Below, in pieces: positions 1 through 64,000 of a DNA stretch of 64,000 nucleotides. The notes under the pieces are model-generated. The model was given only the letters and a program-made list of their open reading frames with translations. It was not told where the DNA came from and searched no databases. Source of the DNA: Stenotrophomonas sp. 57 (GTDB lineage: Bacteria; Pseudomonadota; Gammaproteobacteria; Xanthomonadales; Xanthomonadaceae); NCBI RefSeq assembly GCF_030291075.1, contig NZ_CP127407.1, positions 2,168,001-2,232,000 on the forward strand, written 5' to 3'. The number at the start of each line of letters is the position of its first letter. Positions within the stretch are counted from its first letter, which is position 1. Made by a program: the position numbers and the translations under genes.

Positions 1-1
1 C

Positions 2-1057
2 GAGGCCTGGCGTCGCTACCGTGATGGCGAGCGCGGCGAGCTGGTGGCCAGCGTGATGGAATTCGCCAGCTATCAGGCGCCGCAGCTGCTGCAGGACGAC
101 TGGGAGGCACTGCTGGCGGTCACCCGTGAGGATGAGCTGCAGCTGGCTTCGCAGGTATGGCGGGACCTGCCCTCCGCCATTGCCGCGCAGTGGGCGCGCA
201 TCCTGTCCGAAGCCGATGACGATCGCGAAATGGCGCGAGCCAGAGCGTTGCTGCTTGCGACCCTGCCAGAGACGTACGGCGTTGCCCGCGGCTACATGGT
301 CGACTGGGGACGGCTTGATGCCGAGGTCTGGGCGCACTGGGCAGGCGTCGCCGACGGACGGCAGCCGCGGCGCCTGCATGGGGAGCGGCCGCTGCACATC
401 CGCTTCGGTCGTGAGCAGCATCGTGCGCAGCAGGCCGACGAGCCGAGCTGGCGCAGGCGCATCTGGCGTCTGCACCCGACCTGGAGCAGCGGGCAGGTGC
501 GCCATGCCGGTCAGATGGGTGGGCGGCTGGAAGCGCTCTGTGGCAGCTGCCATGCGCCGCTGCAGCGCCTGCTGCGAACCGATGCTGCCGCGCTTCAACC
601 GGGCGCGGCCGGCGAGATCACGCTGGGCCTGTGCCTGGACTGCTGCGGTTGGGAAGATCCGCCCGTGCGTTTCTATCGCCACGATGTCAGCGGCCTGCCC
701 AGCTGCCACCCCAGCCAGCGCCTGGAGGTGCCGGCCACGCCCACTGACAGCGGTGACCTGATGCGTGCCGAAGTGGGCCTGGTCGCCCTGGACAGCGCGC
801 GCTGGCAGCAACAGGACTGGGGCCAGTCCAACCATCGGCAGAACCTGTCGCGCGTGGGCGGCGCACCGAGCTGGGTGCAGAGTGCCTGGTATCCGGCGTG
901 CATCGATTGCGGTGAGGAGATGCCCTTCGTGATGCAGCTGGATTCGACGCTGCCGACCACCGGTGGAGGCGCGCTGCTATGGGGCAGTGGCGGCATGCTC
1001 TACACGTTCTGGTGTGCGAAGTGCCGGGTGAGCGGGCACTTCTGGCAATGCACCTGA
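2..1057 (+). CDS. Zinc-ribbon hypothetical protein (5' end outside window)
   Basis: The reading frame is open to the left edge, so the gene is probably cut by the window; a GTG at 44 and an ATG at 56 are possible internal starts. At least 351 residues are present. Four cysteine pairs are visible: CGSC, CLDCC, CIDC and the C-terminal CAKC, suggesting two or more zinc knuckles. The C-terminal third, with a GAPSWVQ motif just before CIDCGEEM, resembles DUF1963 (YwqG-like) proteins, which have a similar Cys pair followed by a hydrophobic strand. No signal peptide or membrane segment is seen. It converges on the acyltransferase at 1102. The function is unknown and the family assignment is tentative. 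Confidence 0.6.
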   Translation, partial: EAWRRYRDGERGELVASVMEFASYQAPQLLQDDWEALLAVTREDELQLASQVWRDLPSAIAAQWARILSEADDDREMARARALLLATLPETYGVARGYMVDWGRLDAEVWAHWAGVADGRQPRRLHGERPLHIRFGREQHRAQQADEPSWRRRIWRLHPTWSSGQVRHAGQMGGRLEALCGSCHAPLQRLLRTDAAALQPGAAGEITLGLCLDCCGWEDPPVRFYRHDVSGLPSCHPSQRLEVPATPTDSGDLMRAEVGLVALDSARWQQQDWGQSNHRQNLSRVGGAPSWVQSAWYPACIDCGEEMPFVMQLDSTLPTTGGGALLWGSGGMLYTFWCAKCRVSGHFWQCT

Positions 1058-1101
1058 GCGCAGCGTACCCGGCATCGCTCTGGCAGGTGCCAACCTTGGG
1101 C

Positions 1102-2253
1102 CTATTGCTCTGGTAGGTGCCCGCCCTGGTCGGCACGCTCGCGGAACGGCCCATGCCCCTGCAGTTCCTGCTGATAGCGGCGCACATCCCGCCGCTCCTG
1201 CCGGCACCAGTCCTGCAGCGCTTCTGCAAAGTCCGCATCAGCCACCCAGTGCCGGCTGCGCACCAGCGTCGGCAGAAAGCCCCGCGCCAGCTTGTGCTCC
1301 CCCTGCGCGCCCGGCTCGAAACGGCTGAGGCCTTCGCGCAGGCAGTACTCGATGCCTTGGTAGTAGCAGGCTTCGAAGTGCAGCCCGGGCAGGGTGGCGC
1401 CACCCCAGTAGCGGCCGTAGAGCGTGTCGCCGCCACGCAGGCAGAGCGCTCCGGCGATTGGCTGGCCTTCCTGCTCGGCGAGGAACAGCACCAGCCCGCG
1501 ACCCAATGAAATGGCCAGATGGCGCAGGAAGACCTCGGTCAGCGCCGGGGCGTTGCCGTATTCGAGGAAGGTCTGCAGGTAGAAGCGGTACATCGCCTGC
1601 AGATCGGCGCGACTGGCCTCGTCGCCGTGCACCACGCGGAAGGTGATGCCCTGGCGGGTGACCTTGGCCCGTTCCTGGCGGATGTTCTTGCGGTGCTTGT
1701 GGTCCATCGCGCCGAGGAACTGCTCGAACGTGGCCCAGTCACCCGCGTTCTGCCATTGGAACTGCACGTCCTCGCGCAGCAGCCAGTCGTCACCGAACAG
1801 GGCCTCATCGCTGGCGGTGTGGAAGTTGATATGGGCCGAGGATACGTGCAGCGCGGGCAGTGCCTCGCGCAATGCCGACAGCAGCGCGACGCGCCCTGAA
1901 TCGTGACGGGCCAGCAGGCGCGGTCCGGTGACCGGTGAGTACGGCACCGCGCCCAGCCACTTCGGGTAGTAGTCGCGGCCGTGGCGCGCATAGGCGTTGG
2001 CCCAGGCATGGTCGAACACGAACTCGCCGTGCGAATTGGTCTTCAGGTAGCCGGGAATGGCGCCGACCAGGGTGTCGCCGTCCCATTGGGTGAAGTGCTG
2101 AGGCTGCCAGCCCCAATCCTCGCGCAGGCAGCCATGTCGTTCCAGGCCAGAGAGGAAGGCGTGGCTGACGAAGGGGTTGCGGCCGTCGTGCAGGGCGTCC
2201 CAGTCGGTGGCGGCAATGGACTGCAGGGAGTCGAGGAAGCGGGTGGAGGGCAT
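1102..2253 (-). CDS. FemAB/GNAT-like N-acyltransferase (COG3146, DUF482)
   Basis: 383 residues, the usual length for COG3146 predicted acyltransferases. Recognisable elements are the N-terminal WDALHDGRNPFVSHAFL segment, the HKHRKNIRQERAKV stretch in the middle, the GRYWGG motif, and the C-terminal RFEPGAQGEHKLARGF block, all typical of the FemAB_like (PF04339) family. These proteins carry two GNAT-like folds. The natural substrate is unknown, although peptidoglycan or amino-acid acylation has been suggested for relatives. It has no signal peptide and is likely cytosolic. The gene is transcribed alone, with trxB separated by a terminator. The start ATG at 2253 gives the canonical N-terminus. 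Confidence 0.85.
   Translation of the reverse strand: MPSTRFLDSLQSIAATDWDALHDGRNPFVSHAFLSGLERHGCLREDWGWQPQHFTQWDGDTLVGAIPGYLKTNSHGEFVFDHAWANAYARHGRDYYPKWLGAVPYSPVTGPRLLARHDSGRVALLSALREALPALHVSSAHINFHTASDEALFGDDWLLREDVQFQWQNAGDWATFEQFLGAMDHKHRKNIRQERAKVTRQGITFRVVHGDEASRADLQAMYRFYLQTFLEYGNAPALTEVFLRHLAISLGRGLVLFLAEQEGQPIAGALCLRGGDTLYGRYWGGATLPGLHFEACYYQGIEYCLREGLSRFEPGAQGEHKLARGFLPTLVRSRHWVADADFAEALQDWCRQERRDVRRYQQELQGHGPFRERADQGGHLPEQ
1113..1136 (+). repeat. SMAG (GTAG) palindrome
   Basis: GTAG is followed by GTGCC and a complementary GGCAC, the classic form of the Stenotrophomonas maltophilia GTAG repeats. A partial second copy (ggtgccaacc) lies just upstream near 1086. The element sits between convergent genes and may act in mRNA processing or termination. 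Confidence 0.6.
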
Positions 2254-2280
2254 GGGGGAAGGATAGGGCAGATGAAACGA

Positions 2281-2310
2281 AAAGGCCGACGCATTGGCGT
2301 CGGCCTTTTG
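2281..2310 (-). terminator. Intrinsic terminator of trxB
   Basis: A perfect stem AAGGCCGACGC / GCGTCGGCCTT has a four-base loop. On the minus strand it is followed by TTTTCGTTT, so it should terminate trxB transcription. The plus-strand side also ends in TTTTG, so it may work in both directions. Confidence 0.85.
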
Positions 2311-2315
2311 TTCGA

Positions 2316-2337
2316 GTCGAGCATGGCTCGACGCTAC
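2316..2337 (-). repeat. SMAG (GTAG) palindrome
   Basis: GTCGAGC-ATG-GCTCGAC is followed by gCTAC, so on the minus strand it reads GTAG-c-GTCGAGC. It is a SMAG element lying directly between trxB and its terminator. Confidence 0.75.
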
Positions 2338-2354
2338 TGAGCAGGATCAGCGCT

Positions 2355-3559
<1,205 letters not shown>

Positions 3560-5920
3560 GTGGCGAAGCAGGTCCCCGAACGCTCCAAGTCCGACGACAG
3601 CAAGGCGTCACGTCGCACGGCCGCAGCGGCGGCGACCGATAATCCACGCCGCCAGCGCCTCTGGCGCGACCTGGGCCTGATCGCCATCGCGCCGGCGCTG
3701 CTCTACCTGGCGGCCAGTCTTTTCACCTATTCAGCAACCGACCCGGGCTGGTCGCACACCGGCAGCGTCGTCGCGCCGGTGCATAACCTGGGAGGCCGCG
3801 CCGGCGCCTGGATCGCCGACGTGCTGCTGCAGTTGTTCGGTTACATCGCCTTCCTGCTGCCCGTCGTGCTGGGCGCGCTGGCCTGGATCGCCATGTTCGG
3901 CCTCAAGCGTGAGAGCAAGGGCGAGAACGACCTGGACCCGGCGCTGCGCCTGGTCGGCCTGGTCGGCTTCCTGATCGCCGGTACCGGCTTCCTGCACGTG
4001 CGCCTGTTCAGTGGCGATGTTTCCAGTGCCGGCGGCATCCTCGGCAAGCTGGTGGGCAACTCGCTGACGGTGGGCTTCGGCGCGCTGGGCGCGAACCTGT
4101 TCGTGCTGGTGCTGCTGCTGGCCTCGATCACCCTGGCCACCGGGCTGTCCTGGTTTACGGTGATGGAGAAGATCGGCCGTGGCGTGATGTCGCTGGCGCC
4201 GTTGCTGGAGCGCAAGAAGGAAGAAGTCACCGAGTGGAAGCAGACCCGGGTGATGCGCGAGGAGCGCCAGGAAGTGCGCAAGGCCGACGCCGAGGTGCGC
4301 GCCAAGCGCGAGCCGGTGAAGATCGAGCCGCGCCCGGAACCGGTGATCGAGAAGAGCGATCGGGCCAAGCGCGACACCCAGATTCCGATGTTCCGCGGCG
4401 TCAACGGCGATGGCTCGGACCTGCCGCCGCTGGCGCTGCTGGATGATCCCAAGCCGCAGCCCAAGGGCTACGACGAAGAGACGCTGGAGACCCTGTCGCG
4501 GCAGATCGAGTTCAAGCTGAAGGACTTCCGCATCGATGCGCAGGTGGTCGGCGCCAATCCCGGCCCGGTCATCACCCGCTTCGAGATCGAGCCGGCACCG
4601 GGCATCAAGGTCAGCCAGATCAGTTCGCTGGACAAGGACATCGCGCGCGGCTTGTCGGTGAAGTCGGTGCGCGTGGTCGATGTCATTCCGGGCAAGTCAG
4701 TGATCGGCCTGGAAATTCCCAACGTCACCCGCGAGATGATCTTCCTGTCCGAGCTGCTGCGCTCGAAGGAATATGACAAGTCGGCCAGCGTGTTGACCCT
4801 GGCGCTGGGCAAGGACATCGCGGGTCGCCCGACGGTGGCCGACCTGGCGCGCATGCCGCATCTGCTGGTGGCCGGCACCACCGGCTCGGGCAAGTCGGTG
4901 GCGGTCAATGCGATGGTCCTGAGCCTGTTGTTCAAGGCCTCGCCGAAAGACCTGCGGATGCTCATGATCGACCCGAAGATGCTCGAACTGAGCGTCTACC
5001 AGGGTATCCCGCACCTGCTGGCGCCGGTGGTCACCGACATGAAGGAGGCCGCCAACGGCCTGCGCTGGTGCGTGGCCGAGATGGAGCGCCGCTACAAGCT
5101 GATGAGCGCGGTGGGCGTGCGCAACCTGGCCGGCTTCAACAAGAAGGTGAAGGAAGCCCAGGACGCCGGCCAGCCGCTGATGGACCCGCTGTTCAAGCCG
5201 AACCCCGAATTGGGCGAGGCGCCGCGCCCGCTGGAGACGCTGCCGTTCATCGTCATCTTCATCGACGAATTCGCCGACATGATGATGATCGTCGGCAAGA
5301 AGGTGGAAGAGCTGATCGCGCGCCTGGCACAGAAGGCGCGTGCGGCCGGCATCCACCTGATCCTGGCTACGCAGCGCCCATCGGTGGACGTGATCACCGG
5401 CCTGATCAAGGCCAACATCCCGACCCGCATCGCCTTCCAGGTCAGCTCCAAGATCGACTCGCGCACCATCCTCGACCAGTCCGGCGCGGAAACCCTGCTC
5501 GGCCACGGCGACATGCTGTACCTGCCGCCGGGCACCGCGCTGCCCGAACGCGTGCATGGCGCGTTCGTGTCCGATGATGAAGTGCATCGCGTGGTCGAGC
5601 ACCTCAAGGCGATGGGCCCGGCCGATTATGTCGACGGCGTGCTGGACGAAGTGCAGACGATGGGCGACGGCGTGGTCGTGGGCGCCACCGGCCTGCCGGA
5701 GAACACTTCGTCCGGCGACGAGTCCGACCCGTTGTATGACGAAGCACTGCGGGTGGTCACCGAGACGCGCCGTGCCTCGATTTCCGGCGTGCAGCGCCGG
5801 CTGAAGATCGGCTACAACCGTGCAGCGCGACTGATCGAGGCCATGGAAGCGGCCGGCGTGGTCAGCCCGCCCGAGCACAACGGCGACCGCACGGTGCTGG
5901 CACCGCCGCCGCCGAAGTAA
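3560..5920 (+). CDS. ftsK: DNA translocase FtsK
   Basis: 786 residues. This membrane-anchored septal DNA pump drives chromosome segregation and activates XerCD recombination at dif. The N-terminal ~190 residues hold hydrophobic membrane segments, followed by a charged linker that is short compared with E. coli. The motor carries Walker A GTTGSGKS (~439-446) and Walker [14 protein letters not shown] (~565). The C-terminal winged-helix gamma domain ([27 protein letters not shown]) is close to the E. coli KOPS-reading gamma domain. GTG start at 3560; the next in-frame possibilities would cut the conserved N-terminus. A probable dif site lies in this same window at 50712. Confidence 0.97.
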
Positions 5921-5958
5921 GACCCGACGTATCCCCACGACGTCCAAGGAACCGACGC

Positions 5959-7896
5959 ATGCTTCATCCCGTCCCAAGCGCGCTGGCGCTGGCAGCCTTC
6001 GTGGCTGCCAGCCCGGCACTGGCAGATACCGCCACCTCCGCGCCCGCCACGGCGCCGCCTTCCACCAGCGGCGATACCGAAGCCAGCAACAATTTCAGCA
6101 TTGTCCGTTACCGCGCCGACTACCAGGTGCGGCCGGATGCCGGCAATGTGCAGACTGAAACCTACGAAGTGCTGCTCAAGACCAAGGCCTCGGTCGAGCA
6201 GTTCAGCCAGGTGCGGCTGAGCTACAGCGAGAAGATGGAAACCCTGGAGGTGCTTGGCGCCTACACCATCACCGCCGACGGCCAGCGCCGCGACGTGCCG
6301 GCCGATCGCATCTACACCCAGGAAAGCTACTCCAGCGCCTCGGCGGCGATGTACGCCGACCGCAAGGTGCGGGTGATCGTGTTCCCGAACCTGGCGCCGG
6401 GCACGCGGCTGTACTACCAGGTGCGCCGGACCCAGCTGACGCCGTACTTCCCGGGCTATTTCGGACTGTGGGAGACGTTCAATGTCTTCACCGAATACGA
6501 GGACGCCGAGGTCACCCTGAGTGCGCCGGCCAACCTGCCGATGTTCGTCGACAGCCGCGGCGTGCAGGGCAGTGATCGCCCGACAGTGAAGAACGGCCAG
6601 GCGCAGTGGCGCTGGCGCTACCAGCGGCGTGAGGCGATGCCGGCCCAGAACTGGTCGGCCGCCGGTTGGGAGTTCGGCCCGAACATCATGGCCAGCACGT
6701 ATCGTGACTGGGCGCAGATGGGGCGTGCCTACCAGCGCAAGGCCGGCCCGGCGGCACAGGTCACGCCGGAACTGCAGGTGCTGGCCGACCAGATCACCAC
6801 TGGGATCAGCGACCGGCGCGAGCAGGCCGATGCGCTCTACCGCTGGGTGGCGCAGAACATCCGCTATGTGGCGGTGTACCTGGGCAATGGCGGTTTGGAA
6901 CCGAACAGCGCGCAGAGCATCCTCGACAACCACTACGGCGACTGCAAGGACCATGTGACGATCCTGGAGGCGCTGCTGGCAGCCAAGGGCATCGCCAGTT
7001 CGCCGGTGCTGATCGGTGCCGGTGGCGGGCCGACGCTGCCGAAGATCCCGGTGCTGGGCCGCTTCAACCACGCCATCACCTACATTCCCGAATTCGACCT
7101 GTACCTGGATTCGACCACCGCGTGGGCGCGCTTCGGCCAGCTGCCGGAAGGTGACCTGGGTGCGCCGGTGATGCGCACCCGCGACGCCACGCTGGCACGC
7201 ACCCCGGCCAACACGCCCGAACGCAACGCCACCTCGATGGAGGTGCGTTTCACCTTCGACGCCAACGGCAACCTGCGCGGCGAGACCACCCCGAAACTGG
7301 GCGAGAACGCGGAGATCGGCATGCGCGCGCAGTTCTCGCAGCTCAACGCGCAGAACCGTGCGCGTGCTGAAGAGCAGATCATGGCCGCGTCCGGTTTCGA
7401 TGGGCGAGGGCAGCTGCAGATCCAGGGCGTGCCAGGCGACCTGACCCGGCCCTTCGGCTATCGCATGGCGTTCCAGGCCGAGGACTACGCCGATTTCAGC
7501 GTGGCCGGCGGCATGGCCGTGCCGGACCCGCCGGGCGGCGAGTCGGTGCGCGGCCTGTACGCCACTGCCTCGGCGCCGGCCAACGAAACGCCGTTCTACT
7601 GCAACGCCAGCCTTCGCGAGGAAACCTATCGCCTGCAGTTCCCGGCCAATGCACCGATCATTGCCATCCCGGCGAGCCAGCGGTTCAGCAATGCCGCCGG
7701 CGAGTACCGGGTGGACTGGAGCCGCGAGGGCCAGGAAGTCACCGCGCATCACCGCCTGCTGCAGAACGCGGTGCGGGGAACGGAGGCGCTGTGCCAGCCG
7801 CAGGACTATCCGGCGTTCCGCGCGCTGTATCGCGAAGTGCGGCGTGGCTTCCGCGGCCAGGTGCTGTACGGCAAGCTGCCCGGATCGGGCGGCTGA
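5959..7896 (+). CDS. Exported DUF3857 / transglutaminase-like protein
   Basis: 645 residues with a signal peptide ending near ALADTATS. The N-terminal half matches DUF3857, an all-beta domain. It is followed by a transglutaminase-like core with the Cys in HYGDCKDHV, His in GRFNHAITYIPE and Asp in YLDSTTAWARFG, so a Cys-His-Asp triad appears present. A DUF3858-like beta domain is likely at the C terminus. The substrate is unknown; relatives are periplasmic or cell-surface proteins. AAGGA lies upstream of the ATG at 5959. It follows ftsK by 38 bases and precedes lolA. Confidence 0.85.
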   Translation: MLHPVPSALALAAFVAASPALADTATSAPATAPPSTSGDTEASNNFSIVRYRADYQVRPDAGNVQTETYEVLLKTKASVEQFSQVRLSYSEKMETLEVLGAYTITADGQRRDVPADRIYTQESYSSASAAMYADRKVRVIVFPNLAPGTRLYYQVRRTQLTPYFPGYFGLWETFNVFTEYEDAEVTLSAPANLPMFVDSRGVQGSDRPTVKNGQAQWRWRYQRREAMPAQNWSAAGWEFGPNIMASTYRDWAQMGRAYQRKAGPAAQVTPELQVLADQITTGISDRREQADALYRWVAQNIRYVAVYLGNGGLEPNSAQSILDNHYGDCKDHVTILEALLAAKGIASSPVLIGAGGGPTLPKIPVLGRFNHAITYIPEFDLYLDSTTAWARFGQLPEGDLGAPVMRTRDATLARTPANTPERNATSMEVRFTFDANGNLRGETTPKLGENAEIGMRAQFSQLNAQNRARAEEQIMAASGFDGRGQLQIQGVPGDLTRPFGYRMAFQAEDYADFSVAGGMAVPDPPGGESVRGLYATASAPANETPFYCNASLREETYRLQFPANAPIIAIPASQRFSNAAGEYRVDWSREGQEVTAHHRLLQNAVRGTEALCQPQDYPAFRALYREVRRGFRGQVLYGKLPGSGG

Positions 7897-7908
7897 ATCG
7901 CCGATGGA

Positions 7909-7939
7909 CGATCAGGGCGGCATAATGTCGCCCTGATCG
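7909..7939. other. 11-bp hairpin between the DUF3857 gene and lolA
   Basis: A perfect inverted repeat, CGATCAGGGCG / CGCCCTGATCG, has a nine-base AT-rich loop containing CATAAT. There is no T-run, so it is not a clear terminator. It could be a processing hairpin or a binding site overlapping a -10-like element of lolA. Confidence 0.4.
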
Positions 7940-8007
7940 CCCATTCATCTTTCCCCGGGCACACTGGCAACCACCTTTCCTGGCGCACGCGCCCACAGGA
8001 TTTACGC

Positions 8008-8646
8008 ATGAACGTCCGCTTCCGCCGTTTCCTTGCCACCACCACCCTGGCCGTGGCCTGCGCCGCCGCCGGTAGCGCCTGGGCAGGCGCCCGCGACGAC
8101 CTCAAGACCTTCACCAGTGGCCTGAAGGGCCTGGATGGCCAGTTCAGCCAGCAGGTGTTCGACAGCCGCGGCAAGGTGAAGGAATCGACCAGTGGCCGCG
8201 TGGCGCTGTCGGCGCCGCGTCTGTTCCGCTGGGAGTACGTGCGCCCGCACGAACAGCTGATCGTGGCCGATGGCAAGAAGGTCTGGATGTACGAGCCAGA
8301 CCTGGAGCAGGCGACCGTGCGCGAGCAGGGCAAGGAAGAGCAGAACAGCCCGCTGACTGCACTGATCAACCCGGCGTTGCTGGAGCAGCAGTACGACGTG
8401 AGCGAAGAGGCCGCACAGCGCGATGGCCTGCAGTGGCTGTCGCTGTCGCCGAAGCGCGAGACCGAAGCCAGCTTCCAGTACGCCGCGCTGGGCTTCAACG
8501 CCCAGGGCCTGGCCAAGATGGAGATCACCGACGCCGTGGGCCAGCGCACCGTGATCCGCTTCAGCGGCTGGAAGCGCAACCCGGGCTTCGCGGCCGGCAC
8601 CTTCAGCTTCACTCCACCGAAGGGCACCGACGTCATCGGCAACTGA
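8008..8646 (+). CDS. lolA: Outer-membrane lipoprotein carrier protein LolA
   Basis: 212 residues, normal for LolA. This periplasmic chaperone carries lipoproteins from LolCDE to the outer-membrane receptor LolB. A signal peptide ends at AGSAWA-GARDDL. Conserved features are FTSGLKGLDGQFSQQVFDSRGKVKE, the PRLFRWEYVRPHEQLIVADGKKVWMYEPDLEQ strands, and the C-terminal FSFTPPKGTDVIG. Located directly upstream of rarA, a pairing common in gammaproteobacteria. Confidence 0.95.
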   Translation: MNVRFRRFLATTTLAVACAAAGSAWAGARDDLKTFTSGLKGLDGQFSQQVFDSRGKVKESTSGRVALSAPRLFRWEYVRPHEQLIVADGKKVWMYEPDLEQATVREQGKEEQNSPLTALINPALLEQQYDVSEEAAQRDGLQWLSLSPKRETEASFQYAALGFNAQGLAKMEITDAVGQRTVIRFSGWKRNPGFAAGTFSFTPPKGTDVIGN

Positions 8647-8653
8647 TGGGGGA

Positions 8654-8676
8654 CGCCGGGCTTGGCCCGGCGCTAC
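8654..8676 (-). repeat. SMAG (GTAG) palindrome after lolA
   Basis: CGCCGGGC-ttg-GCCCGGCG is followed by CTAC, so the minus strand reads GTAG-CGCCGGGC, a common SMAG form. It is inserted between lolA and rarA. Confidence 0.75.
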
Positions 8677-8703
8677 CGTTGGGCGGCGCGGTACAATGAG
8701 CAG

Positions 8704-10065
8704 GTGGCAAGACATCGTTCAACTTCCCTCCCTGGCCCCGATCTGCTGAGCGTCGATCGGGACCACCTGCGTCCGCTGGCCGAGCGCATGCGTCCGCGCA
8801 CCCTCGACGAAATGGTCGGGCAGAAGCGCCTGCTGGCGCCGGATAGCGCGCTGCGTCGCGCGGTCGAATCCGGTCGCGTGCATTCGATGATCCTGTGGGG
8901 GCCGCCCGGCTGCGGCAAGACCACGCTGGCGCTGCTGCTGGCCGAGTACTCCGACGCTGAATTCCGCGCCATCTCCGCGGTGCTGTCCGGGTTGCCGGAA
9001 GTGCGCCAAGTGCTGGCCGAGGCGGCGCAGCGCTTCGCCGAAGGCCGTCGCACCGTGCTGTTCGTGGACGAGGTGCATCGTTTCAACAAGGCGCAGCAGG
9101 ATGCGTTCCTGCCGCACATTGAACGCGGCACCATCCTGTTCGTTGGCGCCACTACTGAAAATCCATCGTTCGAACTGAACTCGGCGCTGCTGTCGCGTTG
9201 TCGCGTGCATGTGCTGGAAGCGGTCTCGCCGACCGATATCGTCGAGGCGTTGCAGCGTGCACTGGGTGACCGCGAGCGGGGCCTGGGCGACGAGGACATC
9301 GAGGTCGCGCCAGAGCTGTTGCTGGAAATCGCTACCGCCGCCGATGGTGACGTGCGGCGTGCGCTGACCCTGCTGGAAATCGCCGCCGAGCTGGCAGGCG
9401 GGGAGGGCGGGCGCATCACGCCGGAGACCCTGACCCAGGTGCTGGCCGACCGCACCCGCCGTTTCGATAAGGGCGGCGAGCAGTTCTATGACCAGATCTC
9501 GGCGCTGCACAAGTCGGTACGCAGCTCCAATCCTGATGCCGCGCTGTACTGGCTGACCCGCATGCTCGATGGCGGTTGCGATCCGTCCTATCTGGCGCGC
9601 CGGTTGACCCGCATGGCGATCGAGGATATCGGCCTGGCCGATCCGCGCGCGCAGAGCATGGCGCTGGAAGCCTGGGACATCTACGAAAGGTTGGGCAGCC
9701 CGGAAGGCGAACTCGCCTTCGCCCAGCTTGTGCTGTACCTGGCCAGCACCGCGAAGTCGAACGCAGGCTATGCGGCGTTCAACCAAGCCAAGGCCGATGT
9801 ACGCGAAAGTGGCACCGAAGAAGTGCCGCTGCACCTGCGCAATGCGCCGACCAAGCTGATGAAGGAGCTTGGCTACGGTGCCGAGTACCAGTACGACCAC
9901 GATGCAGAGGGTGGCATCGCGCTGGATCAGACCGGCTTCCCGGATGCGATGGGCGAGCGGGTGTACTACAACCCGGTGCCGCGCGGTCTGGAAATCAAGC
10001 TGAAGGAAAAGCTGGATCGGTTGCGCGCCGAGCGCGAGGCTGCGCGGGCCGCGAAGGGGCGCTGA
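8704..10065 (+). CDS. rarA: Replication-associated recombination protein A (MgsA/RarA)
   Basis: 453 residues from the GTG at 8704; a TTG at 8662 would add 14 residues translated from the SMAG repeat, which is unlikely. It is a AAA+ ATPase acting at stalled forks, related to WRNIP1 and to clamp-loader subunits. Visible are Walker A GPPGCGKTT, Walker B LFVDEVHRFNKAQQD, sensor 1 GATTENPSFELNSALLSRC and the arginine finger region. The C-terminal MgsA domain has YWLTRMLDGGCDPSYLARRL and the RVYYNPVPRGLEIKLKEKLDRLRAER tail. The Shine-Dalgarno is weak, so the exact start is uncertain. Confidence 0.94.
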   Translation: MARHRSTSLPGPDLLSVDRDHLRPLAERMRPRTLDEMVGQKRLLAPDSALRRAVESGRVHSMILWGPPGCGKTTLALLLAEYSDAEFRAISAVLSGLPEVRQVLAEAAQRFAEGRRTVLFVDEVHRFNKAQQDAFLPHIERGTILFVGATTENPSFELNSALLSRCRVHVLEAVSPTDIVEALQRALGDRERGLGDEDIEVAPELLLEIATAADGDVRRALTLLEIAAELAGGEGGRITPETLTQVLADRTRRFDKGGEQFYDQISALHKSVRSSNPDAALYWLTRMLDGGCDPSYLARRLTRMAIEDIGLADPRAQSMALEAWDIYERLGSPEGELAFAQLVLYLASTAKSNAGYAAFNQAKADVRESGTEEVPLHLRNAPTKLMKELGYGAEYQYDHDAEGGIALDQTGFPDAMGERVYYNPVPRGLEIKLKEKLDRLRAEREAARAAKGR

Positions 10066-10075
10066 CCAGGCTTCT

Positions 10076-10097
10076 GTAGGGTCGAGCTGTGCTCGAC
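10076..10097 (+). repeat. SMAG (GTAG) palindrome, left arm of an inverted pair
   Basis: GTAG-g-GTCGAGC-TGT-GCTCGAC follows rarA directly. With the oppositely oriented copy at 10140 it forms an inverted dimer, a known SMAG arrangement. Confidence 0.75.
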
Positions 10098-10139
10098 TCC
10101 GCTCCTGCATGGGCGTGCAGGTACCTCTTTGAGCAGCAG

Positions 10140-10160
10140 CCGAGCATGGCTCGGTTCCAC
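10140..10160 (-). repeat. SMAG-like palindrome, right arm of an inverted pair
   Basis: CCGAGC-ATG-GCTCGG, then ttCCAC. It is the inverted partner of the element at 10076. A small CCTGCA/TGCAGG hairpin lies between the two arms. Confidence 0.55.
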
Positions 10161-10220
10161 ATTGTCCCCGGCGCCGGTCTTTGGCACACTGCGCGGCTTC
10201 TCTTTTCAAGGATCGATGCC

Positions 10221-10610
10221 GTGCAGGAAATGATTCTGCCGTTGAAGCGCTATGCCCAGTTCGAAGGCCGCGCCAACCGCCGCGAGTACTGGATGTACCA
10301 GCTGTTCCTGTTCCTGGTCGCAACCGCGGTGATGCTGCTCGCGGGTGTGCTGGCCATCTTGCTGCGCAACAACGCTGATGCACTGGCGGGCATCCTGATC
10401 GGCATGATGGTGCTGCTCGGCGTGATGTGGCTGGCCACGATCGTGCCGCTGATCGCGGTGACCGTGCGCCGCCTGCACGACTGCAACCAGTCGGGCTGGC
10501 TGTACCTGCTGGCATTGGTGCCAGGCGGTGGCATCGTGATCCTGATCTTCGCGCTGCTGCCGGGCACGCCGCAGGAGAACGCTTACGGTCCGGTGCCTAC
10601 GGGGCCGTGA
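10221..10610 (+). CDS. DUF805 family inner-membrane protein
   Basis: 129 residues. The GTG start at 10221 is preceded by AAGGA at 10208-10212 at good spacing, so it is preferred over the longer upstream frame and over the ATG at 10230. It has the DUF805 signature: FEGRANRREYWMYQLFLFL, then three to four hydrophobic helices, the RRLHDCNQSGWLYLLALVP motif, and a polar tail with LPGTPQENAYGP. Such proteins (YhaH-like) sit in the inner membrane; their role is not established. It is flanked by SMAG elements on both sides. Confidence 0.88.
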   Translation: MQEMILPLKRYAQFEGRANRREYWMYQLFLFLVATAVMLLAGVLAILLRNNADALAGILIGMMVLLGVMWLATIVPLIAVTVRRLHDCNQSGWLYLLALVPGGGIVILIFALLPGTPQENAYGPVPTGP

Positions 10611-10620
10611 TGATGCATGA

Positions 10621-10642
10621 GTCGAGCATGGCTCGACGCTAT
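10621..10642 (-). repeat. SMAG (GTAG) palindrome
   Basis: GTCGAGC-ATG-GCTCGAC-gctat, a SMAG copy with a one-base change in the terminal CTAC, placed between the convergent DUF805 gene and the gene ending at 10684. Confidence 0.65.
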
Positions 10643-10683
10643 AGCGGCAAAGAAATGAAGCAGGCATTTTGCCGGCTTCATCT

Positions 10684-11058
10684 TTACTTGATGGTGCAAT
10701 CACCGAAGGACAGGTAATCGGTGCCCGAGCTGAACTGCAGCGTGCAACTGGCGGTGAAGATGGCACCTTCTTCCAGGGCGCCCAGCTTGGCGGCCTGCTG
10801 CTCATCGGAGGTGGTCAGCCGGGCCAGGACATTGCCCTGGTCATCGCCGGCCTCAATGAGCGGTTCGCCCGCCAGGTTGCTGGAAACGCCCAGCGCCACC
10901 GCGGTGAAGGTCACCGTCTGGTTGAGTTCTTCCATGCTCAGGGTCGAATTGCCGGCCTCTTCAAAGGCCTGGTAGAGCGAGGGCAGATCCTGCGCGGCGT
11001 GCGCGGCCAGCGGTGCAAGCAGGCTGAGGGTAAGGGCGATCAGTGCGGTGTGCTTCAA
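10684..11058 (-). CDS. Small exported protein, OB-fold (tRNA_anti-like) candidate
   Basis: 124 residues from a TTG start at 11058 (KHTALIALTLSLLAPLAAHA-AQDL), which gives a clean signal peptide; the longer frame upstream is not protein-like. The mature part has two similar beta-rich halves, with repeated phrases such as VTFTAVALGVSS and IFTASCTLQFSSGTDYLSFGDCTIK. The pattern of strands with a late Cys and DC ending resembles the tRNA_anti-like (OB-fold) exported family, but this is a weak match. The function is unknown. It is divergent from the iron-uptake operon. Confidence 0.65.
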   Translation of the reverse strand: MKHTALIALTLSLLAPLAAHAAQDLPSLYQAFEEAGNSTLSMEELNQTVTFTAVALGVSSNLAGEPLIEAGDDQGNVLARLTTSDEQQAAKLGALEEGAIFTASCTLQFSSGTDYLSFGDCTIK

Positions 11059-11258
11059 GGGGGTCTCACAATCATGGGATCCGATCCCATGGCGGTCGTG
11101 GCGCGATGAACGCGCCCGGCCGGCGGCAACGTCTCCGCCGTCCATGGCTGCGCTGGAAGTGGGGCGATCCAATGCCCCGGTGGCCGGCAAAATAGGGGAA
11201 TTGCCGCCTCTGGTGCAACTGGCCGTGCGCGCGCGTGATACATAGTGTGACGTTTGTT

Positions 11259-11277
11259 CGATGTGATAATCATTCGC
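11259..11277 (+). promoter_or_regulatory. Probable Fur box
   Basis: Twelve of 19 positions match the Fur consensus, including the uninterrupted core GATAATCATT. It lies 62 bases ahead of the esterase gene at 11339 and heads the hemin-uptake operon, so iron repression is expected. It could also influence the divergent gene starting at 11058. Confidence 0.7.
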
Positions 11278-11338
11278 GTTTAAGGTAGACTGCGGTCCCT
11301 TGTGAACCGGCGGCCGTGGGCCGCTCCTGCCGCCGCTG

Positions 11339-12367
11339 ATGAAGCATTTCGTCCCGCTTTCGTGCCGTGGTCCGCTGGCCCGCGGCCTGGCCGCCTTGAT
11401 GATGGGTCTGCTCCTGGCCACCCCGTACGCCCATGCGCAGCAGCGCAATCCGCTGCAGAAGATCGGCCACACCGTGCTCGACGAGCCTGCGGCCAGCTAT
11501 CGCTTCGAGCAGTTCTTGGTGGACAGCCCCGACCAGCAACGCCGCTGGCGGGTGAATGTGGCGATCCCGGCCAAGGCCGGCAAGACGCCGCTGCCGGTGC
11601 TGTACGCGCTGGATGGCAATGCCGTGGCGATGGTGCTGGACCAGCCGATCCTGGCCGAGCTGGCCGCGCGCAAGGCGCCGCCGGTGCTGGTGCTGATCGG
11701 CTACGACAACGATCTGCGCATCGATTCGAAGGCGCGCACCCGTGACTACACCGCGTGGATCGACCGCGCCGACGATGAGAGCGGCAGCACGCAGGCAGTC
11801 GGCGGCGGTGCAGCGGCCTTCCTCGATGTGATCGAGCGCCGCATCAAGCCGGAAGTTGAGCGCCGCGCACGCATCGATGCGCAGCAGCAAGCGCTGTGGG
11901 GCCACTCGCTGGGCGGCCTGTTCGTGCTCAATGCGCTGTACACCCGTGCTGCCGCGTTCCAGTGCTATCTGGCCGCCAGCCCGTCGCTGTGGTGGAGCCA
12001 GGGCGCTGCGCTGGGCGACCCGGAGCAGCAGTTCGTGCAGAACGTGCATGGCCAGCCGGCGAAGCTGTGGCTGATGCTCGGCGGTGCCGAGCGCGTTGGT
12101 GATCGCGGCAAGCGCGACATGAACAATCCGCGCGTGGTCGCGCACCTGCGCCGCATTGGCGGTGCCACGCCGGATGCAGCCATGCAGTTGTCCGAGCGGC
12201 TGGCCAGGGTGCCGGGACTGAGCGTGCAGTACCGCGAGTTCGAGGGGCTGGGCCACGGCCCGATGCTGCCGGCCTCGTTCCACGCGGCGCTGCACGAACT
12301 GTACGGCGTGACCGATCGCAGTGCCGCCGACGGCGCCGCCAATGGCGGTGACAGCACCGCCGAATGA
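11339..12367 (+). CDS. Exported alpha/beta-hydrolase, siderophore-esterase-like (Fes/IroE family)
   Basis: 342 residues with an N-terminal signal peptide ending at AHA-QQRN. The esterase_D (PF00756) fold shows LPVLYALDGNA, the oxyanion region VLVLIGYDN, the nucleophile elbow GHSLGG, and a C-terminal His in FEGLGHGPM. Related exported enzymes hydrolyse ferric siderophore esters (IroE-like). The Fur box ahead of it and the hmuTUV genes behind support a role in iron release, though the substrate is inferred only from context. First gene of the operon; its stop overlaps the sequence leading into the YncE-like gene. Confidence 0.82.
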   Translation: MKHFVPLSCRGPLARGLAALMMGLLLATPYAHAQQRNPLQKIGHTVLDEPAASYRFEQFLVDSPDQQRRWRVNVAIPAKAGKTPLPVLYALDGNAVAMVLDQPILAELAARKAPPVLVLIGYDNDLRIDSKARTRDYTAWIDRADDESGSTQAVGGGAAAFLDVIERRIKPEVERRARIDAQQQALWGHSLGGLFVLNALYTRAAAFQCYLAASPSLWWSQGAALGDPEQQFVQNVHGQPAKLWLMLGGAERVGDRGKRDMNNPRVVAHLRRIGGATPDAAMQLSERLARVPGLSVQYREFEGLGHGPMLPASFHAALHELYGVTDRSAADGAANGGDSTAE

Positions 12368-12448
12368 ATCGCCTCGCACGCAATGCCGTGCGACCCCACT
12401 ACCCAGGCGAGGCTGCCGACGTGCAGCGGCCCAGGCAACCGATGAATC

Positions 12449-12471
12449 CCGCGCCACGTGGCGCGGCCTAC
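12449..12471 (-). repeat. SMAG (GTAG) palindrome inside the iron operon
   Basis: A perfect 18-bp palindrome, CCGCGCCAC/GTGGCGCGG, is followed by CCTAC, so the minus strand starts GTAGG. It is inserted between the esterase and the YncE-like gene and could set a 3' end or stabilise mRNA. Confidence 0.65.
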
Positions 12472-12489
12472 GTGTGCAAGGAGCCTTCC

Positions 12490-13866
12490 ATGTCGTTCCG
12501 TCCGTCTTTCCGTCTCACCTCTCTCGCCGCCGGCCTGTTGCTGGCGGTGACCGCCACCGCACAACCGGTGTTCGACCAACCGGCCAACGCCACCTTCAAG
12601 GGCGAAGTCGTCTCACGCGGTGAGAACGTGGTTCCGGGCAGCACCGCCGACGTGGTCGGCCGTGGCTTCGTGCCAGGCCAGAAGGTCAGCCTGCTGCGTG
12701 GCGACAGCGTGCTCAACGCGCAGCCGGTGGTGGTCGACGCCGATGGCAACTTCAAGACCCAGCTGAGCATTCCGACCGACGCGGTGCCGGGCACCCACCC
12801 GGTTGTGGTGCGCGCGAGCCAGCCGGCCGCGGCCACGGTGCTGAAGCTGCGTGTATCGCCGCAGCTGCCGCTGTCCGGCCAGGCGCAGTTCACCACCCAG
12901 TCCAACAAGCTGGTGCCGGGCCTGTACCAGTCCGCCTACAGCGCGGCCAGCAATGCCGTGTTTGTCACCTCGGCCGTTGGCCGCCCGCCGGTGACCCAGT
13001 CGCAGCTGCTGAAGCTGGACCCGAAGACCCTGAAGGTAACCAAGGCGATCACCCCGGCGCAGGTGCCGGGCAGCACCAACGGTGCGGTGTACGCGGTCTA
13101 CGGTGTGGGCGTGGATGACACCAATGGCAATGTGTGGGTGACCAATACCCGCCAGAATTCGATTGCGGTCTATCGCCAGAAGGACCTGTCGCTGGTCCAC
13201 CAGTTCCCGGTCGATGCCGTGCCGCATGCGCGCGACGTGGTGGTGGACGGCACCCACGGCAAGGTGTTCGCCTCCGCCACGGGTGAGGATCACCTGTCGG
13301 TGTTCGACGCGAAGACCTTCAAGCAACTGCCGCAGGTGACGCTGGAATCCGGCGTGGATGACGGCAAGTTCACCCCGATGAGCCTGGTGCTGGATGAGAA
13401 GGGCGGCAAGCTGTTCACCGTCAGTATCGGCAGCCCGGAAGCGGCGGTGATCGATGTGGCCAGCGGCAAGGTCGAGAAGGTCATCGACCTGGGTAATTCG
13501 ATCAGCGCCTCCGGCGTGGCCTTCGATGCGGCGCGCAACCGCCTGTACGTGGCCTCGCAGGGCACCGACAATCTGCTGATCGTCGACGTGGCCGCCGGCA
13601 AGGTGCTGCACGACGTGCCGGTGGGCGCCGGTGCGCTGAACGTCGCTTTCGATGATGCCTCCGGCCTGGCCTATGTCAGCAACCGCGGCGCAGGCACCGT
13701 CACCGTCGTGAATGGCGACGGCAAGGTGGTTGCCAACCTCGATGGCGGCACGCTGCCGAACCATGTCCGCGCCGATGGCAAGGGCAACGTGTTCGCGGTG
13801 AACAAGTCGCGCGGTGCCGAAGACCCCAAGGGTGACCGCATCACCCGCATCACCCCGAAGCAGTAA
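12490..13866 (+). CDS. YncE-family exported beta-propeller protein
   Basis: 458 residues. The start at 12490 has AAGGAG at proper distance and a signal peptide ending TATA-QPVFDQ; the frame extends to 12364 but that part covers a SMAG palindrome. After an Ig-like/beta segment (~25-120) come repeated propeller blades with the phrases KLDPKTLKV, VWVTNTRQNSIAVY, GKVFASATGEDHLSVFDAKT, NRLYVASQGTDNLLIVDVAAGKV and LAYVSNRGAGTVTVV. E. coli YncE is Fur-regulated and periplasmic, which fits this operon. Its exact role in iron uptake is not known. Confidence 0.85.
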   Translation: MSFRPSFRLTSLAAGLLLAVTATAQPVFDQPANATFKGEVVSRGENVVPGSTADVVGRGFVPGQKVSLLRGDSVLNAQPVVVDADGNFKTQLSIPTDAVPGTHPVVVRASQPAAATVLKLRVSPQLPLSGQAQFTTQSNKLVPGLYQSAYSAASNAVFVTSAVGRPPVTQSQLLKLDPKTLKVTKAITPAQVPGSTNGAVYAVYGVGVDDTNGNVWVTNTRQNSIAVYRQKDLSLVHQFPVDAVPHARDVVVDGTHGKVFASATGEDHLSVFDAKTFKQLPQVTLESGVDDGKFTPMSLVLDEKGGKLFTVSIGSPEAAVIDVASGKVEKVIDLGNSISASGVAFDAARNRLYVASQGTDNLLIVDVAAGKVLHDVPVGAGALNVAFDDASGLAYVSNRGAGTVTVVNGDGKVVANLDGGTLPNHVRADGKGNVFAVNKSRGAEDPKGDRITRITPKQ

Positions 13867-13917
13867 GTCACCCGGCGGGGCGGCGTGCACGTCGCCCTGC
13901 CAGCAAGGAGAACCTCC

Positions 13918-14964
13918 ATGAACATCGCGTCCCGTCTGCGCCTGTGTGCGCTTCCGCTGGCTGTTTCGCTGGCGCTGGCTGCCTGTGGCGGACCCTCGGT
14001 GCCTTCGGATGCTGCGAAGCTTGCCGGGCCCTCGGCCGCAGCGTCGGCTGCGGAAACCGTGTTGCCGGCAGGCTGGCAGCGCGTGGCCGGTGCCAGCCTG
14101 CCGGCGGTGTACGACCAGAAGGTCGTGCTGCCAGCCAAGGTGCATTCCGATGATGGCGCCGACGTCGAAGTGGCCGACACCCGCCGGATCATTGCCGGTG
14201 GCGACGATGTCATCGCGGTGATCGAGGCGCTGGGCCTGGGCAAGCAGGTGTTCGCTGCGCCGACCAACACCACCACCCAGGCCGGCCTCGCCGCGCCGCA
14301 CCAGTTCCTGTTCAACCGCACCACGGGTGTGGAAGGCGTGCTGAGCCTGAAGGGCTCGCTGTTCCTCGGCAACAGCCTGCGTCGGCATACCGAACTGGCA
14401 AAGAAGCTGCGCGAAGTGGGCGAGCCGGCCGTGGTCATCGATGACCTGCAGCCGGCACCGGAGAAGGTGCGCAAGGTGGCCGCCGCACTTGGGCTGGCCG
14501 AGGCAGGGCAGGCGCTGGCCACCCAGGTGCAGCGTCAGCTGGACGAGGCTGCAGCGATTGGCAAGAGCCTGGGCCATGCGCCACGCGTGATCCACGTTTC
14601 GGCAACGGGTGCCGGTGGCTCGCCGACCGTTGCCGGTGCCGACAGCGCGTCGGCGCAGCTGATCGCACTGGCCGGCGGCGTCAACATCGGCACCGAGGCC
14701 GGGGTGAAGAACTACTCGCAGCTGAGCAATGAGGGCGTGGTTGCGGCCGCACCGGAGGTCATCCTGGTGACCGAGCATGACCTGCAGCTGTTCGGCGGTG
14801 CCGAGGGCCTGTGGAAGGCGTACCCGACGCTGAAGCAGACCCCGGCCGGGCAGGCCGACCGGGTCTGGGTGATGCCGGATGTGCAGCTGAAGTACACCAG
14901 TGTCGGTTCCGGTGCTGGGGCGCTTGCGCTGGCCAAGGCCCTGGCGGCGTTGCCGAAGGCATGA
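13918..14964 (+). CDS. hmuT: Hemin ABC transporter substrate-binding lipoprotein
   Basis: 348 residues with a lipobox LALAAC at the end of the signal peptide, so it is probably a lipid-anchored periplasmic protein. It has the Fe/B12 periplasmic-binding fold: ADTRRIIAGGDDVIAVIEALGLG near the N-terminus, PTVAGADSASAQLIALAGGVN in the centre, and a C-terminal WVMPDVQLKYTSVGSGAGALALAKALA typical of HmuT. AGGAG precedes the ATG. A GGGCG/CGCCC hairpin lies in the gap after the YncE-like gene. It overlaps hmuU by an ATGA. Confidence 0.9.
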   Translation: MNIASRLRLCALPLAVSLALAACGGPSVPSDAAKLAGPSAAASAAETVLPAGWQRVAGASLPAVYDQKVVLPAKVHSDDGADVEVADTRRIIAGGDDVIAVIEALGLGKQVFAAPTNTTTQAGLAAPHQFLFNRTTGVEGVLSLKGSLFLGNSLRRHTELAKKLREVGEPAVVIDDLQPAPEKVRKVAAALGLAEAGQALATQVQRQLDEAAAIGKSLGHAPRVIHVSATGAGGSPTVAGADSASAQLIALAGGVNIGTEAGVKNYSQLSNEGVVAAAPEVILVTEHDLQLFGGAEGLWKAYPTLKQTPAGQADRVWVMPDVQLKYTSVGSGAGALALAKALAALPKA

Positions 14965-16004
14965 GTCCGGCGGATCGGCGCCGCCGTCGCGGTCGGGCGA
15001 TGTTGCTGGTGGCGTTGCTGGCACTGCTGGGTGCGGTGCTGGCCTCGTTCGCCGTGGGCCCGCTGCGGCTGCCGCCGCTGGAGGTGGTGCAGGCGCTGGC
15101 GGTGAAGCTGGGTCTGCTGGATCCGCAGGCAGTCAGCAGCCGCGACCTGGCCGTGGTCTGGCAGTTGCGTATTCCGCGCGCCCTGCTGGGCGCGATGGTG
15201 GGCGCTTCGTTGGCGATGGCCGGCGCCAGCCTGCAGGGCTTGTTCGGCAACCCGCTGGCGGATCCGGGCATCGTGGGTGTCAGCCAGGGCGCTGCGCTCG
15301 GGGCGGTGGCCGCCATCGTGCTTGGCGCTGCGGGTGCGGCGGGCTGGCTGGTGCCTGTCGCGGCGTTCGCCGGCGGTGCGCTGGCGATCGGGCTGACGTA
15401 TGCGTTGGCCCGGCCCGGCAAGGGCGCGGGTAACGCCACGCTGCTGCTGGTCGGCATTGCGATGGCGGCGTTCTGCTCGGCGCTGATCGGGTTCCTGACC
15501 TACATCGCCAGCGAAAGCGAACTGCAATCGCTGGTGTTCTGGCAGATGGGCTCGCTGGCACGCGCCAACTGGGCCGACGTGGCGGCGGTGGTGCCGTTGT
15601 TTGCGATTGGCGTGGTCGCGCTGCAGCGGCTGGCCACGCCGCTGGACATGCTGGCGCTGGGCGAACGCCAGGCGCAGCACCTCGGGCTGGATGTCACCCG
15701 CACGCGCCGTCGCCTGGTGGCGTTCAGCGCGCTGCTGGTGGGTGCGGCGGTGGCATTCGCTGGGTCGATCAGTTTCGTGGGCCTGGTGGTGCCGCACGTG
15801 GCGCGCCTGCTGGTCGGCCCTGGCCATCGCTGGCTGCTGCCGTTGTCCGGCCTGCTCGGCGCGTTGTTGATCGTGGTGGCAGATACTGCTGCCCGCACGC
15901 TGGATCCGCCGGCGGAGATCCCGCTGGGCCTGTTCTCGGCTGCACTCGGCGCACCGTTCTTCCTCTGGCTGGTGCTGCAGCAGCGCCGCAAGGCGGCGCC
16001 ATGA
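14961..16004 (+). CDS. hmuU: Hemin/iron ABC transporter permease (FecCD family)
   Basis: 347 residues, the usual size for FecCD permeases, with about ten hydrophobic segments. Diagnostic stretches are LRIPRALLGAMVGASLAMAGASLQGLFGNPLADPGIVGVSQGAALGA, FWQMGSLARANW, LNALALGE-like DMLALGERQAQHLGLDV, and FAGSISFVGLVVPHVARLLVGPGHRWLLPLSGLLGA. It is an inner-membrane channel working with HmuT and HmuV. It overlaps hmuT (ATGA at 14961) and hmuV (ATGA at 16001), indicating translational coupling. Confidence 0.94.
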   Translation: MSPADRRRRRGRAMLLVALLALLGAVLASFAVGPLRLPPLEVVQALAVKLGLLDPQAVSSRDLAVVWQLRIPRALLGAMVGASLAMAGASLQGLFGNPLADPGIVGVSQGAALGAVAAIVLGAAGAAGWLVPVAAFAGGALAIGLTYALARPGKGAGNATLLLVGIAMAAFCSALIGFLTYIASESELQSLVFWQMGSLARANWADVAAVVPLFAIGVVALQRLATPLDMLALGERQAQHLGLDVTRTRRRLVAFSALLVGAAVAFAGSISFVGLVVPHVARLLVGPGHRWLLPLSGLLGALLIVVADTAARTLDPPAEIPLGLFSAALGAPFFLWLVLQQRRKAAP

Positions 16005-16762
16005 GCGTGCTGTTGACGTTGCACGAGGTAGTGGTTCGCCGCCAGCAGCGCGAGATCCTGCGTGGGATCTCGCTGGCGTTCGAGCCGGGTACGGTGACCG
16101 CGCTGGTTGGCCCGAATGGTGCAGGCAAATCCACTTTGCTGGCGGTTGCGGCCGGAGACCTGCGCGCTGATGCGGGGCAGGTAAGCCTGCTGGGCAAGCC
16201 GCTCGCCAGCTACAAGGCGGGACCGCTGGCACGCGAGCGCGCGGTGATGCCACAGGAGCACGGCGTACGCTTTGCCTTCAGCGTGGAAGAGGTGGTGGCG
16301 ATGGGACGGTTGCCGCATCCGCCGGATCCGGTGGTGGATGACACCCAGGTGGAAGCGGCAATCGATGCCGCCGAGCTGCAGGCGCTGCGCCTGCGCGAGG
16401 TGCAGCAGCTCTCCGGTGGCGAATCGGCCCGAACCACGTTCGCGCGCGTACTGGCACAGGACACGCCGCTGCTGCTGCTCGACGAGCCGACGGCCGCGCT
16501 GGATCTTCGCCACCAGGAGCGCACGCTGCGCAGTGTGCGTGCCTGTGCCGAAGCCGGTGCCTGCGTGATCGTGGTGCTGCACGACCTGAATCTGGCCGCA
16601 GGCCATGCCGACCGCATCGTGCTGCTGGAACAGGGCAGGGTGGCGGCCGATGGCACGCCGTTGCAGGTGCTGACCGAAGAGAACCTGCAGCGGGTCTACC
16701 AGCAGGATGTAGTGGTGCTGGAGCATCCGCGCCGTGGCGTGCCGCTGGTGGTGGTCACGTGA
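16001..16762 (+). CDS. hmuV: Hemin importer ATP-binding protein
   Basis: 253 residues. ABC ATPase with Walker A GPNGAGKST, Q-loop near MPQEHG, signature LSGGESARTTFARVLA, Walker B LLLLDEPTAALD, and H-loop VLHDLNLAAGHADR. The Q-loop and HADR context is characteristic of HmuV rather than general iron-siderophore ATPases. Last gene of the iron operon. Confidence 0.94.
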   Translation: MSVLLTLHEVVVRRQQREILRGISLAFEPGTVTALVGPNGAGKSTLLAVAAGDLRADAGQVSLLGKPLASYKAGPLARERAVMPQEHGVRFAFSVEEVVAMGRLPHPPDPVVDDTQVEAAIDAAELQALRLREVQQLSGGESARTTFARVLAQDTPLLLLDEPTAALDLRHQERTLRSVRACAEAGACVIVVLHDLNLAAGHADRIVLLEQGRVAADGTPLQVLTEENLQRVYQQDVVVLEHPRRGVPLVVVT

Positions 16763-16785
16763 CCGTGTGAGGGCGTCGCGCTGAA

Positions 16786-17181
16786 TCAGGCCATGAGCGC
16801 GATGTACGTGACTCTGCAGGTGAGCCTGGAAGACCGCGAAGCCCGGCGCGGCGGGGTCAAGCGCAGGATCGCGTTCACCCGTCCGTGCACCTTCCGCACC
16901 ACGCTCCCCAGTGCGGTGGCGATGCAGACTGCCCCTGGGGCGGGCTGGGCGCCGGACAGCTGTGCCATCGGCTCGGAAGCATCCGCCCTGGGCATTCTGA
17001 TCTTGTCCACGCGGGTGCGCTTGATTGCATCCACGAAGCAGACCCGTTTATGCGCGGAGCGTCTACGCGTGGCCGCCCGCTCGATGTTCTCCGCTTCGCC
17101 CACCTCACTGCCGTCCTGTCGGACCGCGCGCTGAAATGTGACTGGCCGCAGTTCGGTGCGGGTTGTCAGCGGCGTTTCCAT
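16786..17181 (-). CDS. Hypothetical protein, 131 residues
   Basis: Supported by codon usage typical of the genome and by GGAG placed six bases before the ATG at 17181. The protein is basic and rich in Arg and Ala, with no recognised domain, signal peptide or membrane segment. A mirror-image plus-strand frame covers nearly the same bases (16793-17134) but has no comparable ribosome-binding site, so the minus strand is preferred. I do not recognise the family. It lies between hmuV and the paired exported proteins; without it, 16763-17283 would contain nothing I can support. Confidence 0.45.
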   Translation of the reverse strand: METPLTTRTELRPVTFQRAVRQDGSEVGEAENIERAATRRRSAHKRVCFVDAIKRTRVDKIRMPRADASEPMAQLSGAQPAPGAVCIATALGSVVRKVHGRVNAILRLTPPRRASRSSRLTCRVTYIALMA

Positions 17182-17283
17182 GCGGAACTCCGGACAAGGC
17201 GCTGCTGGCCGCGGCATCAGGCCCCTCAATGGCGCAGCGGCAGCGGATCCCGTATGCTCCGCCGGGACCAGGGGGCAAGCACA

Positions 17284-17907
17284 ATGAAAGGGATTTCGTG
17301 GGTGGTCGCGGCAGCGCTCGCGACGGTGCTGGGTGGGTGCGCGACGCTGAAGGCACGACCGGATGTTCCACTGGCCGCGGACGAGGGCTACGTGGTGATG
17401 TCGGTGAACTGCGCCACCAGCAATATCCGGCTGATCACGATTCTTGCCAGCGGCACGCGGTCGACGTCGCCGTTGGCTGACCTGCGCGGCGAATTCGAGT
17501 TCGACTGCAGGGCCGGTCTGGCCGCCATCCGCGCCAAGGCCGGGCGCCACTATGTCGGCTACCTGACCGAACACGGTTATGGATACGTCGGGGCGGTGCC
17601 CGAAGACGAAGCGCTGACGTTCGACGTGCACGCAGGCGAGACGACCTACATCGGTGAGGTTGTGGTCTCTGGACTGTTCGACCGCCTGCACTCAAGGCCG
17701 ACCTGGATCTCGGTACGCGATCGCGAGGCGGAGTCGTTACGGCTGTTGCAGCAGACGCAGCCCTGGCTGCTGGAACGCCATCCGTTCCATGCCCGGCTGG
17801 CGACACCAGCGCCGGGCGCGCCGAGCGCCGAAATGCTCGCGGAGCAGTTCCGCAGCTGCACGCCGGCGTGCGACAGCATCCTGGCCCTACCGCTGTTCAT
17901 CCGCTGA
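17284..17907 (+). CDS. Putative lipoprotein, first of a tandem paralogue pair
   Basis: 207 residues from the ATG at 17284. The signal peptide ends in a lipobox LGGC (MKGISWVVAAALATVLGGC). The rest is a beta-rich domain with LAADEGYVVMSVNC, GRHYVGYLTEHG, AGETTYIGEVVV, and a C-terminal DREAESLRLLQQTQPWLLERHPF. The same landmarks occur in the next gene, so the two arose by duplication. No known family is recognised; the DEG-hydrophobic-strand start resembles the DUF2846-like lipoprotein group, but this is only a guess. Fourteen bases separate it from its paralogue. Confidence 0.7.
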   Translation: MKGISWVVAAALATVLGGCATLKARPDVPLAADEGYVVMSVNCATSNIRLITILASGTRSTSPLADLRGEFEFDCRAGLAAIRAKAGRHYVGYLTEHGYGYVGAVPEDEALTFDVHAGETTYIGEVVVSGLFDRLHSRPTWISVRDREAESLRLLQQTQPWLLERHPFHARLATPAPGAPSAEMLAEQFRSCTPACDSILALPLFIR

Positions 17908-17921
17908 CCCGGAGGTTTCCA

Positions 17922-18521
17922 ATGAAGTGGATCTGCATGCTCGCTCTACTTGCGCTCCCGGCATCGGTGAGTGCCGGCATCGAGAACATCAAGCCGACCG
18001 CCAAGCTGGGTGCCGACGAGGGCATCCTGGTCGCCACCACCGCGTGTGCGGGATGGACCCGGTTCGTACAGCTGTACCGGCCGGGCACGCCCTCCACGGG
18101 CGCACTGGGCCTGTACCGCTTCAGCAGCGTGACCACCTGCGAGCCGGGCATCAAGACACGGCGGGTCAAGGCCGGTCGCTACTACATCGGCTGGATTGCC
18201 GTGGGCCAGACGGGGCTGGCTGTGCCCGAAGCCGAGGCCTACAGCTTCACCATCGAGCCCGGCAAGTTGAACTACATCGGCCAGATCCGGGTGGGCATGC
18301 ACCCCGAACTGGAACTGGAACGGCATCCGCGCAGCGGCACACCGGCCGACATGATCCAGGTCACGGACAGGGAGGCCGAGGCCCACGCAATGGTGGCGGC
18401 GGAATACCCGTGGCTGTTGGAGAAGTTCCCGTTCGTGCGCGCGCTTGCAGTTGCGGCAAACAAGAAAGTTGAGACGGGTAACGGGATAGCATTGCCGCAG
18501 GAAGCCCAGCCAACGCCATGA
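17922..18521 (+). CDS. Exported protein, second of a tandem paralogue pair
   Basis: 199 residues; GGAGG sits eight bases before the ATG at 17922. The signal peptide is MKWICMLALLALPASVSA with no lipobox Cys, so this copy is probably soluble in the periplasm, whereas its upstream paralogue is lipidated. Shared landmarks are LGADEGILVATTAC, GRYYIGWIAVGQ, PGKLNYIGQIRV and DREAEAHAMVAAEYPWLLEKFPF. The function is unknown. The pair is likely co-transcribed. Confidence 0.7.
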   Translation: MKWICMLALLALPASVSAGIENIKPTAKLGADEGILVATTACAGWTRFVQLYRPGTPSTGALGLYRFSSVTTCEPGIKTRRVKAGRYYIGWIAVGQTGLAVPEAEAYSFTIEPGKLNYIGQIRVGMHPELELERHPRSGTPADMIQVTDREAEAHAMVAAEYPWLLEKFPFVRALAVAANKKVETGNGIALPQEAQPTP

Positions 18522-18735
18522 GGCTGTTGCGCGCCCCCCTTCCATCAGAGATCAGCTGCCGGGGAACTGGACTACATGCAACATCCAGAGAAGTACTCGT
18601 GATCTCAACGTTCAAGCTTGCCGGTCTTTGGTTGGGTCTCGGAGCTGTGGATCATCCGGGCACTTGTTGACTGATAGGTCGCGCCATCCGGTCGCTGTAT
18701 CATTCGGCGCCAATTACATTCAATGGACTGATTCA

Positions 18736-19494
18736 ATGTTGCCCTCCGCTTTAGGTCTTTCACGGACGTTGCTGTTCGCATCGGCCGTTTTTTCCGCATT
18801 TGCCGCCAATGCAGCGTCGACTTCTCAGGTTTCGCTGACCGACGCGGCCGAGAACGCCTCGCTGATCGAGACCCGGCATTCCAATGGCGACGGTGCGGCT
18901 GTGACGTCGATGAAGACGCAGTACTTCGCCAACGAGGAAATGTCGGTGCGTTGGGACGACCAGCAGGTGCTGGTGCTGTGCAGTGAAGCGGCGTACCTGC
19001 AGATTCCCGCCGCCAAGCTCAAGGCCGGAGCGTTGACCACCGAGCAGCGGCAGATGATCGTCTATCAGGCGCTGATATCCGGCTTGGGGGCTGTCGCGGG
19101 CGTTGTAGGACCGGCTGGGGAGAGGGTGACCGTAGCTGATGATGGTAGCGAGACCCGCAGCGTTGGCGAGAACAGCTGGGCGTATGGTGTTGAGCGATAC
19201 GAGGTGATCACCCAGCGGCTGCCGGACGGTGCGCTTCGGGTCCGGACCCGCAAGACGGAAACCGTGAATACCACGCCGCCGGCAGGCCCTGACGACATGT
19301 TCAGCACCGAGGACGACCAGGCGGCACGCTTGTCCGAACTGGCGCCGGTGGGCAGCTGGACCGAAGTGGTGGTCCACGGTGGCGCGCGGCAGCCGCATGT
19401 GGATCCGGCCATGTCGCTGAAGGGCTGGATCTCGAAGGGCGATGACCAGGCTGCGACGGTGGCCGAGGCGCGCAAGCTGCACGGCTGCAAGTAA
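18736..19494 (+). CDS. Exported hypothetical protein
   Basis: 252 residues from the ATG at 18736, chosen because it starts a signal peptide ending AANA-ASTSQ; the upstream extension of the frame lacks protein character. The mature protein is acidic, with a TQYFANEEMSVRWDDQQVLVLC region, a short hydrophobic stretch LISGLGAVAGVVG and a Cys near the C-terminus (LHGCK). I recognise no family. The ribosome-binding site is weak. It stands alone and is followed by a 41-bp palindrome. Confidence 0.6.
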   Translation: MLPSALGLSRTLLFASAVFSAFAANAASTSQVSLTDAAENASLIETRHSNGDGAAVTSMKTQYFANEEMSVRWDDQQVLVLCSEAAYLQIPAAKLKAGALTTEQRQMIVYQALISGLGAVAGVVGPAGERVTVADDGSETRSVGENSWAYGVERYEVITQRLPDGALRVRTRKTETVNTTPPAGPDDMFSTEDDQAARLSELAPVGSWTEVVVHGGARQPHVDPAMSLKGWISKGDDQAATVAEARKLHGCK

Positions 19495-19503
19495 GGGCTG
19501 AGA

Positions 19504-19544
19504 GGGGCCAGATCCGTTTGCCAGAGGCAAAGGGATCTGACCCC
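19504..19544. repeat. 41-bp GGGGTCAGATCC-type palindrome
   Basis: The left arm ggggccagatcc-gtttgcc and right arm ggcaaa-gggatctgacccc are near-perfect complements around AGA. Palindromes of this GGGG(T)CAGATCC type recur in Stenotrophomonas and Xanthomonas intergenic regions. It probably also ends transcription of the gene upstream. Confidence 0.6.
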
Positions 19545-19589
19545 GATCTTTGCTGGTCTCATCGTTCTATTTATGTGTGCAATATTTAC

Positions 19590-19617
19590 TTGCGCGCCAG
19601 ATTGGCAGGTCTAGAAT
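19590..19617 (+). promoter_or_regulatory. Candidate promoter of the EF-G-like leader
   Basis: TTGCGC and TAGAAT are separated by 16 bases. The -10 matches five of six consensus positions, the -35 only three. The predicted start near 19624 coincides with the ATG of the first leader peptide, so that peptide could be translated from a leaderless mRNA. Weak evidence only. Confidence 0.3.
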
Positions 19618-19624
19618 GCGCCGC

Positions 19625-19714
19625 ATGAACCGGATGCCGCTCCTGAAGTTTTTCACCCTGACCCGCGCAAGCGCGGAACGGGCGTGTCTGCCTGGAGCCC
19701 CACGAGGCCGTTGA
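19625..19714 (+). CDS. Candidate leader peptide 1 (29 residues)
   Basis: MNRMPLLKFFTLTRASAERA followed by CLPGAPRGR and TGA. The stop codon lies inside a GGCCG/CGGCC hairpin (19706-19721), and 25 bases later a strong intrinsic terminator begins. A short peptide, a hairpin over its stop and a terminator ahead of a structural gene are the layout of a transcription attenuator. No Shine-Dalgarno is visible and no codon run is obvious, so amino-acid sensing is not indicated. Confidence 0.35.
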   Translation: MNRMPLLKFFTLTRASAERACLPGAPRGR

Positions 19715-19738
19715 AACGGCCATCGCTGGACCTTCGAC

Positions 19739-19766
19739 AGAGCGCCCCCGGGGGCGCTCTTTTCGT
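19739..19766 (+). terminator. Intrinsic terminator inside the EF-G-like leader
   Basis: A perfect stem AGAGCGCCCCC / GGGGGCGCTCT is followed by TTTTCGTTT. It lies between leader peptide 1 and leader peptide 2, so transcription must read through it to reach the EF-G-like gene if the promoter at 19590 is used. Confidence 0.8.
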
Positions 19767-19781
19767 TTCTGCTTTCCCGGA

Positions 19782-19818
19782 AGTCGACTAACAGTCGACT
19801 CTACCCAGTCGACTCTAC
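19782..19818 (-). repeat. SMAG (GTAG) palindrome with partial duplicate
   Basis: AGTCGACT-AAC-AGTCGACT-ctac (19782-19804) is followed by a repeated half, ccagtcgactctac. On the minus strand it begins GTAGAGTCGACT. It lies between the terminator and leader peptide 2. Confidence 0.65.
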
Positions 19819-19843
19819 CCAGCACTGCAAAGGAGAACGTGCC

Positions 19844-19873
19844 ATGCACCAGATCGCCGAGACCGAACGCTAG
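19844..19873 (+). CDS. Candidate leader peptide 2 (MHQIAETER)
   Basis: Nine codons preceded by AGGAG at 19831-19835, an optimal Shine-Dalgarno spacing and the strongest in this region. The TAG stop abuts an 11-bp stem (19873-19883 with 19896-19906). Such a strongly translated mini-ORF whose end touches a hairpin, just ahead of a translation-factor gene, resembles the leaders of translation-attenuated antibiotic-resistance genes. Confidence 0.5.
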   Translation: MHQIAETER

Positions 19874-19919
19874 CCGCGCACCCTGTCGCCAACCGGGGTG
19901 CGCGGCCCCCGAAGTTGGC
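19873..19919 (+). promoter_or_regulatory. Attenuator-like hairpin with alternative pairing
   Basis: CCGCGCACCC (19874-19883) pairs perfectly with GGGTGCGCGG (19896-19905). The loop contains GCCAAC (19888-19893), which is complementary to GTTGGC at 19914-19919, immediately before the Shine-Dalgarno (AGGA, 19926) of the EF-G-like gene. Two exclusive or nested folds are therefore possible. No T-run follows, so translational control is more likely than termination. Confidence 0.5.
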
Positions 19920-19936
19920 TTTGCAGGAACCCTTTC

Positions 19937-21973
19937 ATGAACACTCAAGTCCTTTCCCTCCGTCGCAACCTTGGCATCATCGCCCACATCGACGCCGGCA
20001 AGACCACGCTGACCGAACGCTTGCTGTGGAAAAGCGGCGAGATCCATCGTGTCGGCGAAGTACACGACGGAAACGCAACCACCGACTTCTCGGCGATCGA
20101 GCGCGAACGTGGCATCACCATCGGCGCGGCCGCCGTGCAGGCGCAGTGGGCGCCGCGCGACCTGCCGCCGCATCGGCTGACCCTGATCGATACGCCCGGC
20201 CACATCGACTTCGCCATTGAAGTCGAGCGTTCGCTGCGCGTGCTCGACGGCGCCGTGGCCGTGTTCTCAGCGGTGGACGGTGTGCAGCCCCAGTCGGAGA
20301 CCGTGTGGCGCCAGGCGCGCCGCCATCGCGTGCCGTTGATCGCCTTCGTCAACAAGATGGACCGCGTCGGCGCGTCGTTCGAGCGCGTGCTGGAGCAGTT
20401 GCAGGACAAACTGCAGGCGCGGTCGTGGGCGCTGGGCGTACCGCTGGGCAGCGAAAGCACGTTCAACGGCTGGGTCGATCTGGTCGATGAGCGGGTGCTG
20501 CACTGGCAGGACGGTGCTGCGACCGCAATCACGCCCTGGGACGACACGCTGCGCGCGGCGTGGCAGTCGCGACGCGATGCGTTGGTCGAAGCCGTGGCCG
20601 ACCACGATGATCTGCTGGCCGATGCCTGGCTGGAGGGGCGCGTGATCGATGCCGAGCAGCTGCGTGCGGCGATCCGCCGGGCGACGCTGGCGGGTGCGGG
20701 CGTGCCCGTGCTGGCTGGTGCCGCGTTCAAGGACAAGGGCATCGAGACGCTGCTGGATGCCGTGGTCGATTACCTGCCGTCGCCGTTGGACCGGCCTGCC
20801 GTGACCGCTGAAAGCGAGCGCGGCGAGGTTGTGCTGCCGCCGGATCCGGACGGTCCGCTGGCCGGCCTGCTGTTCAAGATCACTCATCAGCAGCACGGCG
20901 CTCTCAGCTTCGTGCGGCTGTACTCGGGCACCTTGACGGTGGGCGATGCGGTGGCCAGCTCGCAGCATCCGCAGGGCCGGCGTGTCAGCCGGCTGGTGCG
21001 GGTGCAGGCCGACCAGACCCACGACATCGAGCAGGCCGTGGCCGGCGACATCGTGGCGGTGCTGGGCTGGAAGGATGCGGTCAGCGGTGAAACGCTGAGC
21101 GGCCGTGTGCAGCCGCTGCGCCTGGAGAACATCCAGGCACAGGCGCCGGTACTGGCCTGGCGGCTGGAGCCGGCGCGTGCGGTTGACCTGATCCGGATGG
21201 CGCAGGGGCTGGCCAGCCTGGCCCAGGAGGATCCCTCGTTCCGCGTGGAAACCGACCGCGACACAGCGGAGACCCTGGTCTGGGGCATGGGCGAGCTGCA
21301 CCTGGAGGTGATGGTCGAGCGCCTGCGCAGCGAGTGGAAGGTCGACGTGGGCGTGGGTGCGCCGCGCGTCGCCTACCAGGAGACGCCGATGCGTGCGATG
21401 ACCGGTGTGGTCGGGCGGCTGGTCAAGCAGACCGGCGGCCAGGGCCAGTTCGCGCACGTGGTGCTGGATGTATCGCCCCGCGAGGACGACCAGGTGGTGT
21501 TCAACGACCGCATCGTTGGTGGCGTGGTGCCGCGCAGCTTCATCACCGCGGTGGAGAAGGGCGTACGTGCTGCGCTGTCGGAAGGGCCGCAGGGTCATCC
21601 GGTCGTCGGTATCGAGGTCAGCCTGGTCGATGGCCAGACCCATGCCAAGGACTCTTCGGAGATGGCGTTCCATCGAGCAGGCGCCGAGGCGATCAAGGCG
21701 GCGCTGGCCGAAGGTGGCACGCAGCTGCTGGAGCCGGTGATGGCGGTGACGGTGCATTCGCCGTCGGCATCGGTGGGGGACGTCGTTGGCGACCTCAACC
21801 GCCGCCACGGCCGCATCACCCGCATCGACGACCAGGAAGGTCGCGCCGAGGTCAGTGGCTTCGCACCGCTGGCGCAGCTGGTGGGTTACACGACCTCGCT
21901 GCGTTCGCTCAGCCAGGGACGGGCCAGCAGCGAAGCGCACCTGCATGGGTACGAGCCGGTGCGGGTTGCATGA
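19937..21973 (+). CDS. EF-G-like translational GTPase paralogue
   Basis: 678 residues, slightly shorter than canonical EF-G (~700). The order of domains is EF-G/TetM-like. G1 is AHIDAGKT (~16-23), G2 RGITI, G3 DTPGHIDF, G4 NKMD; then domain II (GLLFKITHQQHGALSFVRLYSGTLTVGD), domain III, domain IV (KDSSEMAFHRAGAEAIKAAL) and domain V (HGRITRIDDQEGRAEVSGFAPLAQLVGYTTSLRSLSQGRAS). The HDGNATTDFSAIERERGITIGAAA stretch is EF-G-like. It is not in a str operon with rpsL/rpsG/tuf, so it is a second copy (EF-G2 type) or a ribosome-protection-type factor. The leader upstream suggests induced expression. Confidence 0.85.
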   Translation: MNTQVLSLRRNLGIIAHIDAGKTTLTERLLWKSGEIHRVGEVHDGNATTDFSAIERERGITIGAAAVQAQWAPRDLPPHRLTLIDTPGHIDFAIEVERSLRVLDGAVAVFSAVDGVQPQSETVWRQARRHRVPLIAFVNKMDRVGASFERVLEQLQDKLQARSWALGVPLGSESTFNGWVDLVDERVLHWQDGAATAITPWDDTLRAAWQSRRDALVEAVADHDDLLADAWLEGRVIDAEQLRAAIRRATLAGAGVPVLAGAAFKDKGIETLLDAVVDYLPSPLDRPAVTAESERGEVVLPPDPDGPLAGLLFKITHQQHGALSFVRLYSGTLTVGDAVASSQHPQGRRVSRLVRVQADQTHDIEQAVAGDIVAVLGWKDAVSGETLSGRVQPLRLENIQAQAPVLAWRLEPARAVDLIRMAQGLASLAQEDPSFRVETDRDTAETLVWGMGELHLEVMVERLRSEWKVDVGVGAPRVAYQETPMRAMTGVVGRLVKQTGGQGQFAHVVLDVSPREDDQVVFNDRIVGGVVPRSFITAVEKGVRAALSEGPQGHPVVGIEVSLVDGQTHAKDSSEMAFHRAGAEAIKAALAEGGTQLLEPVMAVTVHSPSASVGDVVGDLNRRHGRITRIDDQEGRAEVSGFAPLAQLVGYTTSLRSLSQGRASSEAHLHGYEPVRVA

Positions 21974-21981
21974 GGAAGGCA

Positions 21982-22010
21982 GGGGGAGCTCGTTCGCGGG
22001 CTCCCCTTTT
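21982..22010 (+). terminator. Intrinsic terminator of the EF-G-like gene
   Basis: GGGGAGC (21983-21989) pairs with GCTCCCC (22000-22006), followed by TTTTCTGTG, nine bases after the stop codon. Confidence 0.85.
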
Positions 22011-22147
22011 CTGTGAGCGTTGAGGGCGTTCCGTATCCACGCATGCCGCAGATCCAGCGGGCCTCGTTGCGCGTGGCGTGGAACGAGGCGTGTACATCCG
22101 CGTGATGCAGCATCCATGGGTCGCTCGGGTTGCCGGCGCTTCAGTCG

Positions 22148-22166
22148 ATCCACGCCATGCGTGGAT
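22148..22166. repeat. SMAG-like palindrome
   Basis: ATCCACGC-CAT-GCGTGGAT, a stem common in SMAG elements, here followed rather than preceded by GTAG. Apart from this and the terminator, the 299 bases between 21974 and 22272 hold nothing I can support. Confidence 0.45.
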
Positions 22167-22272
22167 GTAGTTGCACTGCACCGCAACAAAACTGCAGAAA
22201 AAGCTGGATTAAAGTGATGCCTCACGATAAATTGCGCACCCCCCGTTGCTTGCCGCCGCCCGCACCCCTCTC

Positions 22273-22545
22273 ATGCGTGATGACAAAGACCCCGGAACCC
22301 TGGAGCTGACCCTGCCGCGAAAGCGCGGTCGTCCGCCCAAGTTCGGGTACGCCATGAGTGATGCGCAGCGGGCCGCACGCTACCGCGCGCGCCGGGCGGG
22401 GCAGGCCAACCACGCCGATGTGCGCTCCTGTTCGGACATGGTGCTGCTGGACAAGATCCGCGCGGCGATCAGTGCCCGCGACACTGAACTGGCCGGGTTC
22501 CTGGTCCACGTGCTCTGGCAGCGGTACCCCCTGCAGCTCAAATAG
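22273..22545 (+). CDS. Small AT-hook-like DNA-binding protein candidate
   Basis: 90 residues from the ATG at 22273; a TTG at 22246 is possible, and neither has a clear Shine-Dalgarno. The motif RKRGRPPKFG (~15-24) is a textbook AT-hook core (RGRP flanked by basic residues). It is followed by SDAQRAARYRARRAGQ, a basic helix, and an acidic/hydrophobic C-terminus. It probably binds AT-rich DNA in the minor groove and may be a regulator or nucleoid-associated protein. The region just upstream (gataaattg) is AT-rich. No target is identified. Confidence 0.6.
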   Translation: MRDDKDPGTLELTLPRKRGRPPKFGYAMSDAQRAARYRARRAGQANHADVRSCSDMVLLDKIRAAISARDTELAGFLVHVLWQRYPLQLK

Positions 22546-22655
22546 GACATCGATGGGGTGGCCGTTGTCATCGAGCTTGTTGATAATGCGGGATTCAGGT
22601 TGTTCCCGCTGGCGCGCCCGGGATGGCAGGCGCGCATGATCGAACGGTTCCCAAG

Positions 22656-23411
22656 ATGACCACCACCAGCGACACCACCACCGAAGCGGCGCCGAGCAAC
22701 GCCCCCCTGTTCTACACCCGTCCGGTGCCGCTGCAGGCCGATGTGCACGCCGACCTGCGCATCCTGCCGGGCAGGCTCGAGTTTGCCGCGGGCAACAACG
22801 CCATTCCGCTGGTGCTCGGCGAGTTCTCGCTGGCGCTGCACCACTTCCCGATCCTGTTCGCTGGCCCGACCGCAGTGCCGATGGCCGCCGTTGGTGTTTC
22901 CGACCAGAACCTGTTCATCAAGGACGGCCTGTGGGAAGACGAGGCCTATATTCCGGCCTATCTGCGTCGCCACCCCTTCATCTTCATCGACACCGGTGCG
23001 GACAACGACTTCCTGCTGGGCATCGACGAAGAGAGTTCGCGCGTGGTCAAGGGCGGTGACGAAGGCCAGCCGCTGTTCGTAGACGGCAAGGCCACCGACA
23101 TGGTGCAGCAGGCGCTGGAGTTCTGCGGCCAGTACACCCGCGAGCATGAACAGACCCAGGCCTTCTCCAAGGCCCTGATCGACAACGGCCTGCTGGTCGA
23201 GCGCAATGCCACCGTGCGTACTCCGGATGGCCGCGAGTTCAACCTCAATGGCTTCCAGGTCGTCGACGTCGAGAAGTTCGTCGCGCTGCCGGAAGCGACC
23301 GTGGTCGAGTGGCACCGCAGCGGCTGGCTGGCCCTGATCCACCAGCACCTGATGTCGCTGGGTCGCTTCAACGACCTGACCCGTCGCCAGGTCGAGCGCC
23401 TGGCGGCCTGA
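22656..23411 (+). CDS. SapC family protein
   Basis: 251 residues. It matches the SapC family (PF07277): RPVPLQADVHADLRI, NAIPLVLGEFSLALHHFPILFAG, GLWEDEAYIPAYLRRHPFIF, and a C-terminal FNLNGFQVVDVEKFVALPEATVVEWHRSGWLALIHQHLMSL. SapC proteins were named for S-layer biogenesis in Campylobacter fetus, but in xanthomonads they stand alone, no S-layer gene is near, and no function is established. No signal peptide. The start ATG at 22656 begins a Thr-rich segment. It ends one base from the convergent hybrid kinase. Confidence 0.85.
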   Translation: MTTTSDTTTEAAPSNAPLFYTRPVPLQADVHADLRILPGRLEFAAGNNAIPLVLGEFSLALHHFPILFAGPTAVPMAAVGVSDQNLFIKDGLWEDEAYIPAYLRRHPFIFIDTGADNDFLLGIDEESSRVVKGGDEGQPLFVDGKATDMVQQALEFCGQYTREHEQTQAFSKALIDNGLLVERNATVRTPDGREFNLNGFQVVDVEKFVALPEATVVEWHRSGWLALIHQHLMSLGRFNDLTRRQVERLAA

Positions 23412-25736
23412 TCAGGCCAGTGGCATGGCTTCCGCAGTGCGGGAGCTGTGCCACTGCTGCAGTACCTGCAGCAATCGCCGCGCATCGGCCCAGTCAGGCG
23501 CGGCCTCCTGGCCGAGCTCCCACAGGTCGGCCGCGGTGTCGGCCTGCGCGACCGCTCCGCACATCTGCAGCGCGCCCTGCAGGCGATGCGTGTGGTGGCA
23601 GAGCGCGGTGGCATCAGTGTCTTCCAGGGCCTGTTCAATCCGCATCAGTTCGTGGCCGATGTCTTCCCGGTAGGCCGGATCCCAGCCGGCAGGGGCGGCG
23701 GGCTGGACGGCAATACCGTCCTTCGGCAGGTCCAGTGCCAGCAGCAGATCGGCAACCTTCAACGGCTTGGCCAGGCTGGCATCGAAGCCGGCCTTTCGGG
23801 AGCGCATCGTGTGTCGGCGCCCCTTCCTGGCTGACAACGCAATCAGTCGCAATGGCTGTTGTGCCTGGCGGCGCAGTTGCGCAGCCAGCGCGTAGCCATC
23901 CATATCCTGCAGTCCGATGTCCAGCAGCACCACGCTGCGCGGCCGTTTGGCCTGTTCGGCGAGAGCGCTGGCGGCGTCGGCAAGCGCGTGCACCTCGGCG
24001 CCCAGCCGGCGCAGCTGCTCGCTGATGATGTGGCGGTTGAGTGCGTGGTCCTCGACCAGCAGCAGGTCGAGTCCGGCCAGTGGCGTGTCGTTATCGAGCG
24101 TGTGGGTTGGAGCTTCGTTCCTGCTGACAGCCTGCACCGGCAGGCGCAGCGTGAAGCGGCTGCCACGCCCTTGCACGCTGTGCACGGACAGGTTGCCGCC
24201 CATCGCCCGGCTGAGGTCATGCGCGATCATCAGACCCAGTCCGCTGCCGCCTCGCGCCTGCCCACCTTCACCCTGTTCGAATGGCCGGAACAGAAGGGCC
24301 AGTTGCCTGGCTGGAATTCCGATGCCACTGTCGATCACATCCAGCAGCAGTTCCTGCGGATCGTTGGCCGGTGTCAGTTTCAGGCGCAGCTCGATGCATC
24401 CGATATCAGTGAACTTCAGCGCGTTGCCGAGCAGGTTGTCGACGATCTGCCGCACTCCCTCCCGGTCAAGCGCAACGGCGGGGACAGGGACGGGCTCGAA
24501 CGCGAAGCGAAGAGCCAGCCCTTTCTGTTGGGCCTGCGGCCGCAGGGCATCCAGGGATCGGCGGCAGAGCAGGGCAACGTCGCACGGTTGCGCATGGGGC
24601 CTGTAGGTTCCGCTGGCCAGCCGTGAAAATTCCAGCGACCGATTGAGCAGGCTGCGCAGCGCCTGCCCGGCCGCACGTGCGGCCGCGAGCAGTTCACGCT
24701 GTCCCTTGGGCGACGGAGACTGGCCGAGCAGGTCGATCGAGGCCAGCATCGTCTGCGCGGCATTGCGCATCTCGTGGCTGATCATGCCGACCGCGCGCGC
24801 CTGGTTTCGACCCTTGCGGTCCCGGTGGCCGCGCACCGCGTGCCACAGCAGGGGGATGCCGGCGAGCGCGGCAAGCAGGGTCAGCAGCCAGGGCGAAGAG
24901 GGCGCGCGCATCCAGTCCAACGCACGCTCGATGGTCGCGGGCACCGCCTGCTGGGCCCACACCTGAAGCAGACTGGCGTGTTCTTCCAGTGTGATGTCGC
25001 GCATGGCCTTTTCGATCCGCAGCAGCAGTTGCCGGTCTTCGCTGCGCGTGAGCAGGTGCAGGTCGGTGGAGAATTCGCTGTCAAACCGCTGAAGCTGCAG
25101 TTGCCCGCGGAAGTGATACCGGATCAGGGGTCGCAACGTCGTTTCCAGGCCGATTGCGACATCCGCGATGCCGTTTTCGACGGCCGCCAGCGTCGCATGC
25201 CGGTCGTCCAGGCGCAGCAGTTGGATGTGGGGATGGTGCAGGGCAAGCCAGTCGGCGTAAGGGCCACCTTCGACGACGGCCAGCACCCGCGCTCCCAGTT
25301 CCCGGACGTCGCGTGGCAGGGGCTGTCCGGCGCGCCCGGCCAGCATGGTTCTTCCTCCGGGGAACGCGGCCGATTCCAACAGCCCTGGGCAAGGACGTGG
25401 TTGCTGGCGGGAACCGCCCATCACCAGTACCAAGTCGGCCTTGTGCTGGCACACTGCGGTCACCGAGGCGCTGCCGCTGGGATAGGCCTGTTCCAGGAAA
25501 CGCAGCCGCGCGTGTCGTTCCACAAGGCTGGCATAGCCGTGGGCAAGGCTTGGCATGGGTGCCGAATCGGCGAGGGTGGCGGGCATCTGGCGCAGGGCAG
25601 GGGCGGTGGCCACCCGGACCTCGCGTCCCGGTTCCCAGTGCTGGGTTGATGCGTCCTCCGCCGACGCCACTGGCAACAGAAGAAGCGCCAGCAACAGGGC
25701 CGGCATGTGCAATCGCAGTCGACTGGCCGTTCTCAC
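23412..25736 (-). CDS. BvgS/EvgS-like hybrid sensor histidine kinase
   Basis: 774 residues, starting at a GTG that overlaps the regulator's stop codon by GTGA. Order: signal peptide; one periplasmic venus-flytrap-like domain (~30-270); a transmembrane helix (WLLTLLAALAGIPLLWHAV, ~295); HisKA with MISHEMRNAAQ; HATPase with DSGIGIP and GGSGLGLMIAHDL; a receiver domain with LLLVEDHALNR and phospho-Asp in VLLDIGLQDMDG; and a C-terminal Hpt-like domain (LCHHTHRLQGALQMCG). BvgS normally has two flytrap domains and a PAS; here I see only one and no PAS. The signal is unknown. It is transcribed with the NarL-type regulator. Confidence 0.88.
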   Translation of the reverse strand: MRTASRLRLHMPALLLALLLLPVASAEDASTQHWEPGREVRVATAPALRQMPATLADSAPMPSLAHGYASLVERHARLRFLEQAYPSGSASVTAVCQHKADLVLVMGGSRQQPRPCPGLLESAAFPGGRTMLAGRAGQPLPRDVRELGARVLAVVEGGPYADWLALHHPHIQLLRLDDRHATLAAVENGIADVAIGLETTLRPLIRYHFRGQLQLQRFDSEFSTDLHLLTRSEDRQLLLRIEKAMRDITLEEHASLLQVWAQQAVPATIERALDWMRAPSSPWLLTLLAALAGIPLLWHAVRGHRDRKGRNQARAVGMISHEMRNAAQTMLASIDLLGQSPSPKGQRELLAAARAAGQALRSLLNRSLEFSRLASGTYRPHAQPCDVALLCRRSLDALRPQAQQKGLALRFAFEPVPVPAVALDREGVRQIVDNLLGNALKFTDIGCIELRLKLTPANDPQELLLDVIDSGIGIPARQLALLFRPFEQGEGGQARGGSGLGLMIAHDLSRAMGGNLSVHSVQGRGSRFTLRLPVQAVSRNEAPTHTLDNDTPLAGLDLLLVEDHALNRHIISEQLRRLGAEVHALADAASALAEQAKRPRSVVLLDIGLQDMDGYALAAQLRRQAQQPLRLIALSARKGRRHTMRSRKAGFDASLAKPLKVADLLLALDLPKDGIAVQPAAPAGWDPAYREDIGHELMRIEQALEDTDATALCHHTHRLQGALQMCGAVAQADTAADLWELGQEAAPDWADARRLLQVLQQWHSSRTAEAMPLA

Positions 25737-26359
25737 ATCGCCCCCAGCTGTCGTCGCATGGCGTAGATTTCGACGTCGGTGCGCAGCCCGAGCTTGCGCA
25801 GTGCGGCGGTCTTCTGGGTGCTGACCGTCTTGATGCTGCGATGGCGCCGCTGCGCGATCTCCGAAACGGTCAGGCCCGCCAGCACCAGGTCCAGTACCTC
25901 CCGTTCGTTGCGACTGAGTTGCTGGCAGCCGTCCGGCAGGGTGAAGTCCGGTGGCAGGCGCGTCAGGCCCCGGGATATGCGGACGATGGCGTCCGACAGC
26001 ATGGCCAGGGGCTCGGCCTTGCTGACGATGCCGCTGATGCCGCTTTCAATCAGCTGGCTGATGTGCGTGGTGGGTGAGAGCGTGGCGAACGCCAGCAGCG
26101 GAATACAGGCAAAGCGGTCGCGCAGCAGCTGTACCAGCTCGGCGGCGCTCCGGTCACCGCGGGCCAGGCTGAGATCGATGATCGCGACATCCACTGGCGT
26201 CCTCTGCAGGTTGCAGATGAATTCGTCGCTGCCGGCATGGCTGGCGACGATGCTGAAGCGGGGATCGCGGGACAGGTGCAGGGCGGTGCCGCGGCGAACG
26301 ACTTCATGGTCGTCCAGGAGCGCCAGCCGCAGCCGGCGCGGTGCAGGGAGTCCATTCAT
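25733..26359 (-). CDS. NarL/RcsB/BvgA-type response regulator
   Basis: 208 residues from the ATG at 26359; a longer frame from 26464 runs through an AT-rich promoter-like region and is rejected. Receiver: LALLDDHEVVRRG, phospho-Asp region VAIIDLSLARG, and K in GIVSKAEP. The LuxR-type helix-turn-helix is LSRNEREVLDLVLAGLTVSEIAQRRHRSIKTVSTQKTAALRKLGL. The output is close to RcsB/EvgA/BvgA. It is coupled to the hybrid kinase. A box resembling the RcsAB/BvgA site lies upstream at 26444. Confidence 0.9.
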   Translation of the reverse strand: MNGLPAPRRLRLALLDDHEVVRRGTALHLSRDPRFSIVASHAGSDEFICNLQRTPVDVAIIDLSLARGDRSAAELVQLLRDRFACIPLLAFATLSPTTHISQLIESGISGIVSKAEPLAMLSDAIVRISRGLTRLPPDFTLPDGCQQLSRNEREVLDLVLAGLTVSEIAQRRHRSIKTVSTQKTAALRKLGLRTDVEIYAMRRQLGAM

Positions 26360-26443
26360 GCGCGGGGAGGTGATCGGCGCCCATGGGGCGTGGTGACCAT
26401 TCTGGCGCTGCTCTTGGGTGGAGCAGCGAATTTGTCTGATTTT

Positions 26444-26457
26444 TACGATTATTCCTA
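26444..26457 (-). promoter_or_regulatory. RcsAB/BvgA-like box upstream of the regulator gene
   Basis: TACGATTATTCCTA matches 12 of 14 positions of the enterobacterial RcsAB box TAAGAATATTCCTA, and reads as inverted heptads ATTCCTA/TACGATT. It lies in an AT-rich island 85 bases before the RcsB-like gene, so autoregulation is plausible. Confidence 0.45.
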
Positions 26458-26464
26458 GAATCAA

Positions 26465-26632
26465 TCACGGAACACGACGGCGTATCGCACAGGAAGCGCG
26501 CCATCTCGCTGGTACCGGGCCAGGATCGGCGTACAGCGGCTTCCCCTGCGCAGTGGCGTGCAGGACTGCATGGGTGGCACCACGTTCGGCGAAGGCCGCC
26601 TTCACGAGCGCGTGCTCCAGGTCGTGGCTCAT
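26465..26632 (-). CDS. Small hypothetical protein, 55 residues
   Basis: Starts at MSHDLEHALVKAAF with AGGA nine bases before the ATG. Codon use is typical of the genome throughout. No signal peptide, membrane segment or known motif is seen; the N-terminal half looks helical. It sits alone between the response regulator and the ABC permeases. Function unknown. Confidence 0.5.
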   Translation of the reverse strand: MSHDLEHALVKAAFAERGATHAVLHATAQGKPLYADPGPVPARWRASCAIRRRVP

Positions 26633-26721
26633 CTTTCTGATCCTACCCATTTAAACCTTTGCGGCAATCCCGGCATCGGATCTGCAGGGAGCACCACGGA
26701 CGAAAGGGGGGAGCAACTTCC

Positions 26722-28041
26722 ATGATCGGCTACTACTTCAAGCTGGCCCTGCACAACGCCGGCCGCAACAAGCTCATTACCGCGCTTATGGTTCTGGCGG
26801 TGGCCGTGGGGATCGGTGCCAGCATGACCACGCTGACCGTCACGCATCTGCTTTCCGGCGACCCGCTGCCCGGGAAGAGCGGCCGGATCTTCTACCCGCA
26901 GGTCGATGTCGACCCGGGCTCCAAGGGGCGCGAGCCGCACGACGTCCTGGACTACCGGACGGCCCATGACCTCTGGTCAGCCGGGCAGGCCGACCGGCAG
27001 ACCCTGGTCGTGGTCAATCCGGTGAAGCTGCGCGCGGATCACGCGGGGTCGGTGCCCCTGATGGGGTCCTCGATCTCGACCACGGCGGATTTCTTCGCGA
27101 TGTTCGACGTGCCGTTCCGGTTCGGTCGAGCATGGACGGCCGACGATGACCAGCGCCGGGGGCGTGTTGCGGTCATTTCCGCACGTTTGAACGAGCGCCT
27201 GTTCGACGGCCGCGACAGCGTCGGGCAGACCCTGCGGATCAAGGATACCCCTGTACGGATCATCGGCGTACTGGACCCTTGGCGCCCCTCGCCGCTGTTC
27301 TACAAGATCCGGGGAGGGCGCTTCTCCGGCGGAGAAACGTCGAGTTTCTACGCCGTTGCCGATGACATCTTCCTGCCGATGTCCACCAACCTGGACATCA
27401 ATGAAGGCGACTTCCAGCCTTTCACCTGCTGGGCGGTGCCAGACAACCCCGGCGTGCTGCAGAACGCGCCCTGCGTGGCAGTCGGCGTATGGGTGGAACT
27501 GGGAACCCCGGAAAAGGTGGCGTCGTACGGTCGCTATCTGTCCAACTATGCGGCCGAACAGCAGCGCCTGGGTCGGATCCGGCATGCGGACAACACGCGA
27601 CTGCGCTCGCTCATGGAGTGGCTGGACTTCAATCAAGTGGTGCCCAGCGATGTGAAGGTTCAGGCGGTGCTGTCGTTCGCGTTCCTGCTGGTGTGCCTGG
27701 CCAACGTCGTCGGGCTGCTGCTGGCCCGGTTCATGCGGCATGGCGGGGAAATCGGTCTGCGGCGTGCGCTCGGTGCCAGTCGACGTTCGGTGTTCACGCA
27801 ATGCTTGGTGGAGGCCGGCGTGATCGGTGTGGCCGGCGGCATCGGCGGATTGCTGCTCACCGTTCTGGGCCTGTGGGTAATCCGCTCCCAGCCGGTGCCC
27901 TATGCCGATCTGATCCATCTGGACGTCACCATGTTCATGGCCACCTTCGGCCTTTCCCTGCTGGCGAGCCTGCTGGCTGGCGCGATTCCTGCCTATCGCG
28001 CCAGCTCGATCCAGCCTGTGGCACAACTCAAGTTGCTGTAA
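26722..28041 (+). CDS. MacB-like ABC transporter permease (FtsX family), first of pair
   Basis: 439 residues with GGGGAG ahead of the ATG at 26722. Topology is that of MacB/FtsX permeases: one N-terminal membrane helix (LITALMVLAVAVGIGASMTTLTV), a large periplasmic MacB_PCD domain, then three C-terminal helices. The FtsX core is QAVLSFAFLLVCLANVVGLLLARFMRHGGEIGLRRALGASRRSVF. The motif EIGLRRALGAS is diagnostic. It overlaps nothing and is 11 bases from its partner. No ATP-binding subunit or membrane-fusion protein is adjacent. Confidence 0.88.
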   Translation: MIGYYFKLALHNAGRNKLITALMVLAVAVGIGASMTTLTVTHLLSGDPLPGKSGRIFYPQVDVDPGSKGREPHDVLDYRTAHDLWSAGQADRQTLVVVNPVKLRADHAGSVPLMGSSISTTADFFAMFDVPFRFGRAWTADDDQRRGRVAVISARLNERLFDGRDSVGQTLRIKDTPVRIIGVLDPWRPSPLFYKIRGGRFSGGETSSFYAVADDIFLPMSTNLDINEGDFQPFTCWAVPDNPGVLQNAPCVAVGVWVELGTPEKVASYGRYLSNYAAEQQRLGRIRHADNTRLRSLMEWLDFNQVVPSDVKVQAVLSFAFLLVCLANVVGLLLARFMRHGGEIGLRRALGASRRSVFTQCLVEAGVIGVAGGIGGLLLTVLGLWVIRSQPVPYADLIHLDVTMFMATFGLSLLASLLAGAIPAYRASSIQPVAQLKLL

Positions 28042-28052
28042 CGGAGAGCACG

Positions 28053-29267
28053 ATGCAAACAGGACTGATCATCGCCGCGCTGCGCAGGCACCGATTGGCC
28101 ACGCTGCTGATAACGATGGAGATTGCACTGGCCTGTGCCGTGCTCTGCAATGCCTTCTTCATGCTTGTGGAGAAGGGCCAGGCCCTGAAAATGAACAGCG
28201 GCGTTGCCGAATCCTCTTTGGGCGTGGTGCAGCTCTCCGGGTTCGATGCCGAACGGGCCAGTGACCTCAATGCGCGGGTGACCGATGCGTTGCGTGCGAT
28301 TCCCGGCGTCACCTCCGTGGGCATCATCAGCGCCGTTCCGTTCGGCGAGCCCGGGGTGAGGGCAGGTGTCAATACAGACGAAGCCAACAGAGAGTTCGGC
28401 GGCGTCCTGGACTTCTACCTGGCCGATGCTGCAGCCATCAAGGCGCTGGAACCCACGGTGCTGGCCGGACGACTGCCGGACGCCAACGAGTACGCGCCGG
28501 TGGATCAATACGTGCCTGCCAATGCCCCGATCCTGGTGACGCGGCAGCTGGCAGAGCGCTACTGGCCGGGTGAAACGGCTGTGGGAAAAAACCTCTGGTC
28601 GATGGGCAGCCGCTTCACCGTCATCGGCGTAGTCGAGCACCTGGTGGTGTCGCAGCCGGGTGGGGGAGAGGCGCTGGGCAATGACTGGTCGGTGCTGATG
28701 CCGGCCAGGCCCGGTCCTCAGCTGGCGGGTCGCTATCTGGTACGGGCATCGCCGCAGGACCTGCCGCGCGTGTTTGGCACCCTGCAGCAGGCCATCGCCG
28801 CCGTGGCGCCGGATGTGGTATTCGACCAGATGGCCAGCCGGACATTGCCCGAGCTGCGCGCCGACTATTTCCAGAGTGCCAGATTGATGATGGCGTTGCT
28901 GACCGGTGTCATCTTCGCGCTGCTGGGTGCAACCGCGCTCGGCATCGTTGGCTTGGCCAGCTATTGGGTGGAGCAACGGCGCAAGCAGATCGGCATCCGT
29001 CGCGCGCTCGGCGCGACCCGTACCGACATCCTGCGCTACTTCCAGCTGGAGAACTTCCTGATCGTGAGTCTCGGCATCGGAACTGGCCTGCTGCTGGCCT
29101 ATGGGCTCAACCTCGGGCTGATGCGCTTCTACGAGCTGCCGCGGCTGCCGTTGATCTATCTGCCGGTCAGTGCGGCGTTGCTGTGGCTGCTGGGGCAGGG
29201 CGCAGTACTGGCGCCGGCGCTGAAGGCATCCGCAATTCCTCCCATGCAGGCAATCAGGTCCATCTAG
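28053..29267 (+). CDS. MacB-like ABC transporter permease, second of pair
   Basis: 404 residues. GGAGAG precedes the ATG at 28053. Same layout as the gene before it: an N-terminal helix (LATLLITMEIALACAVLCNAFFMLV), a periplasmic domain with PGVTSVGIISAVPFGEPG and FTVIGVVEHL, and three C-terminal helices with QIGIRRALGATRTDILRYFQLEN. The two permeases are diverged and probably form a heterodimer. The missing ATPase must be encoded elsewhere if the system is functional. Confidence 0.88.
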   Translation: MQTGLIIAALRRHRLATLLITMEIALACAVLCNAFFMLVEKGQALKMNSGVAESSLGVVQLSGFDAERASDLNARVTDALRAIPGVTSVGIISAVPFGEPGVRAGVNTDEANREFGGVLDFYLADAAAIKALEPTVLAGRLPDANEYAPVDQYVPANAPILVTRQLAERYWPGETAVGKNLWSMGSRFTVIGVVEHLVVSQPGGGEALGNDWSVLMPARPGPQLAGRYLVRASPQDLPRVFGTLQQAIAAVAPDVVFDQMASRTLPELRADYFQSARLMMALLTGVIFALLGATALGIVGLASYWVEQRRKQIGIRRALGATRTDILRYFQLENFLIVSLGIGTGLLLAYGLNLGLMRFYELPRLPLIYLPVSAALLWLLGQGAVLAPALKASAIPPMQAIRSI

Positions 29268-29325
29268 ATCGATGGTCCGCGCGCGCCAGTTCGAATGGAT
29301 GTCTGCCGATCAGCAGAAGCGGCAA

Positions 29326-29347
29326 CGGGCATTCCATCGAATGCCCG
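29326..29347. terminator. Candidate bidirectional terminator
   Basis: A perfect 9-bp stem CGGGCATTC-CATC-GAATGCCCG lies between the convergent permease and fasciclin genes. No T-run follows on either strand, so the call rests on position and stem only. Confidence 0.4.
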
Positions 29348-29362
29348 CCGCGCGCCGATCCG

Positions 29363-29923
29363 TCATTTCGGCATGAGCACCGTGTCGATGACGTGGATCA
29401 CGCCGTTGGACTGGCCCACGTCAGCGATGCTGATGGAGGCCTTGCCACCCTTTGCATCGACCACCCACAGCTTGCCGTCGCGAAGCACGACAGTCAGCGG
29501 CTCGCCCTGGACGGTCTTGAGCGTGGCCTTGCCACCATGCTTCCTGGCATCGGACATCAGCCAGGCCGAGCTGTAACTGCCGGGGACAACGTGATACGTC
29601 AGGATCTTTGTCAGCTGCGCCTTGTTTTCCGGCTTGACCAGCGTATCAACGGTACCCGCAGGCAGCTTGTTGAAGGCCGCGTTGGTGGGGGCAAAGACCG
29701 TGAACGGGCCGGCGCCGTTCAGGGTGTCAACCAGGCCGGCGGCCTTGACCGCGGCCACCAGCGTGGTGTGATCCTTCGAATTGACCGCGTTCTCCACAAT
29801 GGTCCGGGTCGGGTACATCGCCGCCCCGCCGACCATCACGGTATTGTCGGCAAAGCTCGCCGGGCTCATTGAAACCAGTGCGGCGAAGCCCACTGCGGTG
29901 GCCATGCGCTGAAGCGTGTTCAT
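29363..29923 (-). CDS. Exported fasciclin (FAS1) domain protein
   Basis: 186 residues from the ATG at 29923, preceded by GGAGGAAGG. The signal peptide ends at ASFA-DNTV. A single FAS1 domain fills the rest: TLVAAVKAAGLVDTLNGAGPFTVFAPTNAAFNKLPAGTVDTLV (H1 box), LTKILTYHVVPG, and the H2-like NGVIHVIDTVLMPK ending. FAS1 domains mediate adhesion or act as secreted structural proteins; the specific partner is unknown. It is separated by 134 bases from the lipid operon on the same strand. Confidence 0.92.
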   Translation of the reverse strand: MNTLQRMATAVGFAALVSMSPASFADNTVMVGGAAMYPTRTIVENAVNSKDHTTLVAAVKAAGLVDTLNGAGPFTVFAPTNAAFNKLPAGTVDTLVKPENKAQLTKILTYHVVPGSYSSAWLMSDARKHGGKATLKTVQGEPLTVVLRDGKLWVVDAKGGKASISIADVGQSNGVIHVIDTVLMPK

Positions 29924-30057
29924 GGTGCCTTCCTCCACGTGACGCCTGCTCGGTGCAGGCATCTTATGTACGTTCCTAGGGGGCAGGTGGATGCAGTTCC
30001 CGGAGCATTGAATGTGCGTGGCACAGCAGGAATGCAGGGTCGCACGGCATCGCCCGC

Positions 30058-30600
30058 TCAAGGCGTGCTTCGGACCGACTGCGGTACGCGGCGAAGCTTC
30101 CGGATGTCGTAGCCCATGTCGGTGATGCGCTGCACCGCCTTCTGGTAGTCGCTGTCGGATACCTGCGGCGTGCGTGCCATGTACCACACATAATCGCGTT
30201 TGCTGCGCGCCACGATGGTCTGCCGGTAGTCGTCATCCAGCCAAGCAATGATGTACTCGGCCTGGATCGGCCAGACGAACTGCATGCCCCACACCGCGCC
30301 ATGACCTTCCTCTTCGACACGGCCGATGGGGTGCATCGACTTCTGCGGGGCATCGAAGCTGCCCTTGCGATAGGTAAAAGTGGTCTGGATGCGCCCGTCC
30401 GGCTTCAGGGCATAGCTTTCCACCGCATCGTAAGCATCGCGTTCGGGCCAGGACGGGATATGGGCGATCACATACCAGTCGCCCATGAAGCGCGGCACAT
30501 CCACCGAGGGCGCACGCGGAAGGGGCCGGGTGTCGCTGGACGAGCAGCCCGAGCCGAACAGGCCGACCGCGATCAACGGAAGCAGCGAGAACATGCGCAT
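30058..30600 (-). CDS. Bacterial lipocalin (Blc-type lipoprotein)
   Basis: 180 residues. The lipobox FGSGC sits at the end of the signal peptide. Lipocalin motif 1 is FMGDWYVIAHIP, followed by YALKPDGRIQTTFTYRKGSFD, WGMQFVWPIQAEYIIAWLDDDYRQTIVA and DYVWYMARTPQVSDSDYQKAV, all typical of Blc. Blc-type lipocalins bind fatty acids or lysophospholipids at the outer membrane. It is the last gene of the eight-gene lipid operon, eight bases after the methyltransferase gene, so it likely handles modified lipids. Confidence 0.93.
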   Translation of the reverse strand: MRMFSLLPLIAVGLFGSGCSSSDTRPLPRAPSVDVPRFMGDWYVIAHIPSWPERDAYDAVESYALKPDGRIQTTFTYRKGSFDAPQKSMHPIGRVEEEGHGAVWGMQFVWPIQAEYIIAWLDDDYRQTIVARSKRDYVWYMARTPQVSDSDYQKAVQRITDMGYDIRKLRRVPQSVRSTP

Positions 30601-30608
30601 GTCACACC

Positions 30609-31682
30609 TCAGCGGGGACGGAACAGGTAATGGGCCACCAGCCATTGCTGGCCGTCGTCGTAGCCGAACAGCTCGGCACACGCCATCCAGAACATCCGCC
30701 AGCGTTGCCACCAGATGCGAGCAGCCGCAGGCCCATAGGTCGCCGCCAGTACCGGCATCACCCGGTCGCGTGCCGCGTCCTGATTGGCCAGCCAGTGCTC
30801 GGCGGTGCGCTGGTAGTGGGTGCCGTCCAGCAACCAGCGCTGATCCAGCCGCAGGTCGCGCTGGAAATGCAGCAGGGTGTCGGCGGCGGGCATCAGGCCG
30901 CCGGTGAAGAAGTGGCGGCCCATCCAGTTGTCGCCGCCCTCGGTTTCGAACGGGTACATCAGCGTTCGATGGGCGAAGATGTGCACGAACAATGCACCGT
31001 CCGGCTTCAGCCACTGCCCGATGCGCGCCAGCAGGCGCTCGTAGTTGCGCACGTGCTCGAACATCTCGACCGAGACGCAGCGATCAAACTGCGCGGCGGG
31101 CAGTTCCAGCTGGTTCACGTCACGGGTGAGCACTTCCACGTTGGGCAGTCCGCGCGCCTGGCACTGGGCCATGATGTGCTCACGCTGGCTGTGTGAGTTG
31201 GACACGGCTGTGATCGTTGCGCGCGGGTAGCGCTCGGCCATCCACAGCGTCAGCGAGCCCCAGCCACAGCCCAGTTCGAGAATGTGCTGTCCGTCGGCCA
31301 GGTCAGCGCGCTGGCCGTACAGCTCCAGCATTGCTTCTTCGGCCTGGTCCAGGGTTTCGTGGCCGCTGGGGTAGTAGCAGCTGCTGTACTTCAATCGCTT
31401 GCCCAGGCAGGCCTGGAAGAACGCCGCAGGCACTTCGTAATGCTGGCGATTGGCTGCATCGGTATGCAGGGCCAGCGGACTGTCGGCGAGTTCGGCGATG
31501 CGGCGGCTGAAACGCGCGGACTGCGCTTCGATTCCGCCTGCCGATTCCTCCTGCAGGCGCTGCGCGCACAGCCGTCGGATGCCGGCACGCAGCGCTGCGT
31601 CCGGCAGCAGGCCGCGTTCGGCCCAGGCAGTCAGCCCGGTTTCTGCTTCCTCGGCCGGATTCAGTGACGGTATCGCGCTCAT
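30609..31682 (-). CDS. Cyclopropane-synthase-like SAM methyltransferase (second copy)
   Basis: 357 residues. Class I SAM fold of the CFA/mycolic-acid cyclopropane family: QHYEVPAAFFQACLGKRLKYSSCYYPSG, SAM motif ILELGCGWGSLTLWMAERYP, VSVEMFEHVRNYERLLARIGQWLKPDG and GDNWMGRHFFTGGLMPAADTLLHF. It lacks the N-terminal domain of true CFA synthases and is clearly diverged from the other copy at 33011, so a different methylation (for example of an unsaturated chain) is likely. It overlaps the DUF1295 gene by ATGA at 31679-31682. Confidence 0.88.
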   Translation of the reverse strand: MSAIPSLNPAEEAETGLTAWAERGLLPDAALRAGIRRLCAQRLQEESAGGIEAQSARFSRRIAELADSPLALHTDAANRQHYEVPAAFFQACLGKRLKYSSCYYPSGHETLDQAEEAMLELYGQRADLADGQHILELGCGWGSLTLWMAERYPRATITAVSNSHSQREHIMAQCQARGLPNVEVLTRDVNQLELPAAQFDRCVSVEMFEHVRNYERLLARIGQWLKPDGALFVHIFAHRTLMYPFETEGGDNWMGRHFFTGGLMPAADTLLHFQRDLRLDQRWLLDGTHYQRTAEHWLANQDAARDRVMPVLAATYGPAAARIWWQRWRMFWMACAELFGYDDGQQWLVAHYLFRPR

Positions 31683-32464
31683 GCGGAATGCTCCTTGGAA
31701 GGGCGGGGGAACCAGGGGAAGAACATCGGTGTGCTGCGCTGGTAGGCGCGGTAGTCGTCGCCGCGGCTGCGCAGGGCCTGCTTTTCGGTGAAAGGGATGC
31801 CGCTCAGGTAGCGCAGGAACACATACATCAGCACGGGGCCAAGCCAGGCCAGCCACCACAGTGGGGAGCCGACGGCCAGCAGCACGTAGGTGAACCAGTG
31901 CAGCCACTCGAAGAAGTAGTTGGGGTGGCGGGAATACCGCCAGAATCCAGCACGGCAGGTACGGCCCTTGTTCGCCGGGTTGGCGCGGAACCGCGCCAGC
32001 TGCCGGTCGGCCAGCGCTTCTCCGCCCACGCTCAGCAGCCAGACGAGCGCGGCCGCCAGCACCCAAGGCGTCGTGCCAGCCGTCTGATTGGCGGCGACCG
32101 CGACGAAGGGCAAGGCAAACAGAACCACCAGCAGCGCCTGGGCCATGAAGAACCCGAAGATCTTTCCCTGGTGCCCCCGCCAGTGCTCACGCAGGTAGCG
32201 ATAACGCCCGTCCTCTTCTTCGTGGCGGACACGATGCCAGAGATGAAGGGCCAGCCGACCGCCCCACAGGCCACCGAGCACCGCCAGCGCCCCGCGTGGT
32301 GCCACCGCACCCTCGCCCAGCAACGCCAGCAACAGCGCGGCGGCAGCCACGCCCTTGGCCCAGAGCACATCCACAACGCCGATGTTGTGGTGGCGGCGCT
32401 GCCAGACCCAGCCCCAGCTCATCACCAGTACCGCATACAGCAGCACCCAGAGCAGGTTGATCAT
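31679..32464 (-). CDS. DUF1295 membrane protein (steroid-reductase-like fold)
   Basis: 261 residues, six or seven hydrophobic segments. DUF1295 signature: WGWVWQRRHHNIGVVDVLWA at the N-terminus and FWRYSRHPNYFFEWLHWFTYVLLAVGSPLWWLAWLGPVLMYVFLRYLSGIPFTEKQAL at the C-terminus. This resembles isoprenylcysteine methyltransferases and 5-alpha-reductases, enzymes acting on lipid double bonds inside membranes. The role here is inferred as lipid reduction or modification. It overlaps the genes on both sides by ATGA. Confidence 0.9.
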   Translation of the reverse strand: MINLLWVLLYAVLVMSWGWVWQRRHHNIGVVDVLWAKGVAAAALLLALLGEGAVAPRGALAVLGGLWGGRLALHLWHRVRHEEEDGRYRYLREHWRGHQGKIFGFFMAQALLVVLFALPFVAVAANQTAGTTPWVLAAALVWLLSVGGEALADRQLARFRANPANKGRTCRAGFWRYSRHPNYFFEWLHWFTYVLLAVGSPLWWLAWLGPVLMYVFLRYLSGIPFTEKQALRSRGDDYRAYQRSTPMFFPWFPRPSKEHSA

Positions 32465-33009
32465 GATGACGCTCCGACGAAAGGTGGTTGTGGCGTAGTA
32501 CGCGAGCCGCCACGCGCGGCCCGGCACAAGAGGGAAAGTGCGATCGCCCAGCCCGTGCCCAGCACCAGGACGCCATGCCACACCGGGCTGTCAAACTGCA
32601 CCGCCCCGAATCCGCGCGCGGCCGACAGGTAGGCCAGCGGCGCAAGCAACAGGCCGAACAGGGGCGGCAGGGCAGGGTGGCGCTGCAGGAAGCGCATCGA
32701 GGTGGTCAGGGTCATGGCGAATGCCGCCCACAAGGCCATGATCCAGGGCGGCGGCGCCCATCCCAGCGGAGACGCGGCGTAGCGCACGGTGCCGCTGGCG
32801 GCCGCACTGGCGTCGACCAGCCAGGCGCAGGCCAACGCAAGCAGCAGCAGCCGCAGGTCCAGCCGTGGTTGCGCCGACGTCAGCAGCTGGCTGCCGATGT
32901 ACAGCGACGCAGCCAGCAACGCGGGCCACTGCCAGCCGCGCCCGGCACCGGCCACCGCGCACAGCCAGACCAGCTGGTTGCCAAGCAGGTTGGCCCAGAA
33001 CCGGCGCAT
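32461..33009 (-). CDS. DUF2878 inner-membrane protein
   Basis: 182 residues with about five hydrophobic helices. It begins RRFWANLLGNQLVWLCAVAGAG, the typical DUF2878 opening, with PLGWAPPPWIMALWAAFAMTLTTSM in the middle and GFGAVQFDSP near the end. Biochemical function unknown; the family travels with DUF1365, CFA-like and FAD genes in ChrR-type stress regulons. It overlaps DUF1295 by ATGA and starts one base after the preceding methyltransferase's stop. Confidence 0.88.
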   Translation of the reverse strand: MRRFWANLLGNQLVWLCAVAGAGRGWQWPALLAASLYIGSQLLTSAQPRLDLRLLLLALACAWLVDASAAASGTVRYAASPLGWAPPPWIMALWAAFAMTLTTSMRFLQRHPALPPLFGLLLAPLAYLSAARGFGAVQFDSPVWHGVLVLGTGWAIALSLLCRAARGGSRTTPQPPFVGASS

Positions 33010-33010
33010 G

Positions 33011-34270
33011 TCAGTTGCCTTCGCCAGCCGGGACTGGGGGTCGATGGCCCGGGCGTGCCAGCAGCAGATGCGAGACACCGATCGAGCGCTCCAGGAAGCC
33101 GCCTTCGCAGTAGGCCAGGTAGAAGTCCCACAGGCGGCAGAAGCGCGCATCGAACCCCTGTGCCTCGACGGCCGGCAGCTGTGCGAGGAAGCGCTGGCGC
33201 CAGGCGCGCAGGGTCAGTGCGTAGGAATGGCCGAAGTCCTGCTGGGCGATCAGCTGCAGGTCGCTGGACCGCGTCTTGGCAGCCAGGATCGCGTTGATCG
33301 ATGGGATGAAGCTGCCCGGGAACACATAGCGCTTGATGTAGTCGACGCTGCGCCGGGCCTGTTCGTAGCGATGGTCCTCGATGGTGATGGCCTGCAGCAG
33401 GGCAACGCCATCGGGCTTCAGCAGCCGCTGCAGCGTGGCCATGTAGGTGTCCAGGTACTCGGCGCCGATCGCTTCGATCATCTCGATCGACACCAGCTTG
33501 TCGAACTGGCCCTGCAGGTCACGGTAGTCCTGCATCAACAACGTGACCCGGTCCTGCAGGCCGGCTGCCCGCACGCGCTCGGCGGCCAGCGCATGCTGTT
33601 CGGCGGAGATGGTGGTGGTGGTGACGTGGCAGCCATAGTGCTGCGCCGCGTGCACCGCGAATCCACCCCAACCGGTACCGATTTCCACCACGCGGTCGCC
33701 CGGCTTGAGTTGCAGCTGCTGGCAGATGCGGTCCAGCTTGCGCCGTGAAGCGGACTCCAGCGATTCGGATTCGCTGGTGAACAGCGCCGATGAGTACATC
33801 AGGTCCGGCGACAGGAACAGGGCGAAGAAATCGTTGCCCAGGTCGTAGTGGGCGGCGATGTTGCGCCGGCTGCCCTCTCGGCTGTTGCGGTGCAGCCGGT
33901 TCCAGCCGCGCAGCAGCCAGCCAGCCACACGGGCCGGGCCACGCTCCATGCCGTCCAGCAGGTCGCGGTTGCGGACCAGTAGCTGTATCAGTGCGACCAG
34001 ATCATCGCAGTGCCATTCGCCCTGGATGTAGCTCTCGCCGGCACCAACGCTGCCCTGCGCAGCGACCTTCCGGTAGAACGCCGGGTCTTCGATGGTCACC
34101 GTCACCTGCAGCCCGGCGTGGGCGTTGCCCAGCCTGACCTCGCCAAGCGCATCGCGCACGCAGAGGTGGCCATCACGCAGGGGAGCAAGCTGTGCCAGCA
34201 GGCGGCGGCGCAGGAAGGCGTCCAGCGCACCTGGGCGCGGCAGGGTCACCGAAGGTGTCATCGAGTTCAT
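33011..34270 (-). CDS. cfa: Cyclopropane-fatty-acyl-phospholipid synthase family methyltransferase
   Basis: 419 residues, near full CFA-synthase length. The N-terminal lipid-binding region (DGHLCVRDALGEVRLG, VGAGESYIQGEWHCDDLVALIQLLVRN) precedes NIAAHYDLGNDFFALFLSPDLMYSSALF, SAM motif VVEIGTGWGGFAVHAAQHYGC, and VSIEMIEAIGAEYLDTYMATLQRLLKPDG. It adds a methylene or methyl group from SAM to an acyl double bond. In Rhodobacter a homologue is controlled by the RpoE/ChrR singlet-oxygen response. An ATGA overlap links it to DUF1365. Confidence 0.92.
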   Translation of the reverse strand: MNSMTPSVTLPRPGALDAFLRRRLLAQLAPLRDGHLCVRDALGEVRLGNAHAGLQVTVTIEDPAFYRKVAAQGSVGAGESYIQGEWHCDDLVALIQLLVRNRDLLDGMERGPARVAGWLLRGWNRLHRNSREGSRRNIAAHYDLGNDFFALFLSPDLMYSSALFTSESESLESASRRKLDRICQQLQLKPGDRVVEIGTGWGGFAVHAAQHYGCHVTTTTISAEQHALAAERVRAAGLQDRVTLLMQDYRDLQGQFDKLVSIEMIEAIGAEYLDTYMATLQRLLKPDGVALLQAITIEDHRYEQARRSVDYIKRYVFPGSFIPSINAILAAKTRSSDLQLIAQQDFGHSYALTLRAWRQRFLAQLPAVEAQGFDARFCRLWDFYLAYCEGGFLERSIGVSHLLLARPGHRPPVPAGEGN

Positions 34271-35034
34271 CGCGGTTTCCCGGCAAGGGTGGGGTGGTCG
34301 TGTACGGGGTTGCGCTTCAGCCACAGCCGCAGTGCGTGCCAGTGGATGGCGGCCACCACCTGGGTGGTCATCAGTGGATAGCAGGCCAGGACCCGCGCCA
34401 GGCCGCCACCGTCCAGCGGGCGGCGCTCCAGCGTCTGGGTGGCATCGAACTGCCGGATGCCGTCGCGCCAGACCTGCATGTGCACGCGCAGGTCCTTGTC
34501 GGGGCTGTTGAAGCGCCAGTCGTAACGGCAGTCCATCGGCATGAATGGCGAAACGTGGAAGCGCTTGTCGAACTGCCAGCGCAGTGACGTGCCTTCGTGG
34601 ACGGCCGTAGCGACCGGCAGCACGTAGGCATGGCGTTCCTTCCAGGGCGTGTTGGTGATCTCGGCCACGATGCAGTCCAGCGTGCTGCCGTCGGCGTGAT
34701 AGCAGTAGTAGAAGCTGACCGGGTTGAATACATGCCCGGCAAAGCGAAGGTGGGTCAGCAGGCGCACCGGCCCCGAAGGCCGATGACCGAGCGTCTGCGC
34801 GGCGTGGTCGCGCACGGCATCGGCCAGAGGCTGGGCCGGATCGCCGAAATAGTCGCTGCGCCGGAACTCGGCAAGGTTGCGCCGATTGACCGACCACAGC
34901 CAGCGTCCCGCAAACACGGTGTCCAGCTCATCCAGGTCGAGCAGAAGCTGCGCAACGGGGTAACGGAACGCATGCGGGTGCGGATGATGCCGGCGGTGCA
35001 TGACCTGCCCGAAATAGAGTGCGCTGGCGCTCAT
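34267..35034 (-). CDS. DUF1365 family protein
   Basis: 255 residues. DUF1365 hallmarks are YFGQVMHRRHHPHPHAFRYPV at the N-terminus, HLRFAGHVFNPVSFYYCYHADG, EITNTPWKERHAYVL and KRFHVSPFMPMDCRYDW. No catalytic chemistry is established. The family is almost always coupled to the FAD oxidoreductase and CFA-like genes, as here (ATGA overlaps on both sides), and is a member of the ChrR regulon in Rhodobacter. Confidence 0.93.
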   Translation of the reverse strand: MSASALYFGQVMHRRHHPHPHAFRYPVAQLLLDLDELDTVFAGRWLWSVNRRNLAEFRRSDYFGDPAQPLADAVRDHAAQTLGHRPSGPVRLLTHLRFAGHVFNPVSFYYCYHADGSTLDCIVAEITNTPWKERHAYVLPVATAVHEGTSLRWQFDKRFHVSPFMPMDCRYDWRFNSPDKDLRVHMQVWRDGIRQFDATQTLERRPLDGGGLARVLACYPLMTTQVVAAIHWHALRLWLKRNPVHDHPTLAGKPR

Positions 35035-36308
35035 GCCGCCACCTCGCCCGGTGCGGACACCCAGCGATGCGGTGCGCAGGACTCCAGCGCATCTACTACG
35101 CGGCGGGCGCTGCGGATGCCATCTTCATGGAAGCCCCAGCCCCAGTAGGCCCCTGCGAACCAGGTGTGGCGATGGCCCTGCACGTCTGCCCATCGCTGCT
35201 GCGCGCGAACCGCAGCATGATCGTGCACCGGGTGTGCATAGTGCAGCGTGCGCAGCACCTTGGCAGGGTCGATGGCCTCGCTGCGGTTGAGGGTGACGAC
35301 CAGAGGCGTGCTACTGGGCAGGGCCTGCAGCAGGTTCATGCAGTAGCTGACCGTGCAGGGCGCGGCCGGATCGCGCGGGACATGCGCGTTCCAGGCTGCC
35401 CAGGCCTTGCGGTTGCGCGGCAGCAGCGACGCGTCGGTATGCAGTACCGCTTCGTTGGATTGGTAGCGGATGGCACCCAGCACTTCGCGCTCGACGGGCG
35501 CGGCATCACCCAGCAGGGCCAGCGCCTGGTCGCTGTGGCAGGCCAGGATGACTTCGTCGAACGCCTCGACGCCTGCGGCGCTGTGCACGCGAGCCCCCCC
35601 GGGGATGCGTTCCACCCGCTGCACCGGGCACTGCAGGCGCTCACGCACCCGCCAACGACGGCGCAGTGCATCCACGTAGCGGGCCGAGCCGCCGGTAACG
35701 ACACGCCAGGACGACCGCCCGGTCATCTGCAGCATCTGGTGGTTGGCCATGAACTGGGCCATATAGCGCGCGGGGAAGTCCTGCACCGTGGCGGTGGGCG
35801 ACGACCACAGCGCCGACGCCATCGGCAGAAGGTGCTCTTCAATGAAGGCCTCGCCATAGCGCTGGGTGCGCAGATACTCGCCCAGCGTCGGGCCTTCCTC
35901 CTCTGCCAGCAACAACGGGGCATCCCGGTAGAAGCGGCGCAGATCGGCCAGCATGCCCCAGAAGCGCGGCGATGCCAGGTTGCGGCGCTGGCAGAACAGG
36001 CCATCCAGCGAGGTGGCGTTGTACTCCACGCCGCTGCGCTCGCTGTGCATCGAGAAGCTCATTGTGGTCGGCTGCGACGCCACGCCCAGCTCATCAAACA
36101 GCGCCGTCAACAACGGGTAATGCTGCGGATTGAAGACAATGAAGCCGGTGTCCACGGCCATGCGCGTGCCGTCTATCTGCACGTCGTGGGTATGGGTATG
36201 GCCGCCCAGGTAATCGTTGGCCTCGAACAGCGTCACCTCGTGCCGTTCCTGCAGCCACCAGGCGCTGGCCAGCCCTGAGATCCCTGAACCGATGATGGCG
36301 ATGCGCAT
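35031..36308 (-). CDS. FAD-dependent oxidoreductase (COG2907, amine-oxidase fold)
   Basis: 425 residues. N-terminal FAD site RIAIIGSGISGLASAWWL and FEANDYLGGHTHTH, then DTGFIVFNPQHYPLLTALFDELGV, and C-terminal WFAGAYWGWGFHEDGIRSARRVVDAL. COG2907 proteins were first called NAD/FAD-binding proteins; in Rhodobacter a homologue in the ChrR regulon has been linked to furan fatty-acid formation (Ufa pathway), which is a reasonable hypothesis here but not shown by sequence. One base separates it from the desaturase. Confidence 0.92.
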   Translation of the reverse strand: MRIAIIGSGISGLASAWWLQERHEVTLFEANDYLGGHTHTHDVQIDGTRMAVDTGFIVFNPQHYPLLTALFDELGVASQPTTMSFSMHSERSGVEYNATSLDGLFCQRRNLASPRFWGMLADLRRFYRDAPLLLAEEEGPTLGEYLRTQRYGEAFIEEHLLPMASALWSSPTATVQDFPARYMAQFMANHQMLQMTGRSSWRVVTGGSARYVDALRRRWRVRERLQCPVQRVERIPGGARVHSAAGVEAFDEVILACHSDQALALLGDAAPVEREVLGAIRYQSNEAVLHTDASLLPRNRKAWAAWNAHVPRDPAAPCTVSYCMNLLQALPSSTPLVVTLNRSEAIDPAKVLRTLHYAHPVHDHAAVRAQQRWADVQGHRHTWFAGAYWGWGFHEDGIRSARRVVDALESCAPHRWVSAPGEVAA

Positions 36309-36309
36309 G

Positions 36310-37260
36310 TCAGTACCTCGCCTTTGCCAGCACCCATTCGGGGATGGGCTTGAGTCCCTTGACCAGGCCGAACGCCGCCATCACGCGCAGCCCGTACCAG
36401 GTCAGGTCAATCTCCCACCAGCGGAAGCCCTGGCGCACGGTGCCGGGGAAGAAGTGGTGATTGTTGTGCCAGCCTTCGCCGAACGTCAGCAGGGCCAGCC
36501 ACAGATTGTTGCGGCTGTCGTCCCGGGTCTCGAAGCGGCGACGGCCGAAGCGGTGGGCCAGCGAGTTGATGGTGACCGTGGCATGGAACAGCACGATGGT
36601 GGAAATGAAGAATCCCCACACCAGCAACTGCGGGCCGGACGTGTGCAGGCCCGGTGCCCAGTGCTCCAGTGCTGCACCCAACGCATACAGGCCGGCGGCC
36701 AGCAGCACGGGAATGGCGGTATCGAAACGGTCCAGCCAGCGTAGCTCCGGGAAGCGCGCCAGGTCTGGTACCCGCGACAGATCGGTGGCGAAGGCTTCGC
36801 GGGTCAGGAACCACCCCATGTGGCTGCGCCAGAAGCCGCCTTCGCGGGGCGAATGCGGGTCCAGTGGCTGGTCGGCGTGGCGGTGGTGGTGGCGATGATG
36901 GGCGGCCCACCACAGCGGGCCGCGCTGTACGCTGGAGGCGCCGATCACCGCAAACACGAACTGCACCGCGCGCGGTGCCTGGAAGGTACGGTGCGAGAAA
37001 TAGCGGTGATAGAACGCGGTGATGGCGAACATGCGCACCGCGTAGAGCGCCGCGGCCACGATGACAGCCGTCCATGAGACACCTACCCAGATCACCGCGA
37101 TGCACGCCACATGCATCAGTGCGAACGGCACCGCACGCAGCCAGTCGATGCGGCCCGACTGTTCCGTGCCAACGTCCGCGGCGTCGCCGGTATCAACCCA
37201 ACGCTGCAGGGTGCGCAGCAAGCGCCAGCGTTGACGGGGGAGGGGCGATACAGTGGCCAT
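36310..37260 (-). CDS. Fatty-acid (acyl-CoA type) desaturase
   Basis: 316 residues, membrane di-iron desaturase. The three His boxes are visible: HRYFSH (HX4H), HHRHHHRH (HXXHH type) and HNNHH in EGWHNNHHFFPGTVRQGFRWWEID. Four membrane segments surround them. It introduces an acyl double bond (delta-9 type). It is the first gene of the operon; a sigma-factor promoter motif lies 28 bases before the ATG. Confidence 0.93.
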   Translation of the reverse strand: MATVSPLPRQRWRLLRTLQRWVDTGDAADVGTEQSGRIDWLRAVPFALMHVACIAVIWVGVSWTAVIVAAALYAVRMFAITAFYHRYFSHRTFQAPRAVQFVFAVIGASSVQRGPLWWAAHHRHHHRHADQPLDPHSPREGGFWRSHMGWFLTREAFATDLSRVPDLARFPELRWLDRFDTAIPVLLAAGLYALGAALEHWAPGLHTSGPQLLVWGFFISTIVLFHATVTINSLAHRFGRRRFETRDDSRNNLWLALLTFGEGWHNNHHFFPGTVRQGFRWWEIDLTWYGLRVMAAFGLVKGLKPIPEWVLAKARY

Positions 37261-37287
37261 GGCGGATCTCGGCGGGTGTCGTGTCTT

Positions 37288-37318
37288 CCTGTACGCACCA
37301 GAATGCGCAATGGATGCA
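37288..37318 (-). promoter_or_regulatory. ECF-type promoter of the lipid operon
   Basis: On the minus strand: TGCATCC, 16 bases, then CGTA followed by CAGG. The same motif with the same spacing stands before the sigma-factor gene at 38178. The CGTA -10 is characteristic of ECF sigma promoters. The expected start is about 20 bases before the desaturase ATG. Confidence 0.65.
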
Positions 37319-37341
37319 ACGTGTTGCGGTGAATGTTGGCT

Positions 37342-38118
37342 TCACGTGTTCGTAACAGGGCAGCGGTCGACCAGTGGGCGCGCCCATGCCTGTTGCCACT
37401 CCGACGCGGGGCGTTGCGCGGCAGGAGAGCTGAAGCGCACCGTCACCTGCGGATAGGTGCCGCGTGCATCACGCAGGTTGCTGGTGCCATTGAATTCCAG
37501 AAGGCGCCGATCGGCGCTGGCATAGACCAGGGACAGGCGGGGTGCGATGCCCCCATACCACGTGTCCAGGCTGACCTCGATCGACTGGGCGTCGATGCCT
37601 TGCCAGCGCAGGGCGCCGGTATGCCGCACCTGCACCGGGAAGTAGCGCTGCCGCCCGGGTACCAGGAACGGCATCGACACGCGCTCGCCCTGCATCAGCG
37701 CTGTCCAGTGCAGGCGCACCGCCGCGTCGAATCCCGCATCGATCACCGCATCCGGCGGCAGGTCGAGCCTGCGCTGCCGGGGCGGGCTGGCGGCATCCTC
37801 CTTCCAGACGACGGACACGGCGCCGCTGGCGGCCTCGATCTCGGCCGTCTGGCCACTGCGCCGGTCGAGCAACGTATAGCCACGAGCCTGCGCCAGGGGG
37901 CTGGCCGGCAGGTGCTTGCGGGCGAACGGCTGGCCACCGGGGCACTGGTACAGCACCCAGCGCTCGGCACCCTCGCTCGCGTCGCGGCGCCAGTGAACCT
38001 CGCGGTAGAGGATCCGGCCCTGCGAGGATGTGGCCACGCCCTCGCTGCGGAGCCAAGGGGCCGCCAGCGCGGCGTGGGGCAGGCACAACAACAGCCAGGC
38101 GATGCGCATGGCATTCAT
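37342..38118 (-). CDS. Exported protein of the ChrR-type stress cluster
   Basis: 258 residues from the ATG at 38118 (MNAMRIAWLLLCLPHAALA signal peptide). The mature part is beta-rich with GRILYREVHWRRD, GQPFARKHLPASPLAQARGYTLLDRRSG, PFLVPGRQRYFPVQVRHTG and SLDTWYGGIAPRLSLVYASADRRLLEFNGTSNL, vaguely DUF3108-like. I do not recognise the family with certainty. It is divergent from the sigma gene, and an ECF-like motif precedes it, so it probably belongs to the same regulon. Confidence 0.7.
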   Translation of the reverse strand: MNAMRIAWLLLCLPHAALAAPWLRSEGVATSSQGRILYREVHWRRDASEGAERWVLYQCPGGQPFARKHLPASPLAQARGYTLLDRRSGQTAEIEAASGAVSVVWKEDAASPPRQRRLDLPPDAVIDAGFDAAVRLHWTALMQGERVSMPFLVPGRQRYFPVQVRHTGALRWQGIDAQSIEVSLDTWYGGIAPRLSLVYASADRRLLEFNGTSNLRDARGTYPQVTVRFSSPAAQRPASEWQQAWARPLVDRCPVTNT

Positions 38119-38136
38119 CCGTAAGGGCGGGTCCAG

Positions 38137-38167
38137 GGCATACGGCAAGCGGGGCGGGTTGGATGCG
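38137..38167 (-). promoter_or_regulatory. Second ECF-like promoter, divergent from the sigma operon
   Basis: Minus strand CGCATCC, 16 bases, CGTA. Only the first base of the -35 differs from the other two copies, and the bases after CGTA differ. It points at the exported-protein gene starting at 38118. Confidence 0.45.
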
Positions 38168-38177
38168 CAATCCGGGC

Positions 38178-38208
38178 TGCATCCAGTTGCCCTTCCCGCG
38201 CGTACAGG
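38178..38208 (+). promoter_or_regulatory. ECF-type promoter of the sigma/anti-sigma operon
   Basis: TGCATCC, 16 bases, CGTACAGG. Identical core and spacing to the lipid-operon motif, implying autoregulation. The predicted start near 38215 supports the ATG at 38242 as the true start of the sigma factor. Confidence 0.65.
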
Positions 38209-38241
38209 GGACAGACCTTCACCCGCCCGCCGCACACGCAG

Positions 38242-38865
38242 ATGTACCCTGACGCCAGCAGCACCCTCGCCAACTTCGACAGCGCACGCATCGTGTCCAG
38301 CTCCCAACAGCCCAGCAGCGAGCCGAAAGACTGGGCCGGTGACATGGACGGTGTCGCGCGGCTGCGCGACCGCGACTGTTTCATGCGGATCTACGACCAC
38401 TTCATGGCGCGCCTGTGCGTCTATCTGCGCGGGCTGGGCGCGCCCGAGGCGGTAGCCGAGGAACTGGCGCAGGAGTGCCTGCTGCGCCTGTGGCTTCGAG
38501 CCGCCGACTATGATGCCGCGCAGGGTGCGCTGAGCACGTGGCTGTACCGCATCGCCCGTAACCTGCATATAGACCGCGTGCGTCGCGAGCGCAGCTGGAT
38601 GCAGGTTCAGGTGGCGGTGGAGGACGCCGCCATGATGGACGTGGTCGAACGCAGCAGCGCCGAACAGTTTGCCGACCAGGCCAGGTTGCGCCAGCGCATC
38701 AACGAGTTGCCCGCGGTGCAGGCACGACTGGTGCGCATGTCCTACTTCGAGGCAAAGAGCCACAGCGAGATTGCCGAGGCGCTGGGCATGCCGCTTGGCA
38801 CGGTCAAATCACACCTGCGGCGGGCGTTCCTGCAACTGCAGTCGAAAGTGGGAGGTGCGCCGTGA
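38242..38865 (+). CDS. rpoE: ECF RNA polymerase sigma factor (RpoE/ChrR type, ECF11-like)
   Basis: 207 residues. Region 2: CFMRIYDHFMARLCVYLRGLGAPEAVAEELAQECLLRLWLRAADYDAAQGALSTWLYRIARNLHIDRVRRERSW. Region 4: RINELPAVQARLVRMSYFEAKSHSEIAEALGMPLGTVKSHLRRAFLQLQ. This pattern and the ChrR partner place it near the singlet-oxygen-responsive sigma of Rhodobacter. It overlaps the anti-sigma start by GTGA. The first ~35 residues are Ser-rich and a later start is possible, but the promoter position supports 38242. Confidence 0.9.
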   Translation: MYPDASSTLANFDSARIVSSSQQPSSEPKDWAGDMDGVARLRDRDCFMRIYDHFMARLCVYLRGLGAPEAVAEELAQECLLRLWLRAADYDAAQGALSTWLYRIARNLHIDRVRRERSWMQVQVAVEDAAMMDVVERSSAEQFADQARLRQRINELPAVQARLVRMSYFEAKSHSEIAEALGMPLGTVKSHLRRAFLQLQSKVGGAP

Positions 38866-39533
38866 ATCCGCACCACCATCTGCACGAATCCACCTTGATG
38901 AGCTACGCCGCAGGCGCACTTCCGGCGTCGTTGAGCGTCGTGGCGGGCGCCCATCTGGAGCAGTGCCCGCACTGTCGCCAGCGCCTGCGCGAGGCCGAAG
39001 CGATCGGATCGGTCTTGCTGGAACAGACCCAGCCATCTACGGGCGACCTGCGCCGCGAGCGGTTGCGCGATGCGATGTTGATGCAGCTGGCGACGGACGC
39101 GCCTGCCACGGCCGTGGCGTCGCGCCCCTCTGCAAGAGAGCGGCCCGAAGCCGATCCGGACCACCTTCCTGCTTCGCTTCACCCGTATTTCGGTGCGTCA
39201 CTCAGTGGCCTGCGCTGGCGCTGGATGGCGCCGGGCGTCCACTGCATCCGTGCAGAGCAGATGCCTTCGCTGATCATGCTGAAGATCGCGCCGGGCAAGT
39301 GCCTGCCGATGCACAGCCACGGCCGCAGCGAGCTGACCCAGATCCTGCGGGGCGCATACAACGATGCCCTGGGTTTGTTCGCGCCCGGCGACGTGGCCGA
39401 CCTGGATGAGGACGTGGAGCACCAGCCGGTGACTGCGCCAGGGGTGCCGTGCATCTGCGTGTCGGCGCTGGATGCGCCGCTGGTGTTCAGTGGCTGGTTG
39501 GCGCGGAAGATCCAGCGCTTCGTGAAGCTCTAG
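38862..39533 (+). CDS. chrR: ChrR-type zinc anti-sigma factor
   Basis: 223 residues, GTG start with GGAGG seven bases upstream and overlapping the sigma stop codon. The N-terminal ZAS domain has STLMSYAAGALP and HLEQCPHC (HxxxCxxC), which holds zinc and binds the sigma. The C-terminal cupin has LKIAPGKCLPMHSHGRSELTQILRGAYNDALGLFAPGDVADLDEDVEHQP, the second metal site required in ChrR for the response to singlet oxygen. It releases the sigma under oxidative stress. Confidence 0.93.
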   Translation: MNPHHHLHESTLMSYAAGALPASLSVVAGAHLEQCPHCRQRLREAEAIGSVLLEQTQPSTGDLRRERLRDAMLMQLATDAPATAVASRPSARERPEADPDHLPASLHPYFGASLSGLRWRWMAPGVHCIRAEQMPSLIMLKIAPGKCLPMHSHGRSELTQILRGAYNDALGLFAPGDVADLDEDVEHQPVTAPGVPCICVSALDAPLVFSGWLARKIQRFVKL

Positions 39534-39549
39534 CGGGACGGGGACGGTT

Positions 39550-40242
39550 ATGGCCAAGGCAGACGGATTGCGTGTTCTGTTGACCGGCGCAGCCGGGCTT
39601 GTGGGGCAGGGCGTGGCGTTGGCCTGCCAGCGCTCGCCGCAGGTCGCCCACTTGACCGCGCTGGTACGGCGTCCGGGCAGCCTCAAGGGCGTGGGCAGCG
39701 AGCGGGTCGTGCCGGACTTCCTGCGCATTGATGAGCAGCGTGACGATCTGGCCGACTTCAATGCGTGCTTCTATTGCGCGGGCGCGCCTCCGGTGGGCAC
39801 CGCCGAAGCCGAGTACCGGCGGGTGACGCTGGACACCACGCTGGCCGTGGCCCGCGCGTGGGCGGCAGTGAATCCCGACGGATGTTTCCTGTATGTATCC
39901 GGCGCCGGCGCGGACCCGCAGAGCCGGGTGATGCCGCTGCGGATCAAGGGCGAAATCGAACTGGCGCTGCGCGCGATGCCGGTGCGTACCGTGATGCTGC
40001 GCCCGGGCGGCGTGCGGCCGGTATCGGGAACCGGCACGCGCCACGCGGCGCTCAAGCCCTTGTACTGGGGGGGCGCGCCGCTGATGAAACTGGCAGGCGC
40101 ACTCGTCCCTTCACTGGTCACCAGCAATCTGGCGGTGGGCCAGGCGATGATCGCACTGGCCGGAAGAGAGCATCCGCCTGCCACGGTGGAGTGCGCGGAC
40201 ATCAACCGGATCGCGGCAGGCACGCGTGATCCGGTGGCGTGA
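39550..40242 (+). CDS. NAD(P)-binding epimerase/SDR-like protein
   Basis: 230 residues with an N-terminal Rossmann site LRVLLTGAAGLVGQGVALAC. It has YVSGAGADPQSR and a basic RIKGEIELAL helix, and C-terminal VMLRPGGVRPVSG, features of atypical extended-SDR NAD(P)H-binding proteins. Located 16 bases after chrR, so probably in the sigma regulon, where SDR-like genes also occur in Rhodobacter. Substrate unknown. It ends two bases from the convergent hybrid kinase. Confidence 0.85.
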   Translation: MAKADGLRVLLTGAAGLVGQGVALACQRSPQVAHLTALVRRPGSLKGVGSERVVPDFLRIDEQRDDLADFNACFYCAGAPPVGTAEAEYRRVTLDTTLAVARAWAAVNPDGCFLYVSGAGADPQSRVMPLRIKGEIELALRAMPVRTVMLRPGGVRPVSGTGTRHAALKPLYWGGAPLMKLAGALVPSLVTSNLAVGQAMIALAGREHPPATVECADINRIAAGTRDPVA

Positions 40243-40244
40243 GT

Positions 40245-42644
40245 TCAATGCGCGGCAGTGTCCAGCGCGGTGCGTACCGCCTGTGCAAGGTCACTGCGGG
40301 TAAACGGCTTCGGCAGCAGCGCAGCAAACCGCCCCTGACTACCTACCGCCTCGTGGTCGCGTGGATAGCCCGAAGTGAACAGCACAGCAACTTCAGGCCA
40401 GCGCTCGCGGACCTCGCGGACCAGCTCCCAGCCCGACATCCCGGGCATCACCACGTCGGAGAACAGCAGGTCGACCTTCGTGTCCGGGCGCTCCAGCAAT
40501 CGCAGCGCCGACGGTCCGTCATGCGCCTCCAGTACGCGGTAGCCCAGCAGGCGCAGTGACTCAACTGTGTGCGCACGCACATCGTCGTTGTCCTCGGCCA
40601 CCAGGACGGTTTCCTCACGCGGCGCGTACCCGGCCAGGCCAGACTGCGGCGCACCCGCTTCGCTGGGCAGCGCCAGCGGCGAGCGCGGGAACATCATGGT
40701 GATGCTGGTGCCGGCGCCTTCCATCGAATCGATCAGGACATGGCCACCGGATTGCTTGACGAAGCCGTGCACCATCGACAAGCCCAGCCCGGTGCCGCGG
40801 CCGACCTGCTTGGTGGTGAAGAACGGCTCGAATACGCGCGCCAGCGTGGCTGCATCCATGCCGTGCCCACTGTCGCGCACGCGAAGCATCACGTACTCGC
40901 CGGGTTCGGCATCGGGGAACAGCGCGGCGTAATCGTGGTCCAGATGACTGTTGTCGATCTCGATCACCAGCCGGCCACCGTGGGGCATTGCATCACGCGC
41001 GTTGACCGCCAGGTTGAGCACCGAGGCCTCCAGCTGGCTGACGTCGATCTCCACGCACCAGATGTCCTGGGCGCTGCGGATCTCCAGTTGTACCAGCTCG
41101 CCCAACGCACGCTGCAGCATGTCTTGCATGTCCAGCAGGCGGTCATTGAGGTTGGCCGCCTGGCTATGCAACGGTTGGCGGCGGGCAAATGCCAGCAACC
41201 GTTGGGTGAGGCTGGCAGCACGACCCACGCCCTTCAGCGCATTGTCCAGGGCGCGGCCGACCAACGCGGCCGATTCACCAGCGCGCTCGCTGAGCAGCAT
41301 GGCGTGTTCGACGTTGCCGGAGATGACCGTCAGGATGTTGTTGAAATCGTGAGCGATGCCACCGGTCAGCTGTCCCACGGCCTCGATCTTCTGAGACTGG
41401 CGCAGCGCGTGCTCGGCCTGAAGCCGGGCAGTGGTTTCCACCGCCTCGGAGACCACGGCCGTAACCGCACCGTCTGCGTCCAGCAGGGGACGGAACGAAA
41501 AGTCGAAGCTGCGCCGTCCGGTCGGCAACTCGATATCCAGCGCATGCAGCGAGCTGTGGCCATTCACGGCATCGGTGACGGCCTGACCAACGGTCGTTGC
41601 AACCTCGTCGGTCGTGGCAAACCACGGCGACTGCACATAAGGCTGGCCCACCACATCCTTCTTGTCGGCCAGCACGGCGGCCAGCGAGGCGACGTTGGCA
41701 TCAACCACGCCGCCGGAAAGATCGAGCAGTACCTGGTGCTGGAAGCTGGATTCAAAAATGGCCTGCAGGCGACGCTTGCTGGCCCTCAACTCGGCCGTGC
41801 GTGCCTGCACCTGTCGCTCCAGTTCCTGGTTGTCTTCGCGCAGCGCCAGCTCGGCCTGCTTCAGCAGGGAAACGTCGCTGCCCATGCAGATGTAGCCAAC
41901 CACGCTGCCGTCGGCCGCGTGTTCCGGCACGCAATCCATCTGCACGAATCGTGACTGCCCACTGCGATGGATCAGTTCCACCTGGAGGCTGGTGCGCTCG
42001 CCCTGAAGCACGCGCTCCAGGCTGGGCAACGCGTGTTCGAACGCAGAAATGCCACTGACTTCCCGTGCCGTGCGGCCCAGCAATTCGGCAAGGCTGAAGC
42101 CATGCCAGTCCAGGAACGCCTTGTTGGCAAACCGGTAGCGATGGTCCTTGTCCAGCTGGGCGATCAGTGCAGGAACGGCGTCGGTCACCTGCTGCAACTG
42201 GGCCTGGCTGTCGTTCAGCGCGGCCTGCGCATTGGCCAGCTGGGTGCGCTCGTGCGCCTCCTGCTGAGCGCGGCGGATCGCATCGGGCAAGCGTTGCAGG
42301 CGTTGCTTCACCACATAGTCGCGGGCACCGCGCGTAAGTGCCTGTACCGCCAGCTCCTCGGTCAGCGTGCCGGAGACAAAAATGAAGGGTGTCTGCGGCA
42401 CACGCTCGCGCGCCAGCGCAAGTGCGGCGTCGCCATCGAAGCCCGGCAGGACATGATCGGCGAGGATCACGTCGAACGGCCGGCTGTCGATTGCCTCGAT
42501 GAAGGCGTTCCGGGTCCACAGCCGCTCGGCCTCGAAGTCCAGGCCGGCGCGCTGCAGCTGTGCGGTGATCAGCTCCGCATCGAGCGCACTGTCCTCCAGC
42601 ATGAGGATGCGCAGCCGCTCGCTGCGGCGCGATCCATCATGCAT
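40245..42644 (-). CDS. Hybrid sensor histidine kinase with REC-PAS-PAS-HK-REC architecture
   Basis: 799 residues, no signal peptide or membrane segment, so cytosolic. Order: N-terminal receiver (LMLEDSALDAELI, phospho-Asp in VILADHVLPGFDG), a PAS domain (DAVPALIAQLDKDHRYRFANKAFLDWHG), a coiled coil, a second PAS-like domain (LDLSGGVVDANVASLAAVL), HisKA (AVGQLTGGIAHDFNNILTVIS), HATPase (DSGHGMDAATLARVFEPFFTTKQVGRGTGLGLSMVHG), and a C-terminal receiver (LLFSDVVMPGMSG). It is the last gene of the phytochrome operon and probably integrates that signal. Confidence 0.92.
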   Translation of the reverse strand: MHDGSRRSERLRILMLEDSALDAELITAQLQRAGLDFEAERLWTRNAFIEAIDSRPFDVILADHVLPGFDGDAALALARERVPQTPFIFVSGTLTEELAVQALTRGARDYVVKQRLQRLPDAIRRAQQEAHERTQLANAQAALNDSQAQLQQVTDAVPALIAQLDKDHRYRFANKAFLDWHGFSLAELLGRTAREVSGISAFEHALPSLERVLQGERTSLQVELIHRSGQSRFVQMDCVPEHAADGSVVGYICMGSDVSLLKQAELALREDNQELERQVQARTAELRASKRRLQAIFESSFQHQVLLDLSGGVVDANVASLAAVLADKKDVVGQPYVQSPWFATTDEVATTVGQAVTDAVNGHSSLHALDIELPTGRRSFDFSFRPLLDADGAVTAVVSEAVETTARLQAEHALRQSQKIEAVGQLTGGIAHDFNNILTVISGNVEHAMLLSERAGESAALVGRALDNALKGVGRAASLTQRLLAFARRQPLHSQAANLNDRLLDMQDMLQRALGELVQLEIRSAQDIWCVEIDVSQLEASVLNLAVNARDAMPHGGRLVIEIDNSHLDHDYAALFPDAEPGEYVMLRVRDSGHGMDAATLARVFEPFFTTKQVGRGTGLGLSMVHGFVKQSGGHVLIDSMEGAGTSITMMFPRSPLALPSEAGAPQSGLAGYAPREETVLVAEDNDDVRAHTVESLRLLGYRVLEAHDGPSALRLLERPDTKVDLLFSDVVMPGMSGWELVREVRERWPEVAVLFTSGYPRDHEAVGSQGRFAALLPKPFTRSDLAQAVRTALDTAAH

Positions 42645-43104
42645 TGGGCTGCCCCGTACCGGTGGGACGATGTGGCGGTGGCTGGTTGGTGATGCCCCAG
42701 AACATGCCCAATCCCTGGATCGCGTCGAAGAATTCCTTGAAGTCGACCGGCTTCACCACGAAGGCATTCACACCCAGTTCGTAACTGCGCACGAGATCCT
42801 GCTCTTCGCGGGAAGAGGTCAGCATGACGATCGGGGTGCTGCTCAGCTGCGGATCCCCGCGAACCTGTTCCAGCACTTCCAGCCCGTTGACCTTTGGCAA
42901 CTTGAGGTCCAGAAGCACCACCACGGGGCCACCATGGTTGGCCCCGGCGAACTTTCCCTCGCAGCGCAGGTAGTCCAGCGCTTCGGCGCCGTCTCGTACA
43001 TGGATGACGTCATTCAGCAGCTGGCAGCGCGACAGCGCGGCCAGTGTCAGTTCGGCATCCTTCGGGCTGTCCTCGACCAGGAGGATCGGCCGCAGGTCCC
43101 TCAT
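42637..43104 (-). CDS. Single-domain response regulator (Rcp1-type)
   Basis: 155 residues: only a receiver. ILLVEDSPKDAELTLAAL, phospho-Asp in VVLLDLKLPKVNG, T in IVMLTSSREEQDLV, K in AFVVKPVDFKEFF. This subgroup is the usual partner of bacterial phytochrome kinases. It overlaps both neighbours: four bases with the phytochrome and eight with the hybrid kinase. Confidence 0.93.
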   Translation of the reverse strand: MRDLRPILLVEDSPKDAELTLAALSRCQLLNDVIHVRDGAEALDYLRCEGKFAGANHGGPVVVLLDLKLPKVNGLEVLEQVRGDPQLSSTPIVMLTSSREEQDLVRSYELGVNAFVVKPVDFKEFFDAIQGLGMFWGITNQPPPHRPTGTGQPNA

Positions 43105-45338
43105 GGGTGGTCTCCTGTGGAACGGGGTAGGGTGAAGTGGATCGTGGCGCCCTTGCCGGGTTCGCCTTCGGCCCAGGTGCGGCCGCCATGGCGGCCAATG
43201 ATGCGACGCACGTTGGCCAGGCCGATGCCGGTGCCCTCGAATTCCTCGACGTGATGCAGGCGCTGGAACACGCCGAACAGCTTGTCCACATAGCGCATGT
43301 CGAAGCCGCAGCCGTTGTCGCGCACGAAGAAGTGGTCTTCATCGTCGCTGCGTTCGTGGCCGACCTCGATCACTGCCTCGTCGCGCTCGCGGGTGAACTT
43401 GACCGCATTGGACAGCAGGTTCTGCCAGACCAGGCGCAGCATCGTCGGGTCTGCTTCCACCTCCGGCAGTGGCGCCATCGTCCACTGCACCTCGCGGCCG
43501 GCGTAGTCCAGCGCCAGACTCTTGCGGACATCCTCGGCCAGCATGGCCATGTCCAGCCGTACCCGTCCCAGCGTGGAGCGTCCCATCTGCGAAAAGCTGA
43601 GCAGGTCGTCCACCAGCGTGCCGGCGGACTTGGCCGATTCCACGATCGTGTCCAGGAAGCGCCGTTCGGTCTCGTTGAGGCGCTCACCGGCCGAGCTGCC
43701 CAGCAACTCCGAATAACCGACGATGTGGCGGAAGGGGGCGCGCAGGTCGTGGCTGACCGAGTAGGAGAATGCCTCCAGTTCCTTGTTGCTGCGCAGGAGC
43801 TGCTCGTTCAGCTCGGCCATCTCCTCGGCCTTGCGCAGCACGATGTCGACGATCGCTGTGCGCATCTCGTGCGCGGCATCGCGATCGGCGTCGCCCCATG
43901 GCAGGCTGCGCTGCTGCACGGTCTCCTTCCATGCCTCGAAGGAGTGGCGTGGAGACAGCACGACATCCGGCGCTGCGGTCTTTCGTGGGTCGCCACCCCA
44001 GCTGACAGTGCGCACCACCTCTGGGCGGAACCACATCAGGTAGCTGTCATGCAGCTGCGAGATGGAGACGGCCAGCAGGCCACTGGCCACCCCCGCCAGG
44101 CGCGCGCCCAGCGCCCAGTCGGCGGTGAGATGATCGGTGCAGTAGATTTCCTGGCCGGCATGCTGCGTGGACAACCAGTCTGCCAGTGCCAGGACGTCGC
44201 TCGCAGAAGGGCACTGACCAAGACGCATGCATTCGCCCTTGTGCACGATGGCCGCGCCAGCGGCACCGGTCAGGGACAGCAGGCTTGCCTCATCCAGGCG
44301 CAGCGCGGCAATGAAGTCCTCGTCGCCGGCCATGCGTGCGAGCAGCTTGACCAACACGGAACGGCGAGCCACGCGTTCTTCGATCGCGCGTGCGCGCTCC
44401 TTCAGGGCAATCTGCAGCGACAGGATCTGGCCCATGAGCTCGCAGGCCGTGCGCACGTGATAGGGCAGCCGGCGCGGCTGCACCGTATGGCACGACACCA
44501 GTCCCCACAACTGGCCCTCATGGACCAGTGAGACCGACATTGATGCCCCGGTACCCATGTTGCGCATGTACTGCAGGTGCACCGGCGAGACGCTGCGCAG
44601 CACGGCCAGGCTCAGGTCGGTCGGCGGTGCGTCGCGATGCTCTTCGGCCCGCATCAACGGGGCCGGGGTGTAGTTGTTGTCCGCGATCAGGCGCACCCGG
44701 TTGCGGCGGTAGAGTTCGCGGGCCTGGGCGGGAATGTCGGATTCAGGAAAACGCAGGTCCAGATAGGAAGGCAACAGGCCATTGCCTTCTTCCGCCACCA
44801 CGATGCCGTTCCAGCCGGCGTCGAACTGATAGACCAGGGTGCGGTCGAAGCCGGTGAGCCGGCGCATGTGCGCGGCGGCCAGCTGGCACAGGTCTTCCAC
44901 TGTTGTGGCCGATTCGATGTCGGTCATGAGCTCGCGGATGGCCGGATACAGCTCTTCAAGCGAACCGGACTGGCCCGCAATCGGCGCTTCAAGCTCGACA
45001 AGGAGGTCGGTGGCGGAGCGATGCACCAGCAGCTGATGGCGGCCGTGGCCATCCAGGTGAACGGCGCCCACGTGCGCACTGGTGCCGATGGTGGCCTTCT
45101 GGAGCAACGCCTGGAACGGTGCCAGCACACCGCCGAGCACCTCGCTGACGTGCTGCAGCAGCGGCTCACCGAACTGCTGCAGCACACTCGGCTGACTGAT
45201 GGCACGCTCGCGCACCCGCAACGACTGCGGCTCCAGCACCAGCAGCACTCCATAGGGCTGGATCGCGCCGGGTGTGTGGATGGGTTCGCGCGCACAACGG
45301 GACAGCGCAAGGTCGGGCGTGGACTGGGCAGAAGGCAT
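43101..45338 (-). CDS. bphP: Bacteriophytochrome histidine kinase
   Basis: 745 residues from the ATG at 45338 (an in-frame TTG just upstream is ignored). Red/far-red photoreceptor. The chromophore-binding Cys is in LSRCAREPIHTPGAIQPYGVL, as in biliverdin-binding BphPs. The GAF domain has DLRFPESDIPAQARELYRRNRVRLI and LQYMRNMGTGASMSVSLVHEGQLWGLVSCHTVQPR; the PHY domain tongue has MWFRPEVVRTVSWGGDPRK. HisKA is FSYSVSHDLRAPFRHIVGYSELL and HATPase FFVRDNGCGFDMRYVDKLFGVFQRLHHVEEFEGTGIGLANV. No heme oxygenase (bphO) lies next to it. Confidence 0.95.
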   Translation of the reverse strand: MPSAQSTPDLALSRCAREPIHTPGAIQPYGVLLVLEPQSLRVRERAISQPSVLQQFGEPLLQHVSEVLGGVLAPFQALLQKATIGTSAHVGAVHLDGHGRHQLLVHRSATDLLVELEAPIAGQSGSLEELYPAIRELMTDIESATTVEDLCQLAAAHMRRLTGFDRTLVYQFDAGWNGIVVAEEGNGLLPSYLDLRFPESDIPAQARELYRRNRVRLIADNNYTPAPLMRAEEHRDAPPTDLSLAVLRSVSPVHLQYMRNMGTGASMSVSLVHEGQLWGLVSCHTVQPRRLPYHVRTACELMGQILSLQIALKERARAIEERVARRSVLVKLLARMAGDEDFIAALRLDEASLLSLTGAAGAAIVHKGECMRLGQCPSASDVLALADWLSTQHAGQEIYCTDHLTADWALGARLAGVASGLLAVSISQLHDSYLMWFRPEVVRTVSWGGDPRKTAAPDVVLSPRHSFEAWKETVQQRSLPWGDADRDAAHEMRTAIVDIVLRKAEEMAELNEQLLRSNKELEAFSYSVSHDLRAPFRHIVGYSELLGSSAGERLNETERRFLDTIVESAKSAGTLVDDLLSFSQMGRSTLGRVRLDMAMLAEDVRKSLALDYAGREVQWTMAPLPEVEADPTMLRLVWQNLLSNAVKFTRERDEAVIEVGHERSDDEDHFFVRDNGCGFDMRYVDKLFGVFQRLHHVEEFEGTGIGLANVRRIIGRHGGRTWAEGEPGKGATIHFTLPRSTGDHP

Positions 45339-45496
45339 CAACGGAGGGACTCATGTTTCATGGATTGCTGGAAAAGCCCAGCGATACATCCGGCTAGCAG
45401 GGATGGTGAAGCAAAATCACGCATTCGCCTACCACCTGATGCATGTGAAGGCCGTTTCATTCAAACCTGAATTCTTCATCTACGCAACGGCGGACG

Positions 45497-45898
45497 ATGT
45501 GTAAGGCGTCCGTGCAAATGTTTTGCATCCACTGCATATCGGCTGCACGCCAGCTCGACAGCGATTGCCCTACCGTGGATCCACCTTCAACCGTTGCCAC
45601 GCCCGTGAACCTGCAGACGCTGCCATCTCTTCCGTACCGCATGCTGCCTGACAGCTGCCAGTTTGAACTGTTGGATGTGGATGCCCTGCAGGATCCTGCC
45701 AGCGGCCGTCTTCTTCACCTGTACTCACTGGTGGCCCGCTGCCTTTCCTGCGAAACGGTGTTCAAGGCAGAGGAAGGCCGAGGGTTGGTGAGCCATTCCG
45801 CAGCCAGAGTGGTGCGCTGCCCCACCGGCTGTGGCCAGCAGGCCTTCAAGTCCTCGCTGCTGCGGGCGTGGCGCCCGCAGGCCATCGCCCAAGCGTGA
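45497..45898 (+). CDS. Small Cys-rich hypothetical protein
   Basis: 133 residues. CLSC and later CPTGC could form a zinc site; the N-terminus also has CIHC. A GTG at 45605 would give a shorter protein of 97 residues beginning NLQTLPSLPYRML; the true start is uncertain. The C-terminal part (LLHLYSLVARCLSCETVFKAEEGRG) looks most protein-like. No family recognised. It lies between the divergent bphP and the convergent tspO. Confidence 0.5.
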   Translation: MCKASVQMFCIHCISAARQLDSDCPTVDPPSTVATPVNLQTLPSLPYRMLPDSCQFELLDVDALQDPASGRLLHLYSLVARCLSCETVFKAEEGRGLVSHSAARVVRCPTGCGQQAFKSSLLRAWRPQAIAQA

Positions 45899-45914
45899 CT
45901 CAGATCTGTTGCGC

Positions 45915-46400
45915 TCACAGCAGTGCGGGATTGGCGCGCCAGACCGCGTAGTTCAGCGCGCAGGCAAACACGATCCAGGCCAGGTAGGGCAGCAGCATTG
46001 CTGCGGCAGTGCGACTGATGCGCGCAAACCTGACGATCGTGGCGCACACCAGCGCAATCAGCAAAACAATGTCCGCGAACGCAAGGGCGCCAAGTTTCCA
46101 GCCGAAGAACAGCCAGCTCCACAGTGCGTTGACGGCCAACTGCAACAGATAGAGCCGCAGTGCCGGTTGCGCGCCGCGCCAGCCGCGCTCCCGCCAGACC
46201 CGCCAAGCCGCAACCGCCATCAGCGCATAGAGCAGCGTCCAAACAGGGCCAAACACGCCAGCCGGCGGCGCCCACGCCGGCAAGGCAAGCGAGGCATAGA
46301 AGGTGGCCGCCGATGAAGACGCCCACGCGCCCAATGCGGCCGCAGCGAAGGTGATCGCCAACCAGCCCAGAAACCCGGAAATCTGTGTGCCTCGCTTCAT
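45915..46400 (-). CDS. tspO: TspO/MBR family tryptophan-rich sensory protein
   Basis: 161 residues, five membrane helices. TspO signature: LALPAWAPPAGVFGPVWTLLYALMAVAAWRVW, LYLLQLAVNALWSWLFFGWKLGALAFADIVLL, and C-terminal LPYLAWIVFACALNYAVWRANP. TspO binds porphyrins and is linked to tetrapyrrole-, oxygen- and light-related regulation. Its presence one gene from a biliverdin photoreceptor fits, but no direct link can be shown from sequence. Confidence 0.94.
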   Translation of the reverse strand: MKRGTQISGFLGWLAITFAAAALGAWASSSAATFYASLALPAWAPPAGVFGPVWTLLYALMAVAAWRVWRERGWRGAQPALRLYLLQLAVNALWSWLFFGWKLGALAFADIVLLIALVCATIVRFARISRTAAAMLLPYLAWIVFACALNYAVWRANPALL

Positions 46401-46474
46401 TTCGATACCGCTCCATGCTCCGTATGCCGTTGCATACGCATGAAAGCGGCATTTGGATGCAGGCGCCGCAGCTT

Positions 46475-48658
46475 TCAGTCTGACGACCCGCCAGTGCTTG
46501 CAGGCAGCAGGGAAGGGCGCTGGTCAAACCACTCGCGCGCCTTGGTCAGGTGCCACTGGCGCTGGTCGCCATCCAGCTCGATGCCCGCTCCCAGCAGCCC
46601 CCAGCGCAGATAAAGGTCACCGCGCTTGCGCTGTTCCAGCAGATCCAGTCGCGCGCGCACCGACAGCCGATCATTCTCGGCGTGCAGGCCATCGATCACC
46701 AGATGGCCGGGGCGCCAGCGCAGCCTGGCCTGTGCATCCACCTGGCCGGAATCCAGCAGCGACAAGGTCCAGCGCGGGTAGTCCGTGCGCTCGGCAAACA
46801 GAGCCAGCAAGGGCCGTGCATCGCTGAGTGTCAGGTCGGTGGTGGCGTCCACCTGGAAGGGCGATTGCGCATCGATGCGGCCGCGCCTGAAGGCCGCACG
46901 CCCCTTCCACCGGGTCGAGCGTTCAGTGCCGGCAATCTGCACGTTGCGTAGCTCGACGGTGGTGCCGGACAGGTCGAAATGACGTTGGTTGAAGTCGCCC
47001 CGGCGCAGTGTTGCGTTCACGTCCACATCGCCGCCCATGTCCAAGCCGGCAACCTTGGCGCTGGTGTTGCGCCCCTGCAGGTGGGCCGTGCCATGGCCAA
47101 CGCGGCCGTCGGTATCGAGGACGGCATCACCGCTGAGCGAGCCGGTGCCGCGCAGCAGGCGCACCTGTTTTGAACCGAGATAACGGTTGTAGGCGGACAG
47201 ATCCGGAATCGTGGCCTTGCTGAAGCTCAGATGCGCGCGCACCCCCTTGCGCAGTTCCTGCAGGCGGCCGTCGCCGGTCAGGTCCAAGGCCAGATCGCGG
47301 CCGTCGAACAGCCGAACATCCTTGGCGTCGGTGGGGCGGGCGGTGAAGCGGGGCAGGCGGACCGCAAGCAGCGCCTGATTCGGAGTACCTGACTTCAGCT
47401 CCCCATGCGCGCTGGCGGTACCGGCAAGCCGGACGCCCGCCACCTCGGCAACCGCCTCGGCAGAGGGAATGTCCACCGTGCTGCCTTCGCTCAGCTCGCC
47501 ATTGTGCAGGCGCAGGTCGGCCTTCAGCGTGCCGCCGCCGTCGAGTTGCAGCCACGGCTTGCGGACGAACAGGGCAGGGATCCAGTTGAGCGAGGTGAAT
47601 GTCCATTCGCCGCGTACCGTACCTGAACTGCGCTCCAGCAACTGGCCCGGATCCTGAAAGGGGATTTCACGGCCGGTGATGTGCAGGTCCGCGTCCACTT
47701 CGCTGCCTGAGCCGGGCCGTGGTGGCAGGCGTGCCTGCAGGCGCAGGTCGTTGGCCACGTTGAGCTGAAGGGCCAGCATGCCGCGGTCTGGAGCCCCGTC
47801 GCCAAGATAGAGCGGCACCTGCCAGAGAGCGCGGTCGCCGGGTTGCAGCTGACCATCGATCAGGTGTGCCGAGAGCTGCAGGCGGCCCGGGACCGGGGCG
47901 CTGGAGATCTTCGGGGTGGTGGCATCCGTATCCATGCGCAGGCCCTGGCTGCGTGCATCAACGTCCAGCTGGGCATGCAGAATCTTCAGTTTGGCCAGCC
48001 CAGGCGCCTGGTCACGATAGTGGCGTGGGAAGCTGAAGCGCGCAGCCAGGTTCATGCCGCCCAGCAGCTGCACCCCGTCGAAACTGGTGTCTGCACCCTT
48101 GAATGTGACTGTTGAATCCAGCAGTTCCGAGGGACCGCCGCGCAGCTGCTTGACGAAGCCGACCGTGCCCTGGCCCTTGCCGATGATCAGCAGCTTGCCG
48201 AAACGGGCGCTGCGGATGCTGTCGCTGTGGATGGCATCGAAACGCAGCGTCCACCCTTGGTCGCTGCGCGGGGGTGGCGGAATGGCCTCTTCAACACGGC
48301 TGATCTCGGCCGATACGCCCGTGGCCTGCAGGCGCGGAACCCGTACTTCGCGCCGGAACAGCGGCAGGACTGCCAGCCTGGCGCTTGCCCGATCGGCGTG
48401 CAGCACGTAGACGGTGTGGTTGACGTGGCCGCGCATGTGCACGTTCCAGGCGATCACGTGGCCGGGGAGTAGCGTGATGGCCGGGCCCGTGGTCATCACG
48501 AACTTGTGCGGCTTGCGGTTGGTGACCTGGTCGAACAGTGGTGTGTTGAGGAAGATGTTGCCGGCCAGGAGGTACAGCGCGTACAGGCCCAGTGCAATGT
48601 AGCCAGCCACGCGCCATCGGTGGAACCGGTGTCGAATGCGCGCGGGCGTAGGGGACAT
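46475..48658 (-). CDS. Large membrane-anchored AsmA/TamB-like protein
   Basis: 727 residues from the ATG at 48658. One N-terminal helix (VAGYIALGLYALYLLAGNIFL) is followed by a long periplasmic, beta-strand-rich region with no Cys clusters. Repeated phrases such as LDVDARSQGLRMD, TLKADLRLHNGELSEG, LAGTASAHGELKSG, GTVELRNVQIAG-like segments and GHLVIDGLHAENDRLSVRARLDL are typical of AsmA/DUF748-type bridge proteins, which carry lipids between membranes. The family call is by pattern; the specific role is unknown. Confidence 0.72.
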   Translation of the reverse strand: MSPTPARIRHRFHRWRVAGYIALGLYALYLLAGNIFLNTPLFDQVTNRKPHKFVMTTGPAITLLPGHVIAWNVHMRGHVNHTVYVLHADRASARLAVLPLFRREVRVPRLQATGVSAEISRVEEAIPPPPRSDQGWTLRFDAIHSDSIRSARFGKLLIIGKGQGTVGFVKQLRGGPSELLDSTVTFKGADTSFDGVQLLGGMNLAARFSFPRHYRDQAPGLAKLKILHAQLDVDARSQGLRMDTDATTPKISSAPVPGRLQLSAHLIDGQLQPGDRALWQVPLYLGDGAPDRGMLALQLNVANDLRLQARLPPRPGSGSEVDADLHITGREIPFQDPGQLLERSSGTVRGEWTFTSLNWIPALFVRKPWLQLDGGGTLKADLRLHNGELSEGSTVDIPSAEAVAEVAGVRLAGTASAHGELKSGTPNQALLAVRLPRFTARPTDAKDVRLFDGRDLALDLTGDGRLQELRKGVRAHLSFSKATIPDLSAYNRYLGSKQVRLLRGTGSLSGDAVLDTDGRVGHGTAHLQGRNTSAKVAGLDMGGDVDVNATLRRGDFNQRHFDLSGTTVELRNVQIAGTERSTRWKGRAAFRRGRIDAQSPFQVDATTDLTLSDARPLLALFAERTDYPRWTLSLLDSGQVDAQARLRWRPGHLVIDGLHAENDRLSVRARLDLLEQRKRGDLYLRWGLLGAGIELDGDQRQWHLTKAREWFDQRPSLLPASTGGSSD

Positions 48659-48791
48659 GTATTGCTCTAGGGACTGGGATGAACTCAACTATTGCTGAGC
48701 GCGCTGCGGCGCCGCGTGAAGCATCCATGTGGCCCAGGCTGGATTCTGGTAGTGTCCGGCCAGGTCATTCGCTGAGATCTGCAGGAGCCGC

Positions 48792-49271
48792 GTGGAGATT
48801 CGACCTGCCAACGCCGGCGATTTCGACGTCATGTGGGGCCTGTTCAAGGCCGCCATTGCGCCGCAGGACGCACTGCCGTTTGCCGGCTCGTACGAGGCAG
48901 GTACGTTCCGGAGTCACTGGTTCCAGGCCCAGATGCCGCATGTGGCCGTACTGGAGGGCCAGGTTGTCGGGATGTACAAGATGGGCGCGAATTTTCCCGA
49001 CCTGGGCTCTCATGTGGCCAGCGCGACCTATCTGGTGGATGCGTCGTTACAAGGGCGTGGGGTAGGCCGTGCGCTGGTTGAACACAGCCTGGAGCAGGCG
49101 AGGGCGCAAGGGTTCCTGGCCATGCAGTTCAATTACGTGGTCAGCACCAATGCTCCAGCCGTAGCGCTGTACCGGAAGTTGGGGTTCGAGGTGGTGGGCA
49201 CGCTGCCGAAGGCGTTCCAGCATGGGAAGTTGGGTCTGGTGGATGTCTTTGTGATGCACAGGTTTCTGTAG
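48792..49271 (+). CDS. GNAT family N-acetyltransferase
   Basis: 159 residues, GTG start at 48792 with AGGAG just upstream. GNAT fold: EIRPANAGDFDVMWGLF at the start, the acetyl-CoA loop VDASLQGRGVGRALVEHSLEQARAQGF, then NAPAVALYRKLGFEVVGTLPKAF. It transfers an acetyl group from acetyl-CoA; substrate unknown. Transcribed alone. Confidence 0.9.
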   Translation: MEIRPANAGDFDVMWGLFKAAIAPQDALPFAGSYEAGTFRSHWFQAQMPHVAVLEGQVVGMYKMGANFPDLGSHVASATYLVDASLQGRGVGRALVEHSLEQARAQGFLAMQFNYVVSTNAPAVALYRKLGFEVVGTLPKAFQHGKLGLVDVFVMHRFL

Positions 49272-50711
49272 GCTGGCGCGGGCACCCGGTTTCGTGCGGG
49301 TTGCCTGTCCGATTGATTTCGGAGGACCAGTAATGACCACGTCCACCGGATCTCCCTCCGCTGCACCCTTCCGGCAACGCACGCTCTTTCGATGGATCGT
49401 CCTCCTTACCTTGCTGGCCTGGGTGTTTACTGCCGTCGTCCTTGCCATTGGCGGTCGGCCTGTTCCAGCCAGGCTCCGCGCTGTTGCGCCCCTGATCGAC
49501 GGTCCGTGGAAATTCCACGTTGGTGACGATTCGCGCTGGGCGGGCATCCCGGTCGATGACGCGTCCTGGGAAACACTCGACCTCAGTGCGCCGGCCAGCA
49601 GCATCGACGGAGACGTGGGGCTGCCCAACTATGTAAGCGGGTGGATGGCGCATGACCACTATGGTTACCAGGGATATGCCTGGTATCGACGCACACTTTC
49701 GATTCCAGAGGGAGACCGCGCATGGGACATCCTGGGGCCTACCGCCGTGGAAGATGGCTACGAACTCTTCTGGAACGGTGATCGCCTGGGAGGATCGGGC
49801 AGGCTAGGGGACGCGCCTCGCGTGGTGGGCACGCGGCCGATGATCTTTCCGCTTCCAGCAGATGCAGCAGGAACGCAGGAAGTTATCGCCGTAAGAGTGT
49901 TCATGCAGCCCGGCAGCGCTGTTGGCCCTGCAAGCGGCGGTATCCATATGGCGCCGACACTCGCCCCACGACCGGAGAGCCAGGCGCTGTTCCACATTCA
50001 ATGGTGGCGTACCGTTGCAGGCTATATCGTGGAGGTGGTCGAGCCATTGGCCATGATCATGGTAATCGTGCTGGCATCGGCGCTTCGCCAGCGCAGCAGC
50101 CATCAATCGTTCATTGCCGTCGTCTGTGCATTGCGCTCCTGCTTTCCGCCGTCAAGCGGCTCGACAACGCGATCGTCTCCTGGACGGATCTGCTCAGTCT
50201 TCCGACGTATACATGGTTGAACAACGCGCTTTGGATGCCGCTCAGCCTTGTTGCCTGGGCACTGGCGTGGAATCGCTGGGTACTTCCTCCCTCGCGGACG
50301 ATCGATGCCAGCGCGCTGACACTTGCAGCGCTGGGGATTGTGGTAGGTGCCATAGGGGCCGCCTCACTCACGCAGGTCTTCCGACTGGGTACGCTCGGGT
50401 TGCTGCTGGCCATCGCCGTGCGAATCTTCCGTCAAGGGCCTATGCGTGGCTTTGCGCTTATCGTGATGCTGGTGATCGCCATATCGCAGTACACGAGCGA
50501 ACTCGGCGCGCTGGGTGTTCCGACGATCTGGTTCCCGTTTGGCATCGGGGTCACGCTGACGCAGTACGTGTACGGGATTGCCATTCCGTTGCTGGCGGTG
50601 TTGATCGGGCAGAGTCTGACAGTTGGAGAGTTGCCGCCACAGGCAGGGGTTTCAGGTACAGGGGGGGTTATGGGTCTGTGGGGAGGTTGTCGGTCTGCGC
50701 TCGATGGGCGG

Positions 50712-50739
50712 CGTGAACATAATATACATTATGCGCAAT
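50712..50739 (-). other. dif: dif site (XerC/XerD recombination site)
   Basis: Read on the minus strand, 23 of 28 positions equal E. coli dif, including 22 consecutive bases. The XerC arm ends GCGCATAA, the central hexamer is TGTATA, and the XerD arm starts TTATGTT. It is followed by two phage-like small ORFs. FtsK, which activates recombination at dif, is encoded at 3560 in the same window, and GGGNAGGG octamers switch strand here. Confidence 0.85.
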
Positions 50740-50851
50740 GCTGTATCGGGCTGGCGCAGCCCTTGTCGGCTCCGCATGGCACTGGCTGGGCCTCTGGCTT
50801 GGCTCCTGCCTGCGCCCTCAGACCCCGGCCAAGGATGAGATCGCGGCATGA
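50738..50851 (+). CDS. Small membrane-type ORF next to dif (37 residues)
   Basis: MLYRAGAALVGSAWHWLGLW is followed by LGSCLRPQTPAKDEIAA. The start codon overlaps the last two bases of dif and the stop overlaps the next gene by ATGA, suggesting coupling. A single hydrophobic helix with a charged tail is what filamentous-phage minor proteins look like. No Shine-Dalgarno is clear, so this is tentative. Confidence 0.35.
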   Translation: MLYRAGAALVGSAWHWLGLWLGSCLRPQTPAKDEIAA

Positions 50852-51228
50852 TTGAGTTCGACCCGCACCACCGTATCGAGTTGACCGGCCCTTGGGCCGG
50901 TTTTTCTTTCCTCGGTGATCGGCTGATCACCCCCGAAGGCCGCGAACTGCTCCCGGAAGATCTGGCCTGGCTGTCGCTCACCGCGTGCCAAGCGCAGGAA
51001 TGGCGCCGGATGATGGAAGCTGCCCGTTCGGCGCCGTCGATCAACAGTCCCAGAAATGTGCACAATCGAGACGCCGGCATTCGCCATCATCCTGCCACTG
51101 TCGTCAATCTGCGGGATGTTGTCAGCCGACGCAAAGAGCGTTCGGCGATAGCGATGGCTGGACCCGACGCCGAGCCGCCCGCAGCCGTCCTGCCGGTGCC
51201 GGGGCCGAAACGCCGCCAGCGCGTGTGA
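50848..51228 (+). CDS. Phage-like small protein (DUF3653-like candidate)
   Basis: 126 residues. The opening IEFDPHHRIELTGPWAGFSFLGDRLITPEGRELLPEDLAWLSLTACQAQEWRRM resembles the TGPWAGW...L.(T/S)PEG...P.DL pattern of small proteins carried by filamentous phages of Xanthomonas and Stenotrophomonas. The C-terminal half is low-complexity, Pro/Ala/Arg-rich. Bases 50884-50905, inside the gene, form a perfect terminator-like stem plus TTTTT. Filamentous phages of this group integrate at dif, so a remnant is plausible. Confidence 0.5.
   Translation: MIEFDPHHRIELTGPWAGFSFLGDRLITPEGRELLPEDLAWLSLTACQAQEWRRMMEAARSAPSINSPRNVHNRDAGIRHHPATVVNLRDVVSRRKERSAIAMAGPDAEPPAAVLPVPGPKRRQRV
50884..50908 (+). terminator. 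Intrinsic terminator-like hairpin inside a coding sequence
   Basis: ACCGGCCC/GGGCCGGT is followed by TTTTCTTT. It encodes the LTGPWAGFSF stretch of the gene at 50848. It would stop transcripts entering from the dif side after about 170 bases. Confidence 0.55.
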
Positions 51229-51237
51229 GGCGCTTCC

Positions 51238-51256
51238 GTAGGGGCGCTGCCCCTAC
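51238..51256. repeat. GTAG-flanked palindrome (SMAG-like)
   Basis: GTAGGGGC-GCT-GCCCCTAC, perfect. It lies between the phage-like gene and the convergent low-GC gene and may end both transcripts. Confidence 0.55.
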
Positions 51257-51262
51257 ACCCCG

Positions 51263-52045
51263 TCACTTACCACTCCCCCTGCTATCAGTTTCGACGCCAG
51301 GCGCTTGAGGGGCGGCGCTTGAATCTTGTCCTTCCGGAATGCCAATTAGCTCAAAGTCAAGAAATTTCTGCTTAGGGAATCGCTTGCGCAGCACCACATG
51401 AAACTGAGCCTTAGCCTTTTGCAGTGAAGCAAGCGTGTCGTCCACATCTTTGATGATGAACTCTGTAGTTCTTACAAGCTCATCAACCACACGCGGTCCG
51501 ACTTCAGTACGCAATTCCTGCAGAGTAATTCCTCCCCGCTGATGAAGACCTTTAGCTTCAGCTACCGGTTGGTACTGGTCCAGATGAACCTTGGACCGGC
51601 GGTCGATCGCCTTCATAAGGTTATGGAAGCGTCGCTCCTCTAACCACAGGTCAGCGACTGCCTGCTGGCCCTCTTTGTCAGAAAGAAAGCTGAGGCCGTC
51701 GAAGTTGAAGCGCTCCCGATCCACATCCTCGGGAAGGCTGGGCGCCAGCATTACTCCGGCGGCCCGCCCCATTCCGCGAATCGGATTCACGTAATTCGCC
51801 TTGTAGCCCCCAACCGTATTCGCCATTCGGAATAGGCACTGAAGGGCGGCGCCTGCTTGCGCAATTTCCTGCTGCCGCCTCTCCCTATCCTTCTCCTTTT
51901 GCTGCAGCCGGAATGCAAACATGGCGCCAAAGAAGGAGGCCGCGATCGTGGCTATCGCCGAAAGGTAATCCTTCTCCAAAATGCTTGAAATCACATGACC
52001 AGCGGCCTCCTGTGTCTGGCGTAGAAGATCGTACACGTTCTCCAT
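51263..52045 (-). CDS. Membrane-anchored hypothetical protein, low GC
   Basis: 260 residues, start at 52045 with GGAG about eight bases upstream. One membrane helix (YLSAIATIAASFFGAMFAFRLQ, ~28-48) is followed at once by a charged coiled coil (QKEKDRERRQQEIAQ) and a helical cytosolic domain. Codon use and base composition (about 50% GC in the lines I counted) differ clearly from the neighbours, a sign of recent transfer. No family recognised; the layout resembles single-helix effector proteins of defence or stress systems, but no catalytic motif is seen. Confidence 0.7.
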   Translation of the reverse strand: MENVYDLLRQTQEAAGHVISSILEKDYLSAIATIAASFFGAMFAFRLQQKEKDRERRQQEIAQAGAALQCLFRMANTVGGYKANYVNPIRGMGRAAGVMLAPSLPEDVDRERFNFDGLSFLSDKEGQQAVADLWLEERRFHNLMKAIDRRSKVHLDQYQPVAEAKGLHQRGGITLQELRTEVGPRVVDELVRTTEFIIKDVDDTLASLQKAKAQFHVVLRKRFPKQKFLDFELIGIPEGQDSSAAPQAPGVETDSRGSGK

Positions 52046-52094
52046 TTCATTGCTCCATTCTTTGGGAGACTGCCTCCGGCTTGCGCGAGGCCGA

Positions 52095-53192
52095 TCAGAA
52101 GTAGAAGCCGATATTGAGGTTCAGCCGCGAATGCCAGCTGGAAAGGCCTCCTTCGTCGATGCCGATACCATCACCACCGGCAAACCACATGTTGCGGCCA
52201 GCGATCCAGTCGACATAGGTGAGCATGATGCCTTTCTGCAGGCTGCAACCGGTCACGTTCTGCCACGAATCACGAAGGCCAGCGCGGTGCCCGACCGGGC
52301 GGGTCATGCTGAGGTTGTTATAGCAGGTGATGTCATCCAGCCAGCCCTTCTGGCCGAACGAATAGGCGATGTTGGCGCTTGGCACATCCGCCTGCGCTGC
52401 AACCTGGAAGGGGGATTGGAACGCCGACATTGCGATGCGATCTCCGGGCACGTCATACCGGTACCGCGCCCACTGCAACTGAGCGGTCCAACCATCGCGC
52501 TGCCACTGTGCGTGGAGTGCCGCGCCCTGATGACCGTAGTGACGCCGTGTCTGAGTGTTCTGCACCTTGCCAGCAAACGCTGATGCGCCTAGCAACAGTT
52601 GGCCGCCACCCCAGTCGCGCGCGCTCTCCACGCGTGCATGCAGTCGTTGCCGCTCGCGATACGGCAACGCCTCGGTCTGCGCGACATCAAAGGAGTAGCG
52701 ATCGTAGCGAGCCCCGGACCCGTATTCGTCTCCAGAGAACCAGCCAAGATGCCAGGTTGTGCTGCCGCTGCGGTGAATCACCACAAGGCCCGGATCGTAA
52801 TCATCCTCGATGCCCAGGTAGTAGCCGGAGCCGAACCAGAAACTCTGCGAAACGGTGGGGAGCAGCCCGAACGGGACTTGCTGGATACCTGCCTTGAGCT
52901 GGGTAGCATCGGAGAACTGCCAGCCCGCGTAGGCGTGATGCACGGCGTCGAAGCCATCGTACCAGCGGTATTGGGCAGAGAAGGAAAACGGTCCGGTTCC
53001 AGCGTCAAGGTCTGCACGCATCAGTTCAAGCTGAAGGCGGCTGGTCGGCCCGTAGTCGAGCCAGCCGTAATTGAACCTTACCGCACCACCAAGCTTGAAG
53101 TAGGAATCGCCGTTCCGATCAGGTTCGGATGCCTCTGTGGGTAAGGAAACGCTGGCGAGCAAGGCAATGGCAATAGAGGAAATTACTCTCAC
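52095..53192 (-). CDS. Outer-membrane porin-like beta-barrel protein
   Basis: 365 residues if started at the GTG at 53192, which begins a clean signal peptide (RVISSIAIALLASVSLPTEA); an ATG at 53222 would add ten residues. Alternating aromatic strands (YFKLGGAVRFNYGWLDY, FSFSAQYRWYDGFDAVHHAYAGWQF, LKAGIQQVPFGLLP) and the C-terminal LNLNIGFYF ending in Phe mark an outer-membrane barrel, similar to the phosphate-selective OprO/P-like group. Substrate unknown. It sits 49 bases from the low-GC gene and is transcribed in the same direction. Confidence 0.78.
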   Translation of the reverse strand: MRVISSIAIALLASVSLPTEASEPDRNGDSYFKLGGAVRFNYGWLDYGPTSRLQLELMRADLDAGTGPFSFSAQYRWYDGFDAVHHAYAGWQFSDATQLKAGIQQVPFGLLPTVSQSFWFGSGYYLGIEDDYDPGLVVIHRSGSTTWHLGWFSGDEYGSGARYDRYSFDVAQTEALPYRERQRLHARVESARDWGGGQLLLGASAFAGKVQNTQTRRHYGHQGAALHAQWQRDGWTAQLQWARYRYDVPGDRIAMSAFQSPFQVAAQADVPSANIAYSFGQKGWLDDITCYNNLSMTRPVGHRAGLRDSWQNVTGCSLQKGIMLTYVDWIAGRNMWFAGGDGIGIDEGGLSSWHSRLNLNIGFYF

Positions 53193-53405
53193 GATCGGGC
53201 TATCTGCCTCCGAGTTCCACATGCGAAAGCGCGCCAGTGTAACGTTGCATGTTGTGAAGAACGCGTCGGCCGACGGCCGACGCAGTGCAGTCCCGTGTCA
53301 TCAGGGGTGGAAAGTGTTCCCAGCGAACGAGGCGATCTTTCCGTCAGATGTCGGCAACGATCATGACGTCAGCGATTGACGTGGACCACGACGCGTTAGG
53401 TTGGC

Positions 53406-54464
53406 TCAGCAATCGGTGCCGCAGCTCGCCGTGTTTTTGCCGTGTCGCTTGGCGTCATACAGGGCCTGGTCCGCTCTAGCGAGCCACTCTTCGGCACTGG
53501 TCGTCGTGGGCGCTGCGGCAATGCCGATGCTCACGCTCAGGTCCAGCATTGCGGCATCACTGCCCGTATCAACGTGGAGCAGGCTCCTGATCTTCTCTGC
53601 CAGCAGCATGGCCTCAGCCGGCGTCTGCCCGGCGAGCAGCAGCGCGAACTCATCTCCGCCCAGGCGCCCCGGTGTGTCGCCGGGGCGTGACACGCTGCGC
53701 AGGACCGCAGCGATACGACGCAGTGCTTCATCGCCGGTGCGATGGCCCAAGGTATCGTTGATGCGCTTGAAATCGTCCACGTCCAGCATCAGCAGGCAAT
53801 CCGTCCGGCCCAGGGCGCGCCCCGCTTCGATCATCTGCTGGGCGCGGTGCATGAGGTAGCCGCGATTGGCCAGTTCCACCAGTGGATCCATTCGGCTGAG
53901 TCGCTGCAACTGCCGATTCTGTGACCTGACCCGGCGCGCAAGACGCCAACTCAGTGCACTCAATCCGATCCCGTAGACAAACAGGAACGGAAGGCTGAGC
54001 AGGAATGTTCGGGAAGAAGTGGCCGGCTGCCATGGCGTGCCCATGGCAAGCCATGCAGCAAGGAAACCGAGCAGAAGCGCAGCCGTGGCCTTCAGCGCCA
54101 GCCGTGTACCGCCGGCCGCGATCTTGTCTGCCACCAGCAGGGCAGCGAAGAGCGCGCTGGGCACAGCGCTGACAGCCATGAAGGCGATCCATGCCCCGCC
54201 CAGCAGCGAGTCGACAACCATGCAACGGAATTGCACGACAGCTGGCCGGGCGGCGCGCCTTGTCAGCAGCTGTGCAATGACCGGCCAGACCAGCGCGTTG
54301 ACCAGTAGAAACACGAATGCCAGCCTGCCCATGCCGCGCTCCAGGCCCACCGATGCAATGGGGAGTGCAGCCAGCAAGGCGCCCACGAAGCGCATCCACC
54401 CAATCCGGCGGGCAGCCCCCAAGCCCTCAACCGCAACCTCGTCCGAATCAGTGAAGAATGGCAT
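53406..54464 (-). CDS. MASE2-like membrane diguanylate cyclase (GGDEF)
   Basis: 352 residues from the ATG at 54464, with GGGGGA five bases upstream; a GTG at 54476 is possible. The N-terminal ~170 residues form several helices of the MASE2 type. The GGDEF domain has DPLVELANRGYLMHRAQQ, the LDVDDFKRINDTLGH metal site, and an intact GGDEF in RLGGDEFALLLAG; no RxxD inhibitory site is obvious five residues before. It makes c-di-GMP. Confidence 0.9.
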   Translation of the reverse strand: MPFFTDSDEVAVEGLGAARRIGWMRFVGALLAALPIASVGLERGMGRLAFVFLLVNALVWPVIAQLLTRRAARPAVVQFRCMVVDSLLGGAWIAFMAVSAVPSALFAALLVADKIAAGGTRLALKATAALLLGFLAAWLAMGTPWQPATSSRTFLLSLPFLFVYGIGLSALSWRLARRVRSQNRQLQRLSRMDPLVELANRGYLMHRAQQMIEAGRALGRTDCLLMLDVDDFKRINDTLGHRTGDEALRRIAAVLRSVSRPGDTPGRLGGDEFALLLAGQTPAEAMLLAEKIRSLLHVDTGSDAAMLDLSVSIGIAAAPTTTSAEEWLARADQALYDAKRHGKNTASCGTDC

Positions 54465-54544
54465 CGCGTCCCCCACCCGTATCCATGATGTCCCCAGGCG
54501 CCTTCTGCTCCTGCGCAGTCTGTCGCTTTGCTGTCAACGGCAGG

Positions 54545-56044
54545 TCAACGCACGTTGCGGCGGCTAGTATCGCTCCCGCCTGAGATGGCGGTGGCAGTCG
54601 TCAGTGACCGATCCCGCTCGCCGATGCGACGCGATAGGGCCATGCTGCGACGCTCCTCCAGCCAGGCGTGAAGCATGGGCGGCGGCATCGGTTGCGCGAA
54701 GAAATAGCCCTGAAAATACTCGCAGCCCAGCGAGATCAACAGGTCGCGTTGCTCCGCCGTCTCGACCCCTTCCGCCAGCGCACTCATGTCCATCACCTGG
54801 GAGATCTCAACAATCTTGCCCAGCAGGCGTTGAGCACTCTCCTGGGTGGTGACCTCCTGCGCGAACTGCCTGTCGATCTTCAGCTTGCGAATGGGTAAGG
54901 TCCGCAGTGTGGACAGGGACGAATAGCCCGTGCCGAAATCATCCAGTGCCCACGTCACGCCCAGTGCCTCAAGATCAAGCATTCGGTCGATCATCTCTGC
55001 CGTATCGGTGGATAGTGCGGATTCCGTGAGTTCCAGTTCCAGCAAGGCGGGGTTGATTCCGCTTTGATTGACCAGCTTGGCTACCGAGGGGACGAACGCC
55101 TCATCCAAGAGTTGAACCGGACTGATGTTCACGGCCACTCGCATGCCACGCGTATGGACATGACCGGACCATCCAGCGAGCAGTTCGCAGGCCTGTCGAA
55201 GTACTTCCAGCCCTATCTCGTTGATCAATGCACTTTCTTCGGCCAGCGGTATGAACGAGTCTGGCGATAACAGGCCCGCCGACGGATGCCGCCAGCGAAC
55301 CAGTGCCTCAACGCCGATCACGTCGGCGTCGACATGCACCTGTGGCTGGTAGTGAACCTCTATCTCACCGTTGCGCACTGCGCGTCCGAGCTCACGCTCC
55401 AGGCGCAGGCGCTTGCCGATATCCAGTCGGTAGATGCCGAAGATCGCCGCCAGAAGCACCATGGAGATCGCCGTGTTGAAGCGCGCGCCCCAGTGGCGAA
55501 CCTCTACTGGCGGTGAGATGCCTGGCGCAATTCGATCGAGTGCCCCGAGCGCAAACGCTGCAAACATTGCCAGGCAAAGCAACGGAAACACCAGGGAGCC
55601 ATAGCGTTCGCGCGCTTCGAATGTGAAAGCAGCACCTGCGGCCAAGGGCAGAAGGAACAGGTGAACCGAACGTGGCACGCCTGCAATGGGCGCATCAATG
55701 GCCGCAATCGCACAGACAGCTGCCAGCACTCCGTGGGCGACGATCAGAATGGACGCACCGTCACTGCGCTTGCTTCGAAGGAGCGCGAGGATACCTACGG
55801 CGATCAAGCCGACAAATACAATGGATAGCTCGGCCCGTCCGAAATACAGGTAACAGGATGTCCAGGCCAGGCCCAGGCAGATGCAGGAGATGCCCGCGAG
55901 TGACAGTATGGCGGACACCTTCTCGCGGCGAGCAGCGCCTCTGAATTTCAGAGCGCCACGCCCAGCGTCTACCGCGCGATCCGTCATCACCAGTGCCTCC
56001 TCCGACGACCCTTCCACTGCGCTGAATCCGCCCATGCCCGGCAA
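54545..56044 (-). CDS. Membrane EAL-domain c-di-GMP phosphodiesterase
   Basis: 499 residues; about six N-terminal helices (~45-210), then an EAL domain. Key residues are present: EAL in VIGVEALVRWRHP, N in RVAVNISPVQL, ELTESAL, DDFGTGYSSLSTLR, K in IRKLKIDRQF, E in ALAEGVETAEQ, and QGYFFAQP. It should be an active phosphodiesterase degrading c-di-GMP. It lies 80 bases from the GGDEF gene on the same strand, a possible make/break pair. A later start at MTDRAVDAG is possible. Confidence 0.9.
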   Translation of the reverse strand: MPGMGGFSAVEGSSEEALVMTDRAVDAGRGALKFRGAARREKVSAILSLAGISCICLGLAWTSCYLYFGRAELSIVFVGLIAVGILALLRSKRSDGASILIVAHGVLAAVCAIAAIDAPIAGVPRSVHLFLLPLAAGAAFTFEARERYGSLVFPLLCLAMFAAFALGALDRIAPGISPPVEVRHWGARFNTAISMVLLAAIFGIYRLDIGKRLRLERELGRAVRNGEIEVHYQPQVHVDADVIGVEALVRWRHPSAGLLSPDSFIPLAEESALINEIGLEVLRQACELLAGWSGHVHTRGMRVAVNISPVQLLDEAFVPSVAKLVNQSGINPALLELELTESALSTDTAEMIDRMLDLEALGVTWALDDFGTGYSSLSTLRTLPIRKLKIDRQFAQEVTTQESAQRLLGKIVEISQVMDMSALAEGVETAEQRDLLISLGCEYFQGYFFAQPMPPPMLHAWLEERRSMALSRRIGERDRSLTTATAISGGSDTSRRNVR

Positions 56045-56211
56045 TGGCAGTTAAGCCGTTGGAAAGCATCACGCGCTGGAGCGAGCTGGCACGCCTGAGA
56101 ATATCAAAGCAACGCAGGACATCCAAATGTCGGTTTTTTGGCGCATGCCGCAGCATGTAGGGCAGCAGTGCAGTACACCTGACGGCCCTGCCAGGCGCGG
56201 TCACCTGGCAA

Positions 56212-57621
56212 TCAGCTGTCAGTGGCGCCTTGATACGCCGAGCCTGCTGGCCAGCTCACCTTCACCTCAAGCCCGCCCAGCTTCTGAGAGGTGCCCAGCG
56301 TCACGCCCGCGCCGTGGGAATCGGCCACCTCCCTGACAATGGACAGCCCCAACCCGCTGCCCTGCACCCGGCTCCCCAGCGTTCGGTAGAAGCGGTCAAA
56401 GACGCGATCGCGCTCTTCCTCGGCGATGCCCGGACCGCTGTCGGCGACGATGAGAAACACCCTGCCCTCCTCCTGCATCACGCAGACATTCAGGCGACCG
56501 CCGACGGGGGTGTAGCGCACGGCGTTCTCCAGCAGGTTGCGAACCAGCGCGCTCAGCGCGGCCTCGTCACCCCTGATCTCCGCGCTGTCCAGCTTCAGTT
56601 CGATGTACTGTCGATTTACGGAAAGGATGGGACGCAGCGCATCCACCTCCATGCCGACCAGGCCATCCAGGCTCAGGCGCACCGAAGTGAATCGGGATAC
56701 GGCTTCTGCGCGGTTGAGTGTGAGCAGCTGCGAAGCAAGGCGCTCCAGCCGCGCCACTGAGTCGCTGACCATCTCCTGTGCGCGTACCCTTCCTGCATCA
56801 TCCGGCGCCATGCGTGCGTTGTCTGCATGCACTTTCAGCGCACTGATTGGTGTGCGCAACTCGTGTGCGGCATCGGCTACAAACCGCCGCTCGCGCGCCA
56901 GTGCCTCGTTCAGTCGCCCAAGCAGACCGTTCACTGCCTGCACCAGTCCTCGCGCCTCGCGCGGCACGTCAGCCGCGTCCAGTGGCGACATGCGCCCGGG
57001 ATCACGCCTGCCGATCTGGTCCGAGACGCTCTGCAGCGAGCGGGTCACGTAATTGACGCTCCACCAGATCACCAGCGCCATCAGTGGCAGCGCCAGCAGC
57101 AACGGCAGCAGGGTGCCTTCTGCAATATCTTCGGCCAGCTCTTCGCGGATGTCCGACCGCTCGCCAGACTGGAACCATCGGCCCCCCCGGGTCTGCAGCG
57201 TAAAGGTGCGCCATTGTTCGCCGTCGATTACGGGACTGGCGTAGCCAGCCACCAATGCAGCCAGTGGCCGGGTGGGAGCACTGTCCGAGCGGAGCAACAG
57301 GCGCTGCTTCGCGTCCCATACCTGGAAGGCAAGCTTGCTCTCATAGGCATGTCCATCGCTGAACGCCAGCGCGTCGCCCACGCCTTCAGCGTGCCCGTGC
57401 CAACCGCGCAGCACAATGGGATCGCCTGGAAACGCAGTCAGATCACCTAGCGGCTCATCTACCAGGCCCATCAGTACCCGCGTGGACTGCACCAGCCGGG
57501 CATCGAACATTTCCCCCGCTTCCTGTAGACCGGCGCGATAGCTGAAGAATCCGGCCACGGCCATCAGAACCGCCAAGGTGCTCAGCAGGGTCAGCAGCAG
57601 GGTGCGTCGCATCGACCTCAT
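56212..57621 (-). CDS. QseC/PmrB-like sensor histidine kinase
   Basis: 469 residues. Two membrane helices (LLLTLLSTLAVLMAVAGFF and LLPLLLALPLMALVIWW) frame a periplasmic domain of the 2CSK_N type. Then HAMP-like linker, HisKA with RRFVADAAHELRTPISALKVHA, and HATPase with NLLENAVRYTP, DSGPGIAEEERDRVFDRFYR and GSGLGLSIVREVADSHG. The start overlaps the regulator's stop by ATGA. Last gene of the seven-gene operon. Confidence 0.93.
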   Translation of the reverse strand: MRSMRRTLLLTLLSTLAVLMAVAGFFSYRAGLQEAGEMFDARLVQSTRVLMGLVDEPLGDLTAFPGDPIVLRGWHGHAEGVGDALAFSDGHAYESKLAFQVWDAKQRLLLRSDSAPTRPLAALVAGYASPVIDGEQWRTFTLQTRGGRWFQSGERSDIREELAEDIAEGTLLPLLLALPLMALVIWWSVNYVTRSLQSVSDQIGRRDPGRMSPLDAADVPREARGLVQAVNGLLGRLNEALARERRFVADAAHELRTPISALKVHADNARMAPDDAGRVRAQEMVSDSVARLERLASQLLTLNRAEAVSRFTSVRLSLDGLVGMEVDALRPILSVNRQYIELKLDSAEIRGDEAALSALVRNLLENAVRYTPVGGRLNVCVMQEEGRVFLIVADSGPGIAEEERDRVFDRFYRTLGSRVQGSGLGLSIVREVADSHGAGVTLGTSQKLGGLEVKVSWPAGSAYQGATDS

Positions 57622-58292
57622 GCATCCGGCTCCGGCGACTGCCCCAGCGCATACCCGATACCCCGCACGGTACGCACGATCGCAGGGTCGACCTTGCGCC
57701 GCAGCTGATGCACATGAACATCCACTGCGTTGCTGGCGACGTCCTCATCCCAGCCGTAGAGGTGCTTCTGGATCGTTTCTCGCGCCATTGGCCGACCGTT
57801 CTGCTCCATCAACAATCTCAGCAGCGAGAACTCGCGGCGGGTCAGATCCAGCGTCCGTCCTTTCCATCGCGCCTCCAGCGTCGCCGGATCAAGATGGAGG
57901 TCACCGGCGTCAAGCGTAGGATGCGAACGTCCGCTGCTGCGCCTGACGAGCGCGCGGACGCGCGCCAGCAGCTCGGCGGTATCGAAGGGCTTCCCGAGGT
58001 AGTCATCTGCTCCAACGTCCAGCCCGAGCGTGCGGTCGGCCGGGCGTTCACGGGCACTGAGGACCAGAATCGGCACCGGGTTTGCCGCCGCCCGAAGTCG
58101 GCGGATCACTTCGATGCCGTCTACCCGTGGCAGACCCAGATCGAGCACCACCAGATCAAAATCCCCATCCTGCGCAGCCAGGAGCGCGGCCGTGCCGTCT
58201 TCCACCCAGTCCACGGCGAAGGCGCCTCGTCGAAGTGCGGTCCGGATGCCTTCACCCAGGGAGCGGTCGTCTTCGGCGAGGAGGATGCGCAT
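57618..58292 (-). CDS. OmpR-family response regulator (QseB/PmrA-like)
   Basis: 224 residues. Receiver: ILLAEDDRSLGEGIRTAL, phospho-Asp in LVVLDLGLPRVDG, K in DYLGKPFDTAELLARV. The winged helix is LDLTRREFSLLRLLMEQNGRPMARETIQKHLYGWDEDVASNAVDVHVHQLRRKV. QseB and PmrA bind CTTAA-type hexamers repeated at 11 bp; four such repeats lie upstream of this operon at 62663-62700. Gap of 24 bases to the TPR gene. Confidence 0.94.
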   Translation of the reverse strand: MRILLAEDDRSLGEGIRTALRRGAFAVDWVEDGTAALLAAQDGDFDLVVLDLGLPRVDGIEVIRRLRAAANPVPILVLSARERPADRTLGLDVGADDYLGKPFDTAELLARVRALVRRSSGRSHPTLDAGDLHLDPATLEARWKGRTLDLTRREFSLLRLLMEQNGRPMARETIQKHLYGWDEDVASNAVDVHVHQLRRKVDPAIVRTVRGIGYALGQSPEPDA

Positions 58293-58316
58293 GAGGGCAG
58301 TGTCCAGTCGCGGACT

Positions 58317-58979
58317 TCACTTTGCAAGATGGCCCATCACATCGTGCAGCTTGGCCTCGATCTCATGCCGGCGGCCGGCATCGGCCACATCCCTTCCTGG
58401 CCGGGCTGGTGCTGCCAGTGCCTTCTGCAGCGCCGCCTGCGCCGGGCCCCACTCCTTCTGATCGCGCAGGAAATCGCCGTAGAAATAGTTGGCATCGATA
58501 CCATTGGGGTCGATATCCAGACCCTTCTTCAGCATCTGCCGCGCCTGATCGTCATCCCCGAAGCCCAGCGGCCACCCCGGAACCTGGTAGTAGAGCGCGC
58601 CCAGACTGGTATACGCCGCACCATCCAAGGCCCGGGGATCCAGTTTCAGCGCGGCCTCGAAATCGGCGCGGGCCTGCTTGACCAGGCTGAGTGCGCCCAT
58701 GCCACCTTTTTCGCCCGCAAGGCTGGACAGCACGATGCCCTCCCAGATCAGCGCACCGGCATCCCTGGGGGCCGCTTGCCGGGCTTGCGCGGCCTGCTTG
58801 GACAGGGCCATGAACGCCGCCTCGCGCTGCGGCTTGGGCGTCTGGTAGTTGATCTGGGCCCAGCGGTCACGGATCTGCGCCACCGGCACTGATGGTTCGG
58901 CAGCCACAGCGACCCCGACCAATACGGCGGCGGCAATAAGAATGAGATAGAACATGGTCTTACCCTGCGTGCGCTTCAT
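58317..58979 (-). CDS. Exported TPR-like protein
   Basis: 220 residues from the ATG at 58979, with AAGGA eight bases upstream. Hydrophobic N-terminus (MFYLILIAAAVLVGVAVAA) acting as signal or anchor, then helical repeats: ARADFEAALKLDPRALDGAAYTSLGALYYQVPG and ARQMLKKGLDIDPNGIDANYFYGDFLRDQKEW, with the usual TPR spacing. Likely a periplasmic scaffold. The gene begins 20 bases inside the SDR gene, so the two are translationally linked. Confidence 0.82.
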   Translation of the reverse strand: MKRTQGKTMFYLILIAAAVLVGVAVAAEPSVPVAQIRDRWAQINYQTPKPQREAAFMALSKQAAQARQAAPRDAGALIWEGIVLSSLAGEKGGMGALSLVKQARADFEAALKLDPRALDGAAYTSLGALYYQVPGWPLGFGDDDQARQMLKKGLDIDPNGIDANYFYGDFLRDQKEWGPAQAALQKALAAPARPGRDVADAGRRHEIEAKLHDVMGHLAK

Positions 58980-59820
58980 GGGAGGTGTCCTTGCTGGGAG
59001 GGGATGCGGAAGAACTCGCTGCGGTGGTGCCACTGCTGGCGTGGCGCCTGACGATGGGTAACTGTTTGCGGAGGCTACGGTCCACCAGCTCGGGCAGCAG
59101 GCCGTTCAACCGCGCGAACAGCCGCTCTGGCCAGCCAATCTGCAAGCGCGGATTGCCAGAGCGCAGTGCCTGCAACAAGGCCGTCGCGACCTTCTCGGCC
59201 GAGTCGTGGGAAACGCCCAGTTCAGCGTTCATGGCATCCACGGCGCCGCTATTGAAATCGGTGCGGGTGGCGCGTGGTGAGAGGTACTGGAACTTGACTG
59301 TGCTGCCGGCATACTCGCGGCCCAGTCCTTCGACCAGGCCGCGCAATCCGAACTTGCTGGCGCTGTAAGCGGCAAAACCCGGGAAGGCCAGGCTGCCGAA
59401 CGTCGAGCCGAGAACGGCCACGCTGGCGTGCGACTGCCGCTCCAACAAGGGTAACAAGGCGCGGATCAGCAGCATGGAGCCAACCAGGTTGGTCTGCATC
59501 AGCTGCTCCAACGCCTGTTCGGTCTGCGCGCCGAACAGTCCGAAGGCGGCGCTGGCATGGCCTACGACCAGCACCGAAGGCGGCCTGGATAGCGCATCGA
59601 TTTTCGCCAGCAACGTGCCGCGGCCCGCCGCCGTGCCGATATCGGCAACGACCGGTATGACAGCCCCTTCCGGCAACGTGTCGGTGAGCGCCTGCAGCCG
59701 ATCGTGGCCCCGCCCCACCGCCACGACCTGCGCGCCCTCGCCCACCAGGCCGCTGCAGACCAACCTTCCGATGCCGCCGCTGGCTCCGGTCAGAACGACC
59801 GTACGTCCACGCAGGTCCAT
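58960..59820 (-). CDS. Short-chain dehydrogenase/reductase (SDR)
   Basis: 286 residues. TGASGGIGRLVCSGLV nucleotide site, NLVGSMLLIRALLPLL, Ser in AVLGSTFGSLAFPG, and YSASKFGLRGLVEGLGREY with the YxxxK catalytic pair. It reduces or oxidises a carbonyl or alcohol with NAD(P). Within this operon it probably acts on an acyl-derived intermediate. Its start overlaps the oxidase stop as TGATG. Confidence 0.92.
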   Translation of the reverse strand: MDLRGRTVVLTGASGGIGRLVCSGLVGEGAQVVAVGRGHDRLQALTDTLPEGAVIPVVADIGTAAGRGTLLAKIDALSRPPSVLVVGHASAAFGLFGAQTEQALEQLMQTNLVGSMLLIRALLPLLERQSHASVAVLGSTFGSLAFPGFAAYSASKFGLRGLVEGLGREYAGSTVKFQYLSPRATRTDFNSGAVDAMNAELGVSHDSAEKVATALLQALRSGNPRLQIGWPERLFARLNGLLPELVDRSLRKQLPIVRRHASSGTTAASSSASPPSKDTSHEAHAG

Positions 59821-60494
59821 CAGGCCGCCTCCGCCATACGCGCGCCGCCACTGCGCAGGGTGCGGAAGATATCGCCGTACAGCACGTAGAAGCGGCGTGC
59901 CGCGTGGATAACGGCCTGCTGGTCGCCGGGATCATCCAGCCTGTCCATCAGCGATTTGAAGAAGCCGACATGCTCGATGTCCAGATCGCCATGCGAGAGC
60001 AGATAGCTGAAGGCGTTGCGCGGAAGATCCAACGACGTCTGCAGGGTGTTTGCAGCCTGCGTTGCCAGCGCCACACTGGTGCCCTCCAGCACCAGTACCA
60101 TGCCAAAGAAGCCCACAGGGTTCCCGCGCTGGATGGTGTCGTAGGCGTAGCTGACCATGAGTTCGGTGGCCAGTGCGGGTTCGGATGTTGCAGCAGCGGA
60201 CCGATCACCACCGGCGCCTGCAATATCGTCCAGTACCCATTCCTGGTGGCCCATCTCTTCTTCGATGTACTCACCGATCGCGGTCCGCAGCCATTCCAGG
60301 CGCGCAGGCAGGCGCGAGCCACAGGCCATCAGCAGCGGTACCGTGTGGCGCACGTGGTGGTACGCCTGCTGCAGGAACGCCAAATAGTCGCCGCGGTCGA
60401 TGCGGCCCGTCAGTGCGTCGCCGATGATGGGAATCTCCAGCAGCGACTGGCGCTCGCTGGCGGTCTGGGCAAGAAGGTGATCGTGGAAGCTCAT
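59820..60494 (-). CDS. Heme-oxygenase-like diiron oxidase (TenA/UndA-like superfamily)
   Basis: 224 residues, all-helical. Candidate metal-binding residues include the Glu/His cluster IGEYIEEEMGHQEWVLDDI and the second cluster HGDLDIEHVGFF, with a hydrophobic core helix VGFFGMVLVLEGTSVALA. This is the pattern of iron-containing redox enzymes of the TenA/PqqC/HDO fold, which includes UndA (alkene-forming fatty-acid oxidase). The reaction here is unknown; adjacency to an acyl ligase makes a fatty-acyl or acyl-amide substrate plausible. ATGA overlap with the ligase gene. Confidence 0.82.
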   Translation of the reverse strand: MSFHDHLLAQTASERQSLLEIPIIGDALTGRIDRGDYLAFLQQAYHHVRHTVPLLMACGSRLPARLEWLRTAIGEYIEEEMGHQEWVLDDIAGAGGDRSAAATSEPALATELMVSYAYDTIQRGNPVGFFGMVLVLEGTSVALATQAANTLQTSLDLPRNAFSYLLSHGDLDIEHVGFFKSLMDRLDDPGDQQAVIHAARRFYVLYGDIFRTLRSGGARMAEAA

Positions 60495-61981
60495 GCAGGG
60501 TCTCCGAGGGTGCTGAACGCAGGGCGCCGGTAGGCGGCGTCGATCTCTGCCTGGTAGTGGGCGAGGATGGCCTCGCGACGAATGCGACCATTGGCGGTCA
60601 ACAGGCCGGCGTTCGCACTGAATGGCGCGACGGTGACGTAGCGCGCGATGCGCGCGTAGTCGGGCAGGCCGGCGTTGATGGTGGACAGCGCCGCGTCGAG
60701 CGCGCCGGAGCTCTGCTGCGCGATGCGCGGAACCAGCAATGCCAGGTTGTCGGCCTGCCCTTCCCCCCAGACCAGGGCCTGCGCGATGGCCGGGTGCGAA
60801 AGCAGTTCGCTCTCCACCCATTCGGGCGACACGTTGCGGCCAAATGCAGTGATGAAGACGTTCTTGCGCCGCCCAGTCACATGCACGAAGCCGTCGGCAT
60901 CGATGTGTCCCAGATCACCGGTGCGGATGGGCCCCTCCGGCAGCGACTCACCGCCCAGATACCCCAGTGCACGCGCACCGGACACCACGATTTCTCCGTC
61001 CATGATCTGCACCCGCACGTGCGGCAGGGGTTGCCCCACCGTGCCATCGCGCTGGGCACCAGGACGATTCAGGCACACCACCGACCCGCACTCGGTCAGG
61101 CCGTAGCCTTCGAACACCGGCAGCCCCAGGCGCCGTGCCCGCGACAGAAGACCGGGAGAAACCCGGCCTCCCCCAACGGCCAGGTATCGCAGCGATGCTG
61201 GCAGTTCAGCCCCCTGCTCCCCCGCCATGACCAGGGCCAGGAGTAGCTGCGGCACCAGGATGATGCTCTCGGGGCGGTAACGATTGAGGCAGCTCAGCAG
61301 CGTGCGGACATCCAACCCTGCTGCGCCGGTGTAACCGATCTCCTGCAGGGACGGCAGCGCGATCTCGGCGCCCGACAACAACGCCGCGTACAATCCCGCG
61401 ACGTTCTCCAAGAGCGTCGACAGCGGCATCAGGCACAGATGTCGGCGTGGCGCGATGTCACCTGCGGCATCTGCCAATGACGCGGCGGTGGCCATCAACG
61501 TTCCGGCAGAGAGGCATACGCCGCGCGGGCGCCCTGTGCTGCCCGAGGTGTAGGTCACGCAGGCCGTGCCAAGCGGCAGGGTACTGCCAGCAGGAGCGTA
61601 CAGGCCTAAGCCGTGCGCACTCAGTGTCGGCAACGCCATTGGTGCGGCCGTGATCCCGCACGGCGGCGGCGCGCCCTCCGCCAGCACCAGCAGCTGGGCA
61701 CCGCTGGTCTGCAGTGCGTGCTGCACTTGTTCATCCGAGAAGAAGGTGGGCAACGGTACGTGCACCACTTCGGCAATGCGAAGGGCCAGGTCGAGCACCA
61801 CCCAGTCGGGGCCGTTGTCCAGGCGACTGGCAACGCAGGTGATACCTGTCCGCTGCAGCCACTGTGTCAGTTCCAGTACGCGAGACCGCAGCTCGGACGC
61901 ACTCAGCGTCTCCTGAGCGGTCAGTACTGGCTGGCTATGCTGCTGCAGCAGGCGCAGGACGTGCTGTCCATCAGCACTCAT
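60491..61981 (-). CDS. AMP-dependent acyl-CoA/acyl ligase
   Basis: 496 residues from the ATG at 61981 (ATGA overlap with the preceding gene; the longer upstream frame is inside that gene). ANL family: P-loop TYTSGSTGRPRGVCLS, FEGYGLTECGS, adenylate motif GPIRTGDLGHIDADGFVHVTGRRKN, and C-terminal FSANAGLLTANGRIRREAI with the catalytic Lys position occupied by Arg or shifted. It activates a fatty or similar acid as acyl-AMP. No carrier protein gene is adjacent. Confidence 0.9.
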   Translation of the reverse strand: MSADGQHVLRLLQQHSQPVLTAQETLSASELRSRVLELTQWLQRTGITCVASRLDNGPDWVVLDLALRIAEVVHVPLPTFFSDEQVQHALQTSGAQLLVLAEGAPPPCGITAAPMALPTLSAHGLGLYAPAGSTLPLGTACVTYTSGSTGRPRGVCLSAGTLMATAASLADAAGDIAPRRHLCLMPLSTLLENVAGLYAALLSGAEIALPSLQEIGYTGAAGLDVRTLLSCLNRYRPESIILVPQLLLALVMAGEQGAELPASLRYLAVGGGRVSPGLLSRARRLGLPVFEGYGLTECGSVVCLNRPGAQRDGTVGQPLPHVRVQIMDGEIVVSGARALGYLGGESLPEGPIRTGDLGHIDADGFVHVTGRRKNVFITAFGRNVSPEWVESELLSHPAIAQALVWGEGQADNLALLVPRIAQQSSGALDAALSTINAGLPDYARIARYVTVAPFSANAGLLTANGRIRREAILAHYQAEIDAAYRRPAFSTLGDPA

Positions 61982-62637
61982 CCGGCCACCCCCACGGAAC
62001 TGGCCGCATCCATTGGGTCTATCGAGCAGGCCTTTCCGCCAAGAAAGGCGATGCCTTCGCGGATATCGCCGCACATCACACGCGGTTGCGATTCATAGTA
62101 GCGGCCCCAGTCGCCCGCGCTGTCGCCCATGCGCTCGGCACGCGCGGGCACCAGTTCGAGCGGTGCCAGATGCAGACGGACGAACGCGTTGCGCAGCTGT
62201 TGCGTCGCCACAAACATCACCCAATCTACATCGGCGGCGCGCAGGATCCAGGCCAGCTGCACGATCAGCTCGCGTGCGATGCCCGCCGTCGACGCGGCAA
62301 AGTGGCCCACTTCGGCAATCTGCGCTCGCCGAGGTGCACTGGAAAGGTGCTGCGCCAGCACGGCCTCGACGGGCGCATCCAGATAGTGCTCCACAAACAG
62401 CGGGCCACTGTCTGCGTGTCGAAGCCCGACTGCCGCCACTAGTGCCCCCTGCGTATCGCGGTAGGCCAGTAACTGTGGCATGAAGTCACGGACTTCGGCA
62501 TCGAAGCGCTGACGATAGGTGTCGGCGATGAAGGACTGCACCTGTCCACGTAGCGGATGATCAGGCCCCACGAGGTTGGCTTCCGCGAATCTGCCCGGAT
62601 GCGGGGCCATTGGAATCGGCTGAGGGATCATGTCCAT
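61978..62637 (-). CDS. Thermostable hemolysin family protein (GNAT-like fold)
   Basis: 219 residues. It matches the T_hemolysin family (PF12261) first described in Vibrio: FIADTYRQRFDAEVRDFMPQLLAYRDTQGALVAAVGLRHADSGPLFVEHYLDAPVEAVL, then RAQIAEVGHFAASTAGIARELIVQLAWILRAADVDWVMFVATQQLRNAFVRL. The layout recalls LuxI/GNAT acyltransferases more than a pore-former, so an acyl-transfer role is possible. No signal peptide. First gene of the operon; the CTAA repeats lie just upstream. Confidence 0.88.
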   Translation of the reverse strand: MDMIPQPIPMAPHPGRFAEANLVGPDHPLRGQVQSFIADTYRQRFDAEVRDFMPQLLAYRDTQGALVAAVGLRHADSGPLFVEHYLDAPVEAVLAQHLSSAPRRAQIAEVGHFAASTAGIARELIVQLAWILRAADVDWVMFVATQQLRNAFVRLHLAPLELVPARAERMGDSAGDWGRYYESQPRVMCGDIREGIAFLGGKACSIDPMDAASSVGVAG

Positions 62638-62661
62638 GGGGCACGATCCTGAAGCGCGCCG

Positions 62662-62702
62662 ATTAAGGCGAAATTAGGCCATTGTTAGCCGATCGTTAGG
62701 CA
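62662..62702 (-). promoter_or_regulatory. Four CTAA-type direct repeats at 11-bp spacing (OmpR-family operator)
   Basis: On the minus strand: CCTAAC, GCTAAC, CCTAAT, CTTAAT, each followed by five bases. TTA cores on the plus strand start at 62663, 62674, 62685 and 62696. This is the arrangement of PmrA/QseB boxes (YTTAAK-N5-YTTAAK), here doubled, and lies 25-65 bases before the first gene of an operon that encodes an OmpR-family regulator. Confidence 0.6.
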
Positions 62703-62751
62703 TTTGATCGGATTTCGTTCCCAAGCTCGGTTTCAATACAGGTCTCTTGGA

Positions 62752-63420
62752 CTAGAGAACCAAGGCGAGCGTCAGTGCGACGACCAGTGCCAGCGTCAGC
62801 AGAAACGAGCCAAGTACGAAGCCAAATGCTTGGAGTGGCCCGGTGCCGTTCAATGCTACGAAGGTGCGCGTGCGCGCCCACAAATACCATGCAACTGCCA
62901 GTGCTCCGATCCCCACACCCCAGCGATGCGCAATCTCTCCACCTGCAGAGCCAGCTGCCTGCGAAACTGCAAGCAGAATCACAAATGGGCACGCAATGAA
63001 CGCCTGTATCGAAAAAGGCTCCCGCAGCGTGTCGCGGTTGATGGGCAGGCGCTGTCGCCACAGCGTGCTTAGCGCCGCCCCCAGGGCGAAGATGCAGAAG
63101 GCAGCCGAACGGGTGAGCAGCAGCCCCTGCTCACTCCCAAACAGCAGCTTGCCTACGGGTCCTGATACCGCGAGGGGGGCGGTGCGCGTAGACATTTCCA
63201 ATGCGTGCGCCAGCACCACTGACAGAATCAACATCAGCACAGGGCTGATGGCATCGGCGAATCGTTGTTCCGGATCTTTGGAGAACTCTCGGCGCGTGTA
63301 GTGCGCTACCTCGCCCGGCTGCACCAGCACCCTCCACAGGGTCCGCGGGTAGAACACCAGCCACCCTACGAGTTCATAGAGGAACTCTTCAAGCGATCGC
63401 AGCAGTCTGATGAGATCCAT
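62752..63420 (-). CDS. Inner-membrane hypothetical protein (Yip1/permease-like)
   Basis: 222 residues. A cytosolic start (DLIRLLRSLEEFLYELVGWLVFYPRTLWRVLVQPGEVAHYTRREF) is followed by five hydrophobic segments, the last being FVLGSFLLTLALVVALTLALVL. The phrase 'L...PGE..... REF' ahead of the membrane part resembles Yip1-like or DUF-type permease-fold proteins in this group. No charged pore motif is seen. Function unknown. It is on the same strand as the hemolysin operon, 114 bases upstream of it. Confidence 0.7.
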   Translation of the reverse strand: MDLIRLLRSLEEFLYELVGWLVFYPRTLWRVLVQPGEVAHYTRREFSKDPEQRFADAISPVLMLILSVVLAHALEMSTRTAPLAVSGPVGKLLFGSEQGLLLTRSAAFCIFALGAALSTLWRQRLPINRDTLREPFSIQAFIACPFVILLAVSQAAGSAGGEIAHRWGVGIGALAVAWYLWARTRTFVALNGTGPLQAFGFVLGSFLLTLALVVALTLALVL

Positions 63421-63673
63421 AAGAGCCCCGGGTCAAATGGTTGAAGGTGAGCTTACTCTCCCTGCCGCCCGGGGACGAATGGAGTTCAGCTGTCGGCCAA
63501 ACCATTGCGTTAAGCCTTGCTGAGTCGAGTCCCCGCCAGGACATTCGCACCGGCACCAACGGGTGAAGTCAATTTGAGGATTCTTAACAATTTATGCTGT
63601 ACGCTGGCCGCACTTGGCTCCTCTTGGGCGCGAATCCTTCGCCTCCGTGTCTAGCCCCTGACCGGCACGACAC

Positions 63674-63973
63674 ATGACCTATCCAGCTGCTTTTCGGATC
63701 CTGAGGATCCGTCCTTTGCTGCGCCTCAACGGAATGATCGAGCGCGTCGAGACGCTTCAGGCCAAGTGCGGCGCATGTGGGGACGAGTCACGCATGTTCC
63801 GGGGATGCGGACTTGTCGATGTAGATGGTGGCGTCGAACTGACTTGCCCAGCCTGCAGGGTGACAGGGTTCTTGTCCACTGACCGGACATGGAGTCTCTG
63901 GGGGGAACAGATGAGGCAAGACAGGGTGCTGGCGCTGGCAGGGCTGACGCCAGACGATCTGGATCTGATTTAG
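63674..63973 (+). CDS. Small zinc-ribbon hypothetical protein
   Basis: 99 residues. CGACG (residues ~33-36) and CPACR (~59-62) form a CxxC...CxxC zinc ribbon. The C-terminal DRVLALAGLTPDDLDLI is a predicted helix. The ATG at 63674 starts an Arg-rich N-terminus; MIERVETLQAKCG (63734) is an alternative start. No signal peptide or known family. The 253 bases upstream (63421-63673) hold no gene; an AT-rich stretch near 63570-63600 (gattcttaacaatttatgc) probably contains its promoter. Confidence 0.55.
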   Translation: MTYPAAFRILRIRPLLRLNGMIERVETLQAKCGACGDESRMFRGCGLVDVDGGVELTCPACRVTGFLSTDRTWSLWGEQMRQDRVLALAGLTPDDLDLI

Positions 63974-64000
63974 GTCCGGGTTCACCTCTTGGTACCCGCG

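Follow-up and report, generated by a model that had tools for sequence, protein, structure and literature searches.

The 28-base site ATTGCGCATAATGTATATTATGTTCACG, read on the minus strand of the stretch of Stenotrophomonas sp. 57 DNA analysed here, is very probably the dif of this chromosome, and its XerC half appears to be of phage origin. The stretch, called the window below, is 64,000 nucleotides long (chromosomal positions 2,168,001-2,232,000) and belongs to a chromosome assembled as one complete contig of 4,440,463 bases (4.44 Mb), in which the site occupies positions 2,218,712-2,218,739. The explanation that we hold with high confidence is that the site is a working dif, half of which was contributed by an inovirus that integrated there and whose prophage then decayed. 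The features on which this reading is based are collected in Table 1.

Table 1. Features in and around the dif site (window positions)
Feature	Position	Strand	Basis
ftsK, 4TM, alpha, motor and gamma domains	3560..5920	+	Pfam
Membrane-protein-like host gene (judged by eye), XerD side	49294..50613	+	Nucleotide similarity to G036 and G079
dif site (XerC arm, central hexamer, XerD arm as read on the minus strand)	50712..50739	-	Comparison with E. coli dif and within the genus
XerD arm TTATGTTCACG, putative host-side half of the hybrid site	50712..50722	-	Phage homology ends at its inner edge
Central hexamer TGTATA	50723..50728	-	Comparison of sites within the genus
XerC arm ATTGCGCATAA, apparently phage-derived half of dif	50729..50739	-	Phage homology and comparison of 40 sites
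Inovirus remnant, about 540 bp, with the 3' end of the attP-bearing phage gene (PSH1 ORF5, DUF3693)	50723..51262	+	Phage nucleotide homology
Intact 126-aa DUF3653 ORF, proposed Xer activator of the lost prophage	50848..51228	+	Pfam and weak NCBIfam VC1465 match
260-aa ORF abutting the phage remnant, membrane segment by eye	51263..52045	-	Open reading frame
Porin-like ORF	52095..53222	-	By the similarity region 52072-53108

The site was first noticed for its resemblance to the dif of E. coli, and we repeated this comparison with the 28-mer of E. coli dif, a match to which is present in 5383 of 5426 E. coli genomes. The identity announced in the initial annotation, 23 of 28 positions on the minus strand, was obtained again, and its description of the site as intact is correct, since the central TGTATA and both inner arms are unbroken and the mismatches to E. 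coli are confined to outer arm bases, the same bases that also differ among relatives in the genus. Searching the window with the full 28-mer at up to three mismatches returned 0 matches, as expected for a site that carries five. The second-best score in the window, 20, belongs by hand count to the same site read on the opposite strand, because dif is partly palindromic, and the best independent rival in the 64 kb reaches 16/28. Elsewhere on the chromosome, 20 sampled regions of 20 kb gave a best score of 18, and 40 first-order Markov sequences of 64 kb also gave 18 at best, with a mean of 16.75. The site has the layout of the gammaproteobacterial XerCD-type dif, 28 bp made of a XerC arm, a 6-bp centre and a XerD arm.

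A site of this kind could be the remnant of a phage attachment event and nothing else, the working dif lying elsewhere on the chromosome, and the phage-like character of its XerC half and of the adjoining 540 bp, described below, fits such a reading. Against it, a search of the complete genome with the 22-base core, allowing up to three mismatches, found one place, the site itself, with 0 mismatches (reversed-pattern control, 0), so that the second copy which the initial annotation suggested looking for was not seen. Besides dif, the whole genome contains no other site with a XerC arm and central region at three mismatches or fewer of 17. The position of the site, a skew peak and a flip in the orientation of KOPS motifs also coincide, and 82 of 91 genomes of the genus, our own included, have one such site each. 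Finally, the attP sites of five free phages have one good arm only, which marks a two-armed site as a regenerated dif. We consider it hardly credible that the site is an attachment remnant alone.

The proposal that the replication terminus lies here is well supported. dif is located 49.97% of the way round the circle from dnaA, with the skew peak and the KOPS flip at the same place. A DnaA-like ORF starts at contig base 1, and the first ORFs of the contig are presumably DnaA, DnaN, RecF and GyrB. Cumulative G-C reaches its maximum in the window at 50754, 15 bases off dif. The predicted change of skew sign was seen in the 20 sampled 20-kb regions, which cover about 9% of the genome: skew was positive in 10 of the 11 regions before dif and negative in 7 of the 9 after it (17/20 of the expected sign), the three regions of wrong sign being the one at the origin (the initial 20 kb) and those at 2.886 Mb and 3.552 Mb. 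The KOPS motif, GGGNAGGG, occurs in the same regions 38 times forward and 10 times reverse before dif and 5 and 37 times after it; within the window the counts are 14 and 1 before, 0 and 2 after. KOPS are convergent as well at two E. coli dif loci used as controls (left 3/0 in both, right 0/5 and 0/4). The idea of reading the orientation of dif relative to replication was dropped, because the symmetry of convergent KOPS and skew around dif leaves the orientation of its arms unreadable.

The genome encodes the proteins that would act on such a site. XerC (TIGR02224) and XerD (TIGR02225) both score above their model cut-offs, and the single FtsK_gamma domain of the genome, also above cut-off, lies in the ftsK gene of the window, the score of the full-length NCBIfam FtsK model being below its cut-off (803 vs 1566 bits). 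This ftsK is located 45 kb from dif, near the terminus and inside the same window. By analogy with the known system, XerC and XerD would bind the two arms of dif, and FtsK, steered by KOPS, would join both dif copies of a chromosome dimer and trigger strand exchange; from the established XerCD-FtsK system we infer that dimers would be resolved at this site. The likeness to E. coli covers the 28-bp site, the inner arms, the central hexamer, the terminus position, the KOPS flip and the presence of xerC, xerD and an FtsK gamma domain. The site differs from that of E. coli in the variability, within this genus, of the four outermost XerD-arm bases and in a XerC half that seems to derive from a phage.

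The variability of the XerD arm was seen when dif was compared across the genus. A 24-base pattern with up to three mismatches located dif in the 82 genomes mentioned above (reversed control, 0) and gave no match in the other 9 of 91, 6 of which belong to the 86 genomes with a completeness of 90% or more and a contamination of 5% or less. Forty oriented sites from the 82, those of 39 relatives and our own, mostly from single-contig genomes, were compared; this sample is not random, as it also takes genomes with the flanks of the window or its TGCGC arm, and a 41st stretch (L084), without dif, was dropped. The central hexamer TGTATA is identical in 40/40 sites and the XerD arm keeps the same inner seven bases in 34/40, with one base different in 6/40, a sameness of the core that is partly by construction because the sites were located by a core pattern. 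Among the 82 listed sites, the hexamer deviates in three (G037, G078 and G085). Among the 40 sites, 30 different sequences occur at the four outermost XerD-arm bases and three at those of the XerC arm (33, 5 and 2 sites), the window's XerC-arm variant ATTGCGCATAA being shared by 5 of the 40, its own site included.

The origin of the XerC half was examined by comparison with phages. When 50200-51200 was searched by blast in a set of 50,697 phage records, 16 matched (10 Stenotrophomonas, 6 Xanthomonas, duplicate accessions counted), and the match to the best record, PSH1, starts on the plus strand at 50723, where the central region of dif begins. Homology to phage thus begins at the recombination point within dif, as in a Xer-integrated inovirus (IMEX). 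In a finer comparison over the 540 bp, the remnant is 89% identical to PSH1 and 85% to SMA9. The attP shared by these two phages, TATACATTATGCGAAAT, is made of TATACA followed by the XerC arm TTATGCGAAAT, with non-dif sequence where the XerD arm would stand, that is, a TLCphi-type design with a good XerC arm and centre and a degenerate XerD arm; for the window's own phage, whose attP is gone, this design is presumed. Since the phage homology starts at the dif centre and these attP have no XerD arm, the present dif would combine a host XerD arm with a phage XerC arm, the latter apparently left by a decayed inovirus prophage. The initial annotation had spoken of foreign-looking genes around the site, which was right in kind and vague: the foreign piece touching dif is this inovirus remnant.

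Little else of the phage was found. Zot had no match in the genome, RstA had none near dif, and no far att junction was detected in the window on the same strand at up to five mismatches of 17; a match with five mismatches at 3483, on the opposite strand, is probably due to chance. With neither a far junction in the window, nor Zot in the genome, nor RstA near dif, the segment is a remnant rather than a prophage. An Rfam search over 50200-52100 had no match. The following series of events would account for these observations. A filamentous phage, with an attP that was good in its XerC arm and centre and degenerate in its XerD arm, would have integrated at dif, leaving on one side a complete dif, with host XerD arm and phage XerC arm, and at the far end a non-dif junction, of the type that is seen in relatives and not in the window. 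The prophage would then have decayed to about 540 bp, which retain the phage-derived part of dif, the end of the gene that held attP and, intact, the DUF3653 gene.

The DUF3653 protein (PF12375, 35.1 bits against a gathering cut-off of 22.4) is encoded by the only DUF3653 gene of the genome. With the NCBIfam model of the VC1465 Xer recombination activation factor (NF040522) it scores 39.3 bits, below the cut-off of 70, and five phage DUF3653 homologues score 37.6-42.5 bits, which is a distant resemblance; we take VC1465 to be the same protein as XafT. DUF3653 was found beside att in the 19 elements examined, and in the free phages PSH1 and SMA9, of C-type, and SMA7, SHP2 and SMA6, of D-type (types defined below), the gene lies within about 130 bp of attP; compared with these phages, the window retains about 540 bp only. 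From the likeness to the VC1465 model and the parallels with TLCphi, we propose that DUF3653 phage proteins switch on Xer recombination without FtsK, and the distant family resemblance together with the place beside att make it likely that the protein of the window is such a phage-encoded Xer activator. A structure model computed from the single sequence was poor (mean pLDDT 49.8, pTM 0.31). dN/dS is 0.22 to PSH1, 0.22-0.32 between the window copy and two phage and two prophage copies, and 0.22-0.40 across all ten pairs, values that mix phage-era and host-era selection, so that retention of the gene by the host is not readable from them.

The host might nevertheless have retained the stranded gene for its own use, as a Xer activator aiding dimer resolution at the adjacent dif. 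Its ORF is intact, adjoins the only dif found and weakly matches a Xer activation factor, and the genome has no second DUF3653 and no Zot; recent loss of the remaining prophage gives the same picture, many of the compared regions lack DUF3653, and the selection signal is undatable. We judge retention by the host to be unlikely.

The genes flanking the site were also inspected. On the XerD side, the host gene is open here in two overlapping frames (49294-50220 and 50001-50855) and in a single frame in G036 and G079, according to tblastn coordinates, suggesting that it is likely decayed; nucleotide similarity to these two genomes stops near 50613, and Pfam had no match for the gene. On the other side, the 260-aa ORF is present in 2 of the 91 genus genomes, our own and G063 (65% identical). 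It had no match in the 50,697 phage records or in NCBIfam, its best PHROGs match had an E of 0.024, and PADLOC, run on two proteins including this one, had no match. The relative in G063 lies 57 kb from the dif of that genome, with no match to a PSH1-type protein in the 20 kb around it. The nucleotide match to G063 (68%) begins at window position 51197, within the phage remnant, and beside it a 32-base piece of G063 (94%) matches 50785-50816; these matches hint at a shared history. With the ORF absent from the phage records and its G063 relative distant from dif, the idea that it is phage cargo was set aside tentatively. As for the porin-like region, copies of 52072-53108 that are 96-97% identical lie far from dif in some relatives (for example at 4.31 Mb in G041); in eight others, or as further copies (78-95%), the region is found on the XerC side, at 7-44 kb from dif.

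To see where related phages sit, PSH1 proteins were mapped onto the 40 dif regions, two of which have no XerC flank, and the resulting table was counted by hand. Phage sequence immediately adjoins dif on its XerC side in 18 of the 38 regions with such a flank, 11 of them with a DUF3653 match reading away from dif and 7 with the tail of the attP gene only. On the XerD side, 9 of the 40 regions have an inverted DUF3653 match immediately beside dif, and four regions have phage sequence on both sides of dif. These four are in G042, G049, G045 and G061 (L068, L072, L073 and L074); all have the inverted XerD-side DUF3653, and G045 and G061 have a XerC-side DUF3653 match as well. The far end of the element was recognised by a C-arm half-site, 4.0-8.6 kb to the right, in 6 of the 18 XerC-side cases, and by a D-arm half-site, 5.9-7.6 kb to the left, in 8 of the 9 on the XerD side. 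No far junction was found in 12 of the 18 XerC-side cases, the window included, so that most of these are remnants or had their junction missed. The free phages fall into the same two types, PSH1 and SMA9 having a C-type attP and SMA7, SHP2 and SMA6 a D-type attP, in which AACATAATATACA is followed by sequence unlike the XerC arm (partly like it in SMA6). Judged by these sequences, the related inoviruses form two mirror-image classes, XerC-half and XerD-half mimics, that would insert on opposite sides of dif.

The same counts bear on whether the phage-like segment of the window is instead a host locus that phages captured, in which case dif would be purely of the host and DUF3653 a host gene. 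A solitary, intact DUF3653 ORF with no other whole phage gene around it, and with the low dN/dS to phage and prophage copies reported above, could be so explained, although pairwise dN/dS is unable to separate phage-era from host-era selection. However, the gene is patchy and occurs on both sides of dif in the two orientations, in the 14 two-ended prophages it falls within the element, bounded by dif and the far junction, and the far junctions in relatives oppose the capture of a host flank by phages. We find a captured host locus very unlikely and continue to regard the segment as left by an inovirus.

On integration, each class would rebuild dif with its own arm, the D-class replacing the XerD arm. 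Comparison of the present dif with the far junction shows different 11-base XerD arms in 8/8 D-class prophages (a single base apart in G059) and different XerC arms in 3/6 C-class prophages. We looked for a D-class scar on the XerD side of the window (50613-50711) and did not call one, local alignments to 39 relatives having given two borderline scores only (G045 and G008, p 0.01-0.02 each of 100 shuffles, uncorrected).

A protein survey of 14 prophages and the five phages found DUF3653 in 19/19, RstA-type proteins in 16 and Zot-type proteins in 13. On quick trees, which are small, with several forks open and long-branch warnings in all three sets, the class label needs two changes for DUF3653 (shuffled mean 6.3-6.4; 0/500 shuffles as low), two for RstA (mean 5.1; 2-3/500) and five for Zot (mean 4.2-4.3; 500/500), indicating that DUF3653 and RstA cluster by class and that Zot does not. 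For 18 of the 19 DUF3653 proteins the nearest relative belongs to the same class; the exception, G059, is at most 38% identical to any other. Some relationships cross the classes: the Zot proteins of G064 (C) and G061 (D) share 93% identity, and the RstA proteins of SMA9 (C) and G045 (D) share 95%. By these comparisons, parts are traded between inoviruses of the C and D classes.

Comparison with described phages places the two classes in context. XacF1 and Cf1c, Xanthomonas inoviruses that integrate at dif, have an attP core, TATACATTATGCGAA, whose 15 bases equal those of the C-class, within a possible regulator ORF that integration splits (PMC4076744, PMC5666396). The accessible text describes this one kind of attP, in contrast to the mirror class found here, with its XerD half-site. 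The attP of TLCphi consists of the XerC arm and centre of dif1 with a degenerate XerD arm, in a satellite phage without structural genes (PMC4246890), and the TLCphi-type IMEX of Vibrio cholerae is reported to encode its own XerD-activating factor, XafT (PMC9765430). The resemblance to TLCphi lies in the design of the C-class attP and in the distant match of the DUF3653 proteins to the XafT model (VC1465, NCBIfam). Unlike TLCphi, the Stenotrophomonas elements carry Zot-type and RstA-type genes, and the D-class attP is reversed, with a good XerD arm and a degenerate XerC arm. Three classes of vibriophage attP have been reviewed, none of them described, in the accessible parts of these sources, as having the XerD half alone (PMC4246890, PMC5357621). 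Our literature search on Xer/dif integration, filamentous phages and Stenotrophomonas, outside which most subscription papers fell, yielded no recognised account of a XerD-half class or of two-sided dif insertion in the genus; a 2014 paper on the 'integrative properties' of phiSMA6 and phiSMA7 may describe part of it.

A broader model can be put forward tentatively, as a possibility that we do not yet expect to hold. A XerC-half class, TLCphi-like, and a XerD-half class, which would be a fourth kind of Xer-exploiting attP beyond the three known for vibriophages, would trade parts; an arm-matched DUF3653 protein would activate the recombinase of its side; and the attP-DUF3653 block would be a swappable dif-side cassette whose traffic might explain the near-random sequence at the outer end of one dif arm in the genus.

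As a dif, the site is ordinary, and finding it fixes the terminus of this chromosome. The added interest comes from its apparently phage-made half, from the Xer-activator-like gene beside it and from the mirror class to which it led, which together with its arm-linked DUF3653 gene is an interesting lead. An essential site can, it appears, be half-replaced by a phage and yet stay a two-armed dif. If the idea of arm-matched DUF3653 proteins is true, the two classes would constitute a natural test of the choice that a small phage protein makes between XerC-first and XerD-first recombination without FtsK.
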